The translations under genes were made by a program, and so were the position numbers. From positions 1,116,001-1,180,000 of the forward strand of contig NZ_CP021431.1 of NCBI RefSeq assembly GCF_002158905.1: 64,000 nt of DNA, read 5' to 3'. Shown here in pieces: positions 1-64,000 of this stretch. This DNA is from Yoonia vestfoldensis. Lineage in GTDB: Bacteria; Pseudomonadota; Alphaproteobacteria; Rhodobacterales; Rhodobacteraceae. Numbering within the stretch: position 1 is the first letter of the stretch; the number at the start of each line of letters is the position of its first letter. The notes below the pieces were generated by a model, which saw only the letters and a program-made list of their open reading frames with translations, did no database searches and was not told the origin of the DNA.

Positions 1-2550
1 ACACCGATCCTGACCGGCTCGATCAGCCGCCTGTTTCTGGGTGTCTGGACCGAAAAATATGGCGGGCGTCTGGTGTTCTCGTCTCAGATGATCCTGACCG
101 CGCTGGCCACATGGGCGCTGACACTGGCGGACAGTTATATCATGTATCTGATCGCGGCACTTGGCATCGGCTTGGCTGGTGGCTCGTTCATTATCGGCGT
201 CGCTTATGTCAGCCGCTGGTATGATGCAGGGCATCAGGGCACGGCACTGGGTATCTTTGGTGCGGGCAATGTCGGCGCGGCAATCACCAAATTCGTCGCC
301 CCTTTCGTCATGGTCGCCTATGGCTGGCATGGCGTCGCCTACGTCTGGGCGGCAGGTCTGGCGATTATCGGCGTGTTGTTCTTTCTTTTGGCCAAGGATG
401 ATCCCGAACTGGTCGAACGCCGCAAGACCGGTGCCAAGGCGCCGTCTTTTGCACAGCAGTTTGCACCGCTCAAGAACCTGCAGGTCTGGCGTTTTTCTCT
501 CTACTATTTTTTTGTTTTTGGCGCTTTTGTCGCCCTTGCACTCTGGCTGCCGCACTACCTGATCGACGTTTACAGTGTCGACGTGCGCACGGCCGGGATG
601 GCTGCCGCCTCGTTCAGTCTGGCAGCCTCGCTGTTCCGCGCCTACGGCGGACACCTGTCCGATAAATTTGGTGCGCGGGCGGTCATGTATTGGACCTTTG
701 GTTTTTCCATGCTGTTCCTGTTCATGCTGTCCTATCCGCCCACCGACTACGTTATTCAAGGCAAGGACGGCCCGATCGCGTTCTCGACGAAGATGGGTCT
801 GTGGCCGTTCGTGGTCACGTTGTTCGCGCTCGGATTTTTTATGAGCCTCGGCAAAGCTGCGGTCTTCAAGCACATTCCGGTCTATTATCCCGGGCATGTG
901 GGTGCTGTGGGCGGCCTTGTGGGTATGATCGGCGGTCTTGGTGGTTTCATCCTGCCCATTGCCTTTGGTGCGCTTCTTGACCTGACGGGCATCTACACAA
1001 GCTGCTTTGCACTGCTGTTCGTTCTTGTCGCGATCGCGCTGACATGGATGCATCTGTCGGTCCGTGCAATGGAACGTGCTGCCCATGGCGAGGTTCTGGA
1101 CCAGTTACCGCAACTTCCCGAGATGCAGGAAATCCATACGCTGCGCACCGACATGCCGCGTGTGCTGGAAGACTGGCATCCCGAAGACCCGCAATTCTGG
1201 GAGGCCAAGGGTCGTGCCATTGCGCGGCGCAACCTGTGGATCTCGATCCCTGCACTTTTGCTGGCCTTTTCGGTCTGGATGGTCTGGTCGATGGTCGTAG
1301 CGCGTCTGCCCGCGATCGGTTTCGACTTCGCGCCAAGCCAGTTGTTCTGGCTTGCAGCACTGCCAGGCTTGTCAGGTGCGACCTTGCGTATCTTCTACAG
1401 CTTCATGGTGCCGATCTTTGGCGGCCGGCTGTGGACGACGTTGTCTACGGCGTCGCTTCTCTTGCCCGCAATCGGCATCGGCTATGCGGTGCAGAACCCT
1501 GACACGCCTTATCTGATCTTTCTGACGCTGGCGCTGCTTTGCGGCTTTGGTGGCGGCAACTTTGCCTCTTCGATGGCGAATATCGGATATTTCTTTCCGA
1601 AAGCTGAAAAAGGCAACGCACTGGCAATGAACGCAGGTCTTGGGAACCTTGGTGTGTCGGTGATGCAGTTCCTTGTCCCTATTGTCATCACCGCGGGTGT
1701 GTTCGGTGCCATGGGCGGACAACCGCAGACCATGTCCGATGGCGGGCAACTTTGGATGCAGAACGCAGGCTTCGTCTGGGTGCCCTTCATCCTTGCGGCC
1801 ACTGTCGCCGCGTGGCTGGGCATGAATGACATTGCCGACGCCCGCGCCAGTTTCGCCGCGCAGGCGGTCATCTTTGGACGCAAGCATAACTGGTTGATGT
1901 GTATCCTTTACACCGGCACCTTCGGCAGCTTCATCGGTTACTCTGCCGGGTTCCCGTTGCTGACCAAACTCGCCTTTCCCGAGGTGAACGCCCTGAACTA
2001 CGTGTTCCTTGGCCCATTGGTGGGCGCTCTCAGCCGCGCCGGCACCGGCTGGATCAGTGACCGCTTTGGCGGCGGACGGGTGACCTTGTGGACCTTCGCT
2101 GCGATGATCGTCGCGACCTTTGGTGTGATCTTTTTCCTTGGTGTCGGGTCGTTCATGGGGTTCTTTGCCTGCTTCATGGCACTGTTCTTCCTGACCGGGG
2201 TCGGGAATGCGTCCACCTTCCAGATGATTCCCGTGATCATGGGCCGCGAGGTGCCGCGCCTGATGCCACATCTGGGCGCGGATGACACCAAGCGCCAGAT
2301 CGCCATGGAATCCGGTGCGATCACCGCCTTCACCTCGGCCATCGCGGCCTATGGCGCATTCTTCATCCCCAAGGCCTACGGCACATCCATCGCGATGACC
2401 GGATCGGCTGTCGGCGCGCTGTGGGCCTTTTTGATCTTCTACGCGGTTTGCGTGGTCATCACCTGGGCCGTCTACACCCGCCGCGGTGGCCTTCTTCACG
2501 ACATCGAGTGTGGCGGTCGCGACCTGACCTCTGCCCAACCAGCCGAATAA
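1..2550 (+). CDS. narK: NarK1-NarK2 fused nitrate/nitrite transporter, 5' partial
   Basis: Inner-membrane MFS protein that imports nitrate and exports nitrite for the reductase encoded just downstream. The reading frame is open from base 1, and the first residues (SRLFLGVWTEKYGGR) form an MFS cytoplasmic-loop motif, so the true start lies before the window and the GTG at 73 is internal. At least 849 residues are visible, twice one MFS domain. The first half carries the glycine-rich signature GGLVGMIGGLGGFILP and the second half carries GFGGGNFASSMANIGYFFP. This arrangement matches the fused NarK1 (proton/nitrate symport) and NarK2 (nitrate/nitrite antiport) proteins known in Paracoccus. narG starts 15 bp downstream. 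The role of each half is inferred from family knowledge. Confidence 0.93.
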   Translation, partial: TPILTGSISRLFLGVWTEKYGGRLVFSSQMILTALATWALTLADSYIMYLIAALGIGLAGGSFIIGVAYVSRWYDAGHQGTALGIFGAGNVGAAITKFVAPFVMVAYGWHGVAYVWAAGLAIIGVLFFLLAKDDPELVERRKTGAKAPSFAQQFAPLKNLQVWRFSLYYFFVFGAFVALALWLPHYLIDVYSVDVRTAGMAAASFSLAASLFRAYGGHLSDKFGARAVMYWTFGFSMLFLFMLSYPPTDYVIQGKDGPIAFSTKMGLWPFVVTLFALGFFMSLGKAAVFKHIPVYYPGHVGAVGGLVGMIGGLGGFILPIAFGALLDLTGIYTSCFALLFVLVAIALTWMHLSVRAMERAAHGEVLDQLPQLPEMQEIHTLRTDMPRVLEDWHPEDPQFWEAKGRAIARRNLWISIPALLLAFSVWMVWSMVVARLPAIGFDFAPSQLFWLAALPGLSGATLRIFYSFMVPIFGGRLWTTLSTASLLLPAIGIGYAVQNPDTPYLIFLTLALLCGFGGGNFASSMANIGYFFPKAEKGNALAMNAGLGNLGVSVMQFLVPIVITAGVFGAMGGQPQTMSDGGQLWMQNAGFVWVPFILAATVAAWLGMNDIADARASFAAQAVIFGRKHNWLMCILYTGTFGSFIGYSAGFPLLTKLAFPEVNALNYVFLGPLVGALSRAGTGWISDRFGGGRVTLWTFAAMIVATFGVIFFLGVGSFMGFFACFMALFFLTGVGNASTFQMIPVIMGREVPRLMPHLGADDTKRQIAMESGAITAFTSAIAAYGAFFIPKAYGTSIAMTGSAVGALWAFLIFYAVCVVITWAVYTRRGGLLHDIECGGRDLTSAQPAE

Positions 2551-2565
2551 CGAAAGGACCAAGCC

Positions 2566-5500
2566 ATGAGCCATCTGCTCGATAGAATGAACTTCCTCAA
2601 AAGCAACAAGTTGGAACAATTTTCCGACGGCTGGGGACAAACCACGTCCGAGAACCGCGACTGGGAGGATACCTATCGCAACCGCTGGCGGCACGACAAG
2701 ATCGTCCGCTCTACCCACGGGGTGAACTGCACCGGGTCCTGTTCTTGGAAGATCTACGTAAAATCCGGCATCGTGACTTGGGAAACCCAGCAGACCGACT
2801 ATCCGCGCACCCGCGCGGGGCTGCCCAACCATGAGCCGCGGGGCTGTGCGCGGGGGGCGTCGTATAGCTGGTATCTGTATTCCGCGAACCGGGTGAAGAA
2901 CCCGCTGATCCGCGGCAGCCTGATGCGCGTCTGGCGCAAGATGCGCGAAACGATGACGCCTGTGGCGGCATGGGCTGCAATCCAGAACGATCCGATCCTG
3001 CGTGCATCATACACCAAGACGCGCGGCAAGGGCGGTTTCGTCCGGGCAAGTTGGGACGAAGCGACCGAAATCGTCGCCGCCGCCAACGCCTACACGGCCA
3101 AGACCTACGGCCCCGACCGGGTATTCGGCTTTTCGCCCATCCCGGCCATGTCGATGGTCAGCTACGCCGCGGGCTCGCGCTACCTGTCGCTTCTGGGCGG
3201 CACCTGCATGTCGTTCTACGACTGGTATTGCGACCTTCCGCCCGCTTCGCCGCAGACCTGGGGCGAACAGACCGACGTGCCGGAATCGGCCGACTGGTAC
3301 AATGCGGGTTTCCTGATGCTCTGGGGCTCGAACGTGCCGCAGACGCGCACGCCCGACGCCCATTTCTACACCGAGGTGCGCTATCGCGGCACCAAATCCG
3401 CCGTGGTCAGCCCCGATTACTCGGAAGCCGCCAAGTTCGGCGATATCTGGTTGAACCCGCAGGCCGGCACCGATGCGGCGCTGGCCATGGCCATGGGCCA
3501 CGTGATCCTGCGCGAGTTCCATCTGGATCGGCAGGCCGCCTATTTCGAGGAATACGCCCGTAAATACACCGACATGCCGATGCTGGTGCGTCTGGATGAA
3601 AAGGACGGCCACCTTGTGCCGGGCCGGATGCTGCGTGCTGATGATTTCGACGGGAAACTGGGCGAGACCAACAACCCCGACTGGAAAACTGTTGCCTATG
3701 ATAAGGCTTCGGGCCAGATCGTGGCGCCGAACGGGTCCATCGGGTTCCGCTGGGGTGAGGAAGGTAAGTGGAACCTAGAACAGTGCGCCAAGGGGGTCGA
3801 GGCCCAACTGCGCCTGAGCCAGATATCGGAGGGTGATCACGACGAAATCGTGGGCGTCGACTTCCCCTATTTTGGCGGTGCTGCCACGGGCGATTTCGTC
3901 AAATGCGACCATCCAGAGGTGCTGACCCGCAACATCCCTGCGCGCCGTGTCACGCTGGCCGATGGCAAGGAGGCGCTGGTCGCCACCGTGTTCGATCTGT
4001 TCTGCGCCAATTACGGGCTTGATCGGGGCCTTGGCGGCGATTGGGTATCAAAGGATTTCAACGACGACAGTCCCTATACCCCTGCATGGGCCGAAAAAAT
4101 CACCGGTGTCGACCGCGAGAAGATCATAGCTGTCGCACGCGAATTCGCGGGCAACGCCGAAAAGACCCACGGCAAGTCCATGGTCATCCTCGGGGCCGGT
4201 CTGAACCACTGGTACCACATGGACATGAACTATCGTGGTATCATCAACATGCTGGTGATGTGCGGCTGCATCGGTCAGGAAGGCGGCGGCTGGTCGCACT
4301 ATGTCGGTCAGGAAAAACTGCGCCCGCAAACGGGCTGGCAGCCGCTGGCCTTCGCGCTGGACTGGAGCCGCCCGCCACGCCACATGAACTCGACCTCCGC
4401 GTGGTACGCCCACACCGACCAGTGGCGTTATGAAACGCTCCGCGCGGGCGAGATCCTGTCGCCTACCGCACCGGAAGGTGATTGGGACATTTCGCTGATC
4501 GACTACAACATCCGCGCCGAGCGCATGGGCTGGCTGCCGTCGGCACCACAACTCAAGACCAACCCGCTTGAAGTATCCAAACAGGCGAAAGGGGCGGGCA
4601 AGGACATTCCCGCCTTTGTCGCAGAACAGTTGGCATCGGGTGCCTTGCAGATGTCCTGCGAAGACCCTGATGCACCCGAAAACTGGCCGCGCAACCTGTT
4701 TGTCTGGCGCTCGAACCTGCTGGGATCATCCGGCAAAGGGCATGAATACTTCCTCAAGCACCTGCTTGGCACCGATCACGGTGTGATGGGCAAGGATCTG
4801 GGCCAGGAAGGCGGCGTAATGCCGAAAGAGGCCGTCTGGCATGACGAGGCGCCCAAGGGCAAACTCGACCTGCTGGTGACCATCGACTTCCGCATGTCCA
4901 CCACCTGCGTCTATTCCGACATCGTTCTGCCCACGGCCAGCTGGTACGAAAAGGACGACCTGAACACGTCCGACATGCATCCGTTCATCCACCCGCTGCA
5001 GGCGGCTGTGGACCCGGCCTATGAGAGCAAATCCGACTGGGAAATCTTCAAGTCGATCGCCCGGAAGTTTTCGGAAGTGGCGCCCGAGGTGCTGGGCGTG
5101 GAAACGGACATCGTCCAACTTCCGCTGCTGCACGACACCCCCGGCGAACTGGCGCAGGCCCATGTGAAGGACTGGAAGAAGGGCGAATGCGACTTGATCC
5201 CCGGCAAGACCGCGCCGAACTATATCGCGGTCGAGCGGGATTATCCAAACCTCTACAAGAAGTTTACTTCGGTCGGTCCGTTGCTCGAGAAACTCGGCAA
5301 CGGTGGCAAGGGGATCACCTGGGATACCAAGGTCGAGGTCGGCCATCTGCGTGATCTGAACGGGGTGGTGCTGCACGAGGGTGTTTCGAAGGGGCACGCG
5401 AAACTCGAAACGGCTATAGACGCGGCCGAGATGATCCTGATGCTCGCCCCCGAGACCAACGGCGAAGTGGCCGTGAAAGCATGGGAGGAACTGGAGAAAC

Positions 5501-6312
5501 CGACAGGTCGCCACCATGCCCATCTGGCGGAGGGCGCGCATCACACCAAGATCCGTTTCCGCGATATCGCAGCCCAGCCGCGCAAGATCATTTCCAGCCC
5601 CACATGGTCAGGGATCGAAAGCGAAGAGGTCTGCTACAACGCGGGCTACACCAACGTGCATGAGCTGATCCCGTGGCGCACCTTGACGGGTCGCCAGCAG
5701 CTTTATCAGGATCATTTGTGGATGCGTGCATTCGGTGAAGGTTTTGTCAGTTACCGCCCGCCTGTGGACCTCAAGACCATCACCAAGGCCGTCAACAACG
5801 ATGCGGCCGAAGGCAGCCCGCATGTGGTGCTGAACTTCATCACGCCGCACCAGAAATGGGGCATTCACAGCACCTATACCGACAACCTCCTGATGCTGAC
5901 GCTGAACAGAGGCGGGCCGGTGGTCTGGATGTCCGAAGTGGACGCGCAAAAGGCTGGTCTTGTCGATAACGACTGGGTCGAGGCCTACAACATCAACGGT
6001 GCGCTGACGGCACGGGTGGTAGTGTCCCAGCGGATCAAGCAGGGCACGCTCTTCATGTATCACGCGCAGGAAAAGATCGTGAACACGCCCGGCTCGGAAA
6101 AGACCGGCCATCGTGGCGGCATCCACAACTCGGTGACGCGCGCAACGCTGAAACCCACCCACATGATCGGCGGCTATGCGCAGCTGTCCTACGGCTTCAA
6201 CTACTACGGCACCGTGGGCAGCAACCGCGACGAGTTCGTGATCGTGCGGAAGATGAAAATGATCGACTGGCTGGATCAGCCTGCAACACGCAAAGTGGAG
6301 GCAGCAGAATGA
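2566..6312 (+). CDS. narG: respiratory nitrate reductase alpha subunit NarG
   Basis: Catalytic Mo-bisMGD subunit that reduces nitrate to nitrite on the cytoplasmic face of the NarGHI complex. The protein is 1248 residues, normal for the family. The FS0 [4Fe-4S] ligands are visible as His51, Cys55, Cys59 and Cys94 (HGVNCTGSC...RGCARG), and the expected Mo-ligand aspartate is Asp219 in SFYDWYCDLPP. There is no twin-arginine signal, as expected for a cytoplasmic NarG. The ATG at 2566 follows an AAGGA ribosome site 15 bp after narK, and the stop overlaps the narH start (ATGA), so the two are translationally coupled. Confidence 0.97.
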   Translation: MSHLLDRMNFLKSNKLEQFSDGWGQTTSENRDWEDTYRNRWRHDKIVRSTHGVNCTGSCSWKIYVKSGIVTWETQQTDYPRTRAGLPNHEPRGCARGASYSWYLYSANRVKNPLIRGSLMRVWRKMRETMTPVAAWAAIQNDPILRASYTKTRGKGGFVRASWDEATEIVAAANAYTAKTYGPDRVFGFSPIPAMSMVSYAAGSRYLSLLGGTCMSFYDWYCDLPPASPQTWGEQTDVPESADWYNAGFLMLWGSNVPQTRTPDAHFYTEVRYRGTKSAVVSPDYSEAAKFGDIWLNPQAGTDAALAMAMGHVILREFHLDRQAAYFEEYARKYTDMPMLVRLDEKDGHLVPGRMLRADDFDGKLGETNNPDWKTVAYDKASGQIVAPNGSIGFRWGEEGKWNLEQCAKGVEAQLRLSQISEGDHDEIVGVDFPYFGGAATGDFVKCDHPEVLTRNIPARRVTLADGKEALVATVFDLFCANYGLDRGLGGDWVSKDFNDDSPYTPAWAEKITGVDREKIIAVAREFAGNAEKTHGKSMVILGAGLNHWYHMDMNYRGIINMLVMCGCIGQEGGGWSHYVGQEKLRPQTGWQPLAFALDWSRPPRHMNSTSAWYAHTDQWRYETLRAGEILSPTAPEGDWDISLIDYNIRAERMGWLPSAPQLKTNPLEVSKQAKGAGKDIPAFVAEQLASGALQMSCEDPDAPENWPRNLFVWRSNLLGSSGKGHEYFLKHLLGTDHGVMGKDLGQEGGVMPKEAVWHDEAPKGKLDLLVTIDFRMSTTCVYSDIVLPTASWYEKDDLNTSDMHPFIHPLQAAVDPAYESKSDWEIFKSIARKFSEVAPEVLGVETDIVQLPLLHDTPGELAQAHVKDWKKGECDLIPGKTAPNYIAVERDYPNLYKKFTSVGPLLEKLGNGGKGITWDTKVEVGHLRDLNGVVLHEGVSKGHAKLETAIDAAEMILMLAPETNGEVAVKAWEELEKPTGRHHAHLAEGAHHTKIRFRDIAAQPRKIISSPTWSGIESEEVCYNAGYTNVHELIPWRTLTGRQQLYQDHLWMRAFGEGFVSYRPPVDLKTITKAVNNDAAEGSPHVVLNFITPHQKWGIHSTYTDNLLMLTLNRGGPVVWMSEVDAQKAGLVDNDWVEAYNINGALTARVVVSQRIKQGTLFMYHAQEKIVNTPGSEKTGHRGGIHNSVTRATLKPTHMIGGYAQLSYGFNYYGTVGSNRDEFVIVRKMKMIDWLDQPATRKVEAAE

Positions 6313-7835
6313 GAGTTCGCGCACAAATCGGCAAGGTCCTGAACCTTGATAAATGTATCGGGTGTCACACCTGTTCAGTCACCTGCAAGAACGTGTGGAC
6401 GACGCGCGAAGGCGTTGAATACGCATGGTTCAACAACGTCGAGACCAAGCCCGGCACCGGCTATCCGACCGACTGGGAAAACCAGAAGCGTTGGAACGGT
6501 GGCTGGACACGGTCGGCCAGCGGCAAGCTGCATCCCAAACAGGGGTCAAAGTGGCGGATCCTCGCGAACATCTTTGCCAACCCGTCAATGCCCGAAATCG
6601 ACGACTACTACGAGCCATTCGATTTCGACTACGACCACCTGAAATCCGCGCCCGACATGGACCATTTCCCCACCGCGCGCCCCCGGTCGAAGATCACCGG
6701 CGAGCGCATGGAGAAGATCGAGAAGGGGCCGAATTGGGAGGAAATCCTCGGCGGCGAATTCGCCAAGCGGTCTGAGGACTACAACTTCGAGAGCGTGCAG
6801 AAGGAGATCTATGGAGAGTATGAAAATACCTTCATGATGTATCTGCCGCGCCTGTGCGAGCATTGTCTGAACCCCACCTGTTCGGCCTCTTGCCCCTCGG
6901 GCGCGATCTACAAGCGCGAAGAAGACGGCATTGTCCTGATCGATCAGGAAAAATGTCGCGGCTGGCGGATGTGCATTTCGGGCTGTCCCTACAAGAAGAT
7001 CTACTACAACTGGGAAAGCGGCAAATCCGAGAAGTGCACCTTCTGCTATCCGCGCATCGAGTCCGGCCAGCCGACGGTCTGCTCGGAAACCTGCGTGGGC
7101 CGTATCCGCTATCTGGGCGTTATCCTCTATGACGCGGACAAGATCGAAGCGGCGGCTAGCGCCGAACGCGAGACCGATCTCTACGGCGCGCAACTGGATG
7201 TGTTTCTCGACCCCAACGACCCCGAGGTGATCGCCGCCGCCCGCCGTGACGGCGTGCCAGAAGACTGGATCGAATCCGCCAAGGTCAGCCCGATCTGGAA
7301 GATGGCGATGGACTGGAAGGTCGCCTTCCCGCTGCACCCCGAATACCGGACGCTGCCGATGGTCTGGTACATCCCGCCGCTGTCGCCGATCCAGAACGCC
7401 GCCCAAGCCGGGCAGATCGCGATGAGCGACCAGATGCCCGACGTGCGCAGCTTGCGTATTCCGGTCCAATACCTCGCCAACATGCTGACGGCGGGGGACG
7501 AAGAACCGATCGTGCATGCGCTGGAACGGATGTCTGCCATGCGGCTTTACATGCGTGCCCTGAGCGTGGACGGCGTGCGTGATGAAGGCATCGCCGCCCG
7601 TGTGGGCATGTCGGGCCGGATGATCGAGGACATGTATAAAATCATGGCCATCGCCGATTACGAGGATCGCTTCGCCATTCCCACGGCGCACCGCGAACAA
7701 AACGAAGAAGGCGCGGAACTGCGCGGGGGTTGCGGGTTTACCGATGGCAACGGCTGTTCCACCGGCGAAACCGGCAAGACCACCATGTTCGGCGGCAAGA
7801 AAAAGCAATTTGCCCTACCAACGGAGACATTCTGA
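6309..7835 (+). CDS. narH: respiratory nitrate reductase beta subunit NarH
   Basis: Iron-sulfur electron-transfer subunit that passes electrons from the NarI hemes to NarG. It has 508 residues. Cysteine groups are visible: CIGCHTCSVTC near residue 16, then CEHCLNPTCSASCP, CRGWRMCISGCP and CTFCYP with CSETCVG. The CRGW group has tryptophan in place of a cysteine, the known signature of the [3Fe-4S] centre of NarH. The start overlaps the narG stop by four bases, and the stop shares one base with the narJ start. Confidence 0.97.
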   Translation: MRVRAQIGKVLNLDKCIGCHTCSVTCKNVWTTREGVEYAWFNNVETKPGTGYPTDWENQKRWNGGWTRSASGKLHPKQGSKWRILANIFANPSMPEIDDYYEPFDFDYDHLKSAPDMDHFPTARPRSKITGERMEKIEKGPNWEEILGGEFAKRSEDYNFESVQKEIYGEYENTFMMYLPRLCEHCLNPTCSASCPSGAIYKREEDGIVLIDQEKCRGWRMCISGCPYKKIYYNWESGKSEKCTFCYPRIESGQPTVCSETCVGRIRYLGVILYDADKIEAAASAERETDLYGAQLDVFLDPNDPEVIAAARRDGVPEDWIESAKVSPIWKMAMDWKVAFPLHPEYRTLPMVWYIPPLSPIQNAAQAGQIAMSDQMPDVRSLRIPVQYLANMLTAGDEEPIVHALERMSAMRLYMRALSVDGVRDEGIAARVGMSGRMIEDMYKIMAIADYEDRFAIPTAHREQNEEGAELRGGCGFTDGNGCSTGETGKTTMFGGKKKQFALPTETF

Positions 7836-8539
7836 TGCTGGACCTGACTTTCAAGTCGCTTTCGCTGCTGCTCAGCTATCCCACAAAGGAATTGCAGGCC
7901 GCGATGCCCGAAATCCGTGCCGCATTGGCGGCCGACCCCCGTGTTCCCGCAGCGACGGGGCAGGGCTTGGACAAATTGACAGACTGGCTTGCCACCGGCG
8001 ACATCTATGACGTGCAGGAATCCTATGTCATGTTGTTCGATCGGTCGCGCACATTGTCGCTGAACCTGTTCGAACATGTTCACGGTGAAAGCCGTGACAG
8101 GGGCGGTGCAATGGTCAGCCTGCTGGAAACCTATCGTGATGGCGGGTTCGATCCTGTCACCAGTGAATTGCCCGACCACCTGCCGGTTCTGCTGGAATTC
8201 CTGTCCACCCGTCCCTTTGCCGAAGCACAGGACATTCTGGCGGATGCGTCACATATCTTTGACGCAATCCGCACACGTCTGGACAAGCGCGAAAGCCGAT
8301 ATGGCCCCGTCTTTGCGGCCTTGATGCATCTGTCGGGAACAACCGTTGACGCGGCTGCCGTGGCTGAAATGCTGGCGCAACCCGAAGATGACCCGACCGA
8401 CCTCGCGGCGCTGGATGCGATCTGGGAAGAAACCGAGGTGACATTCGGTCCCGATCCCAACGCCGGATGCCCGCAGGTCCGCGACATGCTGGCAGGCATG
8501 GACACACCGACCACCAACACCCTGAACAGGAGCGCATGA
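7835..8539 (+). CDS. narJ: nitrate reductase assembly chaperone NarJ
   Basis: Cytoplasmic chaperone that helps insert the molybdenum cofactor into apo-NarG before membrane attachment. The protein is 234 residues. The ATG at 7835 shares its first base with the narH stop and begins the family-typical MLDLTFKSLSLLLSYP; the open frame extending further upstream lies inside narH and is not coding. An acidic helical TorD/NarJ-like composition is seen. It lies directly before narI, the usual narGHJI order. Confidence 0.93.
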   Translation: MLDLTFKSLSLLLSYPTKELQAAMPEIRAALAADPRVPAATGQGLDKLTDWLATGDIYDVQESYVMLFDRSRTLSLNLFEHVHGESRDRGGAMVSLLETYRDGGFDPVTSELPDHLPVLLEFLSTRPFAEAQDILADASHIFDAIRTRLDKRESRYGPVFAALMHLSGTTVDAAAVAEMLAQPEDDPTDLAALDAIWEETEVTFGPDPNAGCPQVRDMLAGMDTPTTNTLNRSA

Positions 8540-8540
8540 C

Positions 8541-9326
8541 ATGTTCGGCAATTTCGATATCAATTTCGTGATCTTTGGCGTCATGCCTTATGTCGCGCTG
8601 ACGGTGTTCCTTGTGGGGTCTATCGCCCGCTATGAACGTGATCCTTTCACCTGGAAAAGCGCGTCCAGCCAGCTATTGCGGCGCAAGCAGCTGATCTGGG
8701 GGTCGATCCTGTTCCACGTCGGTATTCTGACGGTGTTCTTTGGCCATCTGGTCGGTCTGTTCACACCTGTCTGGGTGCTGGATGCCATAGGTATTCCCTA
8801 TGGGCTGAAGCAGTGGATGGCCGTCTTGATCGGGGGGCCTGCCGGCATCGCCGCACTCATCGGCTCGACGATGCTGATCCATCGCCGTCTCGCAGATCCG
8901 CGCATCCGTGTGACATCGACCTTTCCGGATATTCTGATCATGGTCCTGATCTGGCTCCAGCTGGCCATCGGCCTGCTGACGATCACGCAGACCCTTCAGC
9001 ACATGGACGGGTCGGAAATGGTCCGCTTCATGACCTGGTCGCAAAGCGTTGTAACCTGGAACATCAATGCTTGGGTCACCGTGGTCGACGTCCATTGGCT
9101 TTACAAGCTGCACATCTTCCTTGGCCTGATCATCACGATGCTGTTTCCGTTCACGCGGTTGGTGCATATCTGGTCGGGTTTTGCGGCCCCGTTCCGCTAC
9201 CTGCTGACGCGGTCCGGATACCAGATCGTGCGCTCGCGCCGGCGCCGCCCGCTGGAAGAACGCCGCGCTGCGTATGATGCACGGCAAGGTAAAACCGGCC
9301 CTGAAACCACCACACCAGCGGAGTAG
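8541..9326 (+). CDS. narI: respiratory nitrate reductase gamma subunit NarI
   Basis: Membrane cytochrome b subunit that oxidises quinol and feeds NarH. It has 261 residues, slightly longer than the roughly 225-240 usual, with an extra basic C-terminal tail (VRSRRRRPLEERR). About five hydrophobic segments are visible, beginning near FVIFGVMPYVALTVFLVG. Histidines suited to heme ligation occur in SILFHVGILTVFFGH and in YKLHIFLG. The ATG is one base after the narJ stop. Confidence 0.95.
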   Translation: MFGNFDINFVIFGVMPYVALTVFLVGSIARYERDPFTWKSASSQLLRRKQLIWGSILFHVGILTVFFGHLVGLFTPVWVLDAIGIPYGLKQWMAVLIGGPAGIAALIGSTMLIHRRLADPRIRVTSTFPDILIMVLIWLQLAIGLLTITQTLQHMDGSEMVRFMTWSQSVVTWNINAWVTVVDVHWLYKLHIFLGLIITMLFPFTRLVHIWSGFAAPFRYLLTRSGYQIVRSRRRRPLEERRAAYDARQGKTGPETTTPAE

Positions 9327-9331
9327 GCACA

Positions 9332-10126
9332 ATGAACATCGCACTTTTCCCCGATGTCGTCGTGAACGGCGAAACCATCCCTTCGGCGGCCATCGCCGCC
9401 GAAGCCCAGAATCACGAAGCACCGCGCGAAAAGCCCGGCATCGCATGGCGCAAGGCCGCACAGGCTTTGACGATCCGCGCGCTGCTGTTGCAAGAGGCGA
9501 AGCGCCGGGGGCTGACGCCCGACCCGCTGGAACTGGCGCCAAACCGCTTCGAGACTGAGGACGAAGCCCTGATCCGTGCCCTTCTGGATGAAGCGCTGGA
9601 AATCGAGCCGATTGCCGAGGACGCGGTGCGTGCAGAATGGCAAAAGGACACCGACCGTTACAGATCCGCACCGCTCTGGGATGTCTCGCATATCCTGTGT
9701 GCCTGTGATCCGCGCGACGACGCCGAACGCGCCATGGCCGAGGCGCGTGCCGTTACCCTGCTGGCGCGGCTTGACGGTGATGCCAAGGGGTTTGCCGCCG
9801 CTGCCCGTGAAAGCGACTGCGGCTCCAAGGCTTCGGCTGGGCATCTGGGCCAGCTTGGCCCGGGCGACACCGTGCCGGAGTTCGAAGCGGCCCTGCGCGG
9901 CTTGCCCGAGGGCGGCATCAGTCCGGCGCCCGTTCTCTCGCGCCACGGCTGGCACATCATCCGCCTGAACGCGACTGCACAGGGTCAGGTCCTGCCCTAT
10001 GAGACCGTCCGCCCCAGAATCGCGCAGGCCCTCGAAAAGGCGGCTTGGGCAAGGGCATCACGGGACTTCGTCGAAACCCTGGCCACCGGCGCACAGATCA
10101 CCGGCGCAAGTCTTGCGCCGATCTGA
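9332..10126 (+). CDS. parvulin-type peptidyl-prolyl isomerase (NifM/PpiC-like)
   Basis: Predicted cis-trans prolyl isomerase of the rotamase (PpiC) family, 264 residues. The parvulin core is seen from about residue 118: VSHILCACDPRDDAERA, then AAARESDCGSKASAGHLGQLGPGDTVPEFEAALRGL and SRHGWHIIRL. The N-terminal part is helical, as in NifM. No clear signal peptide or lipobox is seen, so it is probably cytoplasmic. It starts 5 bp after narI; comparable genes occur in some proteobacterial nar operons, which suggests a role in folding or maturing the reductase (inference). Confidence 0.82.
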   Translation: MNIALFPDVVVNGETIPSAAIAAEAQNHEAPREKPGIAWRKAAQALTIRALLLQEAKRRGLTPDPLELAPNRFETEDEALIRALLDEALEIEPIAEDAVRAEWQKDTDRYRSAPLWDVSHILCACDPRDDAERAMAEARAVTLLARLDGDAKGFAAAARESDCGSKASAGHLGQLGPGDTVPEFEAALRGLPEGGISPAPVLSRHGWHIIRLNATAQGQVLPYETVRPRIAQALEKAAWARASRDFVETLATGAQITGASLAPI

Positions 10127-10146
10127 ACCACGCGAAAGGACGTGTC

Positions 10147-10716
10147 ATGCAACCGTCAGAGCCTCTGCTGCGCGGGAGCGGTGATAAACCGACAAGCCCG
10201 AGCCTGCTTGCAAATCCTCTGGATTTCATCAGTGAAGATCACCTGCGCGAACGTCAGATTTGCGCAGTGATCGACGGGCTGGCATCGGTGGACGCTTTTG
10301 ATCGCCAGGCAGCGACAACTGTCCTGCGCTTTCTGAACGAAGAATTGAACGTCCACCTGCGTGACGAGGCAGAGGACCTGTTCCCGCTTCTTGCCCGGCG
10401 CTGCACCGAGGAGGATGCGATCGAGGGTGCGATCGACCGGATCAGGGCTGATCAGGATGAGGCAAAGCGCCTGCTGCCGGACGTGCGTGTGATGCTGGCT
10501 GGTTGCCTCGACAGGGGGGGCGATCTGACCGCCAAGGAGCGCGCATTTTTGTCGCGCTTCGCGGGGCATGTGCGCCGCCACCTTGTTGCTGAAAACGCGA
10601 TCCTCTTGCCGATTGCCCGCGCCCGGCTGACCCGGTCCGACCTGCAGACCCTGTCGAAACAAATGCGAACGCGGCGCGGGCTGCCCGACCTTTTGGAGAC
10701 GACCGATGCTGACTGA
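10147..10716 (+). CDS. hemerythrin (HHE) domain protein
   Basis: Predicted di-iron four-helix bundle protein of 189 residues. Candidate ligands include the His in SEDHLRERQICAVIDGL, the His/Glu set in NVHLRDEAEDLFPLL and the HVRRHLVAENAILLP segment near the C terminus. The ATG at 10147 was chosen because it follows a GAAAGGA site and lies after the PPIase stop; the longer frame starting at 10045 overlaps that gene. In a nitrate operon such a protein could bind oxygen or NO, or support iron-sulfur repair (inference). Its end overlaps the next gene by 11 bp. Confidence 0.8.
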   Translation: MQPSEPLLRGSGDKPTSPSLLANPLDFISEDHLRERQICAVIDGLASVDAFDRQAATTVLRFLNEELNVHLRDEAEDLFPLLARRCTEEDAIEGAIDRIRADQDEAKRLLPDVRVMLAGCLDRGGDLTAKERAFLSRFAGHVRRHLVAENAILLPIARARLTRSDLQTLSKQMRTRRGLPDLLETTDAD

Positions 10717-11338
10717 TCTTCTGGCCCGCAACCTGGCTTGGTCGCAACAACGCCATGCCGAAGAACCTGACTATTTCACCCGCCTTGCCGCCCTTCAGGC
10801 GCCCGAGTTTTTCTGGATCGGCTGTTCGGACAGCCGGGTTCCGGCCAACGTGGTCGCGGGGCTCGATCCGGGCGAGGTCTTCGTCCATCGGAACGTCGCC
10901 AACATCATTCATTCCTCGGACATGAACCTGCTGTCGGCGCTCGAATTTGCCGTCGATGCGTTGCATGTGCGCGAGATCATCGTTTGCGGCCACTACGGCT
11001 GCGGTGGGGTCAAGGCCGCGACCGAGGATCTGCCCCATGGTCTGGCCGATCACTGGCTGGAACCGATCCGGCGCCTGGCCCGCGCCTACGCGGTCGATCT
11101 GGGGCGCGAACCCGACTTTGAGGCACAACGCGACCGGCTGGCCGAACTCAATGTGGTCGAGGGCGTGCGGCGCGTCTGCGAAACGCCGATCCTGCAACGC
11201 GCATGGGCGCGCGGTGCTGTCGTTCGCGTGCACGGCCTGATTTACGGGCTCAGGGACGGGCGTCTGCGAGATCTCGATTGCAGCATCGGGCCCGGGCATT
11301 TCCAGGCCGCCCAATCCACACAGGAGGCATCACAATGA
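10706..11338 (+). CDS. beta-class carbonic anhydrase
   Basis: Zinc enzyme interconverting CO2 and bicarbonate, 210 residues. All zinc ligands of the beta class are visible: Cys40 with the Asp42/Arg44 dyad (CSDSR), and His96 and Cys99 (HYGCGG). The ATG overlaps the end of the hemerythrin-like gene and the stop overlaps the moeA ATG, so it is embedded in the nar transcription unit. It could supply bicarbonate or buffer pH during anaerobic respiration (inference). Confidence 0.93.
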   Translation: MLTDLLARNLAWSQQRHAEEPDYFTRLAALQAPEFFWIGCSDSRVPANVVAGLDPGEVFVHRNVANIIHSSDMNLLSALEFAVDALHVREIIVCGHYGCGGVKAATEDLPHGLADHWLEPIRRLARAYAVDLGREPDFEAQRDRLAELNVVEGVRRVCETPILQRAWARGAVVRVHGLIYGLRDGRLRDLDCSIGPGHFQAAQSTQEASQ

Positions 11339-12612
11339 CCATCCATCAAGCCATCGCGTCACCCGGCTGCGGCTGTGACAGTCAGGACATGCTTCACCCG
11401 CTGATCAGCATCGATGAGGCGCTTGCCCGGATTGCGGCGCATACTGTACCGGTCGGCCGGACTGAAGCCCTGTCGCTCGACCACGTCTTTGGCCGCATTC
11501 TCGCTCAGCCGGTCCGGTCCCGGTCCATGGCGCCTGCTTTCGACAATGCGGCGATGGATGGCTATGCAATCGCGACATCGGCCCTGGCTGGCGCTGGACC
11601 CTGGGTATTGCCAGTCGTTGTGCGCGTGCCTGCCGGGCAGGCGGTGACGACGCCGGTTGCTGGAGCAGTGGCGGCCCGGATTTTTACGGGCGCACCAATC
11701 CCGGAAGGCGCTGACGCGGTCGTCATGCAGGAGGACGTCCTGCGTGACGGGGACGTCATTCATCTGTCGCGCCGACCTGAACCGGGTAAGAACATCCGCC
11801 GCGCGGGCAGTGACATGGCCAAGGGGACGACCGTACTGGACAAGGGCCGCAGGCTCGGCCCGAGGGAGATCGCCGCCTGCGCCGCCGCCGGTGCAGGCAT
11901 CTTACGGGTCAGGCGCAGGCTGCGCGTGGCGCTTCTGGTTACCGGCGACGAGGTCCGCCGCGCCGGGGGCGCACGCGAAGCCGCTCAGATCTGGGACGTG
12001 AACACACCGATGCTGACGGCAAGCCTCGCAACTGCTGATGTCGACATCGTCGCCTCGGCCCAGGGTGCCGACAACCTTGCCGGCCTTGTCCGTCAATTGG
12101 GCGAGATGGCGGCGCAGGCCGACCTTGTCATCACCACGGGCGGTATCTCGGTCGGCGAGGAAGATCATGTGAAACCCGCCTTCATGGCTCTCGGGGGCGA
12201 GATCCTCTTCAGCGGCGTCGCGATCAAACCGGGCAAGCCGGTGTCAGTCGGGCGCATTGGCAAGGCGCACTGGCTCGGATTGCCCGGCAACCCGGTATCG
12301 GCATTCGTCACAGGGCAGGTCTTCGGACTGGCGCTGATCCGTGCCCTGAGCGGCGAGGGACCCATCCCGACCCGGCGCCATGTCGTGACCGCAAGCCCAA
12401 TCCGCCGCAAGCCCGGGCGCTGCGAACTGCGACCCGCCAGGCTGGCCGGTTTCGATGCCCAAGGTCGCGAGATCGTCCGTTTCGAGGATGCCACCCATTC
12501 GGCCCGTGTCGGGCTGCTTTCCGGTGCCGACGGGCTGATGTTTCTGCCCGCCGATGCCGATTGCCTGCCAGCCGGTGCGCTGGTCGTATTCCAACCTTTC
12601 TGTCAATCCTGA
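11335..12612 (+). CDS. moeA: molybdopterin molybdenumtransferase MoeA
   Basis: Inserts molybdate into adenylated molybdopterin, making active cofactor for NarG. The protein is 425 residues from the ATG at 11335, which overlaps the carbonic anhydrase stop (ATGA); a longer upstream frame lies inside that gene and is rejected. Family motifs are present: PAFDNAAMDGYA near the N terminus, the TGGISVGEEDHV stretch of the MogA-like domain, and LPGNPVSAFV. A cysteine-rich start (SPGCGCDSQD) is unusual. Its place at the end of the nar operon gives the cluster its own cofactor step. Confidence 0.94.
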   Translation: MTIHQAIASPGCGCDSQDMLHPLISIDEALARIAAHTVPVGRTEALSLDHVFGRILAQPVRSRSMAPAFDNAAMDGYAIATSALAGAGPWVLPVVVRVPAGQAVTTPVAGAVAARIFTGAPIPEGADAVVMQEDVLRDGDVIHLSRRPEPGKNIRRAGSDMAKGTTVLDKGRRLGPREIAACAAAGAGILRVRRRLRVALLVTGDEVRRAGGAREAAQIWDVNTPMLTASLATADVDIVASAQGADNLAGLVRQLGEMAAQADLVITTGGISVGEEDHVKPAFMALGGEILFSGVAIKPGKPVSVGRIGKAHWLGLPGNPVSAFVTGQVFGLALIRALSGEGPIPTRRHVVTASPIRRKPGRCELRPARLAGFDAQGREIVRFEDATHSARVGLLSGADGLMFLPADADCLPAGALVVFQPFCQS

Positions 12613-12623
12613 GGAGTCCAGAT

Positions 12624-13145
12624 ATGAAACTTGCCTACACGATGGCGCCGGGGCGCGGCGATACCGACCTGGTTCTTGAACGGCTGGCAACCGACCTCGC
12701 GGCGCGCGGACTCAGATGTTGCGGCACTGTCCAGATCAACAGCGAGCGCTGTGATGCCGGCCCCTGCGACATGGATGTGCGGGTGCTGCCCGATGGTGCC
12801 GTTCTGCGCATCAGTCAAGATCTTGGTCCGCAGGCGCGGGGGTGCCGCCTCGACCCGGCCACGTTGGAAACGGCGGTCGCAATGGTTGAGACTACCCTGT
12901 CCTCCGGCGCGGATATCTTGATCGTCAACAAGTTCGGCAAACACGAGGCCGAGGGGCGCGGGTTCCGTAACGTGATCGCCGAGGCGATCGCGATGGATAT
13001 CCCCGTTCTTGTCGGCTTGAATGAACTCAACCGACCGGCTTTCGAGACATTCTCGGAAGGGCTGGCAGTTCAGCTGCCGTCTGATCCCGAAGCACTGATG
13101 GCCTGGGTAGATGAGGTGACGGTCGCGGCGGACGAACTGGTCTGA
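12624..13145 (+). CDS. DUF2478 family protein
   Basis: Protein of 173 residues matching the DUF2478 family, predicted nucleotide-binding proteins often found next to molybdate transport or molybdoenzyme genes. A glycine-rich start (APGRGDTDLVLERLA), cysteines in LRCCGTVQ and RCDAGPCDMDV, and a core ILIVNKFGKHEAEGRGFRN are visible. The ATG at 12624 follows GAGGAG and lies 11 bp after moeA. It is probably the last gene of the nar operon. The biochemical role is unknown; a molybdenum-related role is inferred from context. Confidence 0.8.
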   Translation: MKLAYTMAPGRGDTDLVLERLATDLAARGLRCCGTVQINSERCDAGPCDMDVRVLPDGAVLRISQDLGPQARGCRLDPATLETAVAMVETTLSSGADILIVNKFGKHEAEGRGFRNVIAEAIAMDIPVLVGLNELNRPAFETFSEGLAVQLPSDPEALMAWVDEVTVAADELV

Positions 13146-13372
13146 TTTTGGCTGATTGCCGGGATCTGCTATTCGTCTTTCGGAGTTGAACACTTGCTGG
13201 TCACAGCAACATAGCATGAGCTGCCCGGATTCCGAAATTGGCCCAGTGCATGCCATGCTATCAGGCACGAAGATATGCGACCACATCCACGCGAGCGGCT
13301 GGCTCTTGAGATCGGGATTACTGGAGGATCGGACCGACTCGCAAGCAACTTGAGGAAGGTAGGGCGAACCGA

Positions 13373-13392
13373 TGTGCGATCCGTGTGCAATG
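13373..13392. repeat. left copy of imperfect 20-bp direct repeat
   Basis: This 20-bp stretch matches 17 of 20 bases of 25936-25955, including a perfect GTGTGCAATG. It lies in the 281-bp gap between the DUF2478 gene and DUF2274, in which I see no convincing gene; short frames there match no family I know. The partner copy sits 5 bp upstream of the chosen integrase start. It could be an integrase arm site or an element-end remnant, or chance. Confidence 0.4.
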
Positions 13393-13426
13393 CGATCTGC
13401 CAAGAGACTTGCGATTTCACAGAGAC

Positions 13427-13699
13427 TTAGCCGTGATCGGTATCCAGAGGCTTCGATGGGTCTGCTTTCTTGCGGTTCGCCTTCGATCCCGTTTTGCGCG
13501 CTGCAGCGAACCCGCGGTCCGTGGCCATGAAGCGGGCAAGCATTGGGGCGACGAGGCGGGCGGGCTCAAGGTCCTGTCCGGTCTGTTGGCCGAGGACCGC
13601 CGCGTAGTCGCAAAGGTCGCGGTGCACATCGGCGGGAAGTTCCACGGTCAGCTTGACCGGCTTGTCGTCATGGATCGGGCCAAGCTTCAGCTTCGTCAT
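13427..13699 (-). CDS. DUF2274 domain protein of conjugation cluster
   Basis: Small protein of 90 residues with the DUF2274 pattern (KLKLGPIHDDKPVKLTVELP, then LVAPMLARFMATDRGFAAAR) and a lysine-rich tail. In alphaproteobacterial conjugative elements this family regularly follows trbI; here its ATG overlaps the trbI stop by 4 bp. The function is unknown. Its presence shows that the downstream end of the trb operon is intact. Confidence 0.85.
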   Translation of the reverse strand: MTKLKLGPIHDDKPVKLTVELPADVHRDLCDYAAVLGQQTGQDLEPARLVAPMLARFMATDRGFAAARKTGSKANRKKADPSKPLDTDHG

Positions 13700-14895
13700 C
13701 TCACTTCTCCCAAGGGCTCAAGGATCAGGTCGCGGGTGACCATGACGCGGACGGGGAAGCCCGGTCGGATGGTCAGTGTCGGCGGGACGGCGAGCTGTTG
13801 CCGGACGATCTCGTCCCCGGTCCGTCCGATCGTGTCCTGCGCGGCCTCGCGGATGGCGCGGGCGACGTCATCCTCGCTGTCGGCCCCGCTTTCCAGGCCG
13901 AGGTTCAGGATCGTGGCGAGGCCAGCGGCGAGGAAGACGCGACCCCAATGGTAGTTGACCCGGTCCTGCAGGCCGGACGCGCCTGTTCCGTCAGTGCCGG
14001 GCGCGCGTTCCAGCACAATGGAGCGACCATCCGGAAGGATGAGGCGGGTCCAGACGAGGAGCAGGCGGCTTTGCCCGGATGCGATGCGGCTGTCATATTC
14101 TCCCAGAAGCCGCGCGCCTTGCGGGATCAGCAGGTATCGTCCTGAGGGGCTGTCATAGACATTCGAAGTCACCTGGGCCGAGATCTGGCCAGGTAGGTCG
14201 GAGCGCAGGCCGGTGACCAGGGCGGCCGGGATCACGGTTCCGGCCTGCAGGATGTAGGGGCTGAGTGGCGGCACCATGCGCTGCGCACTGACGGTGTCCG
14301 TGTCTCCGGGACGGGTGAGGAAGGCCTCCCGGTTTGAGACCGGATCGTTTGCCGTAGGGCTGCCCAATGTGGAGGGGAAGAGCGCGCCGGTCGCGGGGGA
14401 GGTCGGTGTGGCCTGTCTTCCGCTGCGCGGCACGGTTTGCGCCTCGGCAAAAAGGGCGCTCAGCCGGGCGGCGTCGAGTTCCTGAAGGCGGCGTTGTTCC
14501 TCCGGATCGACTGTGGGGGCCAATGGACCGGAAAGGGGCGGTGCCGGTACCGGCTGGCCGCGATCTTGCGCCCCAAGGATGGCGCGGCCCAGCTCACCGG
14601 GCAAGGGCGGACCGAGACGCGGGACATCGGCGTAATCCCGAGGCAGTGCGGACAGCCCTTCAGCCGCCTGAATGCGTTCGGTGGAAAAGAGCTCGGTCTG
14701 GTTGACCTCCTGCCGGTTGTTCTGCAGGGCCACGATCAGGATCGCGCCAAGGCCAAGTCCGCCGATTGCGGTGGCAAGGGCAATGGCCCGGCGGGACAGG
14801 CGCATGACGCGGGGCGGATCGGGCCTGAGGCGAAGCTCCTGAGCGATGTCTTCCTCGGTCCGTGGCGGCGGTTGCATATCAGGGGCTTGTGTCAT
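13696..14895 (-). CDS. trbI: conjugal transfer protein TrbI (VirB10-like)
   Basis: Core-complex protein of the Trb mating-pair system that bridges inner and outer membrane. It has 399 residues. One membrane segment is near residue 35 (AIALATAIGGLGLGAILIVAL), followed by a proline-rich periplasmic region and the conserved C-terminal TrbI/VirB10 domain (TVIPAALVTGLRSDLPGQ, VYDSPSGRYLLIPQGARLLG, DGRSIVLERAPGTDGTGASG). It overlaps trbG upstream and DUF2274 downstream by 4 bp each. It looks intact, but the transfer system as a whole is not. Confidence 0.93.
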   Translation of the reverse strand: MTQAPDMQPPPRTEEDIAQELRLRPDPPRVMRLSRRAIALATAIGGLGLGAILIVALQNNRQEVNQTELFSTERIQAAEGLSALPRDYADVPRLGPPLPGELGRAILGAQDRGQPVPAPPLSGPLAPTVDPEEQRRLQELDAARLSALFAEAQTVPRSGRQATPTSPATGALFPSTLGSPTANDPVSNREAFLTRPGDTDTVSAQRMVPPLSPYILQAGTVIPAALVTGLRSDLPGQISAQVTSNVYDSPSGRYLLIPQGARLLGEYDSRIASGQSRLLLVWTRLILPDGRSIVLERAPGTDGTGASGLQDRVNYHWGRVFLAAGLATILNLGLESGADSEDDVARAIREAAQDTIGRTGDEIVRQQLAVPPTLTIRPGFPVRVMVTRDLILEPLGEVR

Positions 14896-15872
14896 TGCGC
14901 CGCCTCCGGCTGGGGCGTGCGTGGCGGGCGCTGGTCGCCATCTGTCCGCACGATCCGCACGACCTGCTGTCGTCTTTCGCCGAGACGCAGTTCTGCGGCC
15001 CCGAACAGGCGGTCCACGATCAGCACGTTGCCGAGAACGCGGGTGTTGACGATCTGGCTGCGCCCATCCGCGCCGATCACGAAGAGCGGGGGCATTTCAC
15101 CCTGGGCGATGCCGGGCGGGAACACGACATAGACACGGCGCCCGTCGTCGAAGACCGAGACCGGCCGCCAGGGCGGGGCGTCGCCCTGCAAGCCGTAACG
15201 GTAGTGCCGCTCGGCCTCGGGCGGGATCGCTGGACGGCGAATTGTCGGGGTGCGGGGCGTGGCTCGCACCTCCGGATAGGCCCATGCGACGCTGGGCATC
15301 CAGGCCTCTTCATTTGCACGCAACTCGATGTGATAGGTGCGCCGGTCCGTGTTCACGACGAGATTGCTGGTGATGTCGGGGCGGGTGGGTTTCACGAGGA
15401 TATGGACGCGCTCGGTGCGGCCTGCGCCGCTGGTGGTGTCGCCGATGATCCAGCGCGCGGTGTCGCCGGCCGCGATCGGGCCGGGTCCGGTCAGGCGTTC
15501 ACCGGGTTCGAGCGCGATATTGGTGATCTGCCCGGGTGCTGCATAGATCTGGTAGAGCGCGCCTTCGCTCCATGGGAAAACCTGCATGGCGTTGTAATAG
15601 CCCTGCTGGCGGGGCTCGACCCGGGCTGCGGCATTGGCGGCGATGATGCGCGCCTCGGGCGTGTCCGCTACCGGATTGCCGCCGCGGGAAGGCGTCCAGG
15701 CTGGCGGCGTGTGAACCGGGCGGGGCGGTCCTTCGGCCGGGGGTGGTGCCGGCGGCGGAGCAAGGGCCGGGACCTGGTCGTCATAGGCGATTTCGGGCGG
15801 GCGCTGCCCCGTGCAGGCGGTCAGCGCCGTGGCTGCGAGAAGAAGAACGGGGATGGGGCGATGTCGTCTCAT
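14892..15872 (-). CDS. trbG: conjugal transfer protein TrbG (VirB9-like)
   Basis: Periplasmic/outer-membrane core component, 326 residues. The start at 15872 gives a lipoprotein-type signal (MRRHRPIPVLLLAATALTAC) with a lipobox cysteine; the longer frame upstream lies over trbF in another frame and is rejected. A proline-rich stretch follows, then the VirB9/CagX-type beta domain (YQIYAAPGQITNIALEPGE, TTSGAGRTERVHILVKPTRP, YHIELRA) and a C-terminal portion ending in a proline-rich tail. Overlaps trbF and trbI by 4 bp. Confidence 0.93.
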   Translation of the reverse strand: MRRHRPIPVLLLAATALTACTGQRPPEIAYDDQVPALAPPPAPPPAEGPPRPVHTPPAWTPSRGGNPVADTPEARIIAANAAARVEPRQQGYYNAMQVFPWSEGALYQIYAAPGQITNIALEPGERLTGPGPIAAGDTARWIIGDTTSGAGRTERVHILVKPTRPDITSNLVVNTDRRTYHIELRANEEAWMPSVAWAYPEVRATPRTPTIRRPAIPPEAERHYRYGLQGDAPPWRPVSVFDDGRRVYVVFPPGIAQGEMPPLFVIGADGRSQIVNTRVLGNVLIVDRLFGAAELRLGERRQQVVRIVRTDGDQRPPRTPQPEAAQ

Positions 15873-16552
15873 TGGGCATTCTCCCTCGACCAGTTGATGG
15901 CATGGACATAGACGCCGAGCGGGTTTGCCCGCAGGCGCTCTGCATCGCGCTGGGGCTGGATCACGACGGTCAGGATGGCGGTCCAGCGTTCGGTGGTGGC
16001 GAGCTGACCGTTTTCGTAGCGCCGCTCGATCCAGGCGACGCGGAAGCTCGACTCTGATGCACGGATGACACTCGAGACCTCGATGGAAATCTGCGTGTCG
16101 CCGACCTGCGCGAAGGGATCGTTCACCCGGGCATGGTCGTTTAGCGCGACAGCGCCGCGATCCGTGGCGAAATCGTAGGCGCGCAGCCAGTTCTGGCGCA
16201 GCACGATCGGGTCGGCCGGGACCTGCCGGACATGCTCGACGAAGCGGGCAAGATGCCAGGCGATCTGCGGATCGGTCGGACGATACTCGGCGAGCGCCGG
16301 GGCGACGGCCTGTGCCGCACCGAGGTTGTCGACCTCGACCACGTAGGGGACGACGCTGCTGCGTGTCGATTGCCAGGCGAGCGCCGCGCTGAGCCCGGCG
16401 GACAGGGCGAGGCAACCGAGTGCCATAATGCGCCAGTTGCGGGCCTGAACGCGGGCCGAGCCGATGCGCTCGTCCCAGACCTGGGCAGCCTTCTGGTAGG
16501 GGGTGACAGGCTCGGGCGTGGTGCCGTAGCGGACACTGGGGCGTCGGAACAT
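15869..16552 (-). CDS. trbF: conjugal transfer protein TrbF (VirB8-like)
   Basis: Inner-membrane assembly protein of the type IV secretion channel, 227 residues. It has an N-terminal cytoplasmic part (YQKAAQVWDERIGSARVQARN), one membrane helix near residue 45 (IMALGCLALSAGLSAALAW), and a periplasmic VirB8 domain with the family segments PYVVEVDNLG and IERRYENGQLATTERWTAILT. The start overlaps the trbL stop by one base. Confidence 0.93.
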   Translation of the reverse strand: MFRRPSVRYGTTPEPVTPYQKAAQVWDERIGSARVQARNWRIMALGCLALSAGLSAALAWQSTRSSVVPYVVEVDNLGAAQAVAPALAEYRPTDPQIAWHLARFVEHVRQVPADPIVLRQNWLRAYDFATDRGAVALNDHARVNDPFAQVGDTQISIEVSSVIRASESSFRVAWIERRYENGQLATTERWTAILTVVIQPQRDAERLRANPLGVYVHAINWSRENAQ

Positions 16553-17838
16553 CAGGAGGACCTTTCGGAGAGGCTGACGACCGTGCCGCCGCCGCCATGG
16601 TCTCCGGAGCGGATGACATGAGTGGCGGTGGAAAGGCCGTGTTGAAGGGATTGCTGGCGCTTCATCCGGCGCGCCCAGTCCGGTGGGCCGTCATTGGCCG
16701 GGGCGGGCAGGGCGCCACCTGCCATCCGTCCCCCGGTTGCGGCATAGGCTGCGCGGGCACCGGACTGCGCGCCTTCCGAGATCGCGCGTCGGAGCGGGCT
16801 GAACGCGGCGACGGCACCGGTCTTGCCGATAGCGGCCACGCCACCGACGGTTTTTCCGAGGCTTGTGCTGCGGGACGCGGCACCAAGTTGGTAAGCGGTC
16901 GCGGTTCCGCTGCCAACCGCACTGGCACCACGCAAAGCCGCGCCACCGGTGCCAAGTGCCATCCGGGTCCCGGCCACACCGGCGACCGCGGCCCCGCCCA
17001 CGGCGATACCGGTGCCGACCGCGGCGCCTGCGCCAAGTTGTGGCCCGCCCGAGACGATGCCATTGGCGATGCCGGGGCCGAAGATACCGAGGGCGAGAAG
17101 CGCCAGCGCGCCGAGGACCACGGACATCGCGTCGTTGATTGTGGGTTCACCCGCAAACCCGGCGGTGAACTCGCTGAAGATGGTCGACCCGATGCCGACG
17201 ATCACGGCCAGGACCAGAACCTTGACGCCGGAGGAAATGACGAGGCCCAGCACGCGTTCGGCCATGAACGCGGTCTTGTTGAAGAGGCCGAAGGGCACGA
17301 GGATGAAACCCGCCAGCGTGGCCAGCTTGAATTCGATCAGGGTGACGAAAAGCTGGATCGCGAGGATGAAGAACGACAGCAGAACCACAAGCCATGCAAA
17401 GAACAGGATCCCGATCTGGATGAAGTTCTCGAAGACGGCGACGAACCCGGAGAGCTCGGCGATGGAGGCGAGGATCGGCTGCCCGGCCTCAAGTCCGATC
17501 TGCGCGATGCGCCCGGGCTGCAGCAATTCGCTGGCGGAAATGGTGCCGCCGGTAGCGACCAGGCCAAGGCCCGCGAAACTGTCGAAGACGATCCGGGCCA
17601 GCGTGTTCCAGTTGCCGATGATATAGGCGAAGACCCCGACGAAGAGGGTCTTTTTCACCAGCCGTGCAATGATGTCGTCATCCGTACCCCAGGCCCAGAA
17701 GAGGGCCGCCAGCGTGATGTCGATGACGATCAGCGTGGTGGCGAGGAAGGCGACGTCGCCACCCAGAAGGCCGAAACCGGAATCGATGTAGGAGGCGAAG
17801 ACCTCGAGAAACCGGTCGATGACACTGACGCCGCCCAT
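16552..17838 (-). CDS. trbL: conjugal transfer protein TrbL (VirB6-like)
   Basis: Polytopic inner-membrane protein of the mating-pair apparatus, 428 residues. Residues 1 to about 270 contain several hydrophobic helices (AFLATTLIVIDITLAALFWAW, FAWLVVLLSFFILAIQLFV, VLGALALLALGIFGPG). The remainder is a Gly/Ala-rich low-complexity tail ending in basic residues, typical of alphaproteobacterial TrbL. The order trbJ-trbK-trbL-trbF-trbG-trbI is the standard one. Confidence 0.92.
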   Translation of the reverse strand: MGGVSVIDRFLEVFASYIDSGFGLLGGDVAFLATTLIVIDITLAALFWAWGTDDDIIARLVKKTLFVGVFAYIIGNWNTLARIVFDSFAGLGLVATGGTISASELLQPGRIAQIGLEAGQPILASIAELSGFVAVFENFIQIGILFFAWLVVLLSFFILAIQLFVTLIEFKLATLAGFILVPFGLFNKTAFMAERVLGLVISSGVKVLVLAVIVGIGSTIFSEFTAGFAGEPTINDAMSVVLGALALLALGIFGPGIANGIVSGGPQLGAGAAVGTGIAVGGAAVAGVAGTRMALGTGGAALRGASAVGSGTATAYQLGAASRSTSLGKTVGGVAAIGKTGAVAAFSPLRRAISEGAQSGARAAYAATGGRMAGGALPAPANDGPPDWARRMKRQQSLQHGLSTATHVIRSGDHGGGGTVVSLSERSS

Positions 17839-17842
17839 TGCC

Positions 17843-18112
17843 TTACTCCGTCCCGGCCGGCTCTGGAGCCAGATCGAAGAAGCGCTGCCGGGCCGCCTCC
17901 CAGGCGGCGCGGCATTCGGTGTCGGTGGCGTAGTCTTCGGGCGTCAGGTCACGGCAATGCGCGAGGGGGCTGCGCAAGGCGTCATCCCTGACCACATGCC
18001 CGGTGTCGGTGGGCAGGACCGTGCGGGTCAGTTCGACCACGGCGGCGAGGGCGGCTAGGCCGCCGATACTGAAGGCGATCAGGCGCAAGGTTTGTGGGGT
18101 GTCGAGGGCCAT
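17843..18112 (-). CDS. putative entry exclusion protein TrbK-alt
   Basis: Protein of 89 residues with one N-terminal membrane segment (RLIAFSIGGLAALAAVVEL) and a short exported domain with two cysteines (HCRDLTPEDYATDTECRAAWEAARQ, shown here in part: CRAAWEAARQRFF). This matches the TrbK-alt family found between trbJ and trbL and proposed to block entry of related elements. It ends 4 bp before trbL and begins 4 bp after the trbJ stop. Confidence 0.82.
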   Translation of the reverse strand: MALDTPQTLRLIAFSIGGLAALAAVVELTRTVLPTDTGHVVRDDALRSPLAHCRDLTPEDYATDTECRAAWEAARQRFFDLAPEPAGTE

Positions 18113-18116
18113 GCGC

Positions 18117-18899
18117 TCAATCCCCGAAGAAACGGACGGTGCCGGGGGAGTAGCCGCCGCCGTAATCGAGGAACCGCGCGAGGTTCTCGCGGCCCTGCGC
18201 CTCGGCGGAGGCGATGCGGGCGGCTTCCAGCGCTTCGGCGCGGTTCTGCGCGGCGATGGCGGCGGTCAGATCGGCGATCTGTGTAGATTGCAATGCGAGC
18301 AGCTGGTTGCCAGCCTGCGCGACCTGCAAGGCCCCAACGGCTCCTTGGCTCTCGCGGATGAGCGCGTCCATCTGAGTTCGCGCGCCGTCGATATTGCCGA
18401 CGACCCCGGCCTGCACGCGCAAGCTGTCCTCGAAGCCCGCGACCGAGGTCTCCCACCGCTCACGCGCTCCTGCGATCATCGCGTCGAAATCGCCCTGCGC
18501 TGCGGCAGCGCCGTAGTCCTGCGCGAAGGCCTGTTCGATGGTGGCTACGTCGAAGGCGAGGCTCTGGGCATCGGCCAGGAGTCGCTGGGTTTCGCCGATG
18601 GCGTCCTGCAGTTGCGCCAGCGACGAATGCGGCAGGTTCGCGAGGTTCAGCGCATCGTTCATCAGCATCTGCGCCTGGTTCTGGATTTGCGCGATCTGGT
18701 TGTTGATCTGCTCCAGCGCGCGAGCGGCTGAGAGGATGTTTTCGGCATGGTTGCGCGGGTCGTAGACGATCCGCCCGCCGCCCCCGAAGAAGAAGGCCTG
18801 GGCGGGTGTCGTCAGGACCGGTGTCAGGACGAGGGCGCTGGCCATCAATGCGGCGGCGAGTTTGCAGGACAGGGCAGGGCGCTCAGGATTGCGGGTCAT
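18117..18899 (-). CDS. trbJ: conjugal transfer protein TrbJ (VirB5-like)
   Basis: Periplasmic pilus-associated component, 260 residues. The start at 18899 gives a signal peptide (CKLAAALMASALVLTPVLTTPAQA) followed by FFFGGGGRIVYDPRNHAENI, the usual mature start of TrbJ. The rest is helical with glutamine-rich coiled-coil character (ARALEQINNQIAQIQNQAQM). The longer upstream frame runs antiparallel inside the trbE end in another frame and is rejected. Its start overlaps the trbE stop by 17 bp. Confidence 0.9.
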   Translation of the reverse strand: MTRNPERPALSCKLAAALMASALVLTPVLTTPAQAFFFGGGGRIVYDPRNHAENILSAARALEQINNQIAQIQNQAQMLMNDALNLANLPHSSLAQLQDAIGETQRLLADAQSLAFDVATIEQAFAQDYGAAAAQGDFDAMIAGARERWETSVAGFEDSLRVQAGVVGNIDGARTQMDALIRESQGAVGALQVAQAGNQLLALQSTQIADLTAAIAAQNRAEALEAARIASAEAQGRENLARFLDYGGGYSPGTVRFFGD

Positions 18900-21009
18900 G
18901 TTCTGTCTCCTTTTGGTCAGGGTGAGGGGTTGTCGGATCGGCTGGTGCGATGTCGGGCCCGAGCAGGTCGATGGCCCAATCAAGACCGCGATGGCGCAGC
19001 CAGCCGGCGGCAAAGCCGTCCCGGCCATGGGTGGCGATAAGATTGCTGATTGCGGCCTGATCGGCCTTGGAGGAGGCGGCGGTGAAGGCCAGCGCCACCT
19101 CGCCGAGGCCAAGCGAGAAGAGCCGGTTGCCGCGCCGCGACTGGCAGTAGTAGTCGTGCTTCGGCATCGCGCGGGCGACGATGTCGATCTGGCGGTCGTT
19201 CAGCCCAAAGTTCCGGTAGATCCGTGCGATCTGCGGCTCGAAGGCGCGCTCGTTGGGCAGGAATATCCGCGTGGGGCAGCTCTCGACGATGGCAGGCGCG
19301 ATGAGGGACCCGTCGATGTCGGCCAGCGATTGGGTGGCGAAAACAACGCAGGCGTTCTTCTTTCTCAGCGTCTTCAGCCATTCGCGCAGTTGCCCGCCGA
19401 AATTGGCGTCATCGAGCGCAAGCCAGCCCTCGTCGATCAGGATCATGGTGGGACGTCCGTCGAGCCGCGCTTCGATCCGGTGGAAGAGATAGGCCAGCAC
19501 GGCGGGTGCGGCCGCTGATCCGATCAATCCTTCGGTCTCGAACGCCAGCACCTCGGCGCTGCCCAGGTCCTCGGCCTCCGCATCCAGAAGCCGGCCGAAA
19601 GGCCCGCCGAGGCAGAAGGGCTTGAGCGCGCGTTTCAACTCGGTCGACTGCAGCAGGACCGAGAGGCCGGTCAGCGTGCGTTCCTCGGGCGGGGCCGAGG
19701 CGAGCGAGGTCAATGCCGACCAGAGATGGTCCCGCGCAGCGGGGTCGATCGTCGCGCCTTCGCGCCCGAGGATCCCCGCGAGCCAGTCCTGCGCCCAGGC
19801 GCGTTCCGCCGCCTCGTCTACGCGCGCGAGCGGCTGCATCTGCACCGCTGGTGCCTCGTCGGCCAGTGCATCGCCGAGGTTCTCCCAATCTCCGCCCATG
19901 GCGTACGTGGCGCAGCGGATCGATCCGCCGAAATCGAAGGCGAAGACCTGCGCGCCCGGGTAGCGGCGGAACTGCAGCGCGATCAACGCTAGCAGGACCG
20001 ATTTGCCCGCGCCAGTCGGGCCGACGATCAAGGTATGGCCGACATCGCCCACATGTGTGGAGAAGCGAAACGGGGTCGTGCCGTTGGTTTCGGCGTGGAA
20101 CAGCGGCGGGCCGTCCAGATGGTCGTTCCGGTCCGGCCCCGCCCAGACCGCCGAGATCGGGATCATATGGGCGAGGTTCAGCGTCGAGATGGGTGGCTGA
20201 CGGACATTGGCGTAGAGATGGCCGGGCAGGGAGCCGAGCCAGGCCTCGAGCGCATTCAACGTCTCCGGGATGCAGGTGAAATCGCGCCCCTGCACGATCT
20301 TTTCTGCGGCCTTCAGCTTGGCCTCGGCTGCTGCTGCGTCCTCTTCCCAGACGGTGATCGTGGCGGTGACGTAAGCCGCGCCCGCCACATCGGCGCCGAG
20401 TTCCTGCAGCGCTTCATCGGCATCCGCCGCCTTGTTGGCCGCGTCGCTGTCGAGCAAGGTCGAGGCTTCGTTGGTCATCACCTCCTTGAGGATCGCGGCC
20501 ACTGACTTGCGCTTGGCGAACCACTGCCGGCGGATGCGGGTGAACACCCGGGCGGCATCCGTCTTGTCGAGGCAGATCGCGCGGGTGCACCAGCGGTACT
20601 CGAAACCTTGCGCGTTCAACTCGTCGAGCAGTCCGGGCCAGGTGGCGCTTGGCAGCCCGATGATGGTCAGGGTCTTGAGATGCGCGGTCCCGAGCCGGGG
20701 TGTCAGTCCACCCACCAACGGATCATCGGCCAGCAACGCGTCGAGATGCATCGGCACCTCCGGCACGCGGACGTGTTGGCGCCGGGTTGAAACGGTCGAA
20801 TGCAGGTAGGTCAGGGTCTCTTCATCGGAGAGCCAGGCGATCTCCGGCATGAACCCGTCGAGCAGATCAGTCAGCCGGTCGGCGCGGCCGACAAAGCCCA
20901 AGATCAGATCCTGTGGCTTGGTGCTGCGATCCGGTGGGTTCTCCAGCAACCAACCCTCGGCGCGGCTCGCGTCATCTGCGGGCGGCATCCAGACCAACGT
21001 CAGGAAATA
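18883..21009 (-). pseudogene. trbE: conjugal transfer ATPase TrbE, 5'-truncated
   Basis: VirB4-type ATPase of the Trb transfer system. A 704-residue frame can start at a TTG at 20997, but recognisable TrbE sequence begins at YFLTLVWMPPADDASRAE (about 21009), which in full-length TrbE (about 815-850 residues) lies some 115-120 residues from the N terminus. The Walker A motif VGPTGAGKS (near residue 327), the Walker B-like MILIDEGWLALDD and the FATQSLADI motif remain. No start codon or operon leader precedes it: the sequence just upstream is the broken ParB-like gene. Most likely non-functional; a shortened product could still be made. Confidence 0.88.
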
Positions 21010-22241
21010 CGCGCGACCGGTACCGGATCGGATGCGACCTCGCCCACCTCTTCGACTTCCTCGACCGGTTCATCCTCCGCTCGCACATAGCCCCGCTCGA
21101 CGCGCAGCCGCCCGGAACTGTCGATGCTGACGAAGGCCCCGGCAAGCGCCAGATCCTCGGACTCGAACCGGATCGGCCGCGCCTCGAGTGCCTCCATCGC
21201 TTCCTCGATCTCGCCCAACCGGGCATCGACGTTTTCGGGCAGCTCGTCGGCCTCCGCATGCTCCGCCTCAAGCGCGTCGTATTCGGCCTTCAGCGACTGG
21301 TAGCTGGCAGCCTCCTCACAGGTCATCGGCACTGCTTCGCCATGGACCCGGCGCATCCCGAAGGTGTGGCCATAGGGGAACTCGGTGTCGACCTCGACCC
21401 AGTTCCAGCCCTCGGCACGGATCGCCTCGGCCTCTTCGGCGAGCTTCTCGCGCACCATGACGTCGAGCAGGGCGGCATCCTGCAGCCAGCCGCCGTCATC
21501 CTGCTGGAACAGGTCGCGCAGGATTTCGCCCCCGGCCTCGACGTAATCGTCGAGCCCCACGAACTGCGCCCGCTTGTCCGACGCCCGCACCGCGCCCTCG
21601 GTCAGCATGCGGCGGATCTCGTAGGGCTGCCGGGAATAGTGCCGCTGCAGCGCCTCCCAGACCTGCTCCTGCCGTGCGTGATCGGGATTGACAGTGAAGG
21701 CCATGAGCTGGTCGAGCGTCATCTCTTCCTCGGCATAGGCATCGTGCAGCGAGGGCGAGACGGCGGCGAGCTTTAGCCGCTGTTTGACCACGCTGGCCGA
21801 AACGAAGAAGGCCGCGGCGATCTCCTCCTCGGTGCGACCTTTCTCGCGCATCGCCTGGAAGGCACGGAACTGGTCGAGCGGGTGCAGCGGCGCGCGCTGG
21901 ACGTTTTCGGCGAGACTGTCCTCCTCGGCGAGGCCATCGGTGCGCACGATGCAGGGCACCAGCGCAGTCTTGTTCATGCGCTTCTGTTTCACGAGCAGTT
22001 CCAGCGCCCGGAACCGCCGCCCGCCGGCGGGAATCGTGTACATGCCGGTCTCGGCGCCATTGTCATCCAGCACGGGCCGCACGGTGATGGAACTGAGCAG
22101 CGTCCGCCGCGCGATGTCCTCGGCCAGTTCCTCGATCGATACGCCGGCCTTGACGTGGCGCACGTTCGACTGGCTGAGCATCAGCTTATTAAAGGGAATG
22201 TCGCGCGAGGCGCTGAGGGTGATTTTCTGTTGCTTTGTCAT
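21000..22241 (-). pseudogene. ParB/RepB/Spo0J-type partition protein, 3'-truncated
   Basis: Start at 22241 (MTKQQKITLSASRDIPFNKLML), with a structured leader and GGAG-type site just upstream. The 413 residues contain the ParB nuclease-like N-terminal domain (SVEELAEDIARR-like segment, GGRRFRALELLVKQKRM, SLAENVQRAPLHPLDQFRAF) and a helix-turn-helix (EEIAAAFFVSASVVKQRLKL). The family on plasmids and integrative elements is about 700 residues, so roughly 280-300 C-terminal residues are missing. The frame stops three codons after the trbE junction. The DNA-binding part may still be expressed. Confidence 0.88.
21003..21016. other. deletion junction joining ParB-like and trbE remnants
   Basis: Reading the minus strand, the ParB-like frame runs normally to about 21013 and then meets a stop at 21000-21002, while the frame encoding TrbE becomes recognisable at about 21009 (YFLT). 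Two genes normally kilobases apart are therefore fused here inside both coding regions. The exact breakpoint cannot be set without an intact relative, because a few bases could belong to either side. Confidence 0.8.
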
Positions 22242-22247
22242 CGGGAT

Positions 22248-22320
22248 ATCTCCGCGACAGGCCAGCCGGGAGCCTCTCTCCCGACCTCCAAACCCGTCAC
22301 GGAAAACCCGGCACCCCTCT
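22248..22320 (-). ncRNA. structured 5' leader of ParB-like gene (radC-RNA-like)
   Basis: In transcript sense an outer stem pairs CCGUGACGGG (22302-22293) with CCUGUCGCGG (22261-22252). An inner 9-bp stem pairs 22286-22278 with 22272-22264 around an AGAGG loop. The last bases of the outer stem overlap the GGAG ribosome site of the start at 22241, so folding could repress translation. The same fold with compensatory changes precedes the DUF932 gene. It resembles the radC RNA motif described upstream of mobile-element genes; that name is from memory and unverified. Confidence 0.65.
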
Positions 22321-22340
22321 ACCTCTTGAGGCACCACATG

Positions 22341-22374
22341 GCTCATATGGACTTGCAAAACAATCCATATGAGC
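22341..22374. promoter_or_regulatory. 11-bp inverted repeat, probable operator between ParB-like and Xre-RES genes
   Basis: GCTCATATGGA (22341-22351) and TCCATATGAGC (22364-22374) form a perfect inverted repeat with a 12-bp spacer. The local sequence is AT-rich compared with its surroundings. It lies 37 bp upstream of the Xre antitoxin start and about 20 bp beyond the ParB leader, so it is well placed as an autoregulatory operator of the toxin-antitoxin pair and perhaps of the divergent gene. Confidence 0.65.
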
Positions 22375-22411
22375 TTATATCATCAGTCAAACTAGGAAGG
22401 AGCGCCAACAT

Positions 22412-22801
22412 ATGGAAAACGTTGTTCTGGAACGTCCTGCGCCGGATCGGCAGGGGGTCGCTCTTAAGGCCTTCGCCCGGATCGCGGACGCCTGGTCGCT
22501 CACCTTGCGTGAGGCGGCGGCACTGGCGGATATGTCGGACTCGACCTGGAAGAGAGCGAAGAAGCCCGATTTTGCGGGGGATTTGACGCGGGACCAGATG
22601 CTGCGCCTGAGCGCGCTGATCGGCCTCTACAAGTCGCTCGAGCTTTACTTCAACGAGCCGATCTCGCGGGACTGGGCGAAGCTGCCGAACCGAGGTCCGG
22701 AGTTTGACGGCGCACGGCCCGTGGACGCGATGATCGAGGGAGGATTGCCCAAGATCCTGCGCGTGCGGGGCTATGTCGATGCGCTGCGGGGCGGGGTTTG
22801 A
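22412..22801 (+). CDS. Xre-family antitoxin with MbcA/ParS/Xre toxin-binding domain
   Basis: Predicted antitoxin of a RES-Xre toxin-antitoxin pair, 129 residues. A helix-turn-helix lies around residues 25-55 (LTLREAAALADMSDSTWKRAKK) and the C-terminal toxin-binding domain follows (RLSALIGLYKSLELYF, then GPEFDGARPVDAMIEGGLPKILRVRGYVDAL, a pattern typical of this family). GGAAGGAG precedes the ATG. Its stop overlaps the toxin start (TTGA). Such proteins bind DNA upstream of their own operon; the inverted repeat at 22341-22374 is the likely site. Confidence 0.9.
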   Translation: MENVVLERPAPDRQGVALKAFARIADAWSLTLREAAALADMSDSTWKRAKKPDFAGDLTRDQMLRLSALIGLYKSLELYFNEPISRDWAKLPNRGPEFDGARPVDAMIEGGLPKILRVRGYVDALRGGV

Positions 22802-23487
22802 GGATCACGTCGGTCAATGACCGTGCCCTTGTCAGGCTGATTTCCGAGACCCATCACAAGCCGCCGGTGCTGCGGGGGCTGGTCGACAGCGACGAGGAGG
22901 CCGCGATTCTCGCCGAGATCGAAGGCGAGACCAGTGCCCGCCTGATCGCCGAAGCGCAGGGCAGTCCCGCGCTAGACCGCCGCGAACTGGCCTTCGCGCG
23001 GCGGTCACATGACCTGACCCTCTACGGGCAGAGCCTTATCAACGCGGCATTCACCTATACCCGCTCAACGGGCAACCGGTTCAACACCGGCGACCGCGGC
23101 GCGTGGTACTGCGCCTGGGACATGCTGACGAGCGCGCAGGAAGTTGGGTTTCACCGGACCCGCGAGTTGGGCTTCATCGGCCGCTACGATGACGAGGCAC
23201 GCTACGTCGAGTTGCTGGCGGATTTCATCGGCGATTTTCCCGATCTTCACGGGGAGGTCCATCTGGCGCTCGATCCGGTCCCCGAGCGGGGCTACGCGGC
23301 CGGGCAGCGCCTTGCCGCGGATCTGAGATCAGAGGGGCATCGCGGGCTGATCTACCCCTCCGTCCGTCATTCGGGCGGGCGGTGCTTCGTCGCCTTCGAT
23401 CCGGGGATCATCCAGAATGTCCGCCCTGGCGCGAGCTGGAAGCTGGTCTGGCAAGGTGCACCCGAGTTCACGATCGAGGGGCTATAA
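22798..23487 (+). CDS. RES domain toxin
   Basis: Predicted NAD-degrading RES toxin, 229 residues; RES toxins of this kind deplete NAD+ and stop growth. The start is a TTG overlapping the antitoxin stop, with no better in-frame start nearby. RES-type conserved residues are visible in TRSTGNRFNTGDRGAWYCA, ELGFIGRYDD, and the C-terminal GLIYPSVRHSGGRCFVAFDP. The frame is intact. The pair could stabilise the decayed element in the chromosome. The gap to the next gene (74 bp) shows nothing clear. Confidence 0.9.
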   Translation: MRITSVNDRALVRLISETHHKPPVLRGLVDSDEEAAILAEIEGETSARLIAEAQGSPALDRRELAFARRSHDLTLYGQSLINAAFTYTRSTGNRFNTGDRGAWYCAWDMLTSAQEVGFHRTRELGFIGRYDDEARYVELLADFIGDFPDLHGEVHLALDPVPERGYAAGQRLAADLRSEGHRGLIYPSVRHSGGRCFVAFDPGIIQNVRPGASWKLVWQGAPEFTIEGL

Positions 23488-23561
23488 CGCCCCTCGAAAT
23501 CTTCATTCAGTGCTTGAGTTTATCTCGATAGGTCGTTGATCCAAATTCATATTCAACGCAA

Positions 23562-24752
23562 TCACGCTTTTTCCAGCAACGCCTTCGCCTTGCCCTCCAT
23601 CACCAACCGCGCGTCCTGCTGCGGCTTTGACCGAGCCACCGCCGTGATCCCTTGCACGAAGTCGAAGACGCTCTCGGGCGGGCGGCCTTCCTCGGCCAGC
23701 ACCGTCTCGACGATCCGCCCGGTTTCAGCCTTCGAGAACCCGCGCTTGCGCAGGAAATCCTGACGGTCCTCGTCCGACCGCGCGACGATCTTCTCCCGCG
23801 CCGCGCGGATGCCGTCGATGAAGGGCGCGGGCGAGGACTCGGCGAAGCGGCTGAGCGCCGGGGCGGCCTCATGGGCGAAGCGGGAGGCGGCGTATTTCGA
23901 ATGCCGGATCGTGATCTCCTGGAAGTCCTCGACGCCCCAGAGGTTCCGATTCTGGCAGACCGCGCGCAGGTAGAAGCTGGCGATGCCGAGCGTCTTGGCG
24001 CCCACCTCCGAGTTCCAACAATAGAATCCTCGGAAATAGAGGTCGGGCGAGCCGTCGGGCAGCAGCCCCGCCTCGATGGGGTTCAGATCGTCGACGAGGA
24101 ACAGGAACACGTCGCGGTCCGAGGCGTAGAGCGTCGTCGTCTCCTTCGTAACGTCCACGCGCGGGTTGTAGATGCCGGTCGACCAGTCGAGCACGCCCGG
24201 CACCTTCCAGCGCGTGTCGCCCGTGCCATTGCCCGCGATGCGTTGAACTGCAGAGACCAATTCATGGTCGTAGATGCGGCCATAGTCGGGTCCGGTCACG
24301 GCGCGCAGTTCGGTGCGACCGTTCGCGACCTCCATGGTCTTGATCTGCTCGGCCCGGTGGTTGGTCAGGCCGTATTGCAGGTTGATCCCCGCCAGCGGCG
24401 CAGGCAGCTGCCGCAGATAGGCGGCGGGCGCGCCGACGAGGCTCGAGAGCTGACCGAAGCTCCAATGTGTCGGTGCAATCGGCTCATCCGCGCCCGGCAG
24501 GACAAGGCCCAGCTTCTCCGGGTTGTCGCGATGCGCCTCGACCCGGATCGCCGCACTCTCCACCGTGCGCGTCCGGCTGCGCTCCGCCCGGCCCTGGACC
24601 GAGGCGAAGAGATCGTCGAGCGACAGATACCGCTCGTCCTCCGGCCGCGAGAACCACTCGGACGACACGCGATCCACGTTCGCGCCGCGCGACACATCCA
24701 CCTTGTAGCCGCCGCTGATATCACGCCCGGCATCGATAATTTCGGTATTCAT
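23562..24752 (-). CDS. DUF932 domain protein of mobile element
   Basis: Protein of 396 residues of the DUF932 family, common on proteobacterial plasmids and integrative elements. Family segments include ERYLSLDDLFASV, THWSFGQLSSLVGAPAAYLR, VTGPDYGRIYDHELV, and the charged C-terminal half (SKPQQDARLVMEGKAKALLEKA). The frame appears complete. The start at 24752 is preceded by a structured leader shared with the ParB-like gene. The molecular function is unknown. Confidence 0.85.
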   Translation of the reverse strand: MNTEIIDAGRDISGGYKVDVSRGANVDRVSSEWFSRPEDERYLSLDDLFASVQGRAERSRTRTVESAAIRVEAHRDNPEKLGLVLPGADEPIAPTHWSFGQLSSLVGAPAAYLRQLPAPLAGINLQYGLTNHRAEQIKTMEVANGRTELRAVTGPDYGRIYDHELVSAVQRIAGNGTGDTRWKVPGVLDWSTGIYNPRVDVTKETTTLYASDRDVFLFLVDDLNPIEAGLLPDGSPDLYFRGFYCWNSEVGAKTLGIASFYLRAVCQNRNLWGVEDFQEITIRHSKYAASRFAHEAAPALSRFAESSPAPFIDGIRAAREKIVARSDEDRQDFLRKRGFSKAETGRIVETVLAEEGRPPESVFDFVQGITAVARSKPQQDARLVMEGKAKALLEKA

Positions 24753-24757
24753 GGGTT

Positions 24758-24829
24758 TTCTCCCGCGACGGGCGGCCGAAAGCCTCTCTCTCGACCTCCA
24801 AACCCGTCACGGGCCGGGACGGCACCCCT
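24758..24829 (-). ncRNA. structured 5' leader of DUF932 gene (radC-RNA-like)
   Basis: In transcript sense CCCGUGACGGG (24813-24803) pairs with CCCGUCGCGGG (24772-24762), an 11-bp stem with one G-U pair. Inside, 24796-24788 pairs with 24782-24774 over nine pairs, again around an AGAGG loop. The final GGG of the outer stem belongs to the GGGAGA ribosome site before the start at 24752. Compared with the leader at 22248-22320, several pairs differ on both sides while pairing is kept. Confidence 0.65.
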
Positions 24830-24841
24830 CTGACTCTCCGG

Positions 24842-25930
24842 TCACTCGGCTGCACGGGTCTCGAGCGTGGAAGGGGCGCGCGACGCGGCAAGCCGGTGCA
24901 GCGTTTCCGGGCGGATATGCGTGTACCGGCGCAACATTTTCCAATCCTTGTGGCCGGTGACCAGCGAGACTTGTTCGATCGCGAAGCCGGCCTCGAACAG
25001 GCGGCTTGTGCCCTCATGGCGCAAATCGTGGAAATGCAGGTCCTTCACGCTGACCTCGACGCAGGCGCGCCGGAAGGCCGTTCCGACCGATTTCGAGTTG
25101 TAGGGAAATATCCGGCCTCTTGCGTGCCCGAGCTCCTTGGCCTGTTCGGTGACCAACGCCCAGGCATCGAACCCCGTGGCGGCGAAGAGTGGGATCCGCT
25201 GGTCGTTCCCGGTCTTGTTGCGCGGGTCCTTCCTATCGCGGATCATGAGCATCCGGCGGTCGACGTCGAGATCGGTCCATGCGACGCGGCAGATCTCATC
25301 GAGCCGCATCGCCGTGGCCACCGCGAACTTCACGATCCGTGTCATCGGCAGGGTCAGGCGTTCGTTGTCATCGAAGCAACGGAAGAGGCGGTTCAGCTCG
25401 TCCGTGGTGGGGCGGCGGTCCCGCTCGGTGCCTTTGCCGATGAGGCCGAGCCGCTTGAGCGCGACACGCGCCAGATCAACGGGTTCGGGAGAAATGTCGA
25501 GCCCGTGCACGGCTGCCGCGTGGGTGATGATCATCTTGATCACGCCGATATCGATGCTGAGGGTCACCGGACCGGCACCTTGCTCGGCGCGCATCTTGCC
25601 GTAGTCGATCAGCTTTTGCCGGTCGAGGTGCCCGATCTTCTCCTTGCCCAGATCGCGCTTGAGCGTCTTGAGCGTGGCGGCCTTGCTGCGACGCGGCGGT
25701 TTGCCTACCTCGCACATATCGATTATGTGGAGATCGATGAGATCGCCGAAGGTGGTCAGGCGGGAGACGGACGACTTGTTCGGCGCCAACCCCTGATCCA
25801 CCCGGGTCTCCGCTTGGCGGGCCCAGCGATGGGCATCGTCGCGACGGAGAAACGTCTCGCTCGCGTAGCGGCCCTTTCGTCTGATCTGAACCCGGTAGGC
25901 ACCGGAGGGGAGCTTGGTGATGGAGGCCAT
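24842..25930 (-). CDS. int: tyrosine-type integrase next to dusA
   Basis: Site-specific recombinase of 362 residues. The start at 25930 gives MASITKLPSGAYRVQIRRKG, the usual arm-binding N terminus; 36 further upstream codons are open but look non-coding. Catalytic residues are visible: Arg in ATAMRLDEICRVAW, His-x-x-Arg in HDLRHEG, His in TGHKDW and Tyr in RRYTHI. Its 5' end faces the start of dusA about 110 bp away. This is the arrangement known for elements that integrate at the 5' end of dusA. The frame is intact. Confidence 0.93.
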   Translation of the reverse strand: MASITKLPSGAYRVQIRRKGRYASETFLRRDDAHRWARQAETRVDQGLAPNKSSVSRLTTFGDLIDLHIIDMCEVGKPPRRSKAATLKTLKRDLGKEKIGHLDRQKLIDYGKMRAEQGAGPVTLSIDIGVIKMIITHAAAVHGLDISPEPVDLARVALKRLGLIGKGTERDRRPTTDELNRLFRCFDDNERLTLPMTRIVKFAVATAMRLDEICRVAWTDLDVDRRMLMIRDRKDPRNKTGNDQRIPLFAATGFDAWALVTEQAKELGHARGRIFPYNSKSVGTAFRRACVEVSVKDLHFHDLRHEGTSRLFEAGFAIEQVSLVTGHKDWKMLRRYTHIRPETLHRLAASRAPSTLETRAAE

Positions 25931-25935
25931 TTTCG

Positions 25936-25955
25936 TGTGCGCTGTGTGTGCAATG
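25936..25955. repeat. right copy of imperfect 20-bp direct repeat, upstream of integrase
   Basis: This copy matches 13373-13392 at 17 of 20 positions with a perfect 10-bp core (GTGTGCAATG). It lies between the integrase start and dusA, where arm-type binding sites are expected. Confidence 0.4.
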
Positions 25956-25989
25956 AGTCGTCGTAGAGGGGCAAATTCGGGGATATTGG

Positions 25990-26095
25990 GGCGTATTCCA
26001 GCGTAGCAGCATCCGCCGCCAACAATTTGAAGATACACAAAAAATGCAAATAAATCAACATGCTAGATTGTCTACTGCGCCGATGATGGACTGGA
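25990..26095. other. element-chromosome boundary at the 5' end of dusA
   Basis: From about 25990 to 26075 the sequence is AT-rich, including the first codons of dusA up to TCTACTGCGCCGATGATGGA, after which it becomes GC-rich like the chromosome. dusA-targeting integrases recombine near the conserved APMMDWTDRH codons, so this is the expected attachment region and the element supplies the first codons and promoter of dusA. I found no convincing second attachment copy in the window. Confidence 0.5.
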
Positions 26096-27030
26096 CCGAC
26101 CGTCATTGCCGGTATCTGCACCGGCTGATGTCGCGGCATGTCTTGCTTTATTCGCAAATGGTCACGGCCCCTGCGGTGCTGCATGGCGACCGCGACCGGC
26201 TGATCGGCTATGATCCGGCGGAACATCCGGTCGCCTTGCAATTGGGCGGGTCGGACCCGGTGCAATTGGCGCAGGCGGCGCGGGTCGCGGCGGATATGGG
26301 CTATGACGAGGTCAATCTCAATTGCGGCTGTCCGTCGGACCGGGTGCAATCGGGGTTCTTTGGCGCGGTGCTGATGGAAAACCCCGCGCTGGTTGCCGAA
26401 TGCTGTGCGGCGATGATCGCGGCGGTCGATATTCCGGTGACGGTCAAATGCCGGATCGGGGTTGATGACCAGATCCCGGCCGAGGTGCTGCCCGATTTCA
26501 TCGCGCGGGTGTCGGCGGCGGGGGTGGACCGCTTTTCCATCCATGCGCGCAAGGCTTGGTTGCAGGGGCTTAGCCCCAAGGAAAACCGCGATATCCCGCC
26601 GCTCGATTATGATCTGGTGATCGCGATGAAGGCGCTGTTTCCGCATCTGCATCTGTCGGTCAATGGCGGGATTGCCACGCTGGATCAGGCGCAGGATTTT
26701 CTGGATCGCGGGTTGGACGGGGTGATGATCGGGCGCGCCGCCTATCACCTTCCCTGCGATATCCTGCTGGATGCCGATGCCCGCATCTATGGCGACCCGA
26801 CCGGGCGCAGCGCCGAAGAGATCGTGCATCTGATGCTGCCCTATATCGCGGATCATCTGCAAGCGGGCGGACGGCTGGGGCAGATCACGCGCCATATGCT
26901 GGGCATGTTCCAGGGCCGTCCGGGTGCCAAGGCCTGGCGGCGGCATCTGTCCGAACAGGCCCATCAGGACGGGGCAGGGCCGCAGACCGTGCTGGCGGCG
27001 CTGGCGCATGTCACCCAGGCGGCGGCCTGA
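26044..27030 (+). CDS. dusA: tRNA-dihydrouridine synthase DusA
   Basis: FMN-dependent enzyme that reduces uridine in the tRNA D-loop, 328 residues. The N-terminal motif LSTAPMMDWTDRHCRYLHRL and the catalytic cysteine region NLNCGCPSDRVQSG are typical of DusA, followed by TVKCRIGVDD and NGGIATLDQAQDF. The ATG at 26044 lies in AT-rich sequence unlike the rest of the gene, consistent with a start supplied by the integrated element. No strong ribosome site is seen. Confidence 0.93.
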   Translation: MQINQHARLSTAPMMDWTDRHCRYLHRLMSRHVLLYSQMVTAPAVLHGDRDRLIGYDPAEHPVALQLGGSDPVQLAQAARVAADMGYDEVNLNCGCPSDRVQSGFFGAVLMENPALVAECCAAMIAAVDIPVTVKCRIGVDDQIPAEVLPDFIARVSAAGVDRFSIHARKAWLQGLSPKENRDIPPLDYDLVIAMKALFPHLHLSVNGGIATLDQAQDFLDRGLDGVMIGRAAYHLPCDILLDADARIYGDPTGRSAEEIVHLMLPYIADHLQAGGRLGQITRHMLGMFQGRPGAKAWRRHLSEQAHQDGAGPQTVLAALAHVTQAAA

Positions 27031-27092
27031 GCTCTGGTCATTTGCCGACCTCGGGTGTAGCGATATCGCCAAGTCACGCCGGAGAACGCGCA

Positions 27093-27911
27093 ATGCCCGA
27101 GACGATGTTACTGGTCCAGATGGCCTTGTTCCTGATGGCGATCGGGGCTTTTGCAGGGGTTCTGGCAGGCTTGCTGGGCGTGGGCGGCGGGATCGTGCTG
27201 GTGCCTGCGTTCTACTATGTCTTTGCATCGCTAGGCTTTGACAGCCCGCAGCTGATGCAGATGTGTCTGGCGACATCGCTGGCGACGATCATCGTGACCT
27301 CTGCGCGGTCCGTGCTGGCGCATCAGCGCAAGGGGGCCGTGGATTGGGCGATCCTGCGGGCTTGGGCGCCCGGTATCGCCATCGGTGCTGTGATCGGGGT
27401 CATGGTTGCGGCCTCTTTGCGCTCGGGGACGTTGCAAGCGATCTTTGGCATTCTGGCGGCAAGCGTGGCGGTTTACATGGCCTTTGGCAGAAACCACTGG
27501 CGGCTGGGGCCGGTCATGCCCGGCGGGGTCACGCGCGCGGCCTTGTCGCCGGTCATTGGCTTTCTGTCGGTGCTGATGGGGATCGGGGGCGGGTCTTTCG
27601 GGGTGCCGATGATGACCCTGTTCAACGTGCCGATCCACCGCGCGGTGGCCACGGCGGCGGGGTTCGGTGTGATCATCGCCGTGCCATCGGTTGCAGGCTT
27701 TTTATTCGTCGAGATGGCCGTGGCACCGCCATTTTCCATCGGGGCGGTCAATCTTGCGGCCTTTGTGCTGGTCATCGCGATGACGCTGGTCACGGCCCCC
27801 TTGGGGGCGGCGCTGGCGCATCGGACCGATCCTGTCCGGCTGAAGCGGGTGTTTGGTATGTTCCTGATCCTTGTGGCGCTGAACATGCTGCGCAAGGCTC
27901 TGGGCTGGTGA
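27093..27911 (+). CDS. TauE/SafE family membrane protein
   Basis: Polytopic inner-membrane protein of 272 residues in the TauE/SafE (anion/sulfite exporter-like) family. Two repeats of the family motif are visible: GVLAGLLGVGGGIVLVPAFYY near the N terminus and GFLSVLMGIGGGSFGVPMM in the second half. About eight membrane helices are expected. The ATG at 27093 follows GGAGA and was preferred to a TTG 51 bp upstream. The stop overlaps the next gene by one base. The substrate cannot be read from sequence. Confidence 0.88.
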   Translation: MPETMLLVQMALFLMAIGAFAGVLAGLLGVGGGIVLVPAFYYVFASLGFDSPQLMQMCLATSLATIIVTSARSVLAHQRKGAVDWAILRAWAPGIAIGAVIGVMVAASLRSGTLQAIFGILAASVAVYMAFGRNHWRLGPVMPGGVTRAALSPVIGFLSVLMGIGGGSFGVPMMTLFNVPIHRAVATAAGFGVIIAVPSVAGFLFVEMAVAPPFSIGAVNLAAFVLVIAMTLVTAPLGAALAHRTDPVRLKRVFGMFLILVALNMLRKALGW

Positions 27912-28672
27912 TGCAGGCGCTGGCGCGCGATGGCTGGCTGGTGCTGCCGCATGATCCTTGTGTGGCGCGCTGGGCAAAGGCCGCCAATGCGGCCTGCGAC
28001 CGGATGCTGCAAAGCGGCCCGCCGCTGCGCCATGGCGGGACATGGTGCGTGGGGGTCGATGCGCTGGACAATGGCCCTGACGGGGCGCTGGGCGATGTGC
28101 CGCTGGGCGGGGCCTGGCGCGATCTGGTGCCTGTGCCCGCGCAGTGGCACCGCGCGCAGCTATCGGTGGTCTTTCCCGGCTATCCCGCGCAGGACGCGAC
28201 CGAGACCGACGCGGCCCATGCCTATCGGGTGACGCGCGCTGCGGCCCATGTTGACGGCTTGCACGGCGAAGGCAGCCCGCTGCGCCGGCATCTGCGCGAA
28301 GCGCATGCCTTTATTATGGGGTTGCCGCTGAATGCCAGCGCCGCCAGCCCGCTGGTCGTCTGGTCCGGCAGTCATGCGATCATGCGCGCAGCCTTTGCCG
28401 CCTGTTTCGCGGGGGTGCCGCCGCAGCATTGGGGCGATCTTGATGTCGCTGCCGCCTATCAGGCCGCGCGGCGCAATGTGTTCGAAACCTGCCCCCGCGT
28501 CGCGGTGACGGCGCTGCCGGGGCAGGTCGTGCTGCTGGACCGGCACCTGTTGCACGGGGTCGCCCCCTGGGATGCGGCCATCACCGATCCCTGCCGCAAA
28601 ATGGCCTATTTCCGCCCGCTGGGCGCGGTTGCGGATTGGCTGTCGCCCTCGTCGTTCCGGCGCGCCTTGTAA
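27911..28672 (+). CDS. putative phytanoyl-CoA dioxygenase-like (Fe(II)/2-oxoglutarate) protein
   Basis: Protein of 253 residues that I do not match to a characterised enzyme. A possible iron-binding triad is seen: His-x-Asp in AAAHVDGLHGEG and a distal His in DRHLLHGVAPW, followed by an arginine in CRKMAYFRP. This spacing recalls the PhyH family of Fe(II)/2-oxoglutarate oxygenases. Its ATG overlaps the TauE/SafE stop by one base, so the two are probably co-transcribed. The last 67 bp overlap the end of the convergent WYL regulator. Confidence 0.5.
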   Translation: MQALARDGWLVLPHDPCVARWAKAANAACDRMLQSGPPLRHGGTWCVGVDALDNGPDGALGDVPLGGAWRDLVPVPAQWHRAQLSVVFPGYPAQDATETDAAHAYRVTRAAAHVDGLHGEGSPLRRHLREAHAFIMGLPLNASAASPLVVWSGSHAIMRAAFAACFAGVPPQHWGDLDVAAAYQAARRNVFETCPRVAVTALPGQVVLLDRHLLHGVAPWDAAITDPCRKMAYFRPLGAVADWLSPSSFRRAL

Positions 28673-29307
28673 TCGGCCAGCGATTTGCCCGCCTCGGCCA
28701 CGAAAAGGCTAGGCAGCACGCGCAAGGCGCTGATCTGGTCAACGCGGATCACGTCGAAATCCCGCCGCTTTTCGCACCAGACAACGCAGGTCCATAGCCG
28801 CCCCCAGTAATCCAGCTGCAAGGGGCGCACGGTCCGGCTGTCGCCTTGCAAGGTCAGTTCCAGTTTCTGGCGGGTGCGCACGGCTTGGCGCAGGCGGGGC
28901 AGATGCTGGAACCCGCGTGCGGCATCGGCGAATGGATAGATCGCGAACCCATGCGCCGGCGCGCTGGCGGGGTTTTCGGGCATCACCGCATCAAGTTTCG
29001 CAAGCAGCTGGCGCGCGGCCTGGGCCAGATCGGAATCCTCGGCCTCGCCCACGGCAGACAGGCCCAGATGCAAAGCCTCGACCTCGGTCAGGGTCAGGTT
29101 CAGGGGCGGCAGGGTGATCGCCGCCGTGACATGATAGCCGACCCCGCGTTCGCCCGAAATCGGCACGCCCGAGGCGGCCAGCGTATCCATGTCGCGGTAG
29201 ATGCTGCGCAAGGACACGCCCACCGCCGCCGCAAGGTCCTGGGCGCGGTGCAGGCGGCCATCGCGCAGGATCTGGACCAGCTGCATCAATCTGTCGGCGC
29301 GGCGCAT
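28606..29307 (-). CDS. HTH-WYL transcriptional regulator
   Basis: Predicted DNA-binding regulator, 233 residues. An N-terminal winged helix (RADRLMQLVQILRDGRLHRAQDLAAAVGVSLRSIYRDMDTL-type pattern) is followed by a WYL-like ligand domain (RPLQLDYWGRLWTCVVWCEKR). The start at 29307 places MRRADRLMQL at the N terminus as in YafY-type proteins; 26 upstream codons are open but atypical. It is divergent from tatA and overlaps its convergent neighbour by 67 bp. Confidence 0.87.
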   Translation of the reverse strand: MRRADRLMQLVQILRDGRLHRAQDLAAAVGVSLRSIYRDMDTLAASGVPISGERGVGYHVTAAITLPPLNLTLTEVEALHLGLSAVGEAEDSDLAQAARQLLAKLDAVMPENPASAPAHGFAIYPFADAARGFQHLPRLRQAVRTRQKLELTLQGDSRTVRPLQLDYWGRLWTCVVWCEKRRDFDVIRVDQISALRVLPSLFVAEAGKSLADYKARRNDEGDSQSATAPSGRK

Positions 29308-29500
29308 GGTGATCCTTTCGGCGGCTGTTTTGTGCCATTTTTCTGGCAACTGACAGGAATTTGGCACAAAGCGGGATTGCGTCATAGAAAAAAGGGCGCT
29401 TGTGGTGTAATTTTTCTGGAATGATCTCTTTCCTTGGGTCTTTTATGGGCATAGAAACCCCTATCCGAGACAGAGGCGCATCCCGCCAGAGGAGAGAGAC

Positions 29501-29719
29501 ATGCTCAATAATATCGGCCTTCCCGGCCTTATCCTGATCGCGGTTGTCGTGCTGGTCCTGTTCGGGCGCGGCAAGATTTCCAGCCTGATGGGCGAAGTCG
29601 GCAAAGGCATCACCGCCTTCAAACGTGGCGTCGATGACAGCAAGAAAGAACTTGACGACAATCTTGCCGAACCGCGTGACGTCACCCCCGAAGACGCAAA
29701 ATCCAAAGACAAAGTCTGA
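29501..29719 (+). CDS. tatA: Sec-independent translocase subunit TatA
   Basis: Pore-forming subunit of the twin-arginine export system, 72 residues. One N-terminal membrane helix ([20 protein letters not shown]) is followed by an amphipathic helix ([18 protein letters not shown]) and an acidic tail. GAGGAGAG precedes the ATG. First gene of a tatABC operon. The 193-bp gap to the divergent WYL gene probably holds both promoters. Confidence 0.95.
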
Positions 29720-29745
29720 TCAACACCCCGAAGGGATAGCCAGCC

Positions 29746-30174
29746 ATGTTTGGTCTCGGCATGAGCGAAATGGTGCTGATCGGCATCGTGGCCCTGATCG
29801 TGATCGGGCCAAAGGATCTGCCCGGCATGTTTCGCGCCATGGGCCAGTTCACCGGCAAGGCGCGTGGCATGGCGCGCGAGTTTTCGCGCGCAATGGAAGC
29901 GGCGGCAGATGAATCCGGGATCAAGGATATGACCAAGACGATCCGTGCGGCCTCCGACCCCAAAGCATTCGGCGCCGAGGCGCTGAAGGATGCGACCAGT
30001 TTTTCCAAAGCGCCGGCAACGCAGGACAATGCCGCGCGCGCCGCGGTCAAGGCGGCTCCGGCCAAGGCCGCGCCAAAGCCCAATCCGGCGAAGACCGCGC
30101 CAAAGCCCAATCCGCCGAAAACTGCGTCAAAGCCCCCTGCATCCCTGGCTGACAAACCCGAGGACAAGGCATGA
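29746..30174 (+). CDS. tatB: Sec-independent translocase subunit TatB
   Basis: Substrate-receptor partner of TatC, 142 residues. The N-terminal helix contains [22 protein letters not shown] with the hinge glycine-proline typical of TatB, then an amphipathic helix ([19 protein letters not shown]). The C-terminal third is a Lys/Pro/Ala-rich repeat ([21 protein letters not shown]), probably disordered. The stop overlaps the tatC ATG by 4 bp. Confidence 0.94.
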
Positions 30175-31037
30175 GCCACCCCGACGAGATCGAAGACAGC
30201 TCTGCCCCGTTGATCGAACATCTGGCGGAACTGCGCACCCGGCTGATCCGCTCGGTGCTGGCGTTCATTGTCGGCATGATCATCAGCTTCACGATCTGGA
30301 ACCCGTTGTTCAATTTCCTGACGCTGCCTTTGTGCGATGCGCTGGCCGCGCGGGACCAATCCTGCGACCTGCAATTCATCGCCCTCGAAGAAGGTTTCTT
30401 CGTCGCGATCTCGATCTCGCTGCTGGGGGGGCTGATCATCGGCTTCCCGATCATTTCCTACCAGCTGTGGCGCTTTGTTGCGCCCGGACTTTACAAAAGC
30501 GAACAGGGGGCTTTCTTGCCCTTTCTGGTCGCCTCGCCGTTCATGTTCTTTCTGGGGGCGGCCTTTGCCTATTACGTCATCACGCCCTTGGCCTTTGGGT
30601 TCTTTCTTGGCTTCCAGCAACCCGGCAGCCTGATCTCGGGGACCGATGGCAATACGCAGGCGGCGGGGATCCTGTTCCAAGGCTCGGCCAAGGCCTATCT
30701 GAGCCTGACAATCAAATTCATCGTGGCTTTTGGTCTGTGTTTCCAGCTGCCTGTGCTGCTGACGCTGATGGGCAAGGCGGGGCTGGTCTCGGCGCGGGGT
30801 CTGCGGGGCACGCGCAAATATGCGGTTGTCGGCATCCTGATTGTTGCCGCCTTTGCCACGCCGCCCGATGTCATTTCGCAGGTGATCCTGTTCGTGGTGG
30901 TTTACGGGCTCTACGAGGTGTCTATTCAGCTGGTCGCGCGTGTCGAACGCAAGCGCGAGGCGAAACTGCGTGCCGAGGGTCTGTGGGATGATGACCTGCA
31001 TGGCGATGCTGCAATGGATGACGAGCAAAAGCCATGA
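30171..31037 (+). CDS. tatC: Sec-independent translocase subunit TatC
   Basis: Multispanning receptor for twin-arginine signals, 288 residues. Family motifs are visible: [16 protein letters not shown] at the N terminus, [19 protein letters not shown], and [14 protein letters not shown]. About six membrane helices are predicted by inspection. It has a charged C-terminal tail. The stop overlaps the next gene start by 4 bp. Exported cofactor enzymes are the expected cargo; the molybdoenzymes encoded in this window appear cytoplasmic. Confidence 0.96.
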
Positions 31038-31876
31038 CCAAGGACACGTTGAAACGGATCGCGCGGGCGCTGGAACGGATGCATCCCGCGCCGCAAAAAG
31101 CGCCCGATTTCGGGGCTGCGGCGGCCTTTGTCTGGCATACCCAGCCCGACCGTCTGGAACCGGTGGGCCGGATCAACCGGATCGATGTGTCGCTGCTGGT
31201 CGGGGTGAACCGGTCGCGCGATACGCTGCTGGCCAATACCCAGCGCTTTGCGGCGGGGATGCCTGCGAATAACGCGCTGCTCTGGGGTGCGCGGGGGATG
31301 GGAAAATCCAGCCTTGTCAAGGCGATCCACGGCGCTGTTCAGGCAGAACATCCGGCGCTGAAACTGGTCGAGGTCCAGCGTGAGGATCTGCCCAGCATCA
31401 CCCGCTGCCTGAACCTGCTGCGCCAATCGGATGCGCGGTTCATCCTGTTCTGCGATGATCTGTCATTCGGCCATGATGATGCGCATTACAAATCGCTGAA
31501 AGCGGTGCTGGATGGCGGCATCGAAGGCCGGCCCGATAATGTGGTGCTTTATGCCACCTCGAACCGGCGCCACCTGATGCCGCGCGACATGATCGAGAAT
31601 GAACGCTCCAGCGCGATCTCACCCTCCGAGGCGGTCGAGGAAAAAGTGTCGCTGTCGGACAGGTTCGGTCTTTGGCTTGGGTTTCATCCCTGCGATCAGG
31701 ATGAATATCTGGCGATGATCCGGGGCTATTGCGATGCTTTCGGTGTCACCATCGACGATGCGACATTGCGCGCCGAGGCGATCGAATGGCAGGCCACACG
31801 CGGCAGCCGGTCAGGCCGCGTGGCCTGGCAATATTTCACCGATCTGGCGGGGCGGCAGGGCGTGCGTCTGCCGTAG
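31034..31876 (+). CDS. DUF815 family AAA-type ATPase
   Basis: Predicted ATP-binding protein of 280 residues matching DUF815. Walker A is [13 protein letters not shown] and Walker B is [10 protein letters not shown]; a sensor-like segment [16 protein letters not shown] and [12 protein letters not shown] follow. It overlaps tatC by 4 bp and so belongs to the same transcript. The cellular role of the family is not established. Confidence 0.88.
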
Positions 31877-31898
31877 GGTGGATCGTGATCCACCTTAC
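31875..31898. repeat. short palindrome between convergent genes
   Basis: GGTGGATC (31877-31884), two bases, then GATCCACC (31887-31894), with TAG/TTA-type flanks. It fills the 22-bp space between the convergent DUF815 and nlpD-like genes and provides the last bases of the former's stop codon. It may act as a weak bidirectional terminator. A related palindrome lies at 53505-53526. Confidence 0.6.
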
Positions 31899-33086
31899 CT
31901 AGGGCAGGAAATCCATCGGATCGACGCTTTGCAGCCCGCGCCGCACCTCGAAATGCAAAAAGCTGGGATTGCCCGCGCGGACCTTGCCGATGACCTGCCC
32001 ACGGGTGACGCTGGCGTCTTTCTGCACGGTCAGATTATCCATCTGCGTATAGACCGTCAGCAGGCCATCCGCATGGCGGATCACCACGATGGACCCGCCC
32101 GATGTATCGGTCGTCACCGCAGCGACGCTGCCAGCATCTGCCGCGCGCACATCGGTCCCTGCGGGAACGCCGAAATCGACGCCTTCATTGCTGCCGGGCG
32201 CATAGGCGCGGATGATGCTGCCTTGCACCGGCGCGGCAAGACGGCTGGCGCTGGCCGCAGGTGCGGCGGGGGCAGGCGTGCCGGTATCAGGTGTTTCCGG
32301 TGCCGCGACAGCGGCGGTTGTCGCCGGCAAAGGTGTCGCCGCACTGGGGGGCACGGGCGTTTCGCTGCCCGCACCGGGGGCGGTGACAACAGCGGCTGCC
32401 GCGCGTTGCGGTGCTGCACCACCCTGCGGGATCAACAGATATTGCCCTTCGCGGATGGTGAATTCGGCATTCAGCCCGTTCCATTCCGCAATCGCCGTGA
32501 CCGGCACGCTATAAAGCCGCGAGATCGAGAAAGCCGTTTCGCCGCGCACCACCCGGTGGCGGATCGGCTCTGTGCCGGGCGCAGGCGGGGGCGGGGCGGC
32601 ACTGGCTGCGGGGGTGGTTTGCCCGGCAGGTGGCAGGGCCGTGGCGGTGATGGCGCCGCCCTGGGCATCAGCACGGTCAAGCGCCGAGGTCGCCACGGCG
32701 GCCACATCAAAGGGCTGCTGCCCCAGCGGCGCCCCGGCGCTATCGGGCAGACGGTTCGGCAGGGCCACGATCTCGTCCCGGCGCAGCGGCGTGTCAGGGT
32801 CGATGCCGTTGAAACGGGCCAGCTCGCTGCCGTCCAGACCCAACCGCAGCGCGATGCTGCGGATCGTGTCATCCTGCCCGGCGACGACAACCTGATAGGT
32901 CGGATAAGAAATCACGCCGCGTTCATCAGGGCGGGGACGGTTGGGCAGGTCTTGCACGGCGGCAGCGGTGCTGAACCCATTGCCCAGATCACGCATGTCA
33001 GGGTCGAACCCGTCACAACCGGCCAAAGCGGCCAGTGCAACGCCGCTCAGCATAAGATTCCTGATGGTGCTTTGCCCGTGGTCCAT
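31899..33086 (-). CDS. NlpD-like lipoprotein: two LysM domains plus degenerate M23 domain
   Basis: Predicted outer-membrane lipoprotein that binds peptidoglycan, 395 residues. A lipobox follows the signal segment (LSGVALAALAGC). Two LysM modules are seen (YQVVVAGQDDTIRSIALRLG and HRVVRGETAFSISRLYSVP), then a Pro/Ala/Thr-rich linker and a LytM/M23 domain (VDFGVPAGTDVRAADAG to LHFEVRRG). Zinc ligands are incomplete: the first His is Asn (SNEGVDF) and HxH is reduced to FLH. A non-enzymatic activator of cell-wall amidases, like NlpD, is therefore likely. Confidence 0.88.
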   Translation of the reverse strand: MDHGQSTIRNLMLSGVALAALAGCDGFDPDMRDLGNGFSTAAAVQDLPNRPRPDERGVISYPTYQVVVAGQDDTIRSIALRLGLDGSELARFNGIDPDTPLRRDEIVALPNRLPDSAGAPLGQQPFDVAAVATSALDRADAQGGAITATALPPAGQTTPAASAAPPPPAPGTEPIRHRVVRGETAFSISRLYSVPVTAIAEWNGLNAEFTIREGQYLLIPQGGAAPQRAAAAVVTAPGAGSETPVPPSAATPLPATTAAVAAPETPDTGTPAPAAPAASASRLAAPVQGSIIRAYAPGSNEGVDFGVPAGTDVRAADAGSVAAVTTDTSGGSIVVIRHADGLLTVYTQMDNLTVQKDASVTRGQVIGKVRAGNPSFLHFEVRRGLQSVDPMDFLP

Positions 33087-33148
33087 TCTGCTGCTCCTTG
33101 TGGCGGGTCGTCCCTTGTTGCCTGGACGATACCTTATTTTGTGGCAGT

Positions 33149-33790
33149 TTACTCTTGTCCGAGCCCTTCTAGCAAGGGCACAAACCGGACAGCGCGCAAT
33201 TCGTCGTAATCATAGCCGCTGTCAAGCCGGGTGACACGGATCAGGCTTTGCACAGCGTCTGATTGTCCGACCGGCAGCACCATGATCCCGCCGATGCGCA
33301 ATTGCGCCAGCAGCGGGCCGGGCGGGTCTTCGGCGGCGGCGGTCAGCAGGATGCGGTCAAAGGGCGCCTGATCGGGCAGGCCGTGGCTGCCATCGGCGGT
33401 AAAGGTGGTGATATTGGCGATCTGCTGATCCGCAAAGATCGCGCGCGCCTGATCGACCAGACTGCGGTAGCGGTCGATCGTATAGACCCGCCGTGCCAGC
33501 TTGCTGAGGATCGCGGCCTGATAGCCTGATCCTGTCCCGATCTCCAGCACCTTGTCGCGCGGATTGACCTGCAAGGCCTGCGTCATCAGCCCCACGACAG
33601 AGGGTTGCGAAATGGTCTGCCCGCAGGCGATGGGCAGGGGCATATCCTCGTAAGCGCGGTCCGCGAAGATACCCCGCACAAAGGCCGCGCGGTCCACCTG
33701 TTCCATCGCGGTCAATACGCGGGTATCGGTGACACCCTTGCTGCGCAGGGCATAGAGGAATTGCATCTTGGTATCCGCGTCAAAGCTCAC
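33149..33790 (-). CDS. pcm: protein-L-isoaspartate O-methyltransferase
   Basis: Repairs isoaspartyl residues in damaged proteins with S-adenosylmethionine, 213 residues. The SAM-binding motif [15 protein letters not shown] and the family signature [19 protein letters not shown] are visible. The start is a GTG at 33790 overlapping the surE stop (GTGA), giving [19 protein letters not shown]; the longer frame upstream lies over surE. surE-pcm-nlpD is a classic stress-survival gene order. Confidence 0.94.
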
Positions 33791-34572
33791 GCCAGCGCCT
33801 CTTGCAGGGGGGCCAGCATCGCGCGGTCGGTCAGATCCGCGCGCATCGGCGTGACGGAAATATAACCGTCCAGATTGACCGCCGCATCGCTGCCGGGGGC
33901 GGTGGGGACATCCTGCGCGCCGCCGCGCACCCATAAAAACCGCCGCCCGCTGGGCGAGGTCTGCGCCTCGGCGGAAAAATGCGTGCCGCGCCGGAACCCT
34001 TGGGCGGCGGCGCGCATGCCTTTGACATCCGCACCGGCGACAGGCGGGAAATTCACGTTGTAAAACAGCCGGTAATCGGCCTCGTCCCACAGGTCGCGCG
34101 CCATCAACCGGCGCACCACATCCGCGCCATGTATGGCTGCGGCATCGAAAGGATCATCCAGATCGCGGTTCGCGGGGCCGAAATATTGCGACAAGGCGAT
34201 GGCGGGGATGCCTTGCAATGCGGCCTCCATCGCGCCGCCGATCGTGCCGGAATAAAGCGTGTTTTCGGCGGCATTATTGCCCCGGTTCACGCCCGACAGC
34301 ACCAGATCGGGGCGTGCGTCGATCATCACATCATAAAGCCCCGCAATCACGCAATCGGCGGGTGATCCTTCGGCGGCAAAGCGGCGGGGGGCCAGTTCGG
34401 CGATCATCGTGGGATGGGTATAGCTGATGCAATGGCCGACGCCGGATTGTTCAAAGGCGGGGGCCACGGTCCAGACCTGCCCATTGGGTCCGGCGATATC
34501 CTGGGCGATCCGGGTCAGCACCTGCAGGCCAGGGGCGTTGATGCCGTCGTCATTGGTGATCAGAATCCGCAT
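33787..34572 (-). CDS. surE: 5'/3'-nucleotidase SurE
   Basis: Metal-dependent nucleotidase, 261 residues. The N-terminal motif [15 protein letters not shown] holds the metal-binding aspartates, and [20 protein letters not shown] is the second conserved block. First gene of the surE-pcm pair, overlapping pcm by 4 bp. The 108-bp gap before it (34573-34680) shows no gene. Confidence 0.95.
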
Positions 34573-34680
34573 GCGCCGCCCTTTGCTATTGGCAAATACC
34601 TAGGCCAGCAGCGGTGCGGCGGCAAGCCGGTGGCGGGGTCCGCATCCGGCTTTGTGGCGCAAAGGACCCAGCCGCCGGGG

Positions 34681-35325
34681 TCAGCGCGCCAAGATTTCGG
34701 GCAAGAGCCGTGCGGCCTCTGCGCTTGGCTCTGTCAGGGCGCTGCGATCCTCGCCGGGATAGAACCGCGCACGGGTGGCGGTGGGCATGGGGGCGGGTGT
34801 CAGGATCTGCACCAGCGGGCCGGTCTTGGCCGATTCCGCCTGCCAGCTGCGGGCAAGCGCGGTCTGTGCGGCCTTGGTCGCGCCGTAAGCGCCGAAAAAC
34901 TGCTGCCCGCCGCGCGGGTCGTCAAAGAACACCGCCTTGCCGGTCAGCCCCAGCAAAGGGCTGACATAGGCGATCAGGCGGGCTGTCGCCTCGACATTGA
35001 TCGTCATGGATTTGCTCAGATCCTTGGGGCCGATATGGCCCGCTGGCGCCAGCGGGGCGGCATGGACGGCCGTATGCAGCCAAAGATCCAGCTTGCCCCA
35101 GCGATCAAAGATGCCCCGGCACAGCTGCTGCATGGCAGCATCGACAGTGATATCCATCGGCGCAAGGGTCGCCGCCCCGCCTGCCGCCTGAATGGCATCG
35201 TCGAGTTCTTCCAGCGCGCCCACGGTCTTGGCCACGGCGATGATGTGATGGGTCGGTGCCAGCTGGCGGGCCAGCGCCGCACCCAGGCCGCGCGATGCGC
35301 CGGTGATCAATGCAATCTGTGTCAT
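34681..35325 (-). CDS. short-chain dehydrogenase/reductase
   Basis: Predicted NAD(P)-dependent oxidoreductase, 214 residues. The cofactor motif TGASRGLG lies at the N terminus and the catalytic pair is in YGATKAA. The middle segment PMDITVDAAMQQL is the expected adenine-side Asp region. The start at 35325 places TQIALITGASRG first; 14 upstream codons are open but not needed. It follows purF by 52 bp on the same strand. The substrate is unknown. Confidence 0.88.
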   Translation of the reverse strand: MTQIALITGASRGLGAALARQLAPTHHIIAVAKTVGALEELDDAIQAAGGAATLAPMDITVDAAMQQLCRGIFDRWGKLDLWLHTAVHAAPLAPAGHIGPKDLSKSMTINVEATARLIAYVSPLLGLTGKAVFFDDPRGGQQFFGAYGATKAAQTALARSWQAESAKTGPLVQILTPAPMPTATRARFYPGEDRSALTEPSAEAARLLPEILAR

Positions 35326-35377
35326 GGCGCGTCTGTCCAACGAACGCGGCCCCGCGTCAAGAGGCATCAGCGCCGGG

Positions 35378-36847
35378 TTATTCCGCCGCCGTCTTGGTCT
35401 GGAACCCCTGATCGATCATATCAGAGGGGGCGACAGGGTATTCGCCCGAAAAACACGCATCGCAATAGGCGGGTGCGGCGGGGTCGCGCCCGTTCTTTTG
35501 GCCCACGGCGCGGTACAACCCGTCCAGCGAGATGAATTTCAGACTATCCACCCCGATATGGACGCGCATTTCCTCTTCGCTCATTGTGGCGGCCAGCAAT
35601 TTGTCGCGCTGTGGCGTGTCCACCCCGTAAAAACAGGGCCAAGCGGTGGGCGGGCTGGCAATGCGGAAATGCACCTCGGCCGCGCCTGCATCAAGGATCA
35701 TATCCTTGATTTTCTGGCTGGTGGTGCCGCGCACGACGCTGTCATCCACCAGAATGATCCGCTTGCCGCGCACCAGCGCGCGGTTGACGTTCAATTTCAG
35801 CCGCACGCCCATATTGCGGATCTGTTCAGAGGGTTCGATGAAGGTCCGCCCCATATATTGGTTGCGAATAATCCCCATCGCGTAAGGAATCCCCGATTGC
35901 AGGCTGTATCCGATGGCCGCAGGCGTGCCGCTGTCGGGGACGGGACAGACCAGATCAGCCTCGACAGGGGCTTCTTTGGCCAATTCGCGGCCGATATTTT
36001 CGCGGGTTTCATAGACAGACCGATCCCCAAGGATCGAATCGGGCCTGCTGAAATAGACATGTTCAAAGATGCAGAACCGCGATTTGGCGGGGCGGAAGGG
36101 GAAATGGCTTTGCACGCCCTTGTCGCTGATCACCACCATTTCGCCCGGTGCGATATCGCGGATGAACTCCGCACCGATGATATCAAGCGCGCAGGTTTCC
36201 GAGGACAGCACCCAGCCATCGCCCAATTGCCCCAGCACCAGCGGGCGCACGCCCAAAGGATCACGGCAACCGATCAGCTTGGTGCGGGTCATGGCGACGA
36301 TGGAAAACGCGCCTTCGACTTTGCGCAACGCCTCTTCCATCCGGTCGGGGATGGTGCGGCCCATCGAACGCGCCATCAAATGGATGATGCATTCACTGTC
36401 GGACGAGCTTTGGAAAATGGACCCGCGTTCGATCAATTCGCGGCGCAGCGCCAGCGCATTGGTGATATTGCCATTATGCGCGATCGCGGCGCCACCCATG
36501 GAAAATTCGCCAAAGAACGGCTGCACGTCGCGGATCGCGGTCTGGCCTTTCGATCCTGCGGTGGAATAGCGCACATGGCCGATCCCGATCGTGCCGGGCA
36601 GGGTTTCCATGACCTTTTGATTGGTGAAATTGTCACGCACCAGCCCCATGCGGCGGGCCTGGTTGAACCCTGTGGCGGGGTCATGGGTGACGATGCCGCC
36701 CGCCTCTTGGCCGCGATGCTGCAAGGCATGCAGGCCCAGGGCCACAAAATTCGATGCGTCGGTCACACCCACGACACCGAACACGCCGCATTCTTCGCGC
36801 AGCTTGTCGTCATCAAAGGGATGGGCGGGAAGGTCCTTGCAAGACAA
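35378..36847 (-). CDS. purF: amidophosphoribosyltransferase PurF
   Basis: First committed enzyme of purine synthesis, 489 residues. The N-terminal nucleophile is Cys20 (EECGVFGVVG) after a propeptide that must be removed. The glutaminase domain shows VGHVRYSTAGSK, and the PRPP-binding motif is IILVDDSVVRGTTS. Iron-sulfur cysteines of the Bacillus-type enzyme are plausible in CIFEHVYF, TAWPCFYGVD and YCDACFSG. The order cvpA-purF is as in many proteobacteria. The 161-bp gap upstream probably holds its promoter. Confidence 0.96.
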   Translation of the reverse strand: MSCKDLPAHPFDDDKLREECGVFGVVGVTDASNFVALGLHALQHRGQEAGGIVTHDPATGFNQARRMGLVRDNFTNQKVMETLPGTIGIGHVRYSTAGSKGQTAIRDVQPFFGEFSMGGAAIAHNGNITNALALRRELIERGSIFQSSSDSECIIHLMARSMGRTIPDRMEEALRKVEGAFSIVAMTRTKLIGCRDPLGVRPLVLGQLGDGWVLSSETCALDIIGAEFIRDIAPGEMVVISDKGVQSHFPFRPAKSRFCIFEHVYFSRPDSILGDRSVYETRENIGRELAKEAPVEADLVCPVPDSGTPAAIGYSLQSGIPYAMGIIRNQYMGRTFIEPSEQIRNMGVRLKLNVNRALVRGKRIILVDDSVVRGTTSQKIKDMILDAGAAEVHFRIASPPTAWPCFYGVDTPQRDKLLAATMSEEEMRVHIGVDSLKFISLDGLYRAVGQKNGRDPAAPAYCDACFSGEYPVAPSDMIDQGFQTKTAAE

Positions 36848-37008
36848 TGGGCTGCTCCGAATCCGTGGGAGGGCGATTTGCCCCTACTTAATCGCTGGCG
36901 GCGCAGGTGTCACGAAACGATCATGATGATCTGCATCAAAGCGCAGCCTGCACCTCAAATGCCACCGCAGGGCTGCGGTGGATCGGATCTTGTGCCGCGA
37001 CGGGTGGT

Positions 37009-37611
37009 TTATTCGGTGATGGGCGCGGGGGCGGTGATCGGGGTGATCTCGGTCACGGGGGCGCCGCAATTGCCGACCAGATCCTGATATTGCTGGGTGA
37101 TCCAGCCAAGCGCCTGTTCGGGGTTCTGCGCCTCGATCCGGGCGGTCAGCTGGGCAAAGATATCGGCCGAGCGGCTGTCGTCGATCATCGCAATCGCCTG
37201 GGTCGCAAAGATCGTATCATAGACAAAGAACGCGACCGCCACCAACAAGATGCCGCGCAGCGCGCCAAAGAAAAACCCCAGCCCCTGATCAATGCCGCCA
37301 ATCGCAGACCGCTTCACCAGGCTGGAAAACAGCGGCGTAAAGATCGACACGACCACCAGCGCCAGCGCAAAGACCGCCGCAAAGGCCGCGATGATCGCCA
37401 GCTCGCAGCTATCGCCGATGAAATCGCCGACAATCGGGATTTGCCGGACCAGCGGTTCGACCTGTGGCGCAAAGGCAAAGGCGATGATGGCCGCGCCGAT
37501 CCAGCCCAGGATCGCCATGGTTTCGCGCACAAGACCACGGCTGTAGGCCAGCACCCCCGAAAGCAATATGATGATTGCCACGCCTGCGTCGACGAGTGTG
37601 AAACCGTCCAT
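37009..37611 (-). CDS. CvpA family membrane protein
   Basis: Inner-membrane protein of 200 residues in the CvpA family. Four hydrophobic segments are visible, starting FTLVDAGVAIIILLSGVLAYSRG, with the family motif VKRSAIGGIDQGLGFFFGALRG. A polar C-terminal tail is rich in Pro/Ala/Ile/Thr. It lies 27 bp after radA and upstream of purF. Its exact role (envelope integrity in enterics) is unproven here. Confidence 0.9.
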   Translation of the reverse strand: MDGFTLVDAGVAIIILLSGVLAYSRGLVRETMAILGWIGAAIIAFAFAPQVEPLVRQIPIVGDFIGDSCELAIIAAFAAVFALALVVVSIFTPLFSSLVKRSAIGGIDQGLGFFFGALRGILLVAVAFFVYDTIFATQAIAMIDDSRSADIFAQLTARIEAQNPEQALGWITQQYQDLVGNCGAPVTEITPITAPAPITE

Positions 37612-37638
37612 GCTCCGTCTTCTCCTGCCAGTGGCGCA

Positions 37639-39003
37639 TTACCGCGCGCCAAATACGTCTTCTACAAATGCGGCCAAATCATGGGCTTGGCGCAGATTTA
37701 TCCCCTGCACCGCGACCTGTTTGGCCTGTCGGGGGCTGATCGCAGAGGTAAAACCAAGTTTCTCGGCCTCTTTCAATCTATTTTCGGTCTGCACCACCGG
37801 GCGCAATGCGCCCGATAGGCTGATTTCCCCAAAGATGACGGCGTCAGATGGCACTGCCGCATCCTCGCGCGCAGAGACAAGCGCTGCCGCCACGGCGAGG
37901 TCCGCCGCCGGTTCGGAAATCCGCAACCCCCCGGCAACATTCAGGTAAACGTCCAAGCCGGTGAAGGGCACACCGCAGCGCGATTCCAGCACCGCAAGGA
38001 TCATCGCCAGCCGCCCGCCATCCCAGCCGACGACCGACCGGCGCGGCTGGCTGTGTGGCGAGGGTGCAACAAGCGCCTGGATCTCGCAGAGCATCGGGCG
38101 GCTGCCTTCGATCCCCGCGAACACGACCGACCCGGGGGCAGGCGCGCCGCGTTCGGACAAGAACAGCGCCGAGGGATTCTTGACCTCGGCCAGCCCCTTG
38201 CCTGTCATCTCGAACACGCCGATTTCATCCGCCGGGCCAAAGCGGTTTTTCACGGCGCGCAGGATGCGGAATTGATGGCCGCGCTCGCCCTCGAAATACA
38301 AGACGGTATCGACCATATGTTCCACGACGCGCGGGCCGGCGATGCTGCCGTCCTTGGTGACATGGCCGACCATGACGACGGACATGCCGTTGCGCTTGGC
38401 GAATGTGGTCAATTCATGCGCTGATGATCGGACCTGGCTGACGCTGCCCGGCGCGCTTTCGACATGATCCGCCCACATTGTCTGGATCGAATCGATGATC
38501 GCCAGATCGGGTTTTTCGGCCTCCAGCGTGGTCAGGATGTCGCGCAGGTTGGTCTCGGACGCCAGCCGGACAGGGCTTTTTTCCAGCCCCAGACGGCGGG
38601 CGCGCATCTGCACCTGTGCGGTCGATTCCTCGCCCGAAATATAGATGACCTTCAGCCCGTTGCGCGCGAACCGTGCCGCGGCCTGCAACAAAAGCGTGGA
38701 TTTGCCGATGCCCGGGTCACCGCCTACCAGCAGGGCCGAGGCTTTGACCAGCCCGCCGCCCAGCACGCGGTCAAGTTCGGCCACGCCGGCCTGGGTGCGC
38801 GGCGGTTCGGGTTCATGCGTGTCCAGATCAATCAGCGCGATGGGCTTGCCGCGCATCGCACCCAAGGATTTGCCCTTGGGGCCGCTGGCCAAAGCCTTGT
38901 TTTCGGTGATCGTATTCCAGGATTGACAGGCATCGCATTGGCCCGACCATTTGGAATAGGCGGCCCCACATGCAGAACAGCTAAAGGAAAGGTCTTTGGC
39001 CAT
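37639..39003 (-). CDS. radA: DNA repair protein RadA
   Basis: RecA-like ATPase that helps process recombination intermediates, 454 residues. Domains in order: a C4 zinc finger (CSACGAAYSKWSGQCDAC), the ATPase core with Walker A GDPGIGKSTLLLQ, the RadA motif VKNRFGPADEIGVFEM, and a C-terminal Lon-protease-like domain (VAGGLRISEPAADLAVAAAL). The frame is complete. Confidence 0.96.
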   Translation of the reverse strand: MAKDLSFSCSACGAAYSKWSGQCDACQSWNTITENKALASGPKGKSLGAMRGKPIALIDLDTHEPEPPRTQAGVAELDRVLGGGLVKASALLVGGDPGIGKSTLLLQAAARFARNGLKVIYISGEESTAQVQMRARRLGLEKSPVRLASETNLRDILTTLEAEKPDLAIIDSIQTMWADHVESAPGSVSQVRSSAHELTTFAKRNGMSVVMVGHVTKDGSIAGPRVVEHMVDTVLYFEGERGHQFRILRAVKNRFGPADEIGVFEMTGKGLAEVKNPSALFLSERGAPAPGSVVFAGIEGSRPMLCEIQALVAPSPHSQPRRSVVGWDGGRLAMILAVLESRCGVPFTGLDVYLNVAGGLRISEPAADLAVAAALVSAREDAAVPSDAVIFGEISLSGALRPVVQTENRLKEAEKLGFTSAISPRQAKQVAVQGINLRQAHDLAAFVEDVFGAR

Positions 39004-39005
39004 GT

Positions 39006-39473
39006 TCAGCTTTTGGCCTTATCGGGCCTGCCATGCAACCCATCGCGCGCCGTCAGCCCCGAGATCAGGATCGAGGCCAGAACGCAGGCGGTGAACAGAT
39101 AAAGGCCCCAAGCGGTTTCGACCCGCCCCAGCCCCATGCTTTTGAACGCCACGATATAAAGCGCGATCAGAAACACATCGGCCATGGCCAGCTTGCCCAG
39201 CCATGTCAGCACCGGCAGCGCCCGGTCGGCCAGCAGGCCGAAATGTACCAGCGCCAGCCCGATGGTTTTCAGATAGGGCAGAAAGACCGCCAGCAGCGTG
39301 ACCATCAAGGCCAATGCAATGTCACTGCCCCACAAAGATTGCAGCCCGGTGACGACCGAGATTTCAAACATGCCGAACATCGGCAACAGCCCTGCCCGCA
39401 ACAGCGGCGCAAACCAGGCGACAGGAAACAGGATCAGCAGCGACAGGTTGGTGATGACCAGCGCTTGGCGCAT
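39006..39473 (-). CDS. paraquat-inducible protein A-like membrane protein
   Basis: Inner-membrane protein of 155 residues with four hydrophobic segments, matching a single PqiA domain rather than the two-domain enteric form. Family-like segments are FEISVVTGLQSLWGSD and LPVLTWLGKLAMADVFLIALYI. It begins next to the alr stop and ends 2 bp before radA, so alr, this gene and radA probably share a transcript. The exact function is unknown. Confidence 0.82.
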   Translation of the reverse strand: MRQALVITNLSLLILFPVAWFAPLLRAGLLPMFGMFEISVVTGLQSLWGSDIALALMVTLLAVFLPYLKTIGLALVHFGLLADRALPVLTWLGKLAMADVFLIALYIVAFKSMGLGRVETAWGLYLFTACVLASILISGLTARDGLHGRPDKAKS

Positions 39474-40511
39474 TCACTTGCCATAAATCCGGCGGGTATA
39501 GCGCCCGCCCAGCTGCGTCAGCAATTCATAGCCAATGGTGCCCGCGCGGCGCGCCAGATCATCGACGCTTTGTTCCGCGCAGATCAGCGACAGCGCCTTG
39601 GGATCCTCGGGCAGGTCGGTCACATCGACGGTGATCAGATCCATCGACACCCGGCCCACCAATTTGCACGGTGTCTTGTCATGATAAAACACCGCCCGGT
39701 CAGACAGCGACCGGATCACGCCATCGGCATACCCCCCCGAAATCGTCGCAATCCGCGAGGCGCGTTCCGCCTGCCAGCTATTGCCATAGCCCACGACCTC
39801 GCCCTGCGCGACATCGCGGATCTGTACGACCGGGAATTCCAGTTCAATGACAGGGCTGCCCTGCGCAAAAGGTTCGGCCCCATAAAGCCCGATACCCGGA
39901 CGGGTCAGGTCAAAATGATAGTCTGGCCCCAGCAAGATACCGCCCGTCGCCGCCAGTGACCGTGGCACGCCGATCCCGTCCGTCATCATGCGGAAATTTT
40001 CCAATTGATGCGGGTTCATCGGATGATCAGGTTCATCCGCACAGGCCAGATGGCTCATGACCAAGGTCGGGTTCTGGTCCAGCGCCAGCCCGGCAATCGC
40101 CGCCCATTCCTGCATTTCAAGACCCAAGCGGTTCATCCCGGTGTCAAGCTGGATGCCGAACGGATGGCCGGGCAGGGTTTCAAAATGATGCGTCAGCTGG
40201 TCCACGGAATTCAGCATGGGCGTCAGGTTCAGATCACGGATCGCGGTGGTGTCGCCTTTCATATGTCCTGAAAAGACATTGATTTCGGGGCGCGGGCCCA
40301 ATTCGGCGCGGATCGGTGCGGCCTCTTCGGCGACGGCGACGAAAAACTGGCGCACGCCCGCCTTGAACAGCGCCTTGGCGATCGTGACCGAGCCCAGACC
40401 ATAGCCATTGGCCTTGATCACGGCGGCGGTCTTGCAAGTGGTCATGGCGTCCAGCGCGCGCCAATTGGCGACGACAGCGTCAAGATCGATGGTCAGGCGT
40501 CCGGTGCTCAT
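39474..40511 (-). CDS. alr: alanine racemase
   Basis: PLP enzyme converting L- to D-alanine for peptidoglycan, 345 residues. The PLP lysine is Lys33 ([12 protein letters not shown]). The second-domain segment [11 protein letters not shown] and [15 protein letters not shown] contain the catalytic region, and [13 protein letters not shown] is conserved. The start at 40511 gives [20 protein letters not shown]; a start 36 bp upstream is less likely. Confidence 0.95.
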
Positions 40512-40568
40512 GAGGCTCCTTTTGGCAGGGCCAGCAAGAGGCGGCAAGAGCGGATGCGCAGAGCGCCC

Positions 40569-42062
40569 CTAGAACTGCTGCTCGCCGCCTTGCTGCCAGG
40601 GTTTGACCAGATTGCCAAAGCGGGTGAAACGGCCTTCAAAGCTTAGATCCACCGTCCCGATGGGCCCGTGCCGCTGCTTGCCGATCACGACCTCGGCCTT
40701 GCCATGCAGGCGTTCCATTTCTTCCTGCCAGGCGGCCATCTTTTCCATCTCGTGATCGCCCGGCTTTTCGCGTTCCTTGTAATATTCTTCGCGGAACACG
40801 AACATCACCACATCGGCGTCCTGCTCGATCGAGCCGGATTCGCGCAGGTCCGACAGCTGCGGGCGCTTGTCCTCGCGGCTTTCGACCTGACGCGACAGCT
40901 GCGACAGGGCGACCACGGGGATGTTCAATTCCTTGGCGATGGCCTTCAGGCCCATGGTGATCTCGGAAATCTCGTTGACGCGGTTTTCCGACCGGCCGGT
41001 GCCGCGCACCAGCTGCAGATAATCCACCATCAGCACATCCAGCCCATGGGTGCGTTTCAGCCGGCGAGCACGCGCGGCCAGCTGCGCAATCGGCAGGGCA
41101 GGGGTGTCGTCGATGAACAAAGGGCAGGCTTCCAGCGATTTGGCGGCATCGACGAAACGGCGGAATTCGGCTTCGGTCATGTCGCCACGGCGGATCTGTT
41201 CAGAAGGGACTTCGGCCGCTTCCGACAGGATCCGCGCGGCCAGCTGTTCGGCGCTCATTTCCAGCGAATAAAAGCCCACGACGCCGCCATCGACCGCGCC
41301 TTCGGTGCCATCGGGCAGAATGCCTTTCTTATAGGCCTTGGCCACGTTGAACGCGATATTGGTCGCAAGCGAGGTCTTGCCCATCGACGGACGGCCCGCC
41401 AGGATCAGAAGGTCGGATTTGTGCAAACCCCCCAGTTTCTTGTCCAGATCGATCAGCCCGGTGGAGACACCCGCAAGGCCCCCCTCGCGCTGATAGGCGG
41501 CATTGGCGACGTTCACGGCATCGGTGACGGCGCGCAGAAAGGATTGGAACCCCTGATCGGTCGTGCCCTGTTCGGCCAGCGCATAAAGCGCCTGTTCCGC
41601 CTCGACGATCTGGTCCTTGGGTTCGCTATCGACATCGATCTTGGCGGCCTTGTCGGCAATGCTGCGCCCGACCTGGATCAATTCGCGGCGCACCGCCAGA
41701 TCATAGATCATCTGCGCATAATCCCGCGCGGCAAAGGCCGAAATCGCAGCCCCCGCCAGCCGCGCCAGATAGGCCGGCCCGCCCAATTCCTTCAGCCCCT
41801 CGTCATCCTCCAGAAAGGTCTTGAGCGTGACCGGGCTGGCCAAAGCATTCTTGGAAATCCGGCTGGCGGCGGTTTCGAAAATCCGGGCATGGACGGGATC
41901 ATAGAAATGTTTCGGCCCGATGATCGCGGCGACCCGGTCGAAAATATCGTTATTGGTCAGGATCGCCCCCAGAAGCTGTTGTTCAGCCTCGATGGAATGC
42001 GGCATCAGATCGACACTGGTCTCGGTGGGGCCGGACGCATTGAAGGTCGCTATTTCGTTCAT
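40569..42062 (-). CDS. dnaB: replicative DNA helicase DnaB
   Basis: Hexameric 5'-3' helicase of the replication fork, 497 residues. The N-terminal domain begins LMPHSIEAEQQLLGAILTNN. Walker A is AGRPSMGKTSLATNIAFNVA, and DVLMVDYLQLVRG, VVALSQLSRQVESREDKRP and DLRESGSIEQDADVVMF are standard DnaB blocks. The frame is uninterrupted and no intein is present. The gap 42063-42260 upstream shows no gene. Confidence 0.97.
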   Translation of the reverse strand: MNEIATFNASGPTETSVDLMPHSIEAEQQLLGAILTNNDIFDRVAAIIGPKHFYDPVHARIFETAASRISKNALASPVTLKTFLEDDEGLKELGGPAYLARLAGAAISAFAARDYAQMIYDLAVRRELIQVGRSIADKAAKIDVDSEPKDQIVEAEQALYALAEQGTTDQGFQSFLRAVTDAVNVANAAYQREGGLAGVSTGLIDLDKKLGGLHKSDLLILAGRPSMGKTSLATNIAFNVAKAYKKGILPDGTEGAVDGGVVGFYSLEMSAEQLAARILSEAAEVPSEQIRRGDMTEAEFRRFVDAAKSLEACPLFIDDTPALPIAQLAARARRLKRTHGLDVLMVDYLQLVRGTGRSENRVNEISEITMGLKAIAKELNIPVVALSQLSRQVESREDKRPQLSDLRESGSIEQDADVVMFVFREEYYKEREKPGDHEMEKMAAWQEEMERLHGKAEVVIGKQRHGPIGTVDLSFEGRFTRFGNLVKPWQQGGEQQF

Positions 42063-42260
42063 CTCTTACCTCGCATGTCGCAGTGTCATAGCAGGCCTTG
42101 GCGCAGAGTTCACCTTGTATAACTTTGTGGATGAAAGGCAGGATAAGCCCGTGCATAACGCGGCCACCCGCGCGCGGCCCCCCATATGCAGCATGGGCCG
42201 CAGGCAGGCAGACCAGATATGGCGCGTCCGTGATTCTTTCGCCGCCGCCTGTGGATAAGC

Positions 42261-42932
42261 TTAGGCGGAAGCCTGCCAGCCCGCCGGATCGCGCAAATAG
42301 GCCTCGACCGCGGCCAGCGTCTCGGCATCATAAGCGCCGCGCGCCTTGGCCTCTGCCAGCACATCCCACCAGGTGCACAGATGCAGCAATTGCACGCCGT
42401 GATCGGCCAGGGTTTTTTCGACACCCTCGAAAATGCCGTAATAGAAAATCACCGCCGTGGCGGAACAGGTGGCACCGGTCTCGCGGATCGCATCGACAAA
42501 GGACAGTTTCGATCCGCCATCGGTGGTCAGATCCTCGACCAGCAGCACGCGCTGGCCTTCGGTCATCACACCTTCGATCCGGGCGTTGCGCCCGTAACCT
42601 TTGGGCTTTTTGCGCACATAGCTCATCGGCAGCGCCATCCGTTCGGCGACCAGCGCAGCAAAGGGAATGCCCGCCGTTTCGCCGCCTGCGATATTATCAA
42701 AGGCCTCGAACCCTGCCTCGCGCATGATGGTCACCGACAGAAAATCCATCAATGTGGACCGGATACGCGGGAATGAAATCAGCTTGCGGCAATCGACATA
42801 GGTCGGTGCCTTCTTGCCCGACGCATGGGTGAACGGCGCGCGCGCATTAAAGGTGATCGCGCCGATTTCGAGCAGCATGCCCGCGCTCAGCCGCGCGATT
42901 TCAGCCTTGTCAGGATAGGATGAGGGGATCAT
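42261..42932 (-). CDS. pyrE: orotate phosphoribosyltransferase
   Basis: Makes orotidine monophosphate from orotate and PRPP, 223 residues. The PRPP motif is [14 protein letters not shown], and [11 protein letters not shown] is the conserved lysine loop. The ATG at 42932 ([20 protein letters not shown]) is preferred to one 15 bp upstream. It follows pyrC by 58 bp, so two pyrimidine genes are together. Confidence 0.96.
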
Positions 42933-42990
42933 GGCAGTCTCTTTCACATCTTCCGAGTATAAATATCCCCCGCGCGGGACGCGCCGGGCC

Positions 42991-44043
42991 TTAGCCCGTC
43001 ACGCGCCAGTGCAGATCGAAACCGGGGTCGAACAGGGTCACTGGCCCTTCGGCGGTGTCGATCCGGTCCGGATAGGGGACAGGATCGCCCTTGGTCAGGG
43101 TGATCGTCGCCTCATTGGGGGGCAGCCCATAAAACAGCGGACCATTCAAAGAGGTGAAAGCCTCCAGCTTTTTCAAAGCCCCGGCAACATCAAACACCTC
43201 GGCCAGGCAGGACATCGTATTGGTCGCGGTGAAAATCCCCGCACAGCCGCAGCTTTGCAGCTTGGCACCATCGGTATGCGGCGCGCTATCGGTGCCAAGG
43301 AAAAAGCGTTTATCCCCCGAAACCGCCGCCTGCACCAAGGCAATCCGGTGCGTTTCCCGTTTGGCGACCGGCAGGCAATAGAAATGCGGTTTGATCCCGC
43401 CGGCCAGAATATGGTTGCGGTTGATGATCAGGTGATGCGTGGTGATCGTGGCGGCCAGGTTCTTGGGGTTGTCGCGGACGTAATCGACCGCATCCTGCGT
43501 GGTGACATGTTCCATCACCACCCGCAGATCAGGCACTTTCTTGCGCAGCGGGTTCAGGATCTTGTCGATGAACACGGCTTCGCGGTCAAAAATGTCGATA
43601 TCATGGCTGGTGACCTCGCCATGCACGCAAAGCGGCATGCCGATCTCGGCCATCACCTCTAGCACCGGGCGGACCTTTTCGAAATCGCGCACGCCCGATG
43701 CCGAATTGGTCGTGGCCCCGGCAGGATAAAGCTTGACCGCCGTGGCAATGCCTGCGGCATGGGCGGCGCGCACGTCCTCTGGGTCGGTGGCTTCGGTCAG
43801 ATACAGCGTCATCAGCGGGGTGAACTCCATCCCCGCGGGCAGGGCCGCCATGATCCGGTCGCGATAGGCCGCGGCCTGCGCACCCGTCACCACGGGTGGC
43901 ACCAGATTGGGCATCACGATGGCACGGGCGAAATGGCGCGCCGTTTCAGGCAGCACCGCGCGCAACATGTCGCCATCGCGCAGATGCAGATGCCAGTCGT
44001 CTGGGCGGCGGAGTGTCAGGCTGGTCAGGTTCTTGTCAGGCAT
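42991..44043 (-). CDS. pyrC: dihydroorotase (PyrC type)
   Basis: Zinc enzyme that cyclises carbamoyl aspartate, 350 residues. Metal ligands are visible in [11 protein letters not shown], the carboxylated lysine in [13 protein letters not shown], and histidines in [10 protein letters not shown] and VVMEHVTT; the catalytic Asp lies in [10 protein letters not shown]. Length and motifs fit the class II enzyme. The start at 44043 gives [17 protein letters not shown]. Confidence 0.95.
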
Positions 44044-44094
44044 GATCTGGCAATTACACAATCGCGATTGCCGTGACCATCCCTTTCCTGCGTC

Positions 44095-45318
44095 CTAGAA
44101 AAACGCCTGCAACCCGGTCTGCGCCCGCCCCAGGATCAACGCATGCACATCATGGGTGCCTTCATAGGTATTCACCGTCTCCAGATTGACCATATGGCGC
44201 ATGATCTGGAAATCCTCCGAAATGCCATTGCCACCATGCATGTCACGCGACGCGCGTGCGACATCCAGCGCCTTGCCGCAATTGTTGCGCTTCATCAAGC
44301 TGATCATCTCGGGGGCGGCGCGACCGGCCTCCATCAAACGGCCCAGCTGCAACGCGGCCTGGGTGCCAAGGGCGATCTCGGTCTGCATATCGGCCAGTTT
44401 CTTTTGAAACAGCTGGGTCTGCGCCAAGGGCTTGCCGAATTGCTTGCGGTCTAGCCCATATTGGCGCGCGGCATGCCAGCAAGCCTCGGCCGCGCCCATC
44501 ACGCCCCAGGCAATGCCATAGCGCGCCCGGTTCAGACAGCCAAACGGCCCCTTCAACCCCTGCACACCGGGCAACAGCGCCTCTTCGCCGACCTCGACAT
44601 TGTCCATCACGATCTCGCCGGTGACCGATGCGCGCAGGCTCAGCTTGCCACCGACCTTGGGCGCGCTCAGGCCCTTGGTGCCCTTGTCCAGCACGAAACC
44701 GCGAATCTTGCCGCCATGGGCGTCGGATTTGGCCCAGACCACGAAAACATCCGCAATCGGCGCATTGCTGATCCACATCTTGGACCCGTTCAGCACATAG
44801 CCACCCGCCGTCTTTTTCGCGGTGGTCTTCATCCCCGCAGGGTCGGACCCGGCATCGGGTTCGGTCAGCCCGAAACAGCCGATCAATGTCCCCGCCGCCA
44901 GGCCGGGCAGATATTTCGCGCGCTGCGCATCGGACCCGTAAGCATGGATCGGATACATCACCAAGGACGATTGCACCGACATCATCGACCGGTATCCGCT
45001 ATCCACGCGCTCGATCTCGCGCGCGACAAGACCATAGGTGACATAGCCCGCGCCCAGCCCGCCATATTCCTCGGGAATCGTCAGGCCCAGCAATCCGGCC
45101 TCGCCCATCAGGCTGAAAATCTCCGGCTCGACCAAAGCATCGCGATAGGCGGCGGTGACGCGCGGCTGCAGTTTATCCTGGGCAAACTGGCGCGCGGCAT
45201 CGCGCAACATGCGTTCATCCTCGGTCAGCTGATCCTCCAGACGCAGTGGATCGGACCAGTCGAACGGGCCAAGGTCGGGGCCAAAGCCGGTGGCGGAAAT
45301 GGGGGCATTCTGATTCAT
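44095..45318 (-). CDS. gcdH: acyl-CoA dehydrogenase, probably glutaryl-CoA dehydrogenase
   Basis: FAD enzyme of lysine/tryptophan or aromatic degradation, 407 residues. Typical blocks are [38 protein letters not shown] and the catalytic glutamate in [15 protein letters not shown]. The Arg-rich segment [21 protein letters not shown] is typical of glutaryl-CoA dehydrogenases. The start at 45318 follows a GGAG-type site; a longer frame is unlikely. It is divergent from the molybdenum-hydroxylase operon. Confidence 0.87.
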
Positions 45319-45378
45319 GACGCGGACTCCTTCTTGGGCAAAGTGTAAGCCCGCGCGCGGATGGGGGCAATGCATGCC

Positions 45379-45407
45379 TTGACGCAGGGCGCGGCGAATG
45401 CAGCTAT
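45379..45407 (+). promoter_or_regulatory. candidate promoter of the molybdenum-hydroxylase operon
   Basis: TTGACG (45379-45384) is a good -35 element. An AT-containing -10 candidate lies 17 bp further (AGCTAT, 45402-45407), about 20 bp before the start at 45428. The -10 match is weak. Confidence 0.3.
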
Positions 45408-45427
45408 AGGCGGACAGGGGGGATCAC

Positions 45428-46330
45428 ATGGCATTTGACACTATCGACGCGGTGCAAACCGGCTTGAGCGATCAGGGCTATATCTGCGGCAGGCCGCTGG
45501 CGACGGTTGTCTTTCTGGCGCTGCGCCTTGGGCGGCCGCTGTTTCTCGAAGGTGAGGCCGGCACCGGCAAGACCGAAATCGCCAAGGCGCTGGCACAAAG
45601 CCTGGGGCGCCGGCTGATCCGGCTGCAATGCTACGAAGGGCTGGATGCCGCCTCTGCGGTCTATGAATGGAATTTCGCCGAACAGATGATCGCGATCCGC
45701 ACCGCCGAGGCAGCGGGCGGTGCCGACCGTGACGCGCTCAAATCCGAACTCTTCACCCAAGATTACCTGATCGAACGGCCGCTCTTGCAAGCGATGCGCC
45801 CGCAATCGGGCGGCGCGCCGATCCTGCTGATCGACGAGCTTGACCGCACCGATGCCCCGTTCGAGGCTTTCCTGCTCGAAGCGCTTTCCGATTTCCAGGT
45901 CACCATCCCCGAACTGGGCACGATCAAGGCAACTGAGCCCCCTATCGTGATCCTGACGTCGAACCGCACGCGCGAAGTGCATGATGCGCTCAAACGGCGC
46001 TGCCTTTACCATTGGGTTGATTATCCCGATTTCGACCGCGAAATGGCGATCCTGCAGGCCCGCGCGCCCGAAGCCAGCGCCGCCCTTTCGACCGAAGTCG
46101 TTTCCTTCGTCCAGCGGCTGCGCGACGAGGATCTTTATAAAAAACCCGGCGTGGCCGAAACCATCGATTGGGCCAAATGCCTGCTGGCGCTCGATGTGGT
46201 GAACCTCTCGCCCGAGGTGATCAGCGACACGCTCGGTGCTTTGCTGAAATATCAAGACGACATCCAGAAACTGCAAAACGCACAGGCCAAACGCATCCTT
46301 GATGACGCCCGCGCCAGCCTGTCCCCATGA
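45428..46330 (+). CDS. MoxR-type AAA ATPase (CoxD-like)
   Basis: AAA+ ATPase of the MoxR family, 300 residues. Walker A is GEAGTGKTEIAKALAQ, Walker B is ILLIDELDRTD, and sensor 1 lies in PPIVILTSNRTREVHDALKRR. In CO-dehydrogenase-type clusters the homologue CoxD works with the VWA protein CoxE to mature the metal site. A GGGGGGA site precedes the ATG, and the stop overlaps the VWA gene (ATGA). Confidence 0.9.
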   Translation: MAFDTIDAVQTGLSDQGYICGRPLATVVFLALRLGRPLFLEGEAGTGKTEIAKALAQSLGRRLIRLQCYEGLDAASAVYEWNFAEQMIAIRTAEAAGGADRDALKSELFTQDYLIERPLLQAMRPQSGGAPILLIDELDRTDAPFEAFLLEALSDFQVTIPELGTIKATEPPIVILTSNRTREVHDALKRRCLYHWVDYPDFDREMAILQARAPEASAALSTEVVSFVQRLRDEDLYKKPGVAETIDWAKCLLALDVVNLSPEVISDTLGALLKYQDDIQKLQNAQAKRILDDARASLSP

Positions 46331-47652
46331 CCTCCCATCTTCCGAGCAGAAATATCCCACAGGGGTCTGGGCCAAAAGAAATTGGGGATGTGAAATCCCC
46401 AGCCTATGCGCCGCTGGCCTTACCGGACGACCCCAAATTGGCGGGCAATATCACCCATTTCGCGCGCGCTTTGCGCAAGGCGGGGGTGAAACTCGGCCCC
46501 GGCCGGGTGATCGACGCGATCAACGCGGTGCAGGTGGCGGGGTTCACGCAGCGTGCGGATTTCTATTGGACGCTGCATGCCTGTTTTGTGTCCAAACCCG
46601 AAGACAGCGCGATTTTCGCGCAATTGTTCCGGCTCTACTGGCGCGATCCGCAATATATGGAACAGATGATGTCGCTGCTGACCCCGATGGTCCACGGCCT
46701 GCAAGAGGATCGCAGGGCAGAGGCGGCGGAAAAACGCGCAGCCCAGGCTTTGCTCGACGGGCGCGAACCGCCCGCGCCGCAGGCATCGGCCCGCGAGGAT
46801 GAGATCGAGATCGATATTGACGCCAGCCAGACCGCATCGGCCGAGGAACGGCTGCGCCAACTTGATTTCGAACAGATGAGCACGGCGGAAATGGCGGCGG
46901 CGACGCGGATGTTGGCCGCATTGCGCCTGCCGGTGCCGCCGATCCTGACGCGGCGCAGACAGGCCTTGCCGGGGCCTTTGGCGGATTGGAAACAGACGAT
47001 GCGGCGCGCGGCCCGCCAAGGCGGCGAGATCGGCAAGCTGGCCAGCGCGCGCAAGCGCATCCGCTATCCCAACCTGGTGGTGCTCTGCGATATCTCGGGC
47101 TCGATGTCGTCTTATTCGCGCGCCGTGCTGCATTTCGTCCATGCCGTCGCCAACCGCGAAGGCCAGGGCTGGGCGCAGGTCCATGCCTTTACCTTTGGCA
47201 CGCAGCTGACCAATATCACCCGCCATATGCGCCGGCGTGATGTCGATGCGGCATTGGCCGCCGCAGGCGCGCAGGCGCAGGATTGGGAAGGCGGGACGCG
47301 GATCGGTGCCTGTCTGCATGATTTCAACCGCGATTGGGCGCGGCGTGTCGCGGGGCAGGGCGCGGTTGTCTTGCTGATCACCGACGGGCTGGACCGCGAC
47401 ACTAGCCATGATCTGGGCCGGGAAATGGAACGCATGAAACTAAGCTTTTCACAGCTGATCTGGCTGAACCCCTTGCTGCGCTGGGATGGCTTTGCGCCGC
47501 TGGCCCGCGGGATCGCGCAGATGCTGCCGCATTGCAGCAGTTTTCGCGCCGCGCATAATGTGGCATCCTTGGCCGGACTGGCCGAGGCGCTGTCGCGGCC
47601 CGATGATGGCGGGGAAAAACGCCGGATGCTGGCCGCGTTGCATGGGTCATGA
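46327..47652 (+). CDS. VWA-domain protein (CoxE-like)
   Basis: Protein of 441 residues with a C-terminal von Willebrand A domain. The metal-ion site is visible as DISGSMSSYSR, with ITDGLDRDTSHDLGREM further on. The N-terminal half contains DPKLAGNITHFARALRKAGVKLGPGRV, typical of CoxE. It partners the MoxR ATPase encoded just upstream (4-bp overlap). The first 30 or so residues are atypical and a later start is possible. Confidence 0.9.
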   Translation: MTSHLPSRNIPQGSGPKEIGDVKSPAYAPLALPDDPKLAGNITHFARALRKAGVKLGPGRVIDAINAVQVAGFTQRADFYWTLHACFVSKPEDSAIFAQLFRLYWRDPQYMEQMMSLLTPMVHGLQEDRRAEAAEKRAAQALLDGREPPAPQASAREDEIEIDIDASQTASAEERLRQLDFEQMSTAEMAAATRMLAALRLPVPPILTRRRQALPGPLADWKQTMRRAARQGGEIGKLASARKRIRYPNLVVLCDISGSMSSYSRAVLHFVHAVANREGQGWAQVHAFTFGTQLTNITRHMRRRDVDAALAAAGAQAQDWEGGTRIGACLHDFNRDWARRVAGQGAVVLLITDGLDRDTSHDLGREMERMKLSFSQLIWLNPLLRWDGFAPLARGIAQMLPHCSSFRAAHNVASLAGLAEALSRPDDGGEKRRMLAALHGS

Positions 47653-47687
47653 CCCATGCCACGGCTGCCCGTCAGAGAGGTGATGCA

Positions 47688-48650
47688 ATGACCAAGGATC
47701 CCGCAGCTCTTGCGCTGGACTGGGCGCAGGCGGGCCGCAAAATCGCGCTTGCCACCGTGATCGAGACCTGGGGCTCTGCCCCGCGCCCGGTGGGCAGCCA
47801 ATTGGTCATCGATGCGGATGGCGCGATGGAAGGTTCGGTCTCGGGCGGCTGCGTCGAAGGCGCTGTCGTTCTGGCTGCCATGGATGCCATCACGGCGGGT
47901 GGTCACACGATCCTTGATTTCGGAATCAGCGATGACGCGGCCTTTGCCGTGGGTCTTGCCTGTGGCGGGCAGATCAAAGTGCTGGTCCAGCCTCTGGGGG
48001 ATGGCCTGACGCTGGCGACCCTGCAAGCCTTGGCCGATGCGCGCGCCGCCGCCCGTCCCATTGGTCTTGCCACCGATCTGGCGACAGGCAGCAGCCGGAT
48101 CATCACCGCTGCGGATGCGCCCGCGTGTTTCCGCCTTGACCGTTCGGGGATGCAAGAGGATGGCAGTTTCATCACCATCCAGAACCCGCCTTTGCGGATG
48201 ATCATCGTGGGGGCTGTGCATATCGCGCAGCCCTTGGTCGGGATGGCGCGCGCCTGTGGCTATGCACCGGTGCTGATCGACCCGCGCGGGGCCTTTGGAT
48301 CGGCTGCGCGCTTTCCGGGCGAGACCATCATCGAGGATTGGCCGGACGCGGCGCTGGCCGCGCTGAAACCCGATGCCCGCACCGCCATCGTGACGCTGAC
48401 GCATGATCCCAAACTGGATGATCCCGCGATCATGACGGCGCTGCGCAGCGATGTGTTTTATCTGGGCTGTCTGGGATCGACCCGCACCCATGCCAAACGC
48501 GTCGCGCGCTTGCAGGCGGCGGGGTTCAATGACGCGGATATCGCGCGAATCCATGCCCCCGTGGGCCTTGATATCGGCGGGCGTCATCCGGCGGAAATCG
48601 CGGTCAGCATCATGGCGCAGGTCACCCAGACATTGCGGCGGCGCGCATGA
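47688..48650 (+). CDS. XdhC/CoxI family maturation protein
   Basis: Predicted factor that binds the molybdenum cofactor and helps its sulfuration and insertion in molybdenum hydroxylases, 320 residues. The N-terminal XdhC/CoxI domain shows TWGSAPRPVGSQLVID and GSVSGGCVEGAV; the C-terminal Rossmann-like XdhC domain shows IIVGAVHIAQPLVGMARACGY and YLGCLGSTRTHAKRV. The ATG at 47688 follows GAGAGG; an alternative ATG at 47649 overlaps the upstream stop. The stop overlaps the next start (ATGA). Confidence 0.9.
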   Translation: MTKDPAALALDWAQAGRKIALATVIETWGSAPRPVGSQLVIDADGAMEGSVSGGCVEGAVVLAAMDAITAGGHTILDFGISDDAAFAVGLACGGQIKVLVQPLGDGLTLATLQALADARAAARPIGLATDLATGSSRIITAADAPACFRLDRSGMQEDGSFITIQNPPLRMIIVGAVHIAQPLVGMARACGYAPVLIDPRGAFGSAARFPGETIIEDWPDAALAALKPDARTAIVTLTHDPKLDDPAIMTALRSDVFYLGCLGSTRTHAKRVARLQAAGFNDADIARIHAPVGLDIGGRHPAEIAVSIMAQVTQTLRRRA

Positions 48651-49627
48651 AATTCGGCCCCGTTCCCGTGGCAGAGGCGCTGGGCGCGATCCTGGCCCAT
48701 GGCGTGACAGCGGGCGCTTTGCCTTTGCGCAAGGGCAAGGTGCTGGATGCCGCCGATATCGCCGCTTTGCAGGCGGCGGGGCTGCACCAGGTCACGGTGG
48801 CCCAGCTTGGTCCGGGGGATCAGGATGAAAACACCGCCGCCGCGCAATTGGCCACGGCACTGGCGGGCGATCATGTCAGCGCCAGCGCTGCGGCGACGGG
48901 TCGCGTCAATCTCTTTGCGGATGTGGCGGGGATTGTCAGTCTGGATGCTGCGGCCATTGGCCGCTTTAACGCGGTAAATCCGATGATCACCCTTGCGACC
49001 CTGCCGCCATATACCCGCATCGCCGCCGGTAACATGATCGCCACGATCAAGATCATTTCCTATGCCGTGCCGGGGGCGGATGTGGCGCGGGCGGCTGCGA
49101 CGCAGGCGGTGCTGGGCGTGTTGGCGCCGCGCTATCGTCGCGCGACATTGATCGAGACGAATCTGGGCACGCCGCCCACAGCCAAAGGCCGCGCGGCGCT
49201 GGCCAAACGCTTGGCGCGGTTTGATGTGACACTTGATGATCGCTGCATTGTTGCACATGAAATCAATGCTTTGTCTGCTGCTCTTGATGCGGCTTTGGGC
49301 GAGGTGATTTTCATCCTGACGGCCTCTGCCACCTCGGATATCGCCGATGTCGGCCCTGCGGCTTTGCGCGCGGCGGGCGGCAGCGTCAGCCAATTCGGCA
49401 TGCCGGTCGATCCGGGCAATCTGCTGTTTCTGGGCGATCTGCGGGGCAGGCCCGTGATCGGGCTGCCGGGCTGCGCGCGTTCACCCGCGCTGAATGGGGC
49501 CGATTGGGTGCTGGAACGGGTGATCTGCGGGCGCATCCCGACCCCTGCCGAAATCGCGGCCATGGGGGTTGGTGGCCTGCTGAAGGAAATACCCGACCGC
49601 CCGCAGCCGCGCCGCCAGATCGGGTGA
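48647..49627 (+). CDS. molybdopterin-binding protein of the CoxSLM cluster
   Basis: Protein of 326 residues with a MoeA/MogA-like molybdopterin-binding fold. Visible blocks are [17 protein letters not shown] and [20 protein letters not shown] at the N terminus, [21 protein letters not shown] in the middle, and [19 protein letters not shown] near the end. No MobA-type nucleotidyltransferase domain is fused, unlike some homologues. The 4-bp overlap with xdhC supports a role in preparing cofactor for the enzyme downstream. Confidence 0.83.
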
Positions 49628-49715
49628 TGCTGCAAAGCAGCGAAAGATCGTTGTTCTCATGTGGTGGCAGCCGTGCTTAACTCTGCTGGTAGCAACGATG
49701 TATCGGGAGGAACGA

Positions 49716-50201
49716 ATGACATCTGTAGCAATGGTCGTGAACGGTAAATCCGTCACGAAAGAGGTGGAAGGCCGCACGCTTTTGGTGGATTTCCTGCGCA
49801 ATGACCTGCGTCTGACAGGCACCCATGTCGGCTGTGATACATCGCAATGCGGGGCCTGCGTGGTGCATGTGAACGGGCAGGCGGTCAAAGCCTGCACGAT
49901 CTTTGCCATCGAGGCTGACGGGGCAGAGGTCGCCACGATCGAGGGGCAGGCCAACAAGGACGGGTCGCTGAACGTGATCCAGCAGGCGTTTCAGGATCAT
50001 CACGGGTTGCAATGCGGGTTCTGCACGCCGGGCATGGTGATGTCGGCGGCGGCGCTGCTGAAAGAAAACCCCAAACCGACCGAAGCCGAAGTGCGCAGCT
50101 ACCTGGAGGGGAATATCTGCCGCTGCACGGGTTACCACAATATCGTCAAGGCGATCATGGCGGCATCCGGTCAGGATGTGGCGGCCATCGCCGCAGAATA
50201 A
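49716..50201 (+). CDS. coxS: molybdenum hydroxylase iron-sulfur subunit (CoxS-like)
   Basis: Small [2Fe-2S] subunit, 161 residues. The plant-ferredoxin-type cluster is [22 protein letters not shown] and the second cluster is [16 protein letters not shown] with [16 protein letters not shown]. The ATG at 49716 follows GGGAGG; the open frame upstream is not coding-like. It passes electrons from the Mo site to FAD in the complex with the next two gene products. Confidence 0.94.
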
Positions 50202-50260
50202 ATCGTCGCGAACAAGGGGACGCAGCTATCCTGCCGCCGTCCCAACCGGGAGGAATTTCA

Positions 50261-52630
50261 ATGCCAAAAGATCATGGAATCGGTGCCAGTGACAAGCGCC
50301 GCGAAGACGTCCGCTTTCTGACAGGGGCGGGACATTATACGGATGATATCAAGGCCTATGGTGCGACAACGGCTGTGTTTTGCCGCTCGACCGTGGCGCA
50401 TGGGGTGATCAAATCCATCGACACATCGGCGGCCGAGGCCATGCCGGGCGTGCTGGCCGTCTTTACCGGCGCGGATTTTGCCGATGTCGGCGGCAATCCG
50501 GCGGGCTGGCTGATCAACAGCCGCGACGGCACCCCGATGAAGGAACCCAAACGCCCGGTTCTGGCGCATGGCAAGGTGCGCCATGTCGGTGACGCCTATG
50601 CCGCCGTGATTGCCGAAACCGAATTGCAGGCGCGCAATGCCGCCGAGGCCATCATCGCCGAGATCGAGGAATTGCCCGCCATCGTCGATATGGCCGCCGC
50701 GTTGAAAGGCGACAATTTCGTCCATGACGAGATCGAAACCAACCAATGTTTCGACTGGGGCTGGATCGAGGATAACCGCGCCGCCACCGATGCCGCGATC
50801 AAGGCAGCCCCGCATGTGACGACGCTGGAACTGGTCAACAACCGTCTGGTGCCCAATGCGATGGAACCGCGCTGTTCCATCGGCAATTACGACGCGGGCA
50901 ATGACAGCTATGTGCTGCAAACCACCTCGCAGAACCCGCATCTGACGCGGCTGCTGATCTCGGCCTTTGTCATGGGCATCCCCGAAAACAAACTGACCGT
51001 GATCGCGCCTGACGTGGGCGGCGGTTTCGGGTCCAAGATCTATCATTATGGCGAAGAAGCCCTCGTGCTGGCCGCCGCGCGCAAGATCGGCCGCCCCGTG
51101 AAATGGACCGCCGACCGGACCGAGGCGTTTTTGACCGATGCGCATGGCCGCGACCATGTGACGAAAATCGAACTGGCCTGCGAAAAGGACGGCACTTTCA
51201 TCGCTTTCCGCACCGAAACCATGGCGAATGTCGGGGCCTATCTGTCGAATTTCTCGACCGCGACGCCAACATTCCTGCATGGCACGCTGATGGCGGGCAA
51301 TTACACCGTGCCCAATGTCTATGTGAACGTCAAAGCCGTGTTCACCAATACTGCCCCCGTTGATGCCTATCGCGGTGCCGGCCGGCCAGAGGCGACCTAT
51401 TCCATCGAACGCGTCATCGACAAGGCCGCGCGCGAGCTGGGGATCGACCCGATTGCGATCCGGCGCAAGAATTTCGTCAAGCCGGATCAATATCCGTTCA
51501 CCAGTGCGGCCGGTCTGGAATACGATTCCGGCAATTATGATGCGCTGATGGATACGCTGGAAAAGCATATCGACCGCCAGGGTTTCGAAGCACGCCGCAA
51601 GCAAAGCGAAGCCAAAGGCATGCTGCGCGGTCTGGGCGTGAACGCCTATATCGAGGCTTGCGGGATCGCGCCCTCAAACCTTGTCGGCGTGCTGGGCAGC
51701 CGTGTGGGGCTTTATGATGCCGCCACCGTGCGGGTGAATGCCACCGGCAATCTGTCGGTCATGGTCGGCGCGCATAGCCACGGGCAGGGGCATGAAACCG
51801 TGTTTCCCCAGATCGTGGGTGAAATGCTGGGGATTGATCCTGCCAGCGTGGATATCGTGCATGGCGATACATCGAAAATCCCCTTCGGGATGGGCACCTA
51901 TGGGTCGCGGTCCTTGGCTGTCTGCGGATCGGCCATGGTGCGCGCGACCGAAAAGATCATCGCCAAGGCCAAAAAGATTGCGGCCCATATGCTTGAAGCA
52001 TCCGCCGATGACGTGGATTTCAAGGATGGCCAGTTCACCGTCAAAGGCACCGACAAATCCGTCAGCTTTGGCGAGGTCGCGCTCAAGGCCTATATCCCCC
52101 ACAACTTCCCGATTGAGGATATCGAACCGGGGCTAGAGGAAACGGCCTTCTACGATCCCGCCAATTTCACCTATCCATCGGGTGCCTATGCCTGCGAGGT
52201 CGAGGTTGACCCCGATACCGGCAAGGTGCGCGTGGACCGTTTCGTCGCGGTGGATGATTTCGGCAATATCATGAACCCGATGATCGTGACGGGGCAGGTG
52301 CATGGCGGTCTGGGCCAGGGCATCGGCCAAGCGCTGCTGGAAGGCGCGCGCTATGATGATGACGGGCAGCTTTTGTCGGCCAGCTATATGGATTACACCA
52401 TGCCGCGCGCCGATGATCTGCCCTTCTACACCGTGGATCATGCCAATGGCACGCCTTGCACGCATAACCCCTTGGGCGTGAAAGGCTGTGGCGAGGCGGG
52501 GGCAATCGGATCGCCGCCCACGATCGTCAATGCCGTGGTCGATGCGCTGCAATCGGCGGGCAAGAACGTCACCCATATCGACATGCCCCTGACGCCGCTG
52601 CGCGTCTGGGATGCCATGCAAAACGCGTAA
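50261..52630 (+). CDS. molybdenum hydroxylase large subunit, form-II CoxL type
   Basis: Catalytic Mo-MCD subunit of the xanthine-oxidase family, 789 residues. The active-site loop reads AYRGAGRPE, the form-II (formerly BMS) signature; true aerobic CO dehydrogenases (form I) have AYxCSFR here. Other blocks are VAPDVGGGFGSKIYHYGEEALV, GAHSHGQGHETVFPQIV and the C-terminal GCGEAGAIGSPPTIVNAVVDAL with the catalytic glutamate. The ATG at 50261 follows GGGAGGA. The substrate is therefore uncertain; CO oxidation should not be assumed. Confidence 0.93.
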   Translation: MPKDHGIGASDKRREDVRFLTGAGHYTDDIKAYGATTAVFCRSTVAHGVIKSIDTSAAEAMPGVLAVFTGADFADVGGNPAGWLINSRDGTPMKEPKRPVLAHGKVRHVGDAYAAVIAETELQARNAAEAIIAEIEELPAIVDMAAALKGDNFVHDEIETNQCFDWGWIEDNRAATDAAIKAAPHVTTLELVNNRLVPNAMEPRCSIGNYDAGNDSYVLQTTSQNPHLTRLLISAFVMGIPENKLTVIAPDVGGGFGSKIYHYGEEALVLAAARKIGRPVKWTADRTEAFLTDAHGRDHVTKIELACEKDGTFIAFRTETMANVGAYLSNFSTATPTFLHGTLMAGNYTVPNVYVNVKAVFTNTAPVDAYRGAGRPEATYSIERVIDKAARELGIDPIAIRRKNFVKPDQYPFTSAAGLEYDSGNYDALMDTLEKHIDRQGFEARRKQSEAKGMLRGLGVNAYIEACGIAPSNLVGVLGSRVGLYDAATVRVNATGNLSVMVGAHSHGQGHETVFPQIVGEMLGIDPASVDIVHGDTSKIPFGMGTYGSRSLAVCGSAMVRATEKIIAKAKKIAAHMLEASADDVDFKDGQFTVKGTDKSVSFGEVALKAYIPHNFPIEDIEPGLEETAFYDPANFTYPSGAYACEVEVDPDTGKVRVDRFVAVDDFGNIMNPMIVTGQVHGGLGQGIGQALLEGARYDDDGQLLSASYMDYTMPRADDLPFYTVDHANGTPCTHNPLGVKGCGEAGAIGSPPTIVNAVVDALQSAGKNVTHIDMPLTPLRVWDAMQNA

Positions 52631-52642
52631 GGAGGCTTTGGC

Positions 52643-53434
52643 ATGTATGCTTTTGAAATCGAACGACCATCGACAATCGCCGATGCGGTCAAGGCGCTGC
52701 AATCGGATGGGGCGCAGGCTTTGGGCGGGGGGCAGACGCTGATCCCCACGCTCAAGGCGCGGCTGGCCGCACCTGAAACGCTGGTCAGCCTCTCTGCGAT
52801 CGGCGAGATGCAGGGTATCTGCCTGTCTGATCAAGGCGCGCTTTGCATCGGGGCGGCGACGACCCATGCGCGTGTCGCAGCCGAGGCTGGGGCGCATTTC
52901 CCCGGATTGGCGCATCTGGCCAGCCATATCGGTGACCCCGCCGTGCGCAATCGCGGCACGATTGGCGGATCATTGGCCAATAACGACCCCGCCGCCTGCT
53001 ATCCGGCGGCGGCCTTGGGGACGGGGGCTGTGATCATCACCAACACCCGCCAGATCGCGGCGGATGATTATTTTCAGGGGATGTTCACCACCGCGCTGGA
53101 CGAAGGCGAGGTCATTACCGAGGTCCGCTTTCCCATCCCGCAGAAATCGCATTACATGAAATTCGTCCAGCCCGCGTCGCGTTTCGCGCTGGTTGGCGTC
53201 TTTGTGGCGCAATATGCAGATGGGGTGCGGGTCGCGGTGACCGGCGCGTCCGAAGAAGGCGTATTCCGCTGGTCCGCGGCCGAGGCGGCCCTATCCGCCG
53301 ATTTCTCTGCCAAGGCGCTGGACGCCCTGTCTGTCGATGCCGACGGGATGATCGGCGATCTGCATGGCTCGCCCGCTTACCGCGCGCATCTCGTCAAGGT
53401 GATGACCGGCCGCGCGGTGACCGCCGCGGCCTGA
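52643..53434 (+). CDS. coxM: molybdenum hydroxylase FAD subunit (CoxM-like)
   Basis: FAD-binding middle subunit, 263 residues. The two FAD motifs are ALGGGQTLIPTLKARLA near residue 32 and DPAVRNRGTIGGSLANNDPA near residue 100. It begins 12 bp after the large subunit with an AAGGAGG site. The gene order S-L-M is typical of form-II clusters, whereas form I is usually M-S-L. A bidirectional terminator follows at 53466. Confidence 0.94.
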   Translation: MYAFEIERPSTIADAVKALQSDGAQALGGGQTLIPTLKARLAAPETLVSLSAIGEMQGICLSDQGALCIGAATTHARVAAEAGAHFPGLAHLASHIGDPAVRNRGTIGGSLANNDPAACYPAAALGTGAVIITNTRQIAADDYFQGMFTTALDEGEVITEVRFPIPQKSHYMKFVQPASRFALVGVFVAQYADGVRVAVTGASEEGVFRWSAAEAALSADFSAKALDALSVDADGMIGDLHGSPAYRAHLVKVMTGRAVTAAA

Positions 53435-53465
53435 CCTTTTTGGCACTATCTGGCTTTCAATATGA

Positions 53466-53494
53466 AAAAGGGCGGCTCACCGAGCCGCCCTTTT
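53466..53494. terminator. bidirectional rho-independent terminator
   Basis: A 9-bp stem GGGCGGCTC/GAGCCGCCC with an ACC loop is flanked by AAAA on one side and TTTT on the other, so it can serve coxM on the plus strand and infC on the minus strand. Confidence 0.9.
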
Positions 53495-53504
53495 GCCATT
53501 GGTC

Positions 53505-53526
53505 GGATGGGTGAGATCACCCATCC
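53505..53526. repeat. 10-bp palindrome beside infC repeat array
   Basis: GGATGGGTGA, two bases, then TCACCCATCC: a perfect inverted repeat. It is similar in size and pattern to the palindrome at 31875-31898. It lies between the terminator and the most distal infC-tail copy. Confidence 0.7.
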
Positions 53527-53534
53527 TACGGATA

Positions 53535-53824
53535 TCACTTTGACAGCGGGCCGATCAGCATGACCATCTGGCGACCTTCCCGCGTGTTTGCTTGCAAACA
53601 TGCTCCAAGCGGCAGGTGTTTGCCTGCAAACACCGAGAGCTGGCCGGCCTGCAGACCTACTTTGATAGCGGGCCGATCAGCATGACCATCTGGCGGCCTT
53701 CCCGCTTGTTTGCTTGCAAACATGCTCCAAGCGGCAGGTGTTTGCCTGCAAACACCGAGAGCTGGCCGGCCTGCAGACCTACTTTGATAGCGGGCCGATC
53801 AGCATGACCATCTGGCGGCCTTCC
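53535..53824. repeat. 122-bp tandem array containing copies of the infC 3' end
   Basis: Two full 122-bp units (53535-53656 and 53657-53778) precede the infC 3' end itself (53779-53824). Each unit holds 46 bp identical or nearly identical to the last 46 bp of infC, stop codon included, plus 76 bp unrelated to infC. The 76-bp parts differ at one base between units. They carry two palindromes, TGTTTGC-TT-GCAAAC and GGTGTTTGC-CT-GCAAACACC. The infC-tail copy furthest from infC carries three differences from the other two. No protein is assigned to this stretch. Confidence 0.93.
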
Positions 53825-54324
53825 ATTTTGGGGAAGTTTTCGACCTTGCCGGTTTCTTTGGTATCCTCGGCCACGCGTTCCAGCAATTGGCGTCCCAATT
53901 CCTGATGCGCCATTTCCCGACCACGGAAACGCAGGGTGATTTTCACCTTGTCGCCGTTTTCCAGAAATTTGAACACATTGCGCATCTTGACTTCGTAATC
54001 GTGGGAATCAGTGTTCGGGCGGAACTTGATTTCCTTGATCTCGATGATCTTTTGCTTTTTGCGCGCTTCGGCTTCTTTTTTCTGGGTCTCGTATTTGAAC
54101 TTGCCGAAATCCATGATCTTGCAGACCGGAGGAACGGCATTCGGTGAAATCTCTACCAGGTCAAGCCCGGCCTCTTCGGCCATCTGCATCGCCCGTTCTG
54201 GCGATACGACGCCGACGTTTTCGCCGTCTGCACCGATCAGCCGGATTTCGGCTGCCCTGATCCGTTCGTTGATCCTTGGGCCGGTTTCGCGCTGTGGTGG
54301 CGCGTTGTGGGGTCTGCGTCCTAT
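53779..54324 (-). CDS. infC: translation initiation factor IF-3
   Basis: Binds the 30S subunit and checks start-codon pairing, 181 residues. Core blocks are [40 protein letters not shown] and [12 protein letters not shown]. The first ATG (54189) lies inside the conserved N-terminal domain. Extending upstream gives [21 protein letters not shown], the family's normal N terminus, with no ATG, GTG or TTG; the codon at its start is ATA (54324-54322), 8 bp after an AAAGGA site. Non-canonical starts are a known feature of infC and allow IF-3 to limit its own synthesis. The 3' end (last 46 bp) is repeated downstream. Confidence 0.92.
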
Positions 54325-54332
54325 GGTCTTGA

Positions 54333-54338
54333 TCCTTT
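54333..54338 (-). promoter_or_regulatory. ribosome binding site that fixes the infC start
   Basis: AAAGGA on the minus strand with 8 bases before the ATA codon. The ATC codon closer to it overlaps the site and is too near, which favours ATA. Confidence 0.6.
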
Positions 54339-54512
54339 GTTTGTTGCGTAATGCTGCAGGGCAAACTAAACCTGCTTGGCCCGCGCTTCAACCCGCTATC
54401 GCGCAGTTTCGCAGGTATTTTCAGCGAATCCAGGTTCTTCCGCATTGGTGTGCTTTGTGACATGTGCTACCCTCAAGGGTTGCACGCAGCCCGTTCATTT
54501 TGAATAAGGATC

Positions 54513-55016
54513 ATGCCTATGAGAGCGCTTGCCATCTTGATCATTCTCGCCGTTGCGGGCTTTTTCGGCTATCAATATGCCGTCGAAGGCCGCAGCCCCA
54601 ATGCCGCCATCGGTGTGCTGACAGGGGCGACCGCCGCCGCTGAGGCCGAAGCCGCCGCTGCCGAAGCTGCCGCTGCCGAAGCCGAAGCCGAAGCCGCTGC
54701 CGCAGAAGCTGCCGCCGCCGAGGCCGCTGCCGCAGAAGCTGCCGCTGCAGAAGCTGCTGCTGCAGAAGCTGCTGCCGCCGAGGCCGCTGCTGCCGAAGCG
54801 GCCGCCGCTGACGTCGTGGTGGATGACATCCCCGCGACCGTTGATTTGCTGACGATTGACGGCTTCAACGCCGATCAGGTCATCGCGCTGATCGCAGGCT
54901 CTGATCTGGCCGAGGCGGAAAAGACCACGCTGATCTCTGCTGTTACCGCCGCCCAGAACAGCCCCGCGCTGTTGCAGCCAATGCTGGAACGTCTGCAACA
55001 GGCCTTGGGCGAATAA
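54513..55016 (+). CDS. membrane-anchored alanine/glutamate-rich repeat protein
   Basis: Protein of 167 residues, function unknown. An N-terminal membrane helix (ALAILIILAVAGFFGYQYAV) is followed by a central region of about 60 residues made almost only of Glu and Ala in EAAAA pentapeptides, which would form a long rigid helix. A C-terminal domain follows (VVDDIPATVDLLTIDGFNAD, then SDLAEAEKTTLISAVTAAQN and LLQPMLERLQQALGE). The pentapeptide region is a 15-bp DNA repeat, prone to length change. AAGGA precedes the ATG. It is divergent from infC, with a 188-bp space between the two starts. Confidence 0.8.
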   Translation: MPMRALAILIILAVAGFFGYQYAVEGRSPNAAIGVLTGATAAAEAEAAAAEAAAAEAEAEAAAAEAAAAEAAAAEAAAAEAAAAEAAAAEAAAAEAAAADVVVDDIPATVDLLTIDGFNADQVIALIAGSDLAEAEKTTLISAVTAAQNSPALLQPMLERLQQALGE

Positions 55017-55033
55017 GGCCCCGTGGAAACGAC

Positions 55034-55061
55034 AAAGGCCGCCTTTCGGGGCGGCCTTTTT
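55034..55061. terminator. rho-independent terminator after the alanine-rich gene
   Basis: AAAGGCCGCC and GGCGGCCTTT form a strong stem followed by T residues. AAA on the other side suggests it also ends fpr transcription coming from the minus strand. Confidence 0.88.
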
Positions 55062-55081
55062 ATTTCAGATGACCGGAAAGA

Positions 55082-55930
55082 TCAGTCCAGAAACGCCTTT
55101 TCAACCACATATTGCTGCGGGTTGGAATTGGCGCCTTCATTCAAGCCGTAGCTTTCCAGCATTTCTTTCAATTCCAGATTGAATGCCAGATTGCCGCAGA
55201 TCATCGCGCGGTCGGTTTCGGGCGACAAAGGCGGCACGCCAAGATCGGTAAAGGCCTCTCCGCTGCGCATCAGATCGGTGATCCGGCCCATCTTGGGGCT
55301 GTCTTCGCGGGTGGTGGTCGGGTAATATTTGATCTTTTTCCAAAAACCTTCGCCAATGACTTCATTCAGCAATTCATCGGTTTTCAGCCCTTCGATCAGG
55401 TCGCGGCCATAGGTCAGCTCGCCCAGCTCGCGGCAGGTATGGGTGATCACGATCTCGTCGTAATCCTCATAGGTCTGCGGTTCGCGCAACAGGCTGGCAA
55501 AAGGCGCAAAGCCGGTGCCGGTGGCAAAGAACCACAGCCGCTTGCCGGGCAAAAGCGCGTCATGCACCAATGTGCCAACAGGTTTGGGCCGCAGAATCAA
55601 CCCATCGCCGGGCTGGATATGTTGCAATTTTGATGTCAGCGGGCCGTCCTGCACCTTGATCGAATAGAATTCCAATTCCTCATCCCAACTGGGCGAGGCG
55701 ATGGAATAGGCGCGCATGATCGGCTTGCGCTTGCCGGTTGCGGGGTCTTCGTCGCCCATCAGCCCGATCATGACGAATTCGCCGGACCGGAACCGCAGGC
55801 TGGCGGGGCGCGTGACACGGAAGGAAAACAGCCGGTCGGTGAAATGCTTCACCTCCGTCACGGTCTGCATGTCGGGCAATTGCGGGACGATCTTGGCGCT
55901 GGCGTGGGTCACGGGTGTCTGCTCTGTCAT
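55082..55930 (-). CDS. fpr: ferredoxin-NADP reductase
   Basis: FAD enzyme exchanging electrons between NADPH and ferredoxin/flavodoxin, 282 residues. Blocks are RAYSIASPSWDEELEFYSIK (FAD site), GTLVHDALLPGKRLWFFATGTG (NADP site), and the C-terminal QQYVVEKAFLD typical of bacterial Fpr. The ATG at 55930 is chosen; longer frames run into DUF934. It could reduce the ferredoxin used by the sulfite reductase encoded upstream. An FNR-type site lies 43 bp before the start. Confidence 0.93.
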   Translation of the reverse strand: MTEQTPVTHASAKIVPQLPDMQTVTEVKHFTDRLFSFRVTRPASLRFRSGEFVMIGLMGDEDPATGKRKPIMRAYSIASPSWDEELEFYSIKVQDGPLTSKLQHIQPGDGLILRPKPVGTLVHDALLPGKRLWFFATGTGFAPFASLLREPQTYEDYDEIVITHTCRELGELTYGRDLIEGLKTDELLNEVIGEGFWKKIKYYPTTTREDSPKMGRITDLMRSGEAFTDLGVPPLSPETDRAMICGNLAFNLELKEMLESYGLNEGANSNPQQYVVEKAFLD

Positions 55931-55972
55931 AGGTTCATCTGTGACCCTAGGGGCCATCCTCTGTCTTAGTCG

Positions 55973-55986
55973 TTGATCTGGATCAG
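55973..55986. promoter_or_regulatory. FNR/FnrL-like binding site upstream of fpr
   Basis: TTGAT-CTGG-ATCAG matches the TTGAT-N4-ATCAA consensus at nine of ten positions. It is in the 64-bp space between the DUF934 stop and the fpr start, where it could control fpr in response to oxygen. Confidence 0.45.
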
Positions 55987-55994
55987 GGAAAGGG

Positions 55995-56405
55995 TCACCC
56001 GCGCAAACGGGCCTGATAATGGCCCTGCTGCCAGTCGGCGCGCGCCAGCCATTGGTCCTGCGGCTGGCGGGCGGCCATGGCCTCGTCAATCTCGACCTCG
56101 TCGAAACCTGACCGGCGCGCCATGGCATATTGGTCCGCGATCACATGACCGCGCGCGCGCAGCCGCCCCCGATAGCCCGCGCGCCGCAGCATCGCGGCCA
56201 GCGTGAAACCGCGCCCATCGGCAAAGCTGGGAAAATCGATGCGGATCATCGGCGCATTGGTCAGGCGGGCCAGCGTGGCGGGGTCGGTATCGGACGCCAG
56301 ATCCACCGCAAAGCCGCAATCATTGGCGATGCTTTGGGTCGCATCGCGGAACGGGCCGGTCCAATCATCCGTGGCAAAGCCTTTGTCGGTGACGATGATG
56401 CTCAT
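55995..56405 (-). CDS. DUF934 protein of sulfate assimilation cluster
   Basis: Protein of 136 residues of the DUF934 family, often next to cysH/cysI. Conserved segments are IRIDFPSFADGRGFTLAAML and GYRGRLRARGHVIADQYAMA, then GFDEVEID. Its ATG overlaps the cysH stop by 4 bp. A role in sulfite reduction is implied by context only. Confidence 0.87.
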   Translation of the reverse strand: MSIIVTDKGFATDDWTGPFRDATQSIANDCGFAVDLASDTDPATLARLTNAPMIRIDFPSFADGRGFTLAAMLRRAGYRGRLRARGHVIADQYAMARRSGFDEVEIDEAMAARQPQDQWLARADWQQGHYQARLRG

Positions 56406-57121
56406 GCTGCCTTGCCTTCCCGGACCATGCGCCCGTTTTCAAAATGGATACCGCATTCGGTTTTGTCGCTGCCCCGCCAGCGGCCTGCGCGCGGGTCTTC
56501 GCCTGCGCCGACGCGGGTGGTGCAGGGCATGCAGCCGATGGAAGGGTATCCTTGCGCCACCAGCGGATGCCGGGGCAGATCATGCTTGGTCATATAGCCG
56601 CGCAGATCATCCGAGGACCATTGCGCCAGCGGGTTGATCTTGATCCGAGCACCGTCCGCTTCGAACAGGGGCAGGGCGGCGCGCTGGCCGTTCTGGAATT
56701 GCTTGCGCCCGGTGATCCAGCCGCCAAAGCCTTGCAATGCCTGTTCCAAGGGGCGCGCCTTGCGCAGATCGCAGCAGGCATCGGGTTCGGCCTGATGCAG
56801 CAGCCCGTCGACATCCTCGCGCAGCACGGCATTGCGGTCGGGGGTGATGACGCGCACATCGGTCAGGCCCAGGGCCTTGGCCACATCGCGCTGATAGGTC
56901 AGCGACTCAGGAAACAGCATTTCGGTATCCAGAAAGATCACCGGCACGGCCGGGTCCACTTGGGCCGCCAGATGCAACAGCACCACGCTTTCGGCACCGA
57001 ACGACGACACCAGCGCCACCGGCCCGATCTGCGGATCGTGCAGCGTGGCGCGCAGCACCGCCAGCGCATCCGCGCCACGATGCTGCCTGTTGCGTTGGTC
57101 AGCCAGATCATCAAGCGGCAT
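56402..57121 (-). CDS. cysH: assimilatory adenylyl-sulfate (APS) reductase
   Basis: Reduces APS (or PAPS) to sulfite, 239 residues. The cysteine pairs of the [4Fe-4S] form are visible: CC in ACCDLRKARPLEQAL and CxxC in GCMPCTTRVGAGEDPRAGRW, plus the catalytic Cys in KTECGIHFE. These pairs suggest an APS-type enzyme. The start overlaps the cysI stop by 11 bp. Confidence 0.93.
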   Translation of the reverse strand: MPLDDLADQRNRQHRGADALAVLRATLHDPQIGPVALVSSFGAESVVLLHLAAQVDPAVPVIFLDTEMLFPESLTYQRDVAKALGLTDVRVITPDRNAVLREDVDGLLHQAEPDACCDLRKARPLEQALQGFGGWITGRKQFQNGQRAALPLFEADGARIKINPLAQWSSDDLRGYMTKHDLPRHPLVAQGYPSIGCMPCTTRVGAGEDPRAGRWRGSDKTECGIHFENGRMVREGKAA

Positions 57122-58781
57122 CGGCTTTGTCCTCGCTTGGGTATAGCAGCGTCTTGAACGGGGCCAGCCCCAGACGGCGATAGGTTTGCAAAAACGTCTC
57201 GGACGGGTCGCGGCGCAGGTCCAGATAGCCGATCACCAGCCGTTCAATCGCGGGCACGATGTCATCGGCGCTGAAACCGGGGCCTGCGCGTTCACCGATG
57301 GTCGTGGTCTCGGTGCCATCGCCGCCCAGCGTGATCTGGTAGTTTTCCACACCCGCGCGATCCAGCCCCAGAATCCCGATATGGCCGACATGGTGATGCC
57401 CGCAGGCATTGATGCAGCCGGAGATCTTGATCTTGAGCGGGCCAACGTCATGTTCGATCTTCAATGCGTCAAACCGCGTGGCGATTTGCTGGGCGATGGG
57501 GATCGACCGGGCCGTGGCCAGCGCGCAATAATCCATGCCGGGGCAGGCGATGATATCAGAGGCAAGCCCGATATTCGCCGTCGCCAGATCGGCCTTGCGC
57601 AAGGCGGCATAGACCGCAGGCAGGTCGGATTGGTGGACATGGGGCAGGATCACGTTCTGTTCATGGCTGATGCGCAATTCGCCGTGGCCGTACTGTTCCG
57701 CCAGATCAGCCATCACGCGCATCTGGTCGGAGGTGGCATCACCGGGCGTCGCGCCATGTTTCTTGATGCTGATCGACACGATCGCATAGCCCGGCGCCTT
57801 ATGCGGCGCCAGATTGGTGTCGGTCCATGACCGAAAACCGGGGTTGGCCAGACGTGCGGCCTCATACCCATCGGTGGGCTTGGTGACAAAGGCTGGCGGG
57901 GCAAAGGATTTTTCGATCTCGGCCAGCAGCCTTTGGTCATAGCCGGCAAAGCCTGCGCGGATCGCGGCGAACCGTTCCTCGACCATCTGCCGGATCGTTT
58001 CGATCCCGTTTTCATGCAGGGTGATCTTGATCCGGGCTTTGTATTTATTATCGCGCCGGCCCAGCAGGTTGTAGACGCTGACGATGGCTTCGACATAAGG
58101 CAGCAAATCCGCCTTGGACACGAAATCGCGCAAGACCTTGCCCACCATCGGCGTGCGGCCCAAACCACCGCCGACGATCACCTGATAGCCCACTTCGCCC
58201 GCATCATTCCGCACGACCACCAGCCCGATGTCATGGGCGCGCGTCACGGCGCGGTCGGCGGCGGCACCGGTGACGGCGATCTTGAATTTGCGCGGCAGGA
58301 ACTGGAATTCGGGGTGGTCTGTGGACCATTGGCGCAACAATTCGGCAATGGCGCGCGGGTCTTCGATTTCATCGGCAGCGGCACCGGCGAAATGGTCGGC
58401 GGTCACATTGCGGATCGTATTGCCGCTGGTCTGGATCGCATGCATGCCGACATCGGCCAAAGCCTCCAGCATATCGGGCACATCGCCCAGTTTTGGCCAA
58501 TTATACTGGATATTCTGACGCGTGGTGAAATGGCCGTAACCCTTGTCCCAGCGATCCGCGATCATCGCCAGCTGGCGCATCTGCGCGGGGTTGAGCGTGC
58601 CATAAGGCACCGCGACCCGCAGCATATAGGCGTGCAATTGCAGATAAAGCCCGTTCATCAGGCGCAAAGGCTTGAATTCATCCTCGGTCAGGGACCCGTC
58701 GATGCGGCGTTCCACCTGCGCGCGGAATTGGGCGACGCGGGCGCGCACGAAGGTTTCGTCGAAATCGTTGTAAACGTACAT
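57111..58781 (-). CDS. cysI: nitrite/sulfite reductase hemoprotein (CysI-like)
   Basis: Siroheme [4Fe-4S] enzyme reducing sulfite to sulfide (six electrons), 556 residues. The cluster/siroheme cysteines are in CPGMDYCALATARSI and ISGCINACGHHHVGHIGILG. The N-terminal half has YGHFTTRQNIQYNWPKL and ARAHDIGLVVVRNDAGEVGY-type repeats. No flavoprotein subunit is encoded, so ferredoxin, kept reduced by fpr, is the probable donor. A sulfite role is favoured by the cysH/cysG context. Confidence 0.92.
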   Translation of the reverse strand: MYVYNDFDETFVRARVAQFRAQVERRIDGSLTEDEFKPLRLMNGLYLQLHAYMLRVAVPYGTLNPAQMRQLAMIADRWDKGYGHFTTRQNIQYNWPKLGDVPDMLEALADVGMHAIQTSGNTIRNVTADHFAGAAADEIEDPRAIAELLRQWSTDHPEFQFLPRKFKIAVTGAAADRAVTRAHDIGLVVVRNDAGEVGYQVIVGGGLGRTPMVGKVLRDFVSKADLLPYVEAIVSVYNLLGRRDNKYKARIKITLHENGIETIRQMVEERFAAIRAGFAGYDQRLLAEIEKSFAPPAFVTKPTDGYEAARLANPGFRSWTDTNLAPHKAPGYAIVSISIKKHGATPGDATSDQMRVMADLAEQYGHGELRISHEQNVILPHVHQSDLPAVYAALRKADLATANIGLASDIIACPGMDYCALATARSIPIAQQIATRFDALKIEHDVGPLKIKISGCINACGHHHVGHIGILGLDRAGVENYQITLGGDGTETTTIGERAGPGFSADDIVPAIERLVIGYLDLRRDPSETFLQTYRRLGLAPFKTLLYPSEDKADAA

Positions 58782-58797
58782 CTGCTTTTTCCTGTCG

Positions 58798-58893
58798 CAT
58801 CCCGGACATGCTCCGGGATCTCTTGGGGGTCTCTTGAATGGCGTGGCGGCCCCGGATCAGGTCCGGGGCGGGCCCCGGATCAGGTCCGGGGCG
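58798..58893. repeat. REP-like palindromes, one duplicated in tandem
   Basis: Three palindromes of related sequence lie between DUF2849 and cysI: CCCGGACATGCTCCGGG near 58801, and two identical 23-bp units (58848-58870 and 58871-58893), each with CCCCGGATCAGGTCCGGGG. The second unit covers the last codons and stop of the DUF2849 gene. Confidence 0.85.
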
Positions 58894-59191
58894 GGGTTTC
58901 TACTTGTTTGCCATGCGCGTAATTCGACGGGCCGCGGGTGCGGAACGCCTCGCGGAAATGCACAGGCTCGGGGCCATCATCGCCCATGCGGGCATCGGCC
59001 AGATAGGCGCCTGCAATCTCTGCCGCCCGCGATTTGGCCTGCAAGAGGCGCAGATCGGCATGGGCCTCGTCGGTGATCAGCTCGGCCTCGCAGATCAGGG
59101 GCGACCAGCGATCATCCTCGGTCAGCCAGACGGCGTCACCATCCAGCAGCGCATTGGCGGTGACGACCTTGGGGGTGAAACGTGCGGGCAT
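58880..59191 (-). CDS. DUF2849 protein
   Basis: Protein of 103 residues of the DUF2849 family, commonly found between cysG and cysI in alphaproteobacteria. Conserved segments are KVVTANALLDGDAVWLTEDD and EAELITDEAHADLRLLQAKS. The start shares one base with the cysG stop. The last four residues and the stop are encoded by a REP-like repeat, so the C terminus may be extended compared with relatives. The function is unknown. Confidence 0.87.
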   Translation of the reverse strand: MPARFTPKVVTANALLDGDAVWLTEDDRWSPLICEAELITDEAHADLRLLQAKSRAAEIAGAYLADARMGDDGPEPVHFREAFRTRGPSNYAHGKQVETPPRT

Positions 59192-60585
59192 CAGGCGAAT
59201 TCCTTGATCTTGATGGCCTCGGCCAAAGCGGCGCGCGGGGCGAGGCCGTAAAAGGTGATAACAGGGCCGGACAGACCGGCATTTGTCAGCGTGGGTTCCA
59301 GTTCCGCCAGACAGGTGGCGATGACGCGCTGATCGGCGCGGCTGACGTTTTCGATGATGGTCACAGGCGTTGCCGGATCGGCCCCATGCATCAGCAACCG
59401 GCCCTGGATGAACCGCGCGGCGCGTTTGCCCATATAGATCGCGGCGACTTCACCTGGGGCGGCCAGCGCGCGCCAATCGTGATCGGCGTAACCGCGCGTA
59501 TCGTGACCGGTGATGAAACGCACCGACGAATTGCGCCCGCGCTGCGTCAGGCTTTGCCCGATAGAGGCAACAGCGGCAGAGGCCGCCGTGATCCCCGGCA
59601 CGATCGTATAGCTGACGCCTGCATCAATGATGGCGCTGATTTCCTCGTCCAGACGGCCAAAGACGGTCGGATCGCCCGCTTTCAGCCGCACCACATGATG
59701 CCCGTCCAGCGCATGTTGCACGATCAGCGCGTTGATCTGATCCTGCGGCATGGCCCGGCCGAAACCCTGTTTGCCCGCATCGATGATGATCGCCTCGCGG
59801 CGGGCGAGTTCCAAGATCTCGCCCGTCACCAGATTGTCGTGGATCACCACATCGGCCTTATCCAGCGCATTGCGCGCCTTCAGCGTCAAAAGCTCGGGGT
59901 CGCCCGGGCCAGCACCGACCAGATCGACATGGCCCGCCTTGCTGCGCGCGGTGATGTGATCGTCCAGCAGGGTTTCCAGCGCGGGGATGATCGCGGCCTC
60001 GCCAGCGGCAGCCATCGCCTTGGGGCCGCGCTGGAAATAGAAATCAGCCCAGAAATCGCGCCTTTTGCGGCCCATGGGCAGCACATCGACCGCATGGCGA
60101 AAGGTCTTGCCGATCCGCGCCAGCACGCCCAGCGACACGGGCAGCCGTTCTTCAATATCGGCCTTGATCGCGCGGGCCAGCACGGGGGCAGCCCCTTCGG
60201 TGCCGATGGCCACGACGACAGGATCGCGGTCGACGATCGCGGGGGTGATGAATTGGCTATCGGCCAGATTATCCACGATATTGACCAGCGCGCCATCGGC
60301 ATGGGCGATGGCGGCGACGCGGGCATCCTCGGCATCGTCTTCATTGGCGGCATAGAAAAGTGCTGCGCAAAGCGTGTCACCCGGTTCCATCGCGCGCCTG
60401 ATCACGCGCAGCTTGCCCGCCGCGGCCCAAGCGCTGATTTCGGCTGTGACCTCGGGGGCGATCACGGTCAGATGCGCCTTGGTCTTCATCAGCAGGCGCA
60501 GCTTGGCCATGGCCGCATCGCCGCCACCCGACAGCACGATCCGGCGACCGGCGACAGCAAGGAAGATCGGAAAATGTTGCATCAC
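59191..60585 (-). CDS. cysG: siroheme synthase CysG
   Basis: Makes siroheme for the sulfite reductase, 464 residues. The N-terminal precorrin-2 dehydrogenase/ferrochelatase domain shows HFPIFLAVAGRRIVLSGGGD; the C-terminal uroporphyrinogen-III methyltransferase domain shows VDLVGAGPGDPELLTLKA, DNLVTGEIL and RLKAGDPTVFGRLDEE. Both domains appear complete. It is the first gene of the cys run and is divergent from an Lrp-type regulator. Confidence 0.95.
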   Translation of the reverse strand: MMQHFPIFLAVAGRRIVLSGGGDAAMAKLRLLMKTKAHLTVIAPEVTAEISAWAAAGKLRVIRRAMEPGDTLCAALFYAANEDDAEDARVAAIAHADGALVNIVDNLADSQFITPAIVDRDPVVVAIGTEGAAPVLARAIKADIEERLPVSLGVLARIGKTFRHAVDVLPMGRKRRDFWADFYFQRGPKAMAAAGEAAIIPALETLLDDHITARSKAGHVDLVGAGPGDPELLTLKARNALDKADVVIHDNLVTGEILELARREAIIIDAGKQGFGRAMPQDQINALIVQHALDGHHVVRLKAGDPTVFGRLDEEISAIIDAGVSYTIVPGITAASAAVASIGQSLTQRGRNSSVRFITGHDTRGYADHDWRALAAPGEVAAIYMGKRAARFIQGRLLMHGADPATPVTIIENVSRADQRVIATCLAELEPTLTNAGLSGPVITFYGLAPRAALAEAIKIKEFA

Positions 60586-60613
60586 GCACCTTTTGATTTC
60601 TTCCCTTCAACAT

Positions 60614-60626
60614 AGAACATTGTTCT
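60614..60626. promoter_or_regulatory. 13-bp palindrome, candidate Lrp-type operator
   Basis: AGAACA-T-TGTTCT is a perfect palindrome 28 bp before the cysG start, in the space shared with the divergent Lrp-type gene. Its size and AT-rich centre suit an Lrp/AsnC-family site. Confidence 0.55.
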
Positions 60627-60717
60627 GTTATTTGCTGCCCCAGAGCGCAACAAAGGATGAATGTTCCAAGTTGCGGTGAAAACAGACCATGCGTCCTCGA
60701 ATAATGGGAAAACAGGA

Positions 60718-61179
60718 ATGGCCTTGCGGATTGATGCGACCGACCGGAAGATTTTAGCGGCCCTGCAAGCGGATGCAGCCCAATCATTGGACGATATTGC
60801 CAAGGCGGTGGGGTCATCCAAAACGCCGGTATGGAATCGCATCCGCAAGCTGCGTGAGGCCGGGGTGATCGGGCAGCAGACGGTTATTCTGGATGCCGAA
60901 AAGCTGGGGTTCGAGGCCTGTTTTTTCGTGCTGATCCGCACGTCCGAGCATGACAAGGACTGGCAGGCGCGGTTTCTGAAGGCGCTGAAATCACGCCCCG
61001 AGGTGCAAGAGGCACATCGTCTGGCCGGTGATATCGATTATATCCTCAAAGTGCGGGTCAAGAATGCCCGCGCCTATGACAGTTTTTATCAGGCGCTGAT
61101 CTCAGAGGTGAAAGTGCATAACGTCACTGCGTTATTGTCGATGGAAGAAATCAAATCGACCGTGGCCCTGCCGCTATAA
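60718..61179 (+). CDS. Lrp/AsnC family transcriptional regulator
   Basis: Predicted DNA-binding regulator, 153 residues. The N-terminal helix-turn-helix is seen in RIDATDRKILAALQADAAQS and SSKTPVWNRIRKLREAGVIG, and the RAM ligand domain follows (VQEAHRLAGDIDYILKVRVK). The ATG at 60718 follows an AGGA site and gives the family-typical MALRIDATDRKILAAL. It probably controls the divergent cys genes (inference from position). Confidence 0.92.
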   Translation: MALRIDATDRKILAALQADAAQSLDDIAKAVGSSKTPVWNRIRKLREAGVIGQQTVILDAEKLGFEACFFVLIRTSEHDKDWQARFLKALKSRPEVQEAHRLAGDIDYILKVRVKNARAYDSFYQALISEVKVHNVTALLSMEEIKSTVALPL

Positions 61180-61196
61180 GGCAGCGCAAAGCTGGC

Positions 61197-62363
61197 CTAG
61201 CGCGCGGCCACCATCAGCCGTGTCAGCCCGTGGAAATGATAGGTGTCGCCATAGCCGGGCGCTGCGGTCAGCCGCAAATCGGGGCAGCGGGTGAACAGCA
61301 CATCCAGCGCGATTTTCAGTTCCAGCCGGGCCAAGGGCGCGCCGACGCAGAAATGGATGCCGCCGCCGAAACTGGTGTTCTGCGGGCCGCTGCGGGCGGG
61401 GTCGAAACGCGCGGGATCGGGATAGACCGCCGGATCACGATTCGCCGCCCCCAAAAGGCAGGCGATCTGATCGCCGCGTTTGAAGTGCTGGTCGCCGATC
61501 TGGACATCCTCATAGACCCAGCGGGTGAACATATGCAAAGGCGGGTCGTGGCGGATGATTTCCTCGACGCAAGCATCGGTGATGCCGCGGATATTCTGTT
61601 CCAGCAGGGTCTTAGTGCCATTGCCAAGCGTATGCACCGTCGCCTCATGGCCTGCGTTCAGCAGCAAGATGCAGGTGGTGATCAATTCGTCGGTGGTCAG
61701 TTTCTCGCCCTGTTCCTCGGCTGCGATCAGGGTCGAGATCAGGTCATCGGCCGGTGTCTTGCGGCGGGTGGCGATATAGCCGCGCATGAAATCGGAAAAA
61801 TCGGTTGATGCGGCGATGGCGGCCGCCTCGATTTCCGGCGTGCGGCGGGCCTGATACATTGCGACCATGGCATTGGACCAGCGCAACAGATCGTCCGCGC
61901 GATCCTCTGGCACGCCCAGCAGCCGCGCGATCGTGACCACGGGCACGGGCTGGGCATAGGCGGTCAGCAGATCGAAGGGTTCGTCTGGAAAGCGGTCGAT
62001 CAGATCATGGCACAGCTGGGTGATCTGCGGGGCAAGGGCTGCGATGGTGCGGCTGGTAAAGGCGCGCAGCACCAGCGCGCGCAGGCGGGTGTGGCGCGGC
62101 GGTTCCAGTTCCAGCATCGAATGGGCCTCGATCTCATAGAACGGGCGCAGCGCATCGGGGATCGCGGGGGCCAGTTCGGACGGGCATTCGCGCCCCATCC
62201 GCCGGTCGCGTAACACCGCATGGACGGCCTTATGCGACACCGCACAGGGCATGGCGTAATCATTCCACCAAAAGAAATCGCCGGTCTGGCGGGCGCGGTC
62301 ATAGAAAGGATAGGGGTTCTGCACAAAGGCGGGATCAACGGGGGATTGGGTCAGCTGTTGCAT
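61197..62363 (-). CDS. cytochrome P450
   Basis: Heme monooxygenase, 388 residues, soluble bacterial type. The heme-binding loop FGGGIHFCVGAPLARLEL holds the cysteine ligand. The I-helix block is LLNAGHEATVHTLGNG, the ExxR-type region lies in EEIIRHDPPLHMFTRWVYED, and CLLGAANRDPAVYPDP precedes the heme loop. No redox partner gene is adjacent. The substrate is unknown. Confidence 0.93.
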   Translation of the reverse strand: MQQLTQSPVDPAFVQNPYPFYDRARQTGDFFWWNDYAMPCAVSHKAVHAVLRDRRMGRECPSELAPAIPDALRPFYEIEAHSMLELEPPRHTRLRALVLRAFTSRTIAALAPQITQLCHDLIDRFPDEPFDLLTAYAQPVPVVTIARLLGVPEDRADDLLRWSNAMVAMYQARRTPEIEAAAIAASTDFSDFMRGYIATRRKTPADDLISTLIAAEEQGEKLTTDELITTCILLLNAGHEATVHTLGNGTKTLLEQNIRGITDACVEEIIRHDPPLHMFTRWVYEDVQIGDQHFKRGDQIACLLGAANRDPAVYPDPARFDPARSGPQNTSFGGGIHFCVGAPLARLELKIALDVLFTRCPDLRLTAAPGYGDTYHFHGLTRLMVAAR

Positions 62364-62547
62364 GGCGCAGCTTTGCCGCGCCGCGCCGGTCTTTGCAATG
62401 GGCGCGCGCCCTATCCGATCACGAAACCGCGACGTTCTGACGCGGCACGGCCGTCTGTCGCTGTGTTAACCTGCATGCGATTGGATACCGCAGGCAGGCC
62501 CAAGACCTGCCACCGCTACCCTATCAGCCAACGGGGGAGGAGTGTTC

Positions 62548-63378
62548 ATGTCGAAGACGTCTTTGGACGATGGATTGTTCGACCGTTCTGCCTATCAGAA
62601 CGCAACGCGCCAATTGCGTCTGGTCGAGACGGAATTGCCGCAAAACGCCGTATCCAGCCTTGCCCGCGAAGTCGTGCGCCGCCTGGCGTTCCGGATGCCG
62701 CGTCAGGACAATGCGGCCGATCTGCCGACGCAATCCGATATCGACCTGCTTTGCGCGGCGCTGTTATCGGCGGATGATACGGCTGCGGATCAATTCATCC
62801 TTGCCGCGCGCCGTGATGGTGTCGATCCCGGAGCGATCAGCCGGGGCTATGTCGCCGGTGCCGCCCGCAAATTGGGCCAGATGTGGGATGATGACCGGAT
62901 TTCATTCATCGATGTGACGCTGGCCTGTGGCAAGCTTTACGGGATCATCCGTGGCCTGCGCCATGTGCTGGCCCCGCAAATCACCCAAGGCCGCGAAACC
63001 CGGCCCGCGCTTTTTGCACTGGTCCCCGGCGAGACCCATACGCTGGGCATAGAGATCGCGACCGACCATTTCCGCCGCGACGGCTGGGATGTGGATATGC
63101 TGATGGGGCTGGATCATGACGCGCTGATCACCGAGGCCGATCTGCGCCATTACGAAGCCATCGTGCTGGTCGCCAATTCTGACCGGATGCTGGAACCTTT
63201 GACCCGGCTTGGCCTTGCGCTGCGGATCACCCAGCCGCTGGCGCATATCATCGTGGCGGGCAGCATTCTGGATCACCACCCCGATATCCTGCATCTTGTC
63301 GGGGCAGAGGCGGTGATGGCCGATCTGGACAGCGCGATTGCCACATTGCGCGATGTGCTGGGACCAGCGCGCAGCTAG
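62548..63378 (+). CDS. cobalamin-binding-domain-like regulatory protein
   Basis: Protein of 276 residues resembling B12-binding proteins such as methyltransferase corrinoid domains or the PpaA/AerR type. A helical cap region ([40 protein letters not shown]) precedes a Rossmann-like domain ([31 protein letters not shown]). The B12 lower-ligand motif DxHxxG is present as ExHxxG (GETHTLG). GGGAGGAG precedes the ATG at 62548; a GTG at 62542 is the alternative. It is convergent with tpiA, overlapping by 4 bp. Function uncertain. Confidence 0.7.
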
Positions 63379-64000
63379 CTGGCGGCCAAGGCGGCGATGA
63401 TCGGGGTGAAATCGGCCGGCTTGAGGCTGGCCCCGCCGACCAAGGCGCCGGTCACATGCGGCACGGCAAAGATCGCGGCGGCATTCTCTGCTTTGACAGA
63501 GCCGCCGTAAAGGATCCCGAAATCGGCCCCATCGGCAAAACGCGCGGCCAGCCGCGCGCGGATATGGGCATGGACTTCGGCGATCTGCTCTGTTGTGGGC
63601 ACTTTGCCGGTGCCGATGGCCCAGATCGGTTCATAGGCGATCACGGTATTATCGGCGGTGGCGCAATCGGGCACCGATCCGGCCAGCTGCGCGTCGATCA
63701 CCGCCAAAGTGCTGCCATCCGCGCGCTGCACCAGCGTTTCCCCGATGCAGATGATCGCGGTCAGACCGGCCTCATGGGCGGCACGGGATTTCGCGGCGAC
63801 CATGGCGTCGGTTTCATGATGATCGCTGCGCCGTTCGGAATGGCCGGTGATCACATGGGTCGCACCGATATCGGCCAGCATCGCTGCGGAAATATCGCCG
63901 GTATGCGCGCCATGGGTGGCGCTATGGCAATCCTGCCCGCCGATGGCAAAGGGCAATCCCGCGCAAGACCCGATCAGGGTCGCGGGCAGGCAGATCAGCA
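63375..64000 (-). CDS. tpiA: triosephosphate isomerase, 5' partial
   Basis: Glycolytic enzyme interconverting DHAP and glyceraldehyde-3-phosphate; only the C-terminal 208 or so residues are in the window. The catalytic His is in [13 protein letters not shown], the catalytic Glu in [14 protein letters not shown], and the phosphate-binding end in [13 protein letters not shown] and GALVGGASL. The frame is open to the window end ([20 protein letters not shown]), so the start lies beyond base 64000. Confidence 0.95.

Follow-up and report, generated by a model that had tools for sequence, protein, structure and literature searches.

In the 64,000-nucleotide stretch of Yoonia vestfoldensis DNA analyzed here (the window), the infC gene ends three times over, which raises the question of how an essential gene acquires extra copies of its own end. 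The gene lies on the minus strand and carries IF3_C and IF3_N domains; in the ORF list its coding region spans 53779..54189, counted from the first in-frame ATG, and since the IF3_N domain match begins at profile position 29, the true start lies further upstream than this ATG. The stop codon occupies 53779-53781, and the proximal tail copy (53779..53824, minus strand, stop TAG) is therefore the coding end. Sequence comparison within the window places behind it, in exact register and at a spacing of twice 122 bp, a middle copy (53657..53702, minus strand), identical to the proximal one, and a distal copy (53535..53580, minus strand, stop TGA), each tail being 46 bp long. Over 44 nt (53537-53580), the distal copy shares 95% identity with each of the others, and across the full tail it departs from them by two synonymous changes and by its stop codon, TGA versus TAG. 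Chance does not account for three copies of 44-46 nt that lie in exact register and are 95-100% identical.

The tails are separated by two near-identical spacers of 76 bp (53703..53778 and 53581..53656), and the two 122-bp units are 98% alike. Each spacer is a hairpin cassette composed of two elements on the plus strand. HP2 (53707..53722 and 53585..53600) is the palindrome TGTTTGC-TT-GCAAACA, built on GTTTGC-N2-GCAAAC. HP1 (53733..53760 and 53611..53638) is a hairpin of the form GGCA-stem-loop-stem-GAGA with the palindrome GGTGTTTGC-N2-GCAAACACC at 53737-53756 and 53615-53634; its first copy scores 62.4 bits with our covariance model R1, which counts this copy among its 14 training sequences, and its second copy was recognized by pattern and by the same model. 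The earlier note on this DNA had described the three tails, their spacing and the spacer palindromes, and we find the array as it was described. Beyond the distal tail lies what we read as native downstream DNA (53466..53534), with a palindrome at 53502-53529 and a terminator-like repeat at 53466-53494. A search of the genome itself finds the 122-bp unit at infC alone. Among the gene's neighbors are a sulfate-reduction pair and genes of the CoxE, XdhC and FAD-binding types; the adjoining ORF (54513-55016) contains a long Glu/Ala-rich low-complexity repeat and has no Pfam match.

The polarity of the array is apparent from a sister species that has no unit (G044). Its single infC end is of the distal type, with a TGA stop, and is followed by a palindrome and then by a GGGCGGCTC terminator, like the DNA after the distal copy of the window, whereas the two proximal copies of the window end in TAG and run into a spacer. 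The claim of the earlier note that the distal copy is the original gene end is thus borne out. In two slightly more distant genomes, G055 and G040, infC stops with TAA and TAG, respectively. We searched for the unit in 99 genomes, 56 of them Yoonia including the present one (infC was not matched in 4 of the 56, and about 30 were read as sequence). Six Yoonia genomes carry it, with two units in G000 and G048 and one in G016, G039, G025 and G031; one further genome, G014, shows a scar-like remnant (L030). When 30 infC genes are placed in a tree, these genomes form two separate Yoonia clades.

The same arrangement recurs beyond the genus. A search for infC tails in 394 genomes of the family, mostly one per genus, matched 292 of them (102 without match) and found two or three tails in six, each from a different genus (G000, G144, G174, G275, G282 and G327), with copies 103-151 bp apart and spacers of 57-105 bp. 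The second tail has a common starting point within infC in every one of these genomes, with one base changed in G282. The GGCA/GAGA hairpin is present, on the strand opposite infC, in the spacers of five of them (Yoonia, G144, G174, G275 and G327), where a second hairpin or palindrome abuts the tail; the G282 spacer lacks HP1 and has another palindrome only. The duplicated stretch measures about 46 to 93 bp and, judged by eye, mostly ends near the stop codon; it runs past the stop by 47 bp in G144 and by about 41 bp in G327. The last infC tail has no HP1-HP2 behind it, except for a degenerate HP1-like stretch in G327.

The displaced tails have diverged from the proximal ones as coding sequence does. 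Across nine genomes, the differences comprise 22 synonymous and 3 nonsynonymous changes, with G144 counted once, when 77% nonsynonymous would be expected without constraint (P 1e-11); counting one displaced copy per genome gives 17 to 3 (P 8e-9). Since the differences are almost all synonymous, the displaced ends were coding during most of their separate history; the bias is what replacement by an end that is foreign or was exchanged would leave, and it does not match a duplicate that has long been idle. The two spacers of G048 are one base apart, whereas its proximal and middle tails differ at 5 positions, so that tails and spacers do not move together as a fixed block.

The reading that we favor, with modest confidence as a whole, is that of a site-specific, gene-end-restoring infC cassette, built on a mobile hairpin family and resized by recombination between tails. 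A cassette of two hairpins would enter infC at one set codon, 15 codons ahead of its stop (ATG^GAAGG-like), bringing a second copy of the gene end and displacing the older end downstream; because it comes with that second end, IF3 would stay intact. Units would then be gained or lost by recombination between the tail copies, and displaced and current tails probably exchange with each other or come from other genomes. The mismatch in G048 argues against a cassette that carries its own tail, unless tails recombine. The earlier note had proposed that a small tail-carrying element entered infC and then duplicated: polarity, recurrence and the fixed codon speak for the entry, and it is literal membership in the attL/attR elements, taken up below, that is not supported.

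Plain tandem duplication is in our estimate unlikely, yet it is the strongest competitor; the earlier note had named simple tandem duplication after one insertion as its main alternative. Hairpins at the gene end would cause replication slippage that duplicates tail plus spacer, with unequal crossing-over setting the copy number. The near-identity of the spacers within a genome, the inclusion of downstream DNA in the G144 and G327 duplications, which also weighs against the cassette, and the occurrence of hairpin arrays beside tRNA genes (L349, L351 and L352) are all in its favor. It accounts less well for a left boundary that is identical in six genera, for last tails that, the degenerate stretch in G327 aside, lack the hairpin pair, and for displaced tails that diverge as coding sequence. 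Tandem duplication probably explains one unit versus two, and their origin less well; we infer that insertion, not local duplication, gave rise to the infC cassettes.

An integrative element could leave a similar trace: with the infC end as attB, a deleted element would have left a 122-bp attL-attR remnant to which further units accreted. The known elements that integrate at gene or tRNA 3′ ends share with the array the replacement tail, the fixed crossover point and the displaced native tail, and the coding-like state of the displaced tails and the recurrence at one gene end fit as well. However, tails that are only 103-151 bp apart in all six multi-tail genomes leave a spacer too small for a recombinase, the duplication length varies, and the hairpin family occurs elsewhere without duplicated ends. 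A domain search of 10 ORFs around infC in the window found no recombinase, and the segment 53400-53900 has no match among 50,697 phage records and, among 72,556 plasmid records, matches only an infC gene. We consider such a relic improbable; of the attL/attR logic invoked by the earlier note, the tail restoration is borne out and literal membership is not supported.

The hairpin on which the cassette would be built is far more widespread than the cassette. The HP1 core came to light in secondary matches of the spacer and was followed by pattern, alignment, pair counts and the covariance model R1, trained on 14 members, of which 3 lie in IS genes; R1 matches consequently include its own training sequences, its E-values are rough, and the finder scripts are heuristic. 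HP1 combines a near-constant GGCA/GAGA internal loop with a covarying stem: among the 14 sequences, nine pairs have changed on both sides, and none of 500 shuffles reaches any of five measures. In 52 unique elements of 39 nt, 97.9% of stem cells are paired, against 87.1% in the highest of 1000 shuffles, and 27 elements of 40 nt give 96.9% against 84.6% (1000 shuffles); for 31 elements of 41 nt, symmetric pairing (61.5%) is not above that of the shuffles (61.8%), which we put down to a bulge. Of the 52 members of 39 nt, 31 have G-T as their first inner pair and 20 have G-C; since G-T would read A-C on the opposite strand, it is probably the GGCA strand that folds. At E ≤ 1, R1 matches are found in 40 of the 56 Yoonia genomes, with 1-9 per positive genome; at E ≤ 0.001 they are found in 83 of 295 Rhodobacteraceae genomes, with up to 18 in a single one (G102). 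Of 385 genomes drawn from the class, eight have a match at E ≤ 0.0001, three of these belonging to the family. HP1 is thus a large, Rhodobacteraceae-centered family of structured hairpins of about 40 bases. It is apparently undescribed, judging from Rfam, where no family scores above its gathering score on the hairpins and the matches nearby are tRNA and rRNA, and from literature searches, which returned nothing on a GGCA/GAGA hairpin. The main texts of PMC3733652 and PMC12306157 contain no mention of Rhodobacter, Roseobacter or Ruegeria, and in passages of PMC7656271 and PMC9239051 infC appears only as a tree marker.

Many members of the family lie inside transposase genes. Scanning one genome per species yielded at least 120 stretches with the hairpin, mostly in Rhodobacteraceae, with a few other hosts among the matches listed, e.g. 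Labrenzia, Pararhizobium, Robiginitomaculum and one Haliea bin. A candidate empty site, in some cases a weak one, was identified for 61 of 208 instances among the fetched loci. The clearest comparison is within the single contig of G196, where one IS has three copies with a 38-bp insertion and eight without (one partial): the insertion sits immediately 5′ of a GAC-GGC-GGC stretch (DGGY), which we take to be catalytic, with neither duplication nor loss of target. Among 146 unique sites, the element begins with CRYTG in 128 and with TRTYA in 16, and has GGCA/GAGA at the foot of its stem. The target is YYATC^G for the CRYTG elements (G in 96 of 128) and YYATC^C for the TRTYA elements (C in 15 of 16), which couples the end of the element to the next target base. 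The inserts measure 36-42 bp, apart from a single one of 46 bp, and 60 of the 146 lengths are divisible by three. A Pfam scan of 138 ORF pieces from 163 distinct instances (16 without a usable piece; duplicates and infC left out) found beside the insertions, in the 25 of 35 families listed, exclusively transposase, integrase-core or helix-turn-helix domains, including IS66, IS110, IS4/5 and IS91 types. One IS can hold several elements in both orientations; overall 57 are sense and 60 antisense, a count that depends on the choice of ORF. By eye, many insertions lie directly at codons that look catalytic, namely DDE aspartates and the IS91 HUH motif (L155, L167, L178, L215, L223, L231, L234, L239, L246 and L262).

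Copies that share an insertion site often show low dN/dS. L224 and L234, which share hairpins of 36 and 39 bp, have a dN/dS of 0.07 over 303 aligned residues, and L195 and L239 have 0.07 over the 97 residues holding their shared 40-bp site and, in two further stretches, 0.09 and 0.21. Values for the remaining site-sharing pairs lie mostly between about 0.02 and 0.5, and several comparisons are near or above 1, probably reflecting wrong frames. Such low values would suggest that the interrupted transposase may still work, but repeated independent insertion at one site is plausible: a tree of 15 IS3 copies is compatible with it, and L042 and L187 have unrelated hairpins at a shared site. Nor do the copies of G196 that bear the hairpin make up a single SNP lineage, and they have eight hairpin-free neighbors. 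For the four IS copies of G170, all with hairpins, no intact frame was found after removal of the hairpins identified. Separately, IS3 copies of G026 (L339 and L340) are interrupted at one internal site by about 1.6 kb of DNA in which an IS110-like frame is recognizable by eye, and partial matches in G048 break at the corresponding position.

The hairpin also stands at the ends of other genes, where the earlier note had advised looking for the unit. A rule of thumb sorts 104 Yoonia places into 18 at tuf and 17 at groEL, all on the 3′ side and on the strand of the gene, 6 infC units, 5 tRNA/rRNA spacers, 4 extra 5S copies and 40 of the form found in IS genes, leaving 14 without class, several of which prove on inspection to be tuf, groEL or infC; the positions entered for L052 and L037 are off, and L092 is probably misplaced. 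The outer stems at groEL and tuf change with compensation (GCAGGT/ACCTGC, GTGGGT/ACCCAC). At two tuf ends (L070 and L102), the palindrome before the hairpin appears by eye to include the end of tuf, like an inverted copy of the gene end. In other genera, tandem arrays bearing the hairpin lie directly beside tRNA genes, with three repeats of 87 bp (L349), three of 117 bp (L351) and two of 89 bp (L352). Each of the three rRNA operons of G031 (L093-L095) has an extra, degenerate 5S interrupted by a hairpin beside an intact 5S, and G020 (L142) has a similar pair of 5S copies. The 5S insertions were rejected as proof that an insertion is tolerated, because the hairpin of G031 sits in the extra degenerate copy with the intact 5S alongside.

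In the cassette reading, HP1 would accordingly be a member of a mobile family defined by a near-constant GGCA/GAGA loop and a changing but paired stem, whose members are found as precise, duplication-free inserts in transposase genes and as standing 3′-flanking structures of groEL, tuf and some tRNA and rRNA genes. The infC cassette has neither the CRYTG/TRTYA 5′ end nor the YYATC target and possesses a second hairpin; a single mechanism for both is therefore an assumption.

A more far-reaching reading, which we consider speculative and hardly probable, takes the GGCA/GAGA hairpin as a putative micro-element that inserts precisely at conserved transposase codons, guided by its 5′ end, and is then cancelled by RNA removal, skipping or precise excision, as a bacterial counterpart of micro-introns, with infC housing a larger form that carries its own gene end. 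Two known kinds of palindrome invite comparison. Rickettsia palindromic elements are inserted inside genes; the hairpins described here are mostly 36-42 bp long, are not a multiple of three in 86 of 146 cases, lie beside transposase domains and have a near-constant internal loop. The byps of yeast mitochondria are short hairpins inserted into reading frames, with several in one gene; here both orientations occur. MITEs differ by their terminal inverted repeats and target duplication, features that the clean 38-bp insertion in G196 does not show.

REP elements (GTAG and CGTC types), like the hairpins, are small palindromes that look mobile, lie near gene ends and have a conserved foot: the unit of about 40 nt, the lack of target duplication, the 5′ target motif and the coupled element end all fit, and CGTC-type REPs are reported in all alphaproteobacterial orders in the text of PMC3733652. 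The GTAG tag is absent from the element end in the logo of 146 unique sites. A tag of the CGTC type (CGTC, TGTC or CCTC at one end, followed by a stem that begins with AT) is not seen at the stem foot, but read on the other strand the element begins CCCTCTC and often AT. The stem is hypervariable, many copies are inside transposase genes, and the few copies per Yoonia genome, and at most 18 in G102, contrast with the high copy number of REPs. The Y1 domain (PF01797) is above cut-off in 8 of the 56 Yoonia genomes, and an R1 search at 12 of 26 fetched PF01797 loci gave a best match of 11.9 bits (E 0.42). Neither Y1 genes in Yoonia genomes nor the 10 ORFs around infC supplied a mobilizing gene, and a Y1/RAYT partner, rare in Yoonia and with no hairpin near the genes checked, is not supported. 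Movement of a REP-type element by a Y1/RAYT transposase is thus the least probable explanation, and a very doubtful one.

The hairpin family is a larger finding than the infC array: tiny structured insertions of one kind are present in 83 of 295 genomes that sample the genera of a major family of marine bacteria. They interrupt transposase genes cleanly, and they come back at a single codon of an essential gene, which is left undestroyed. If the hairpin is mobile by itself, a mechanism is needed beyond any enzyme found here; if it spreads on IS elements, it would be a parasite of transposons. The filled and empty sites within one genome offer a concrete, testable system, and the distribution suggests that many broken-looking transposases of these genomes have been broken by one and the same element.
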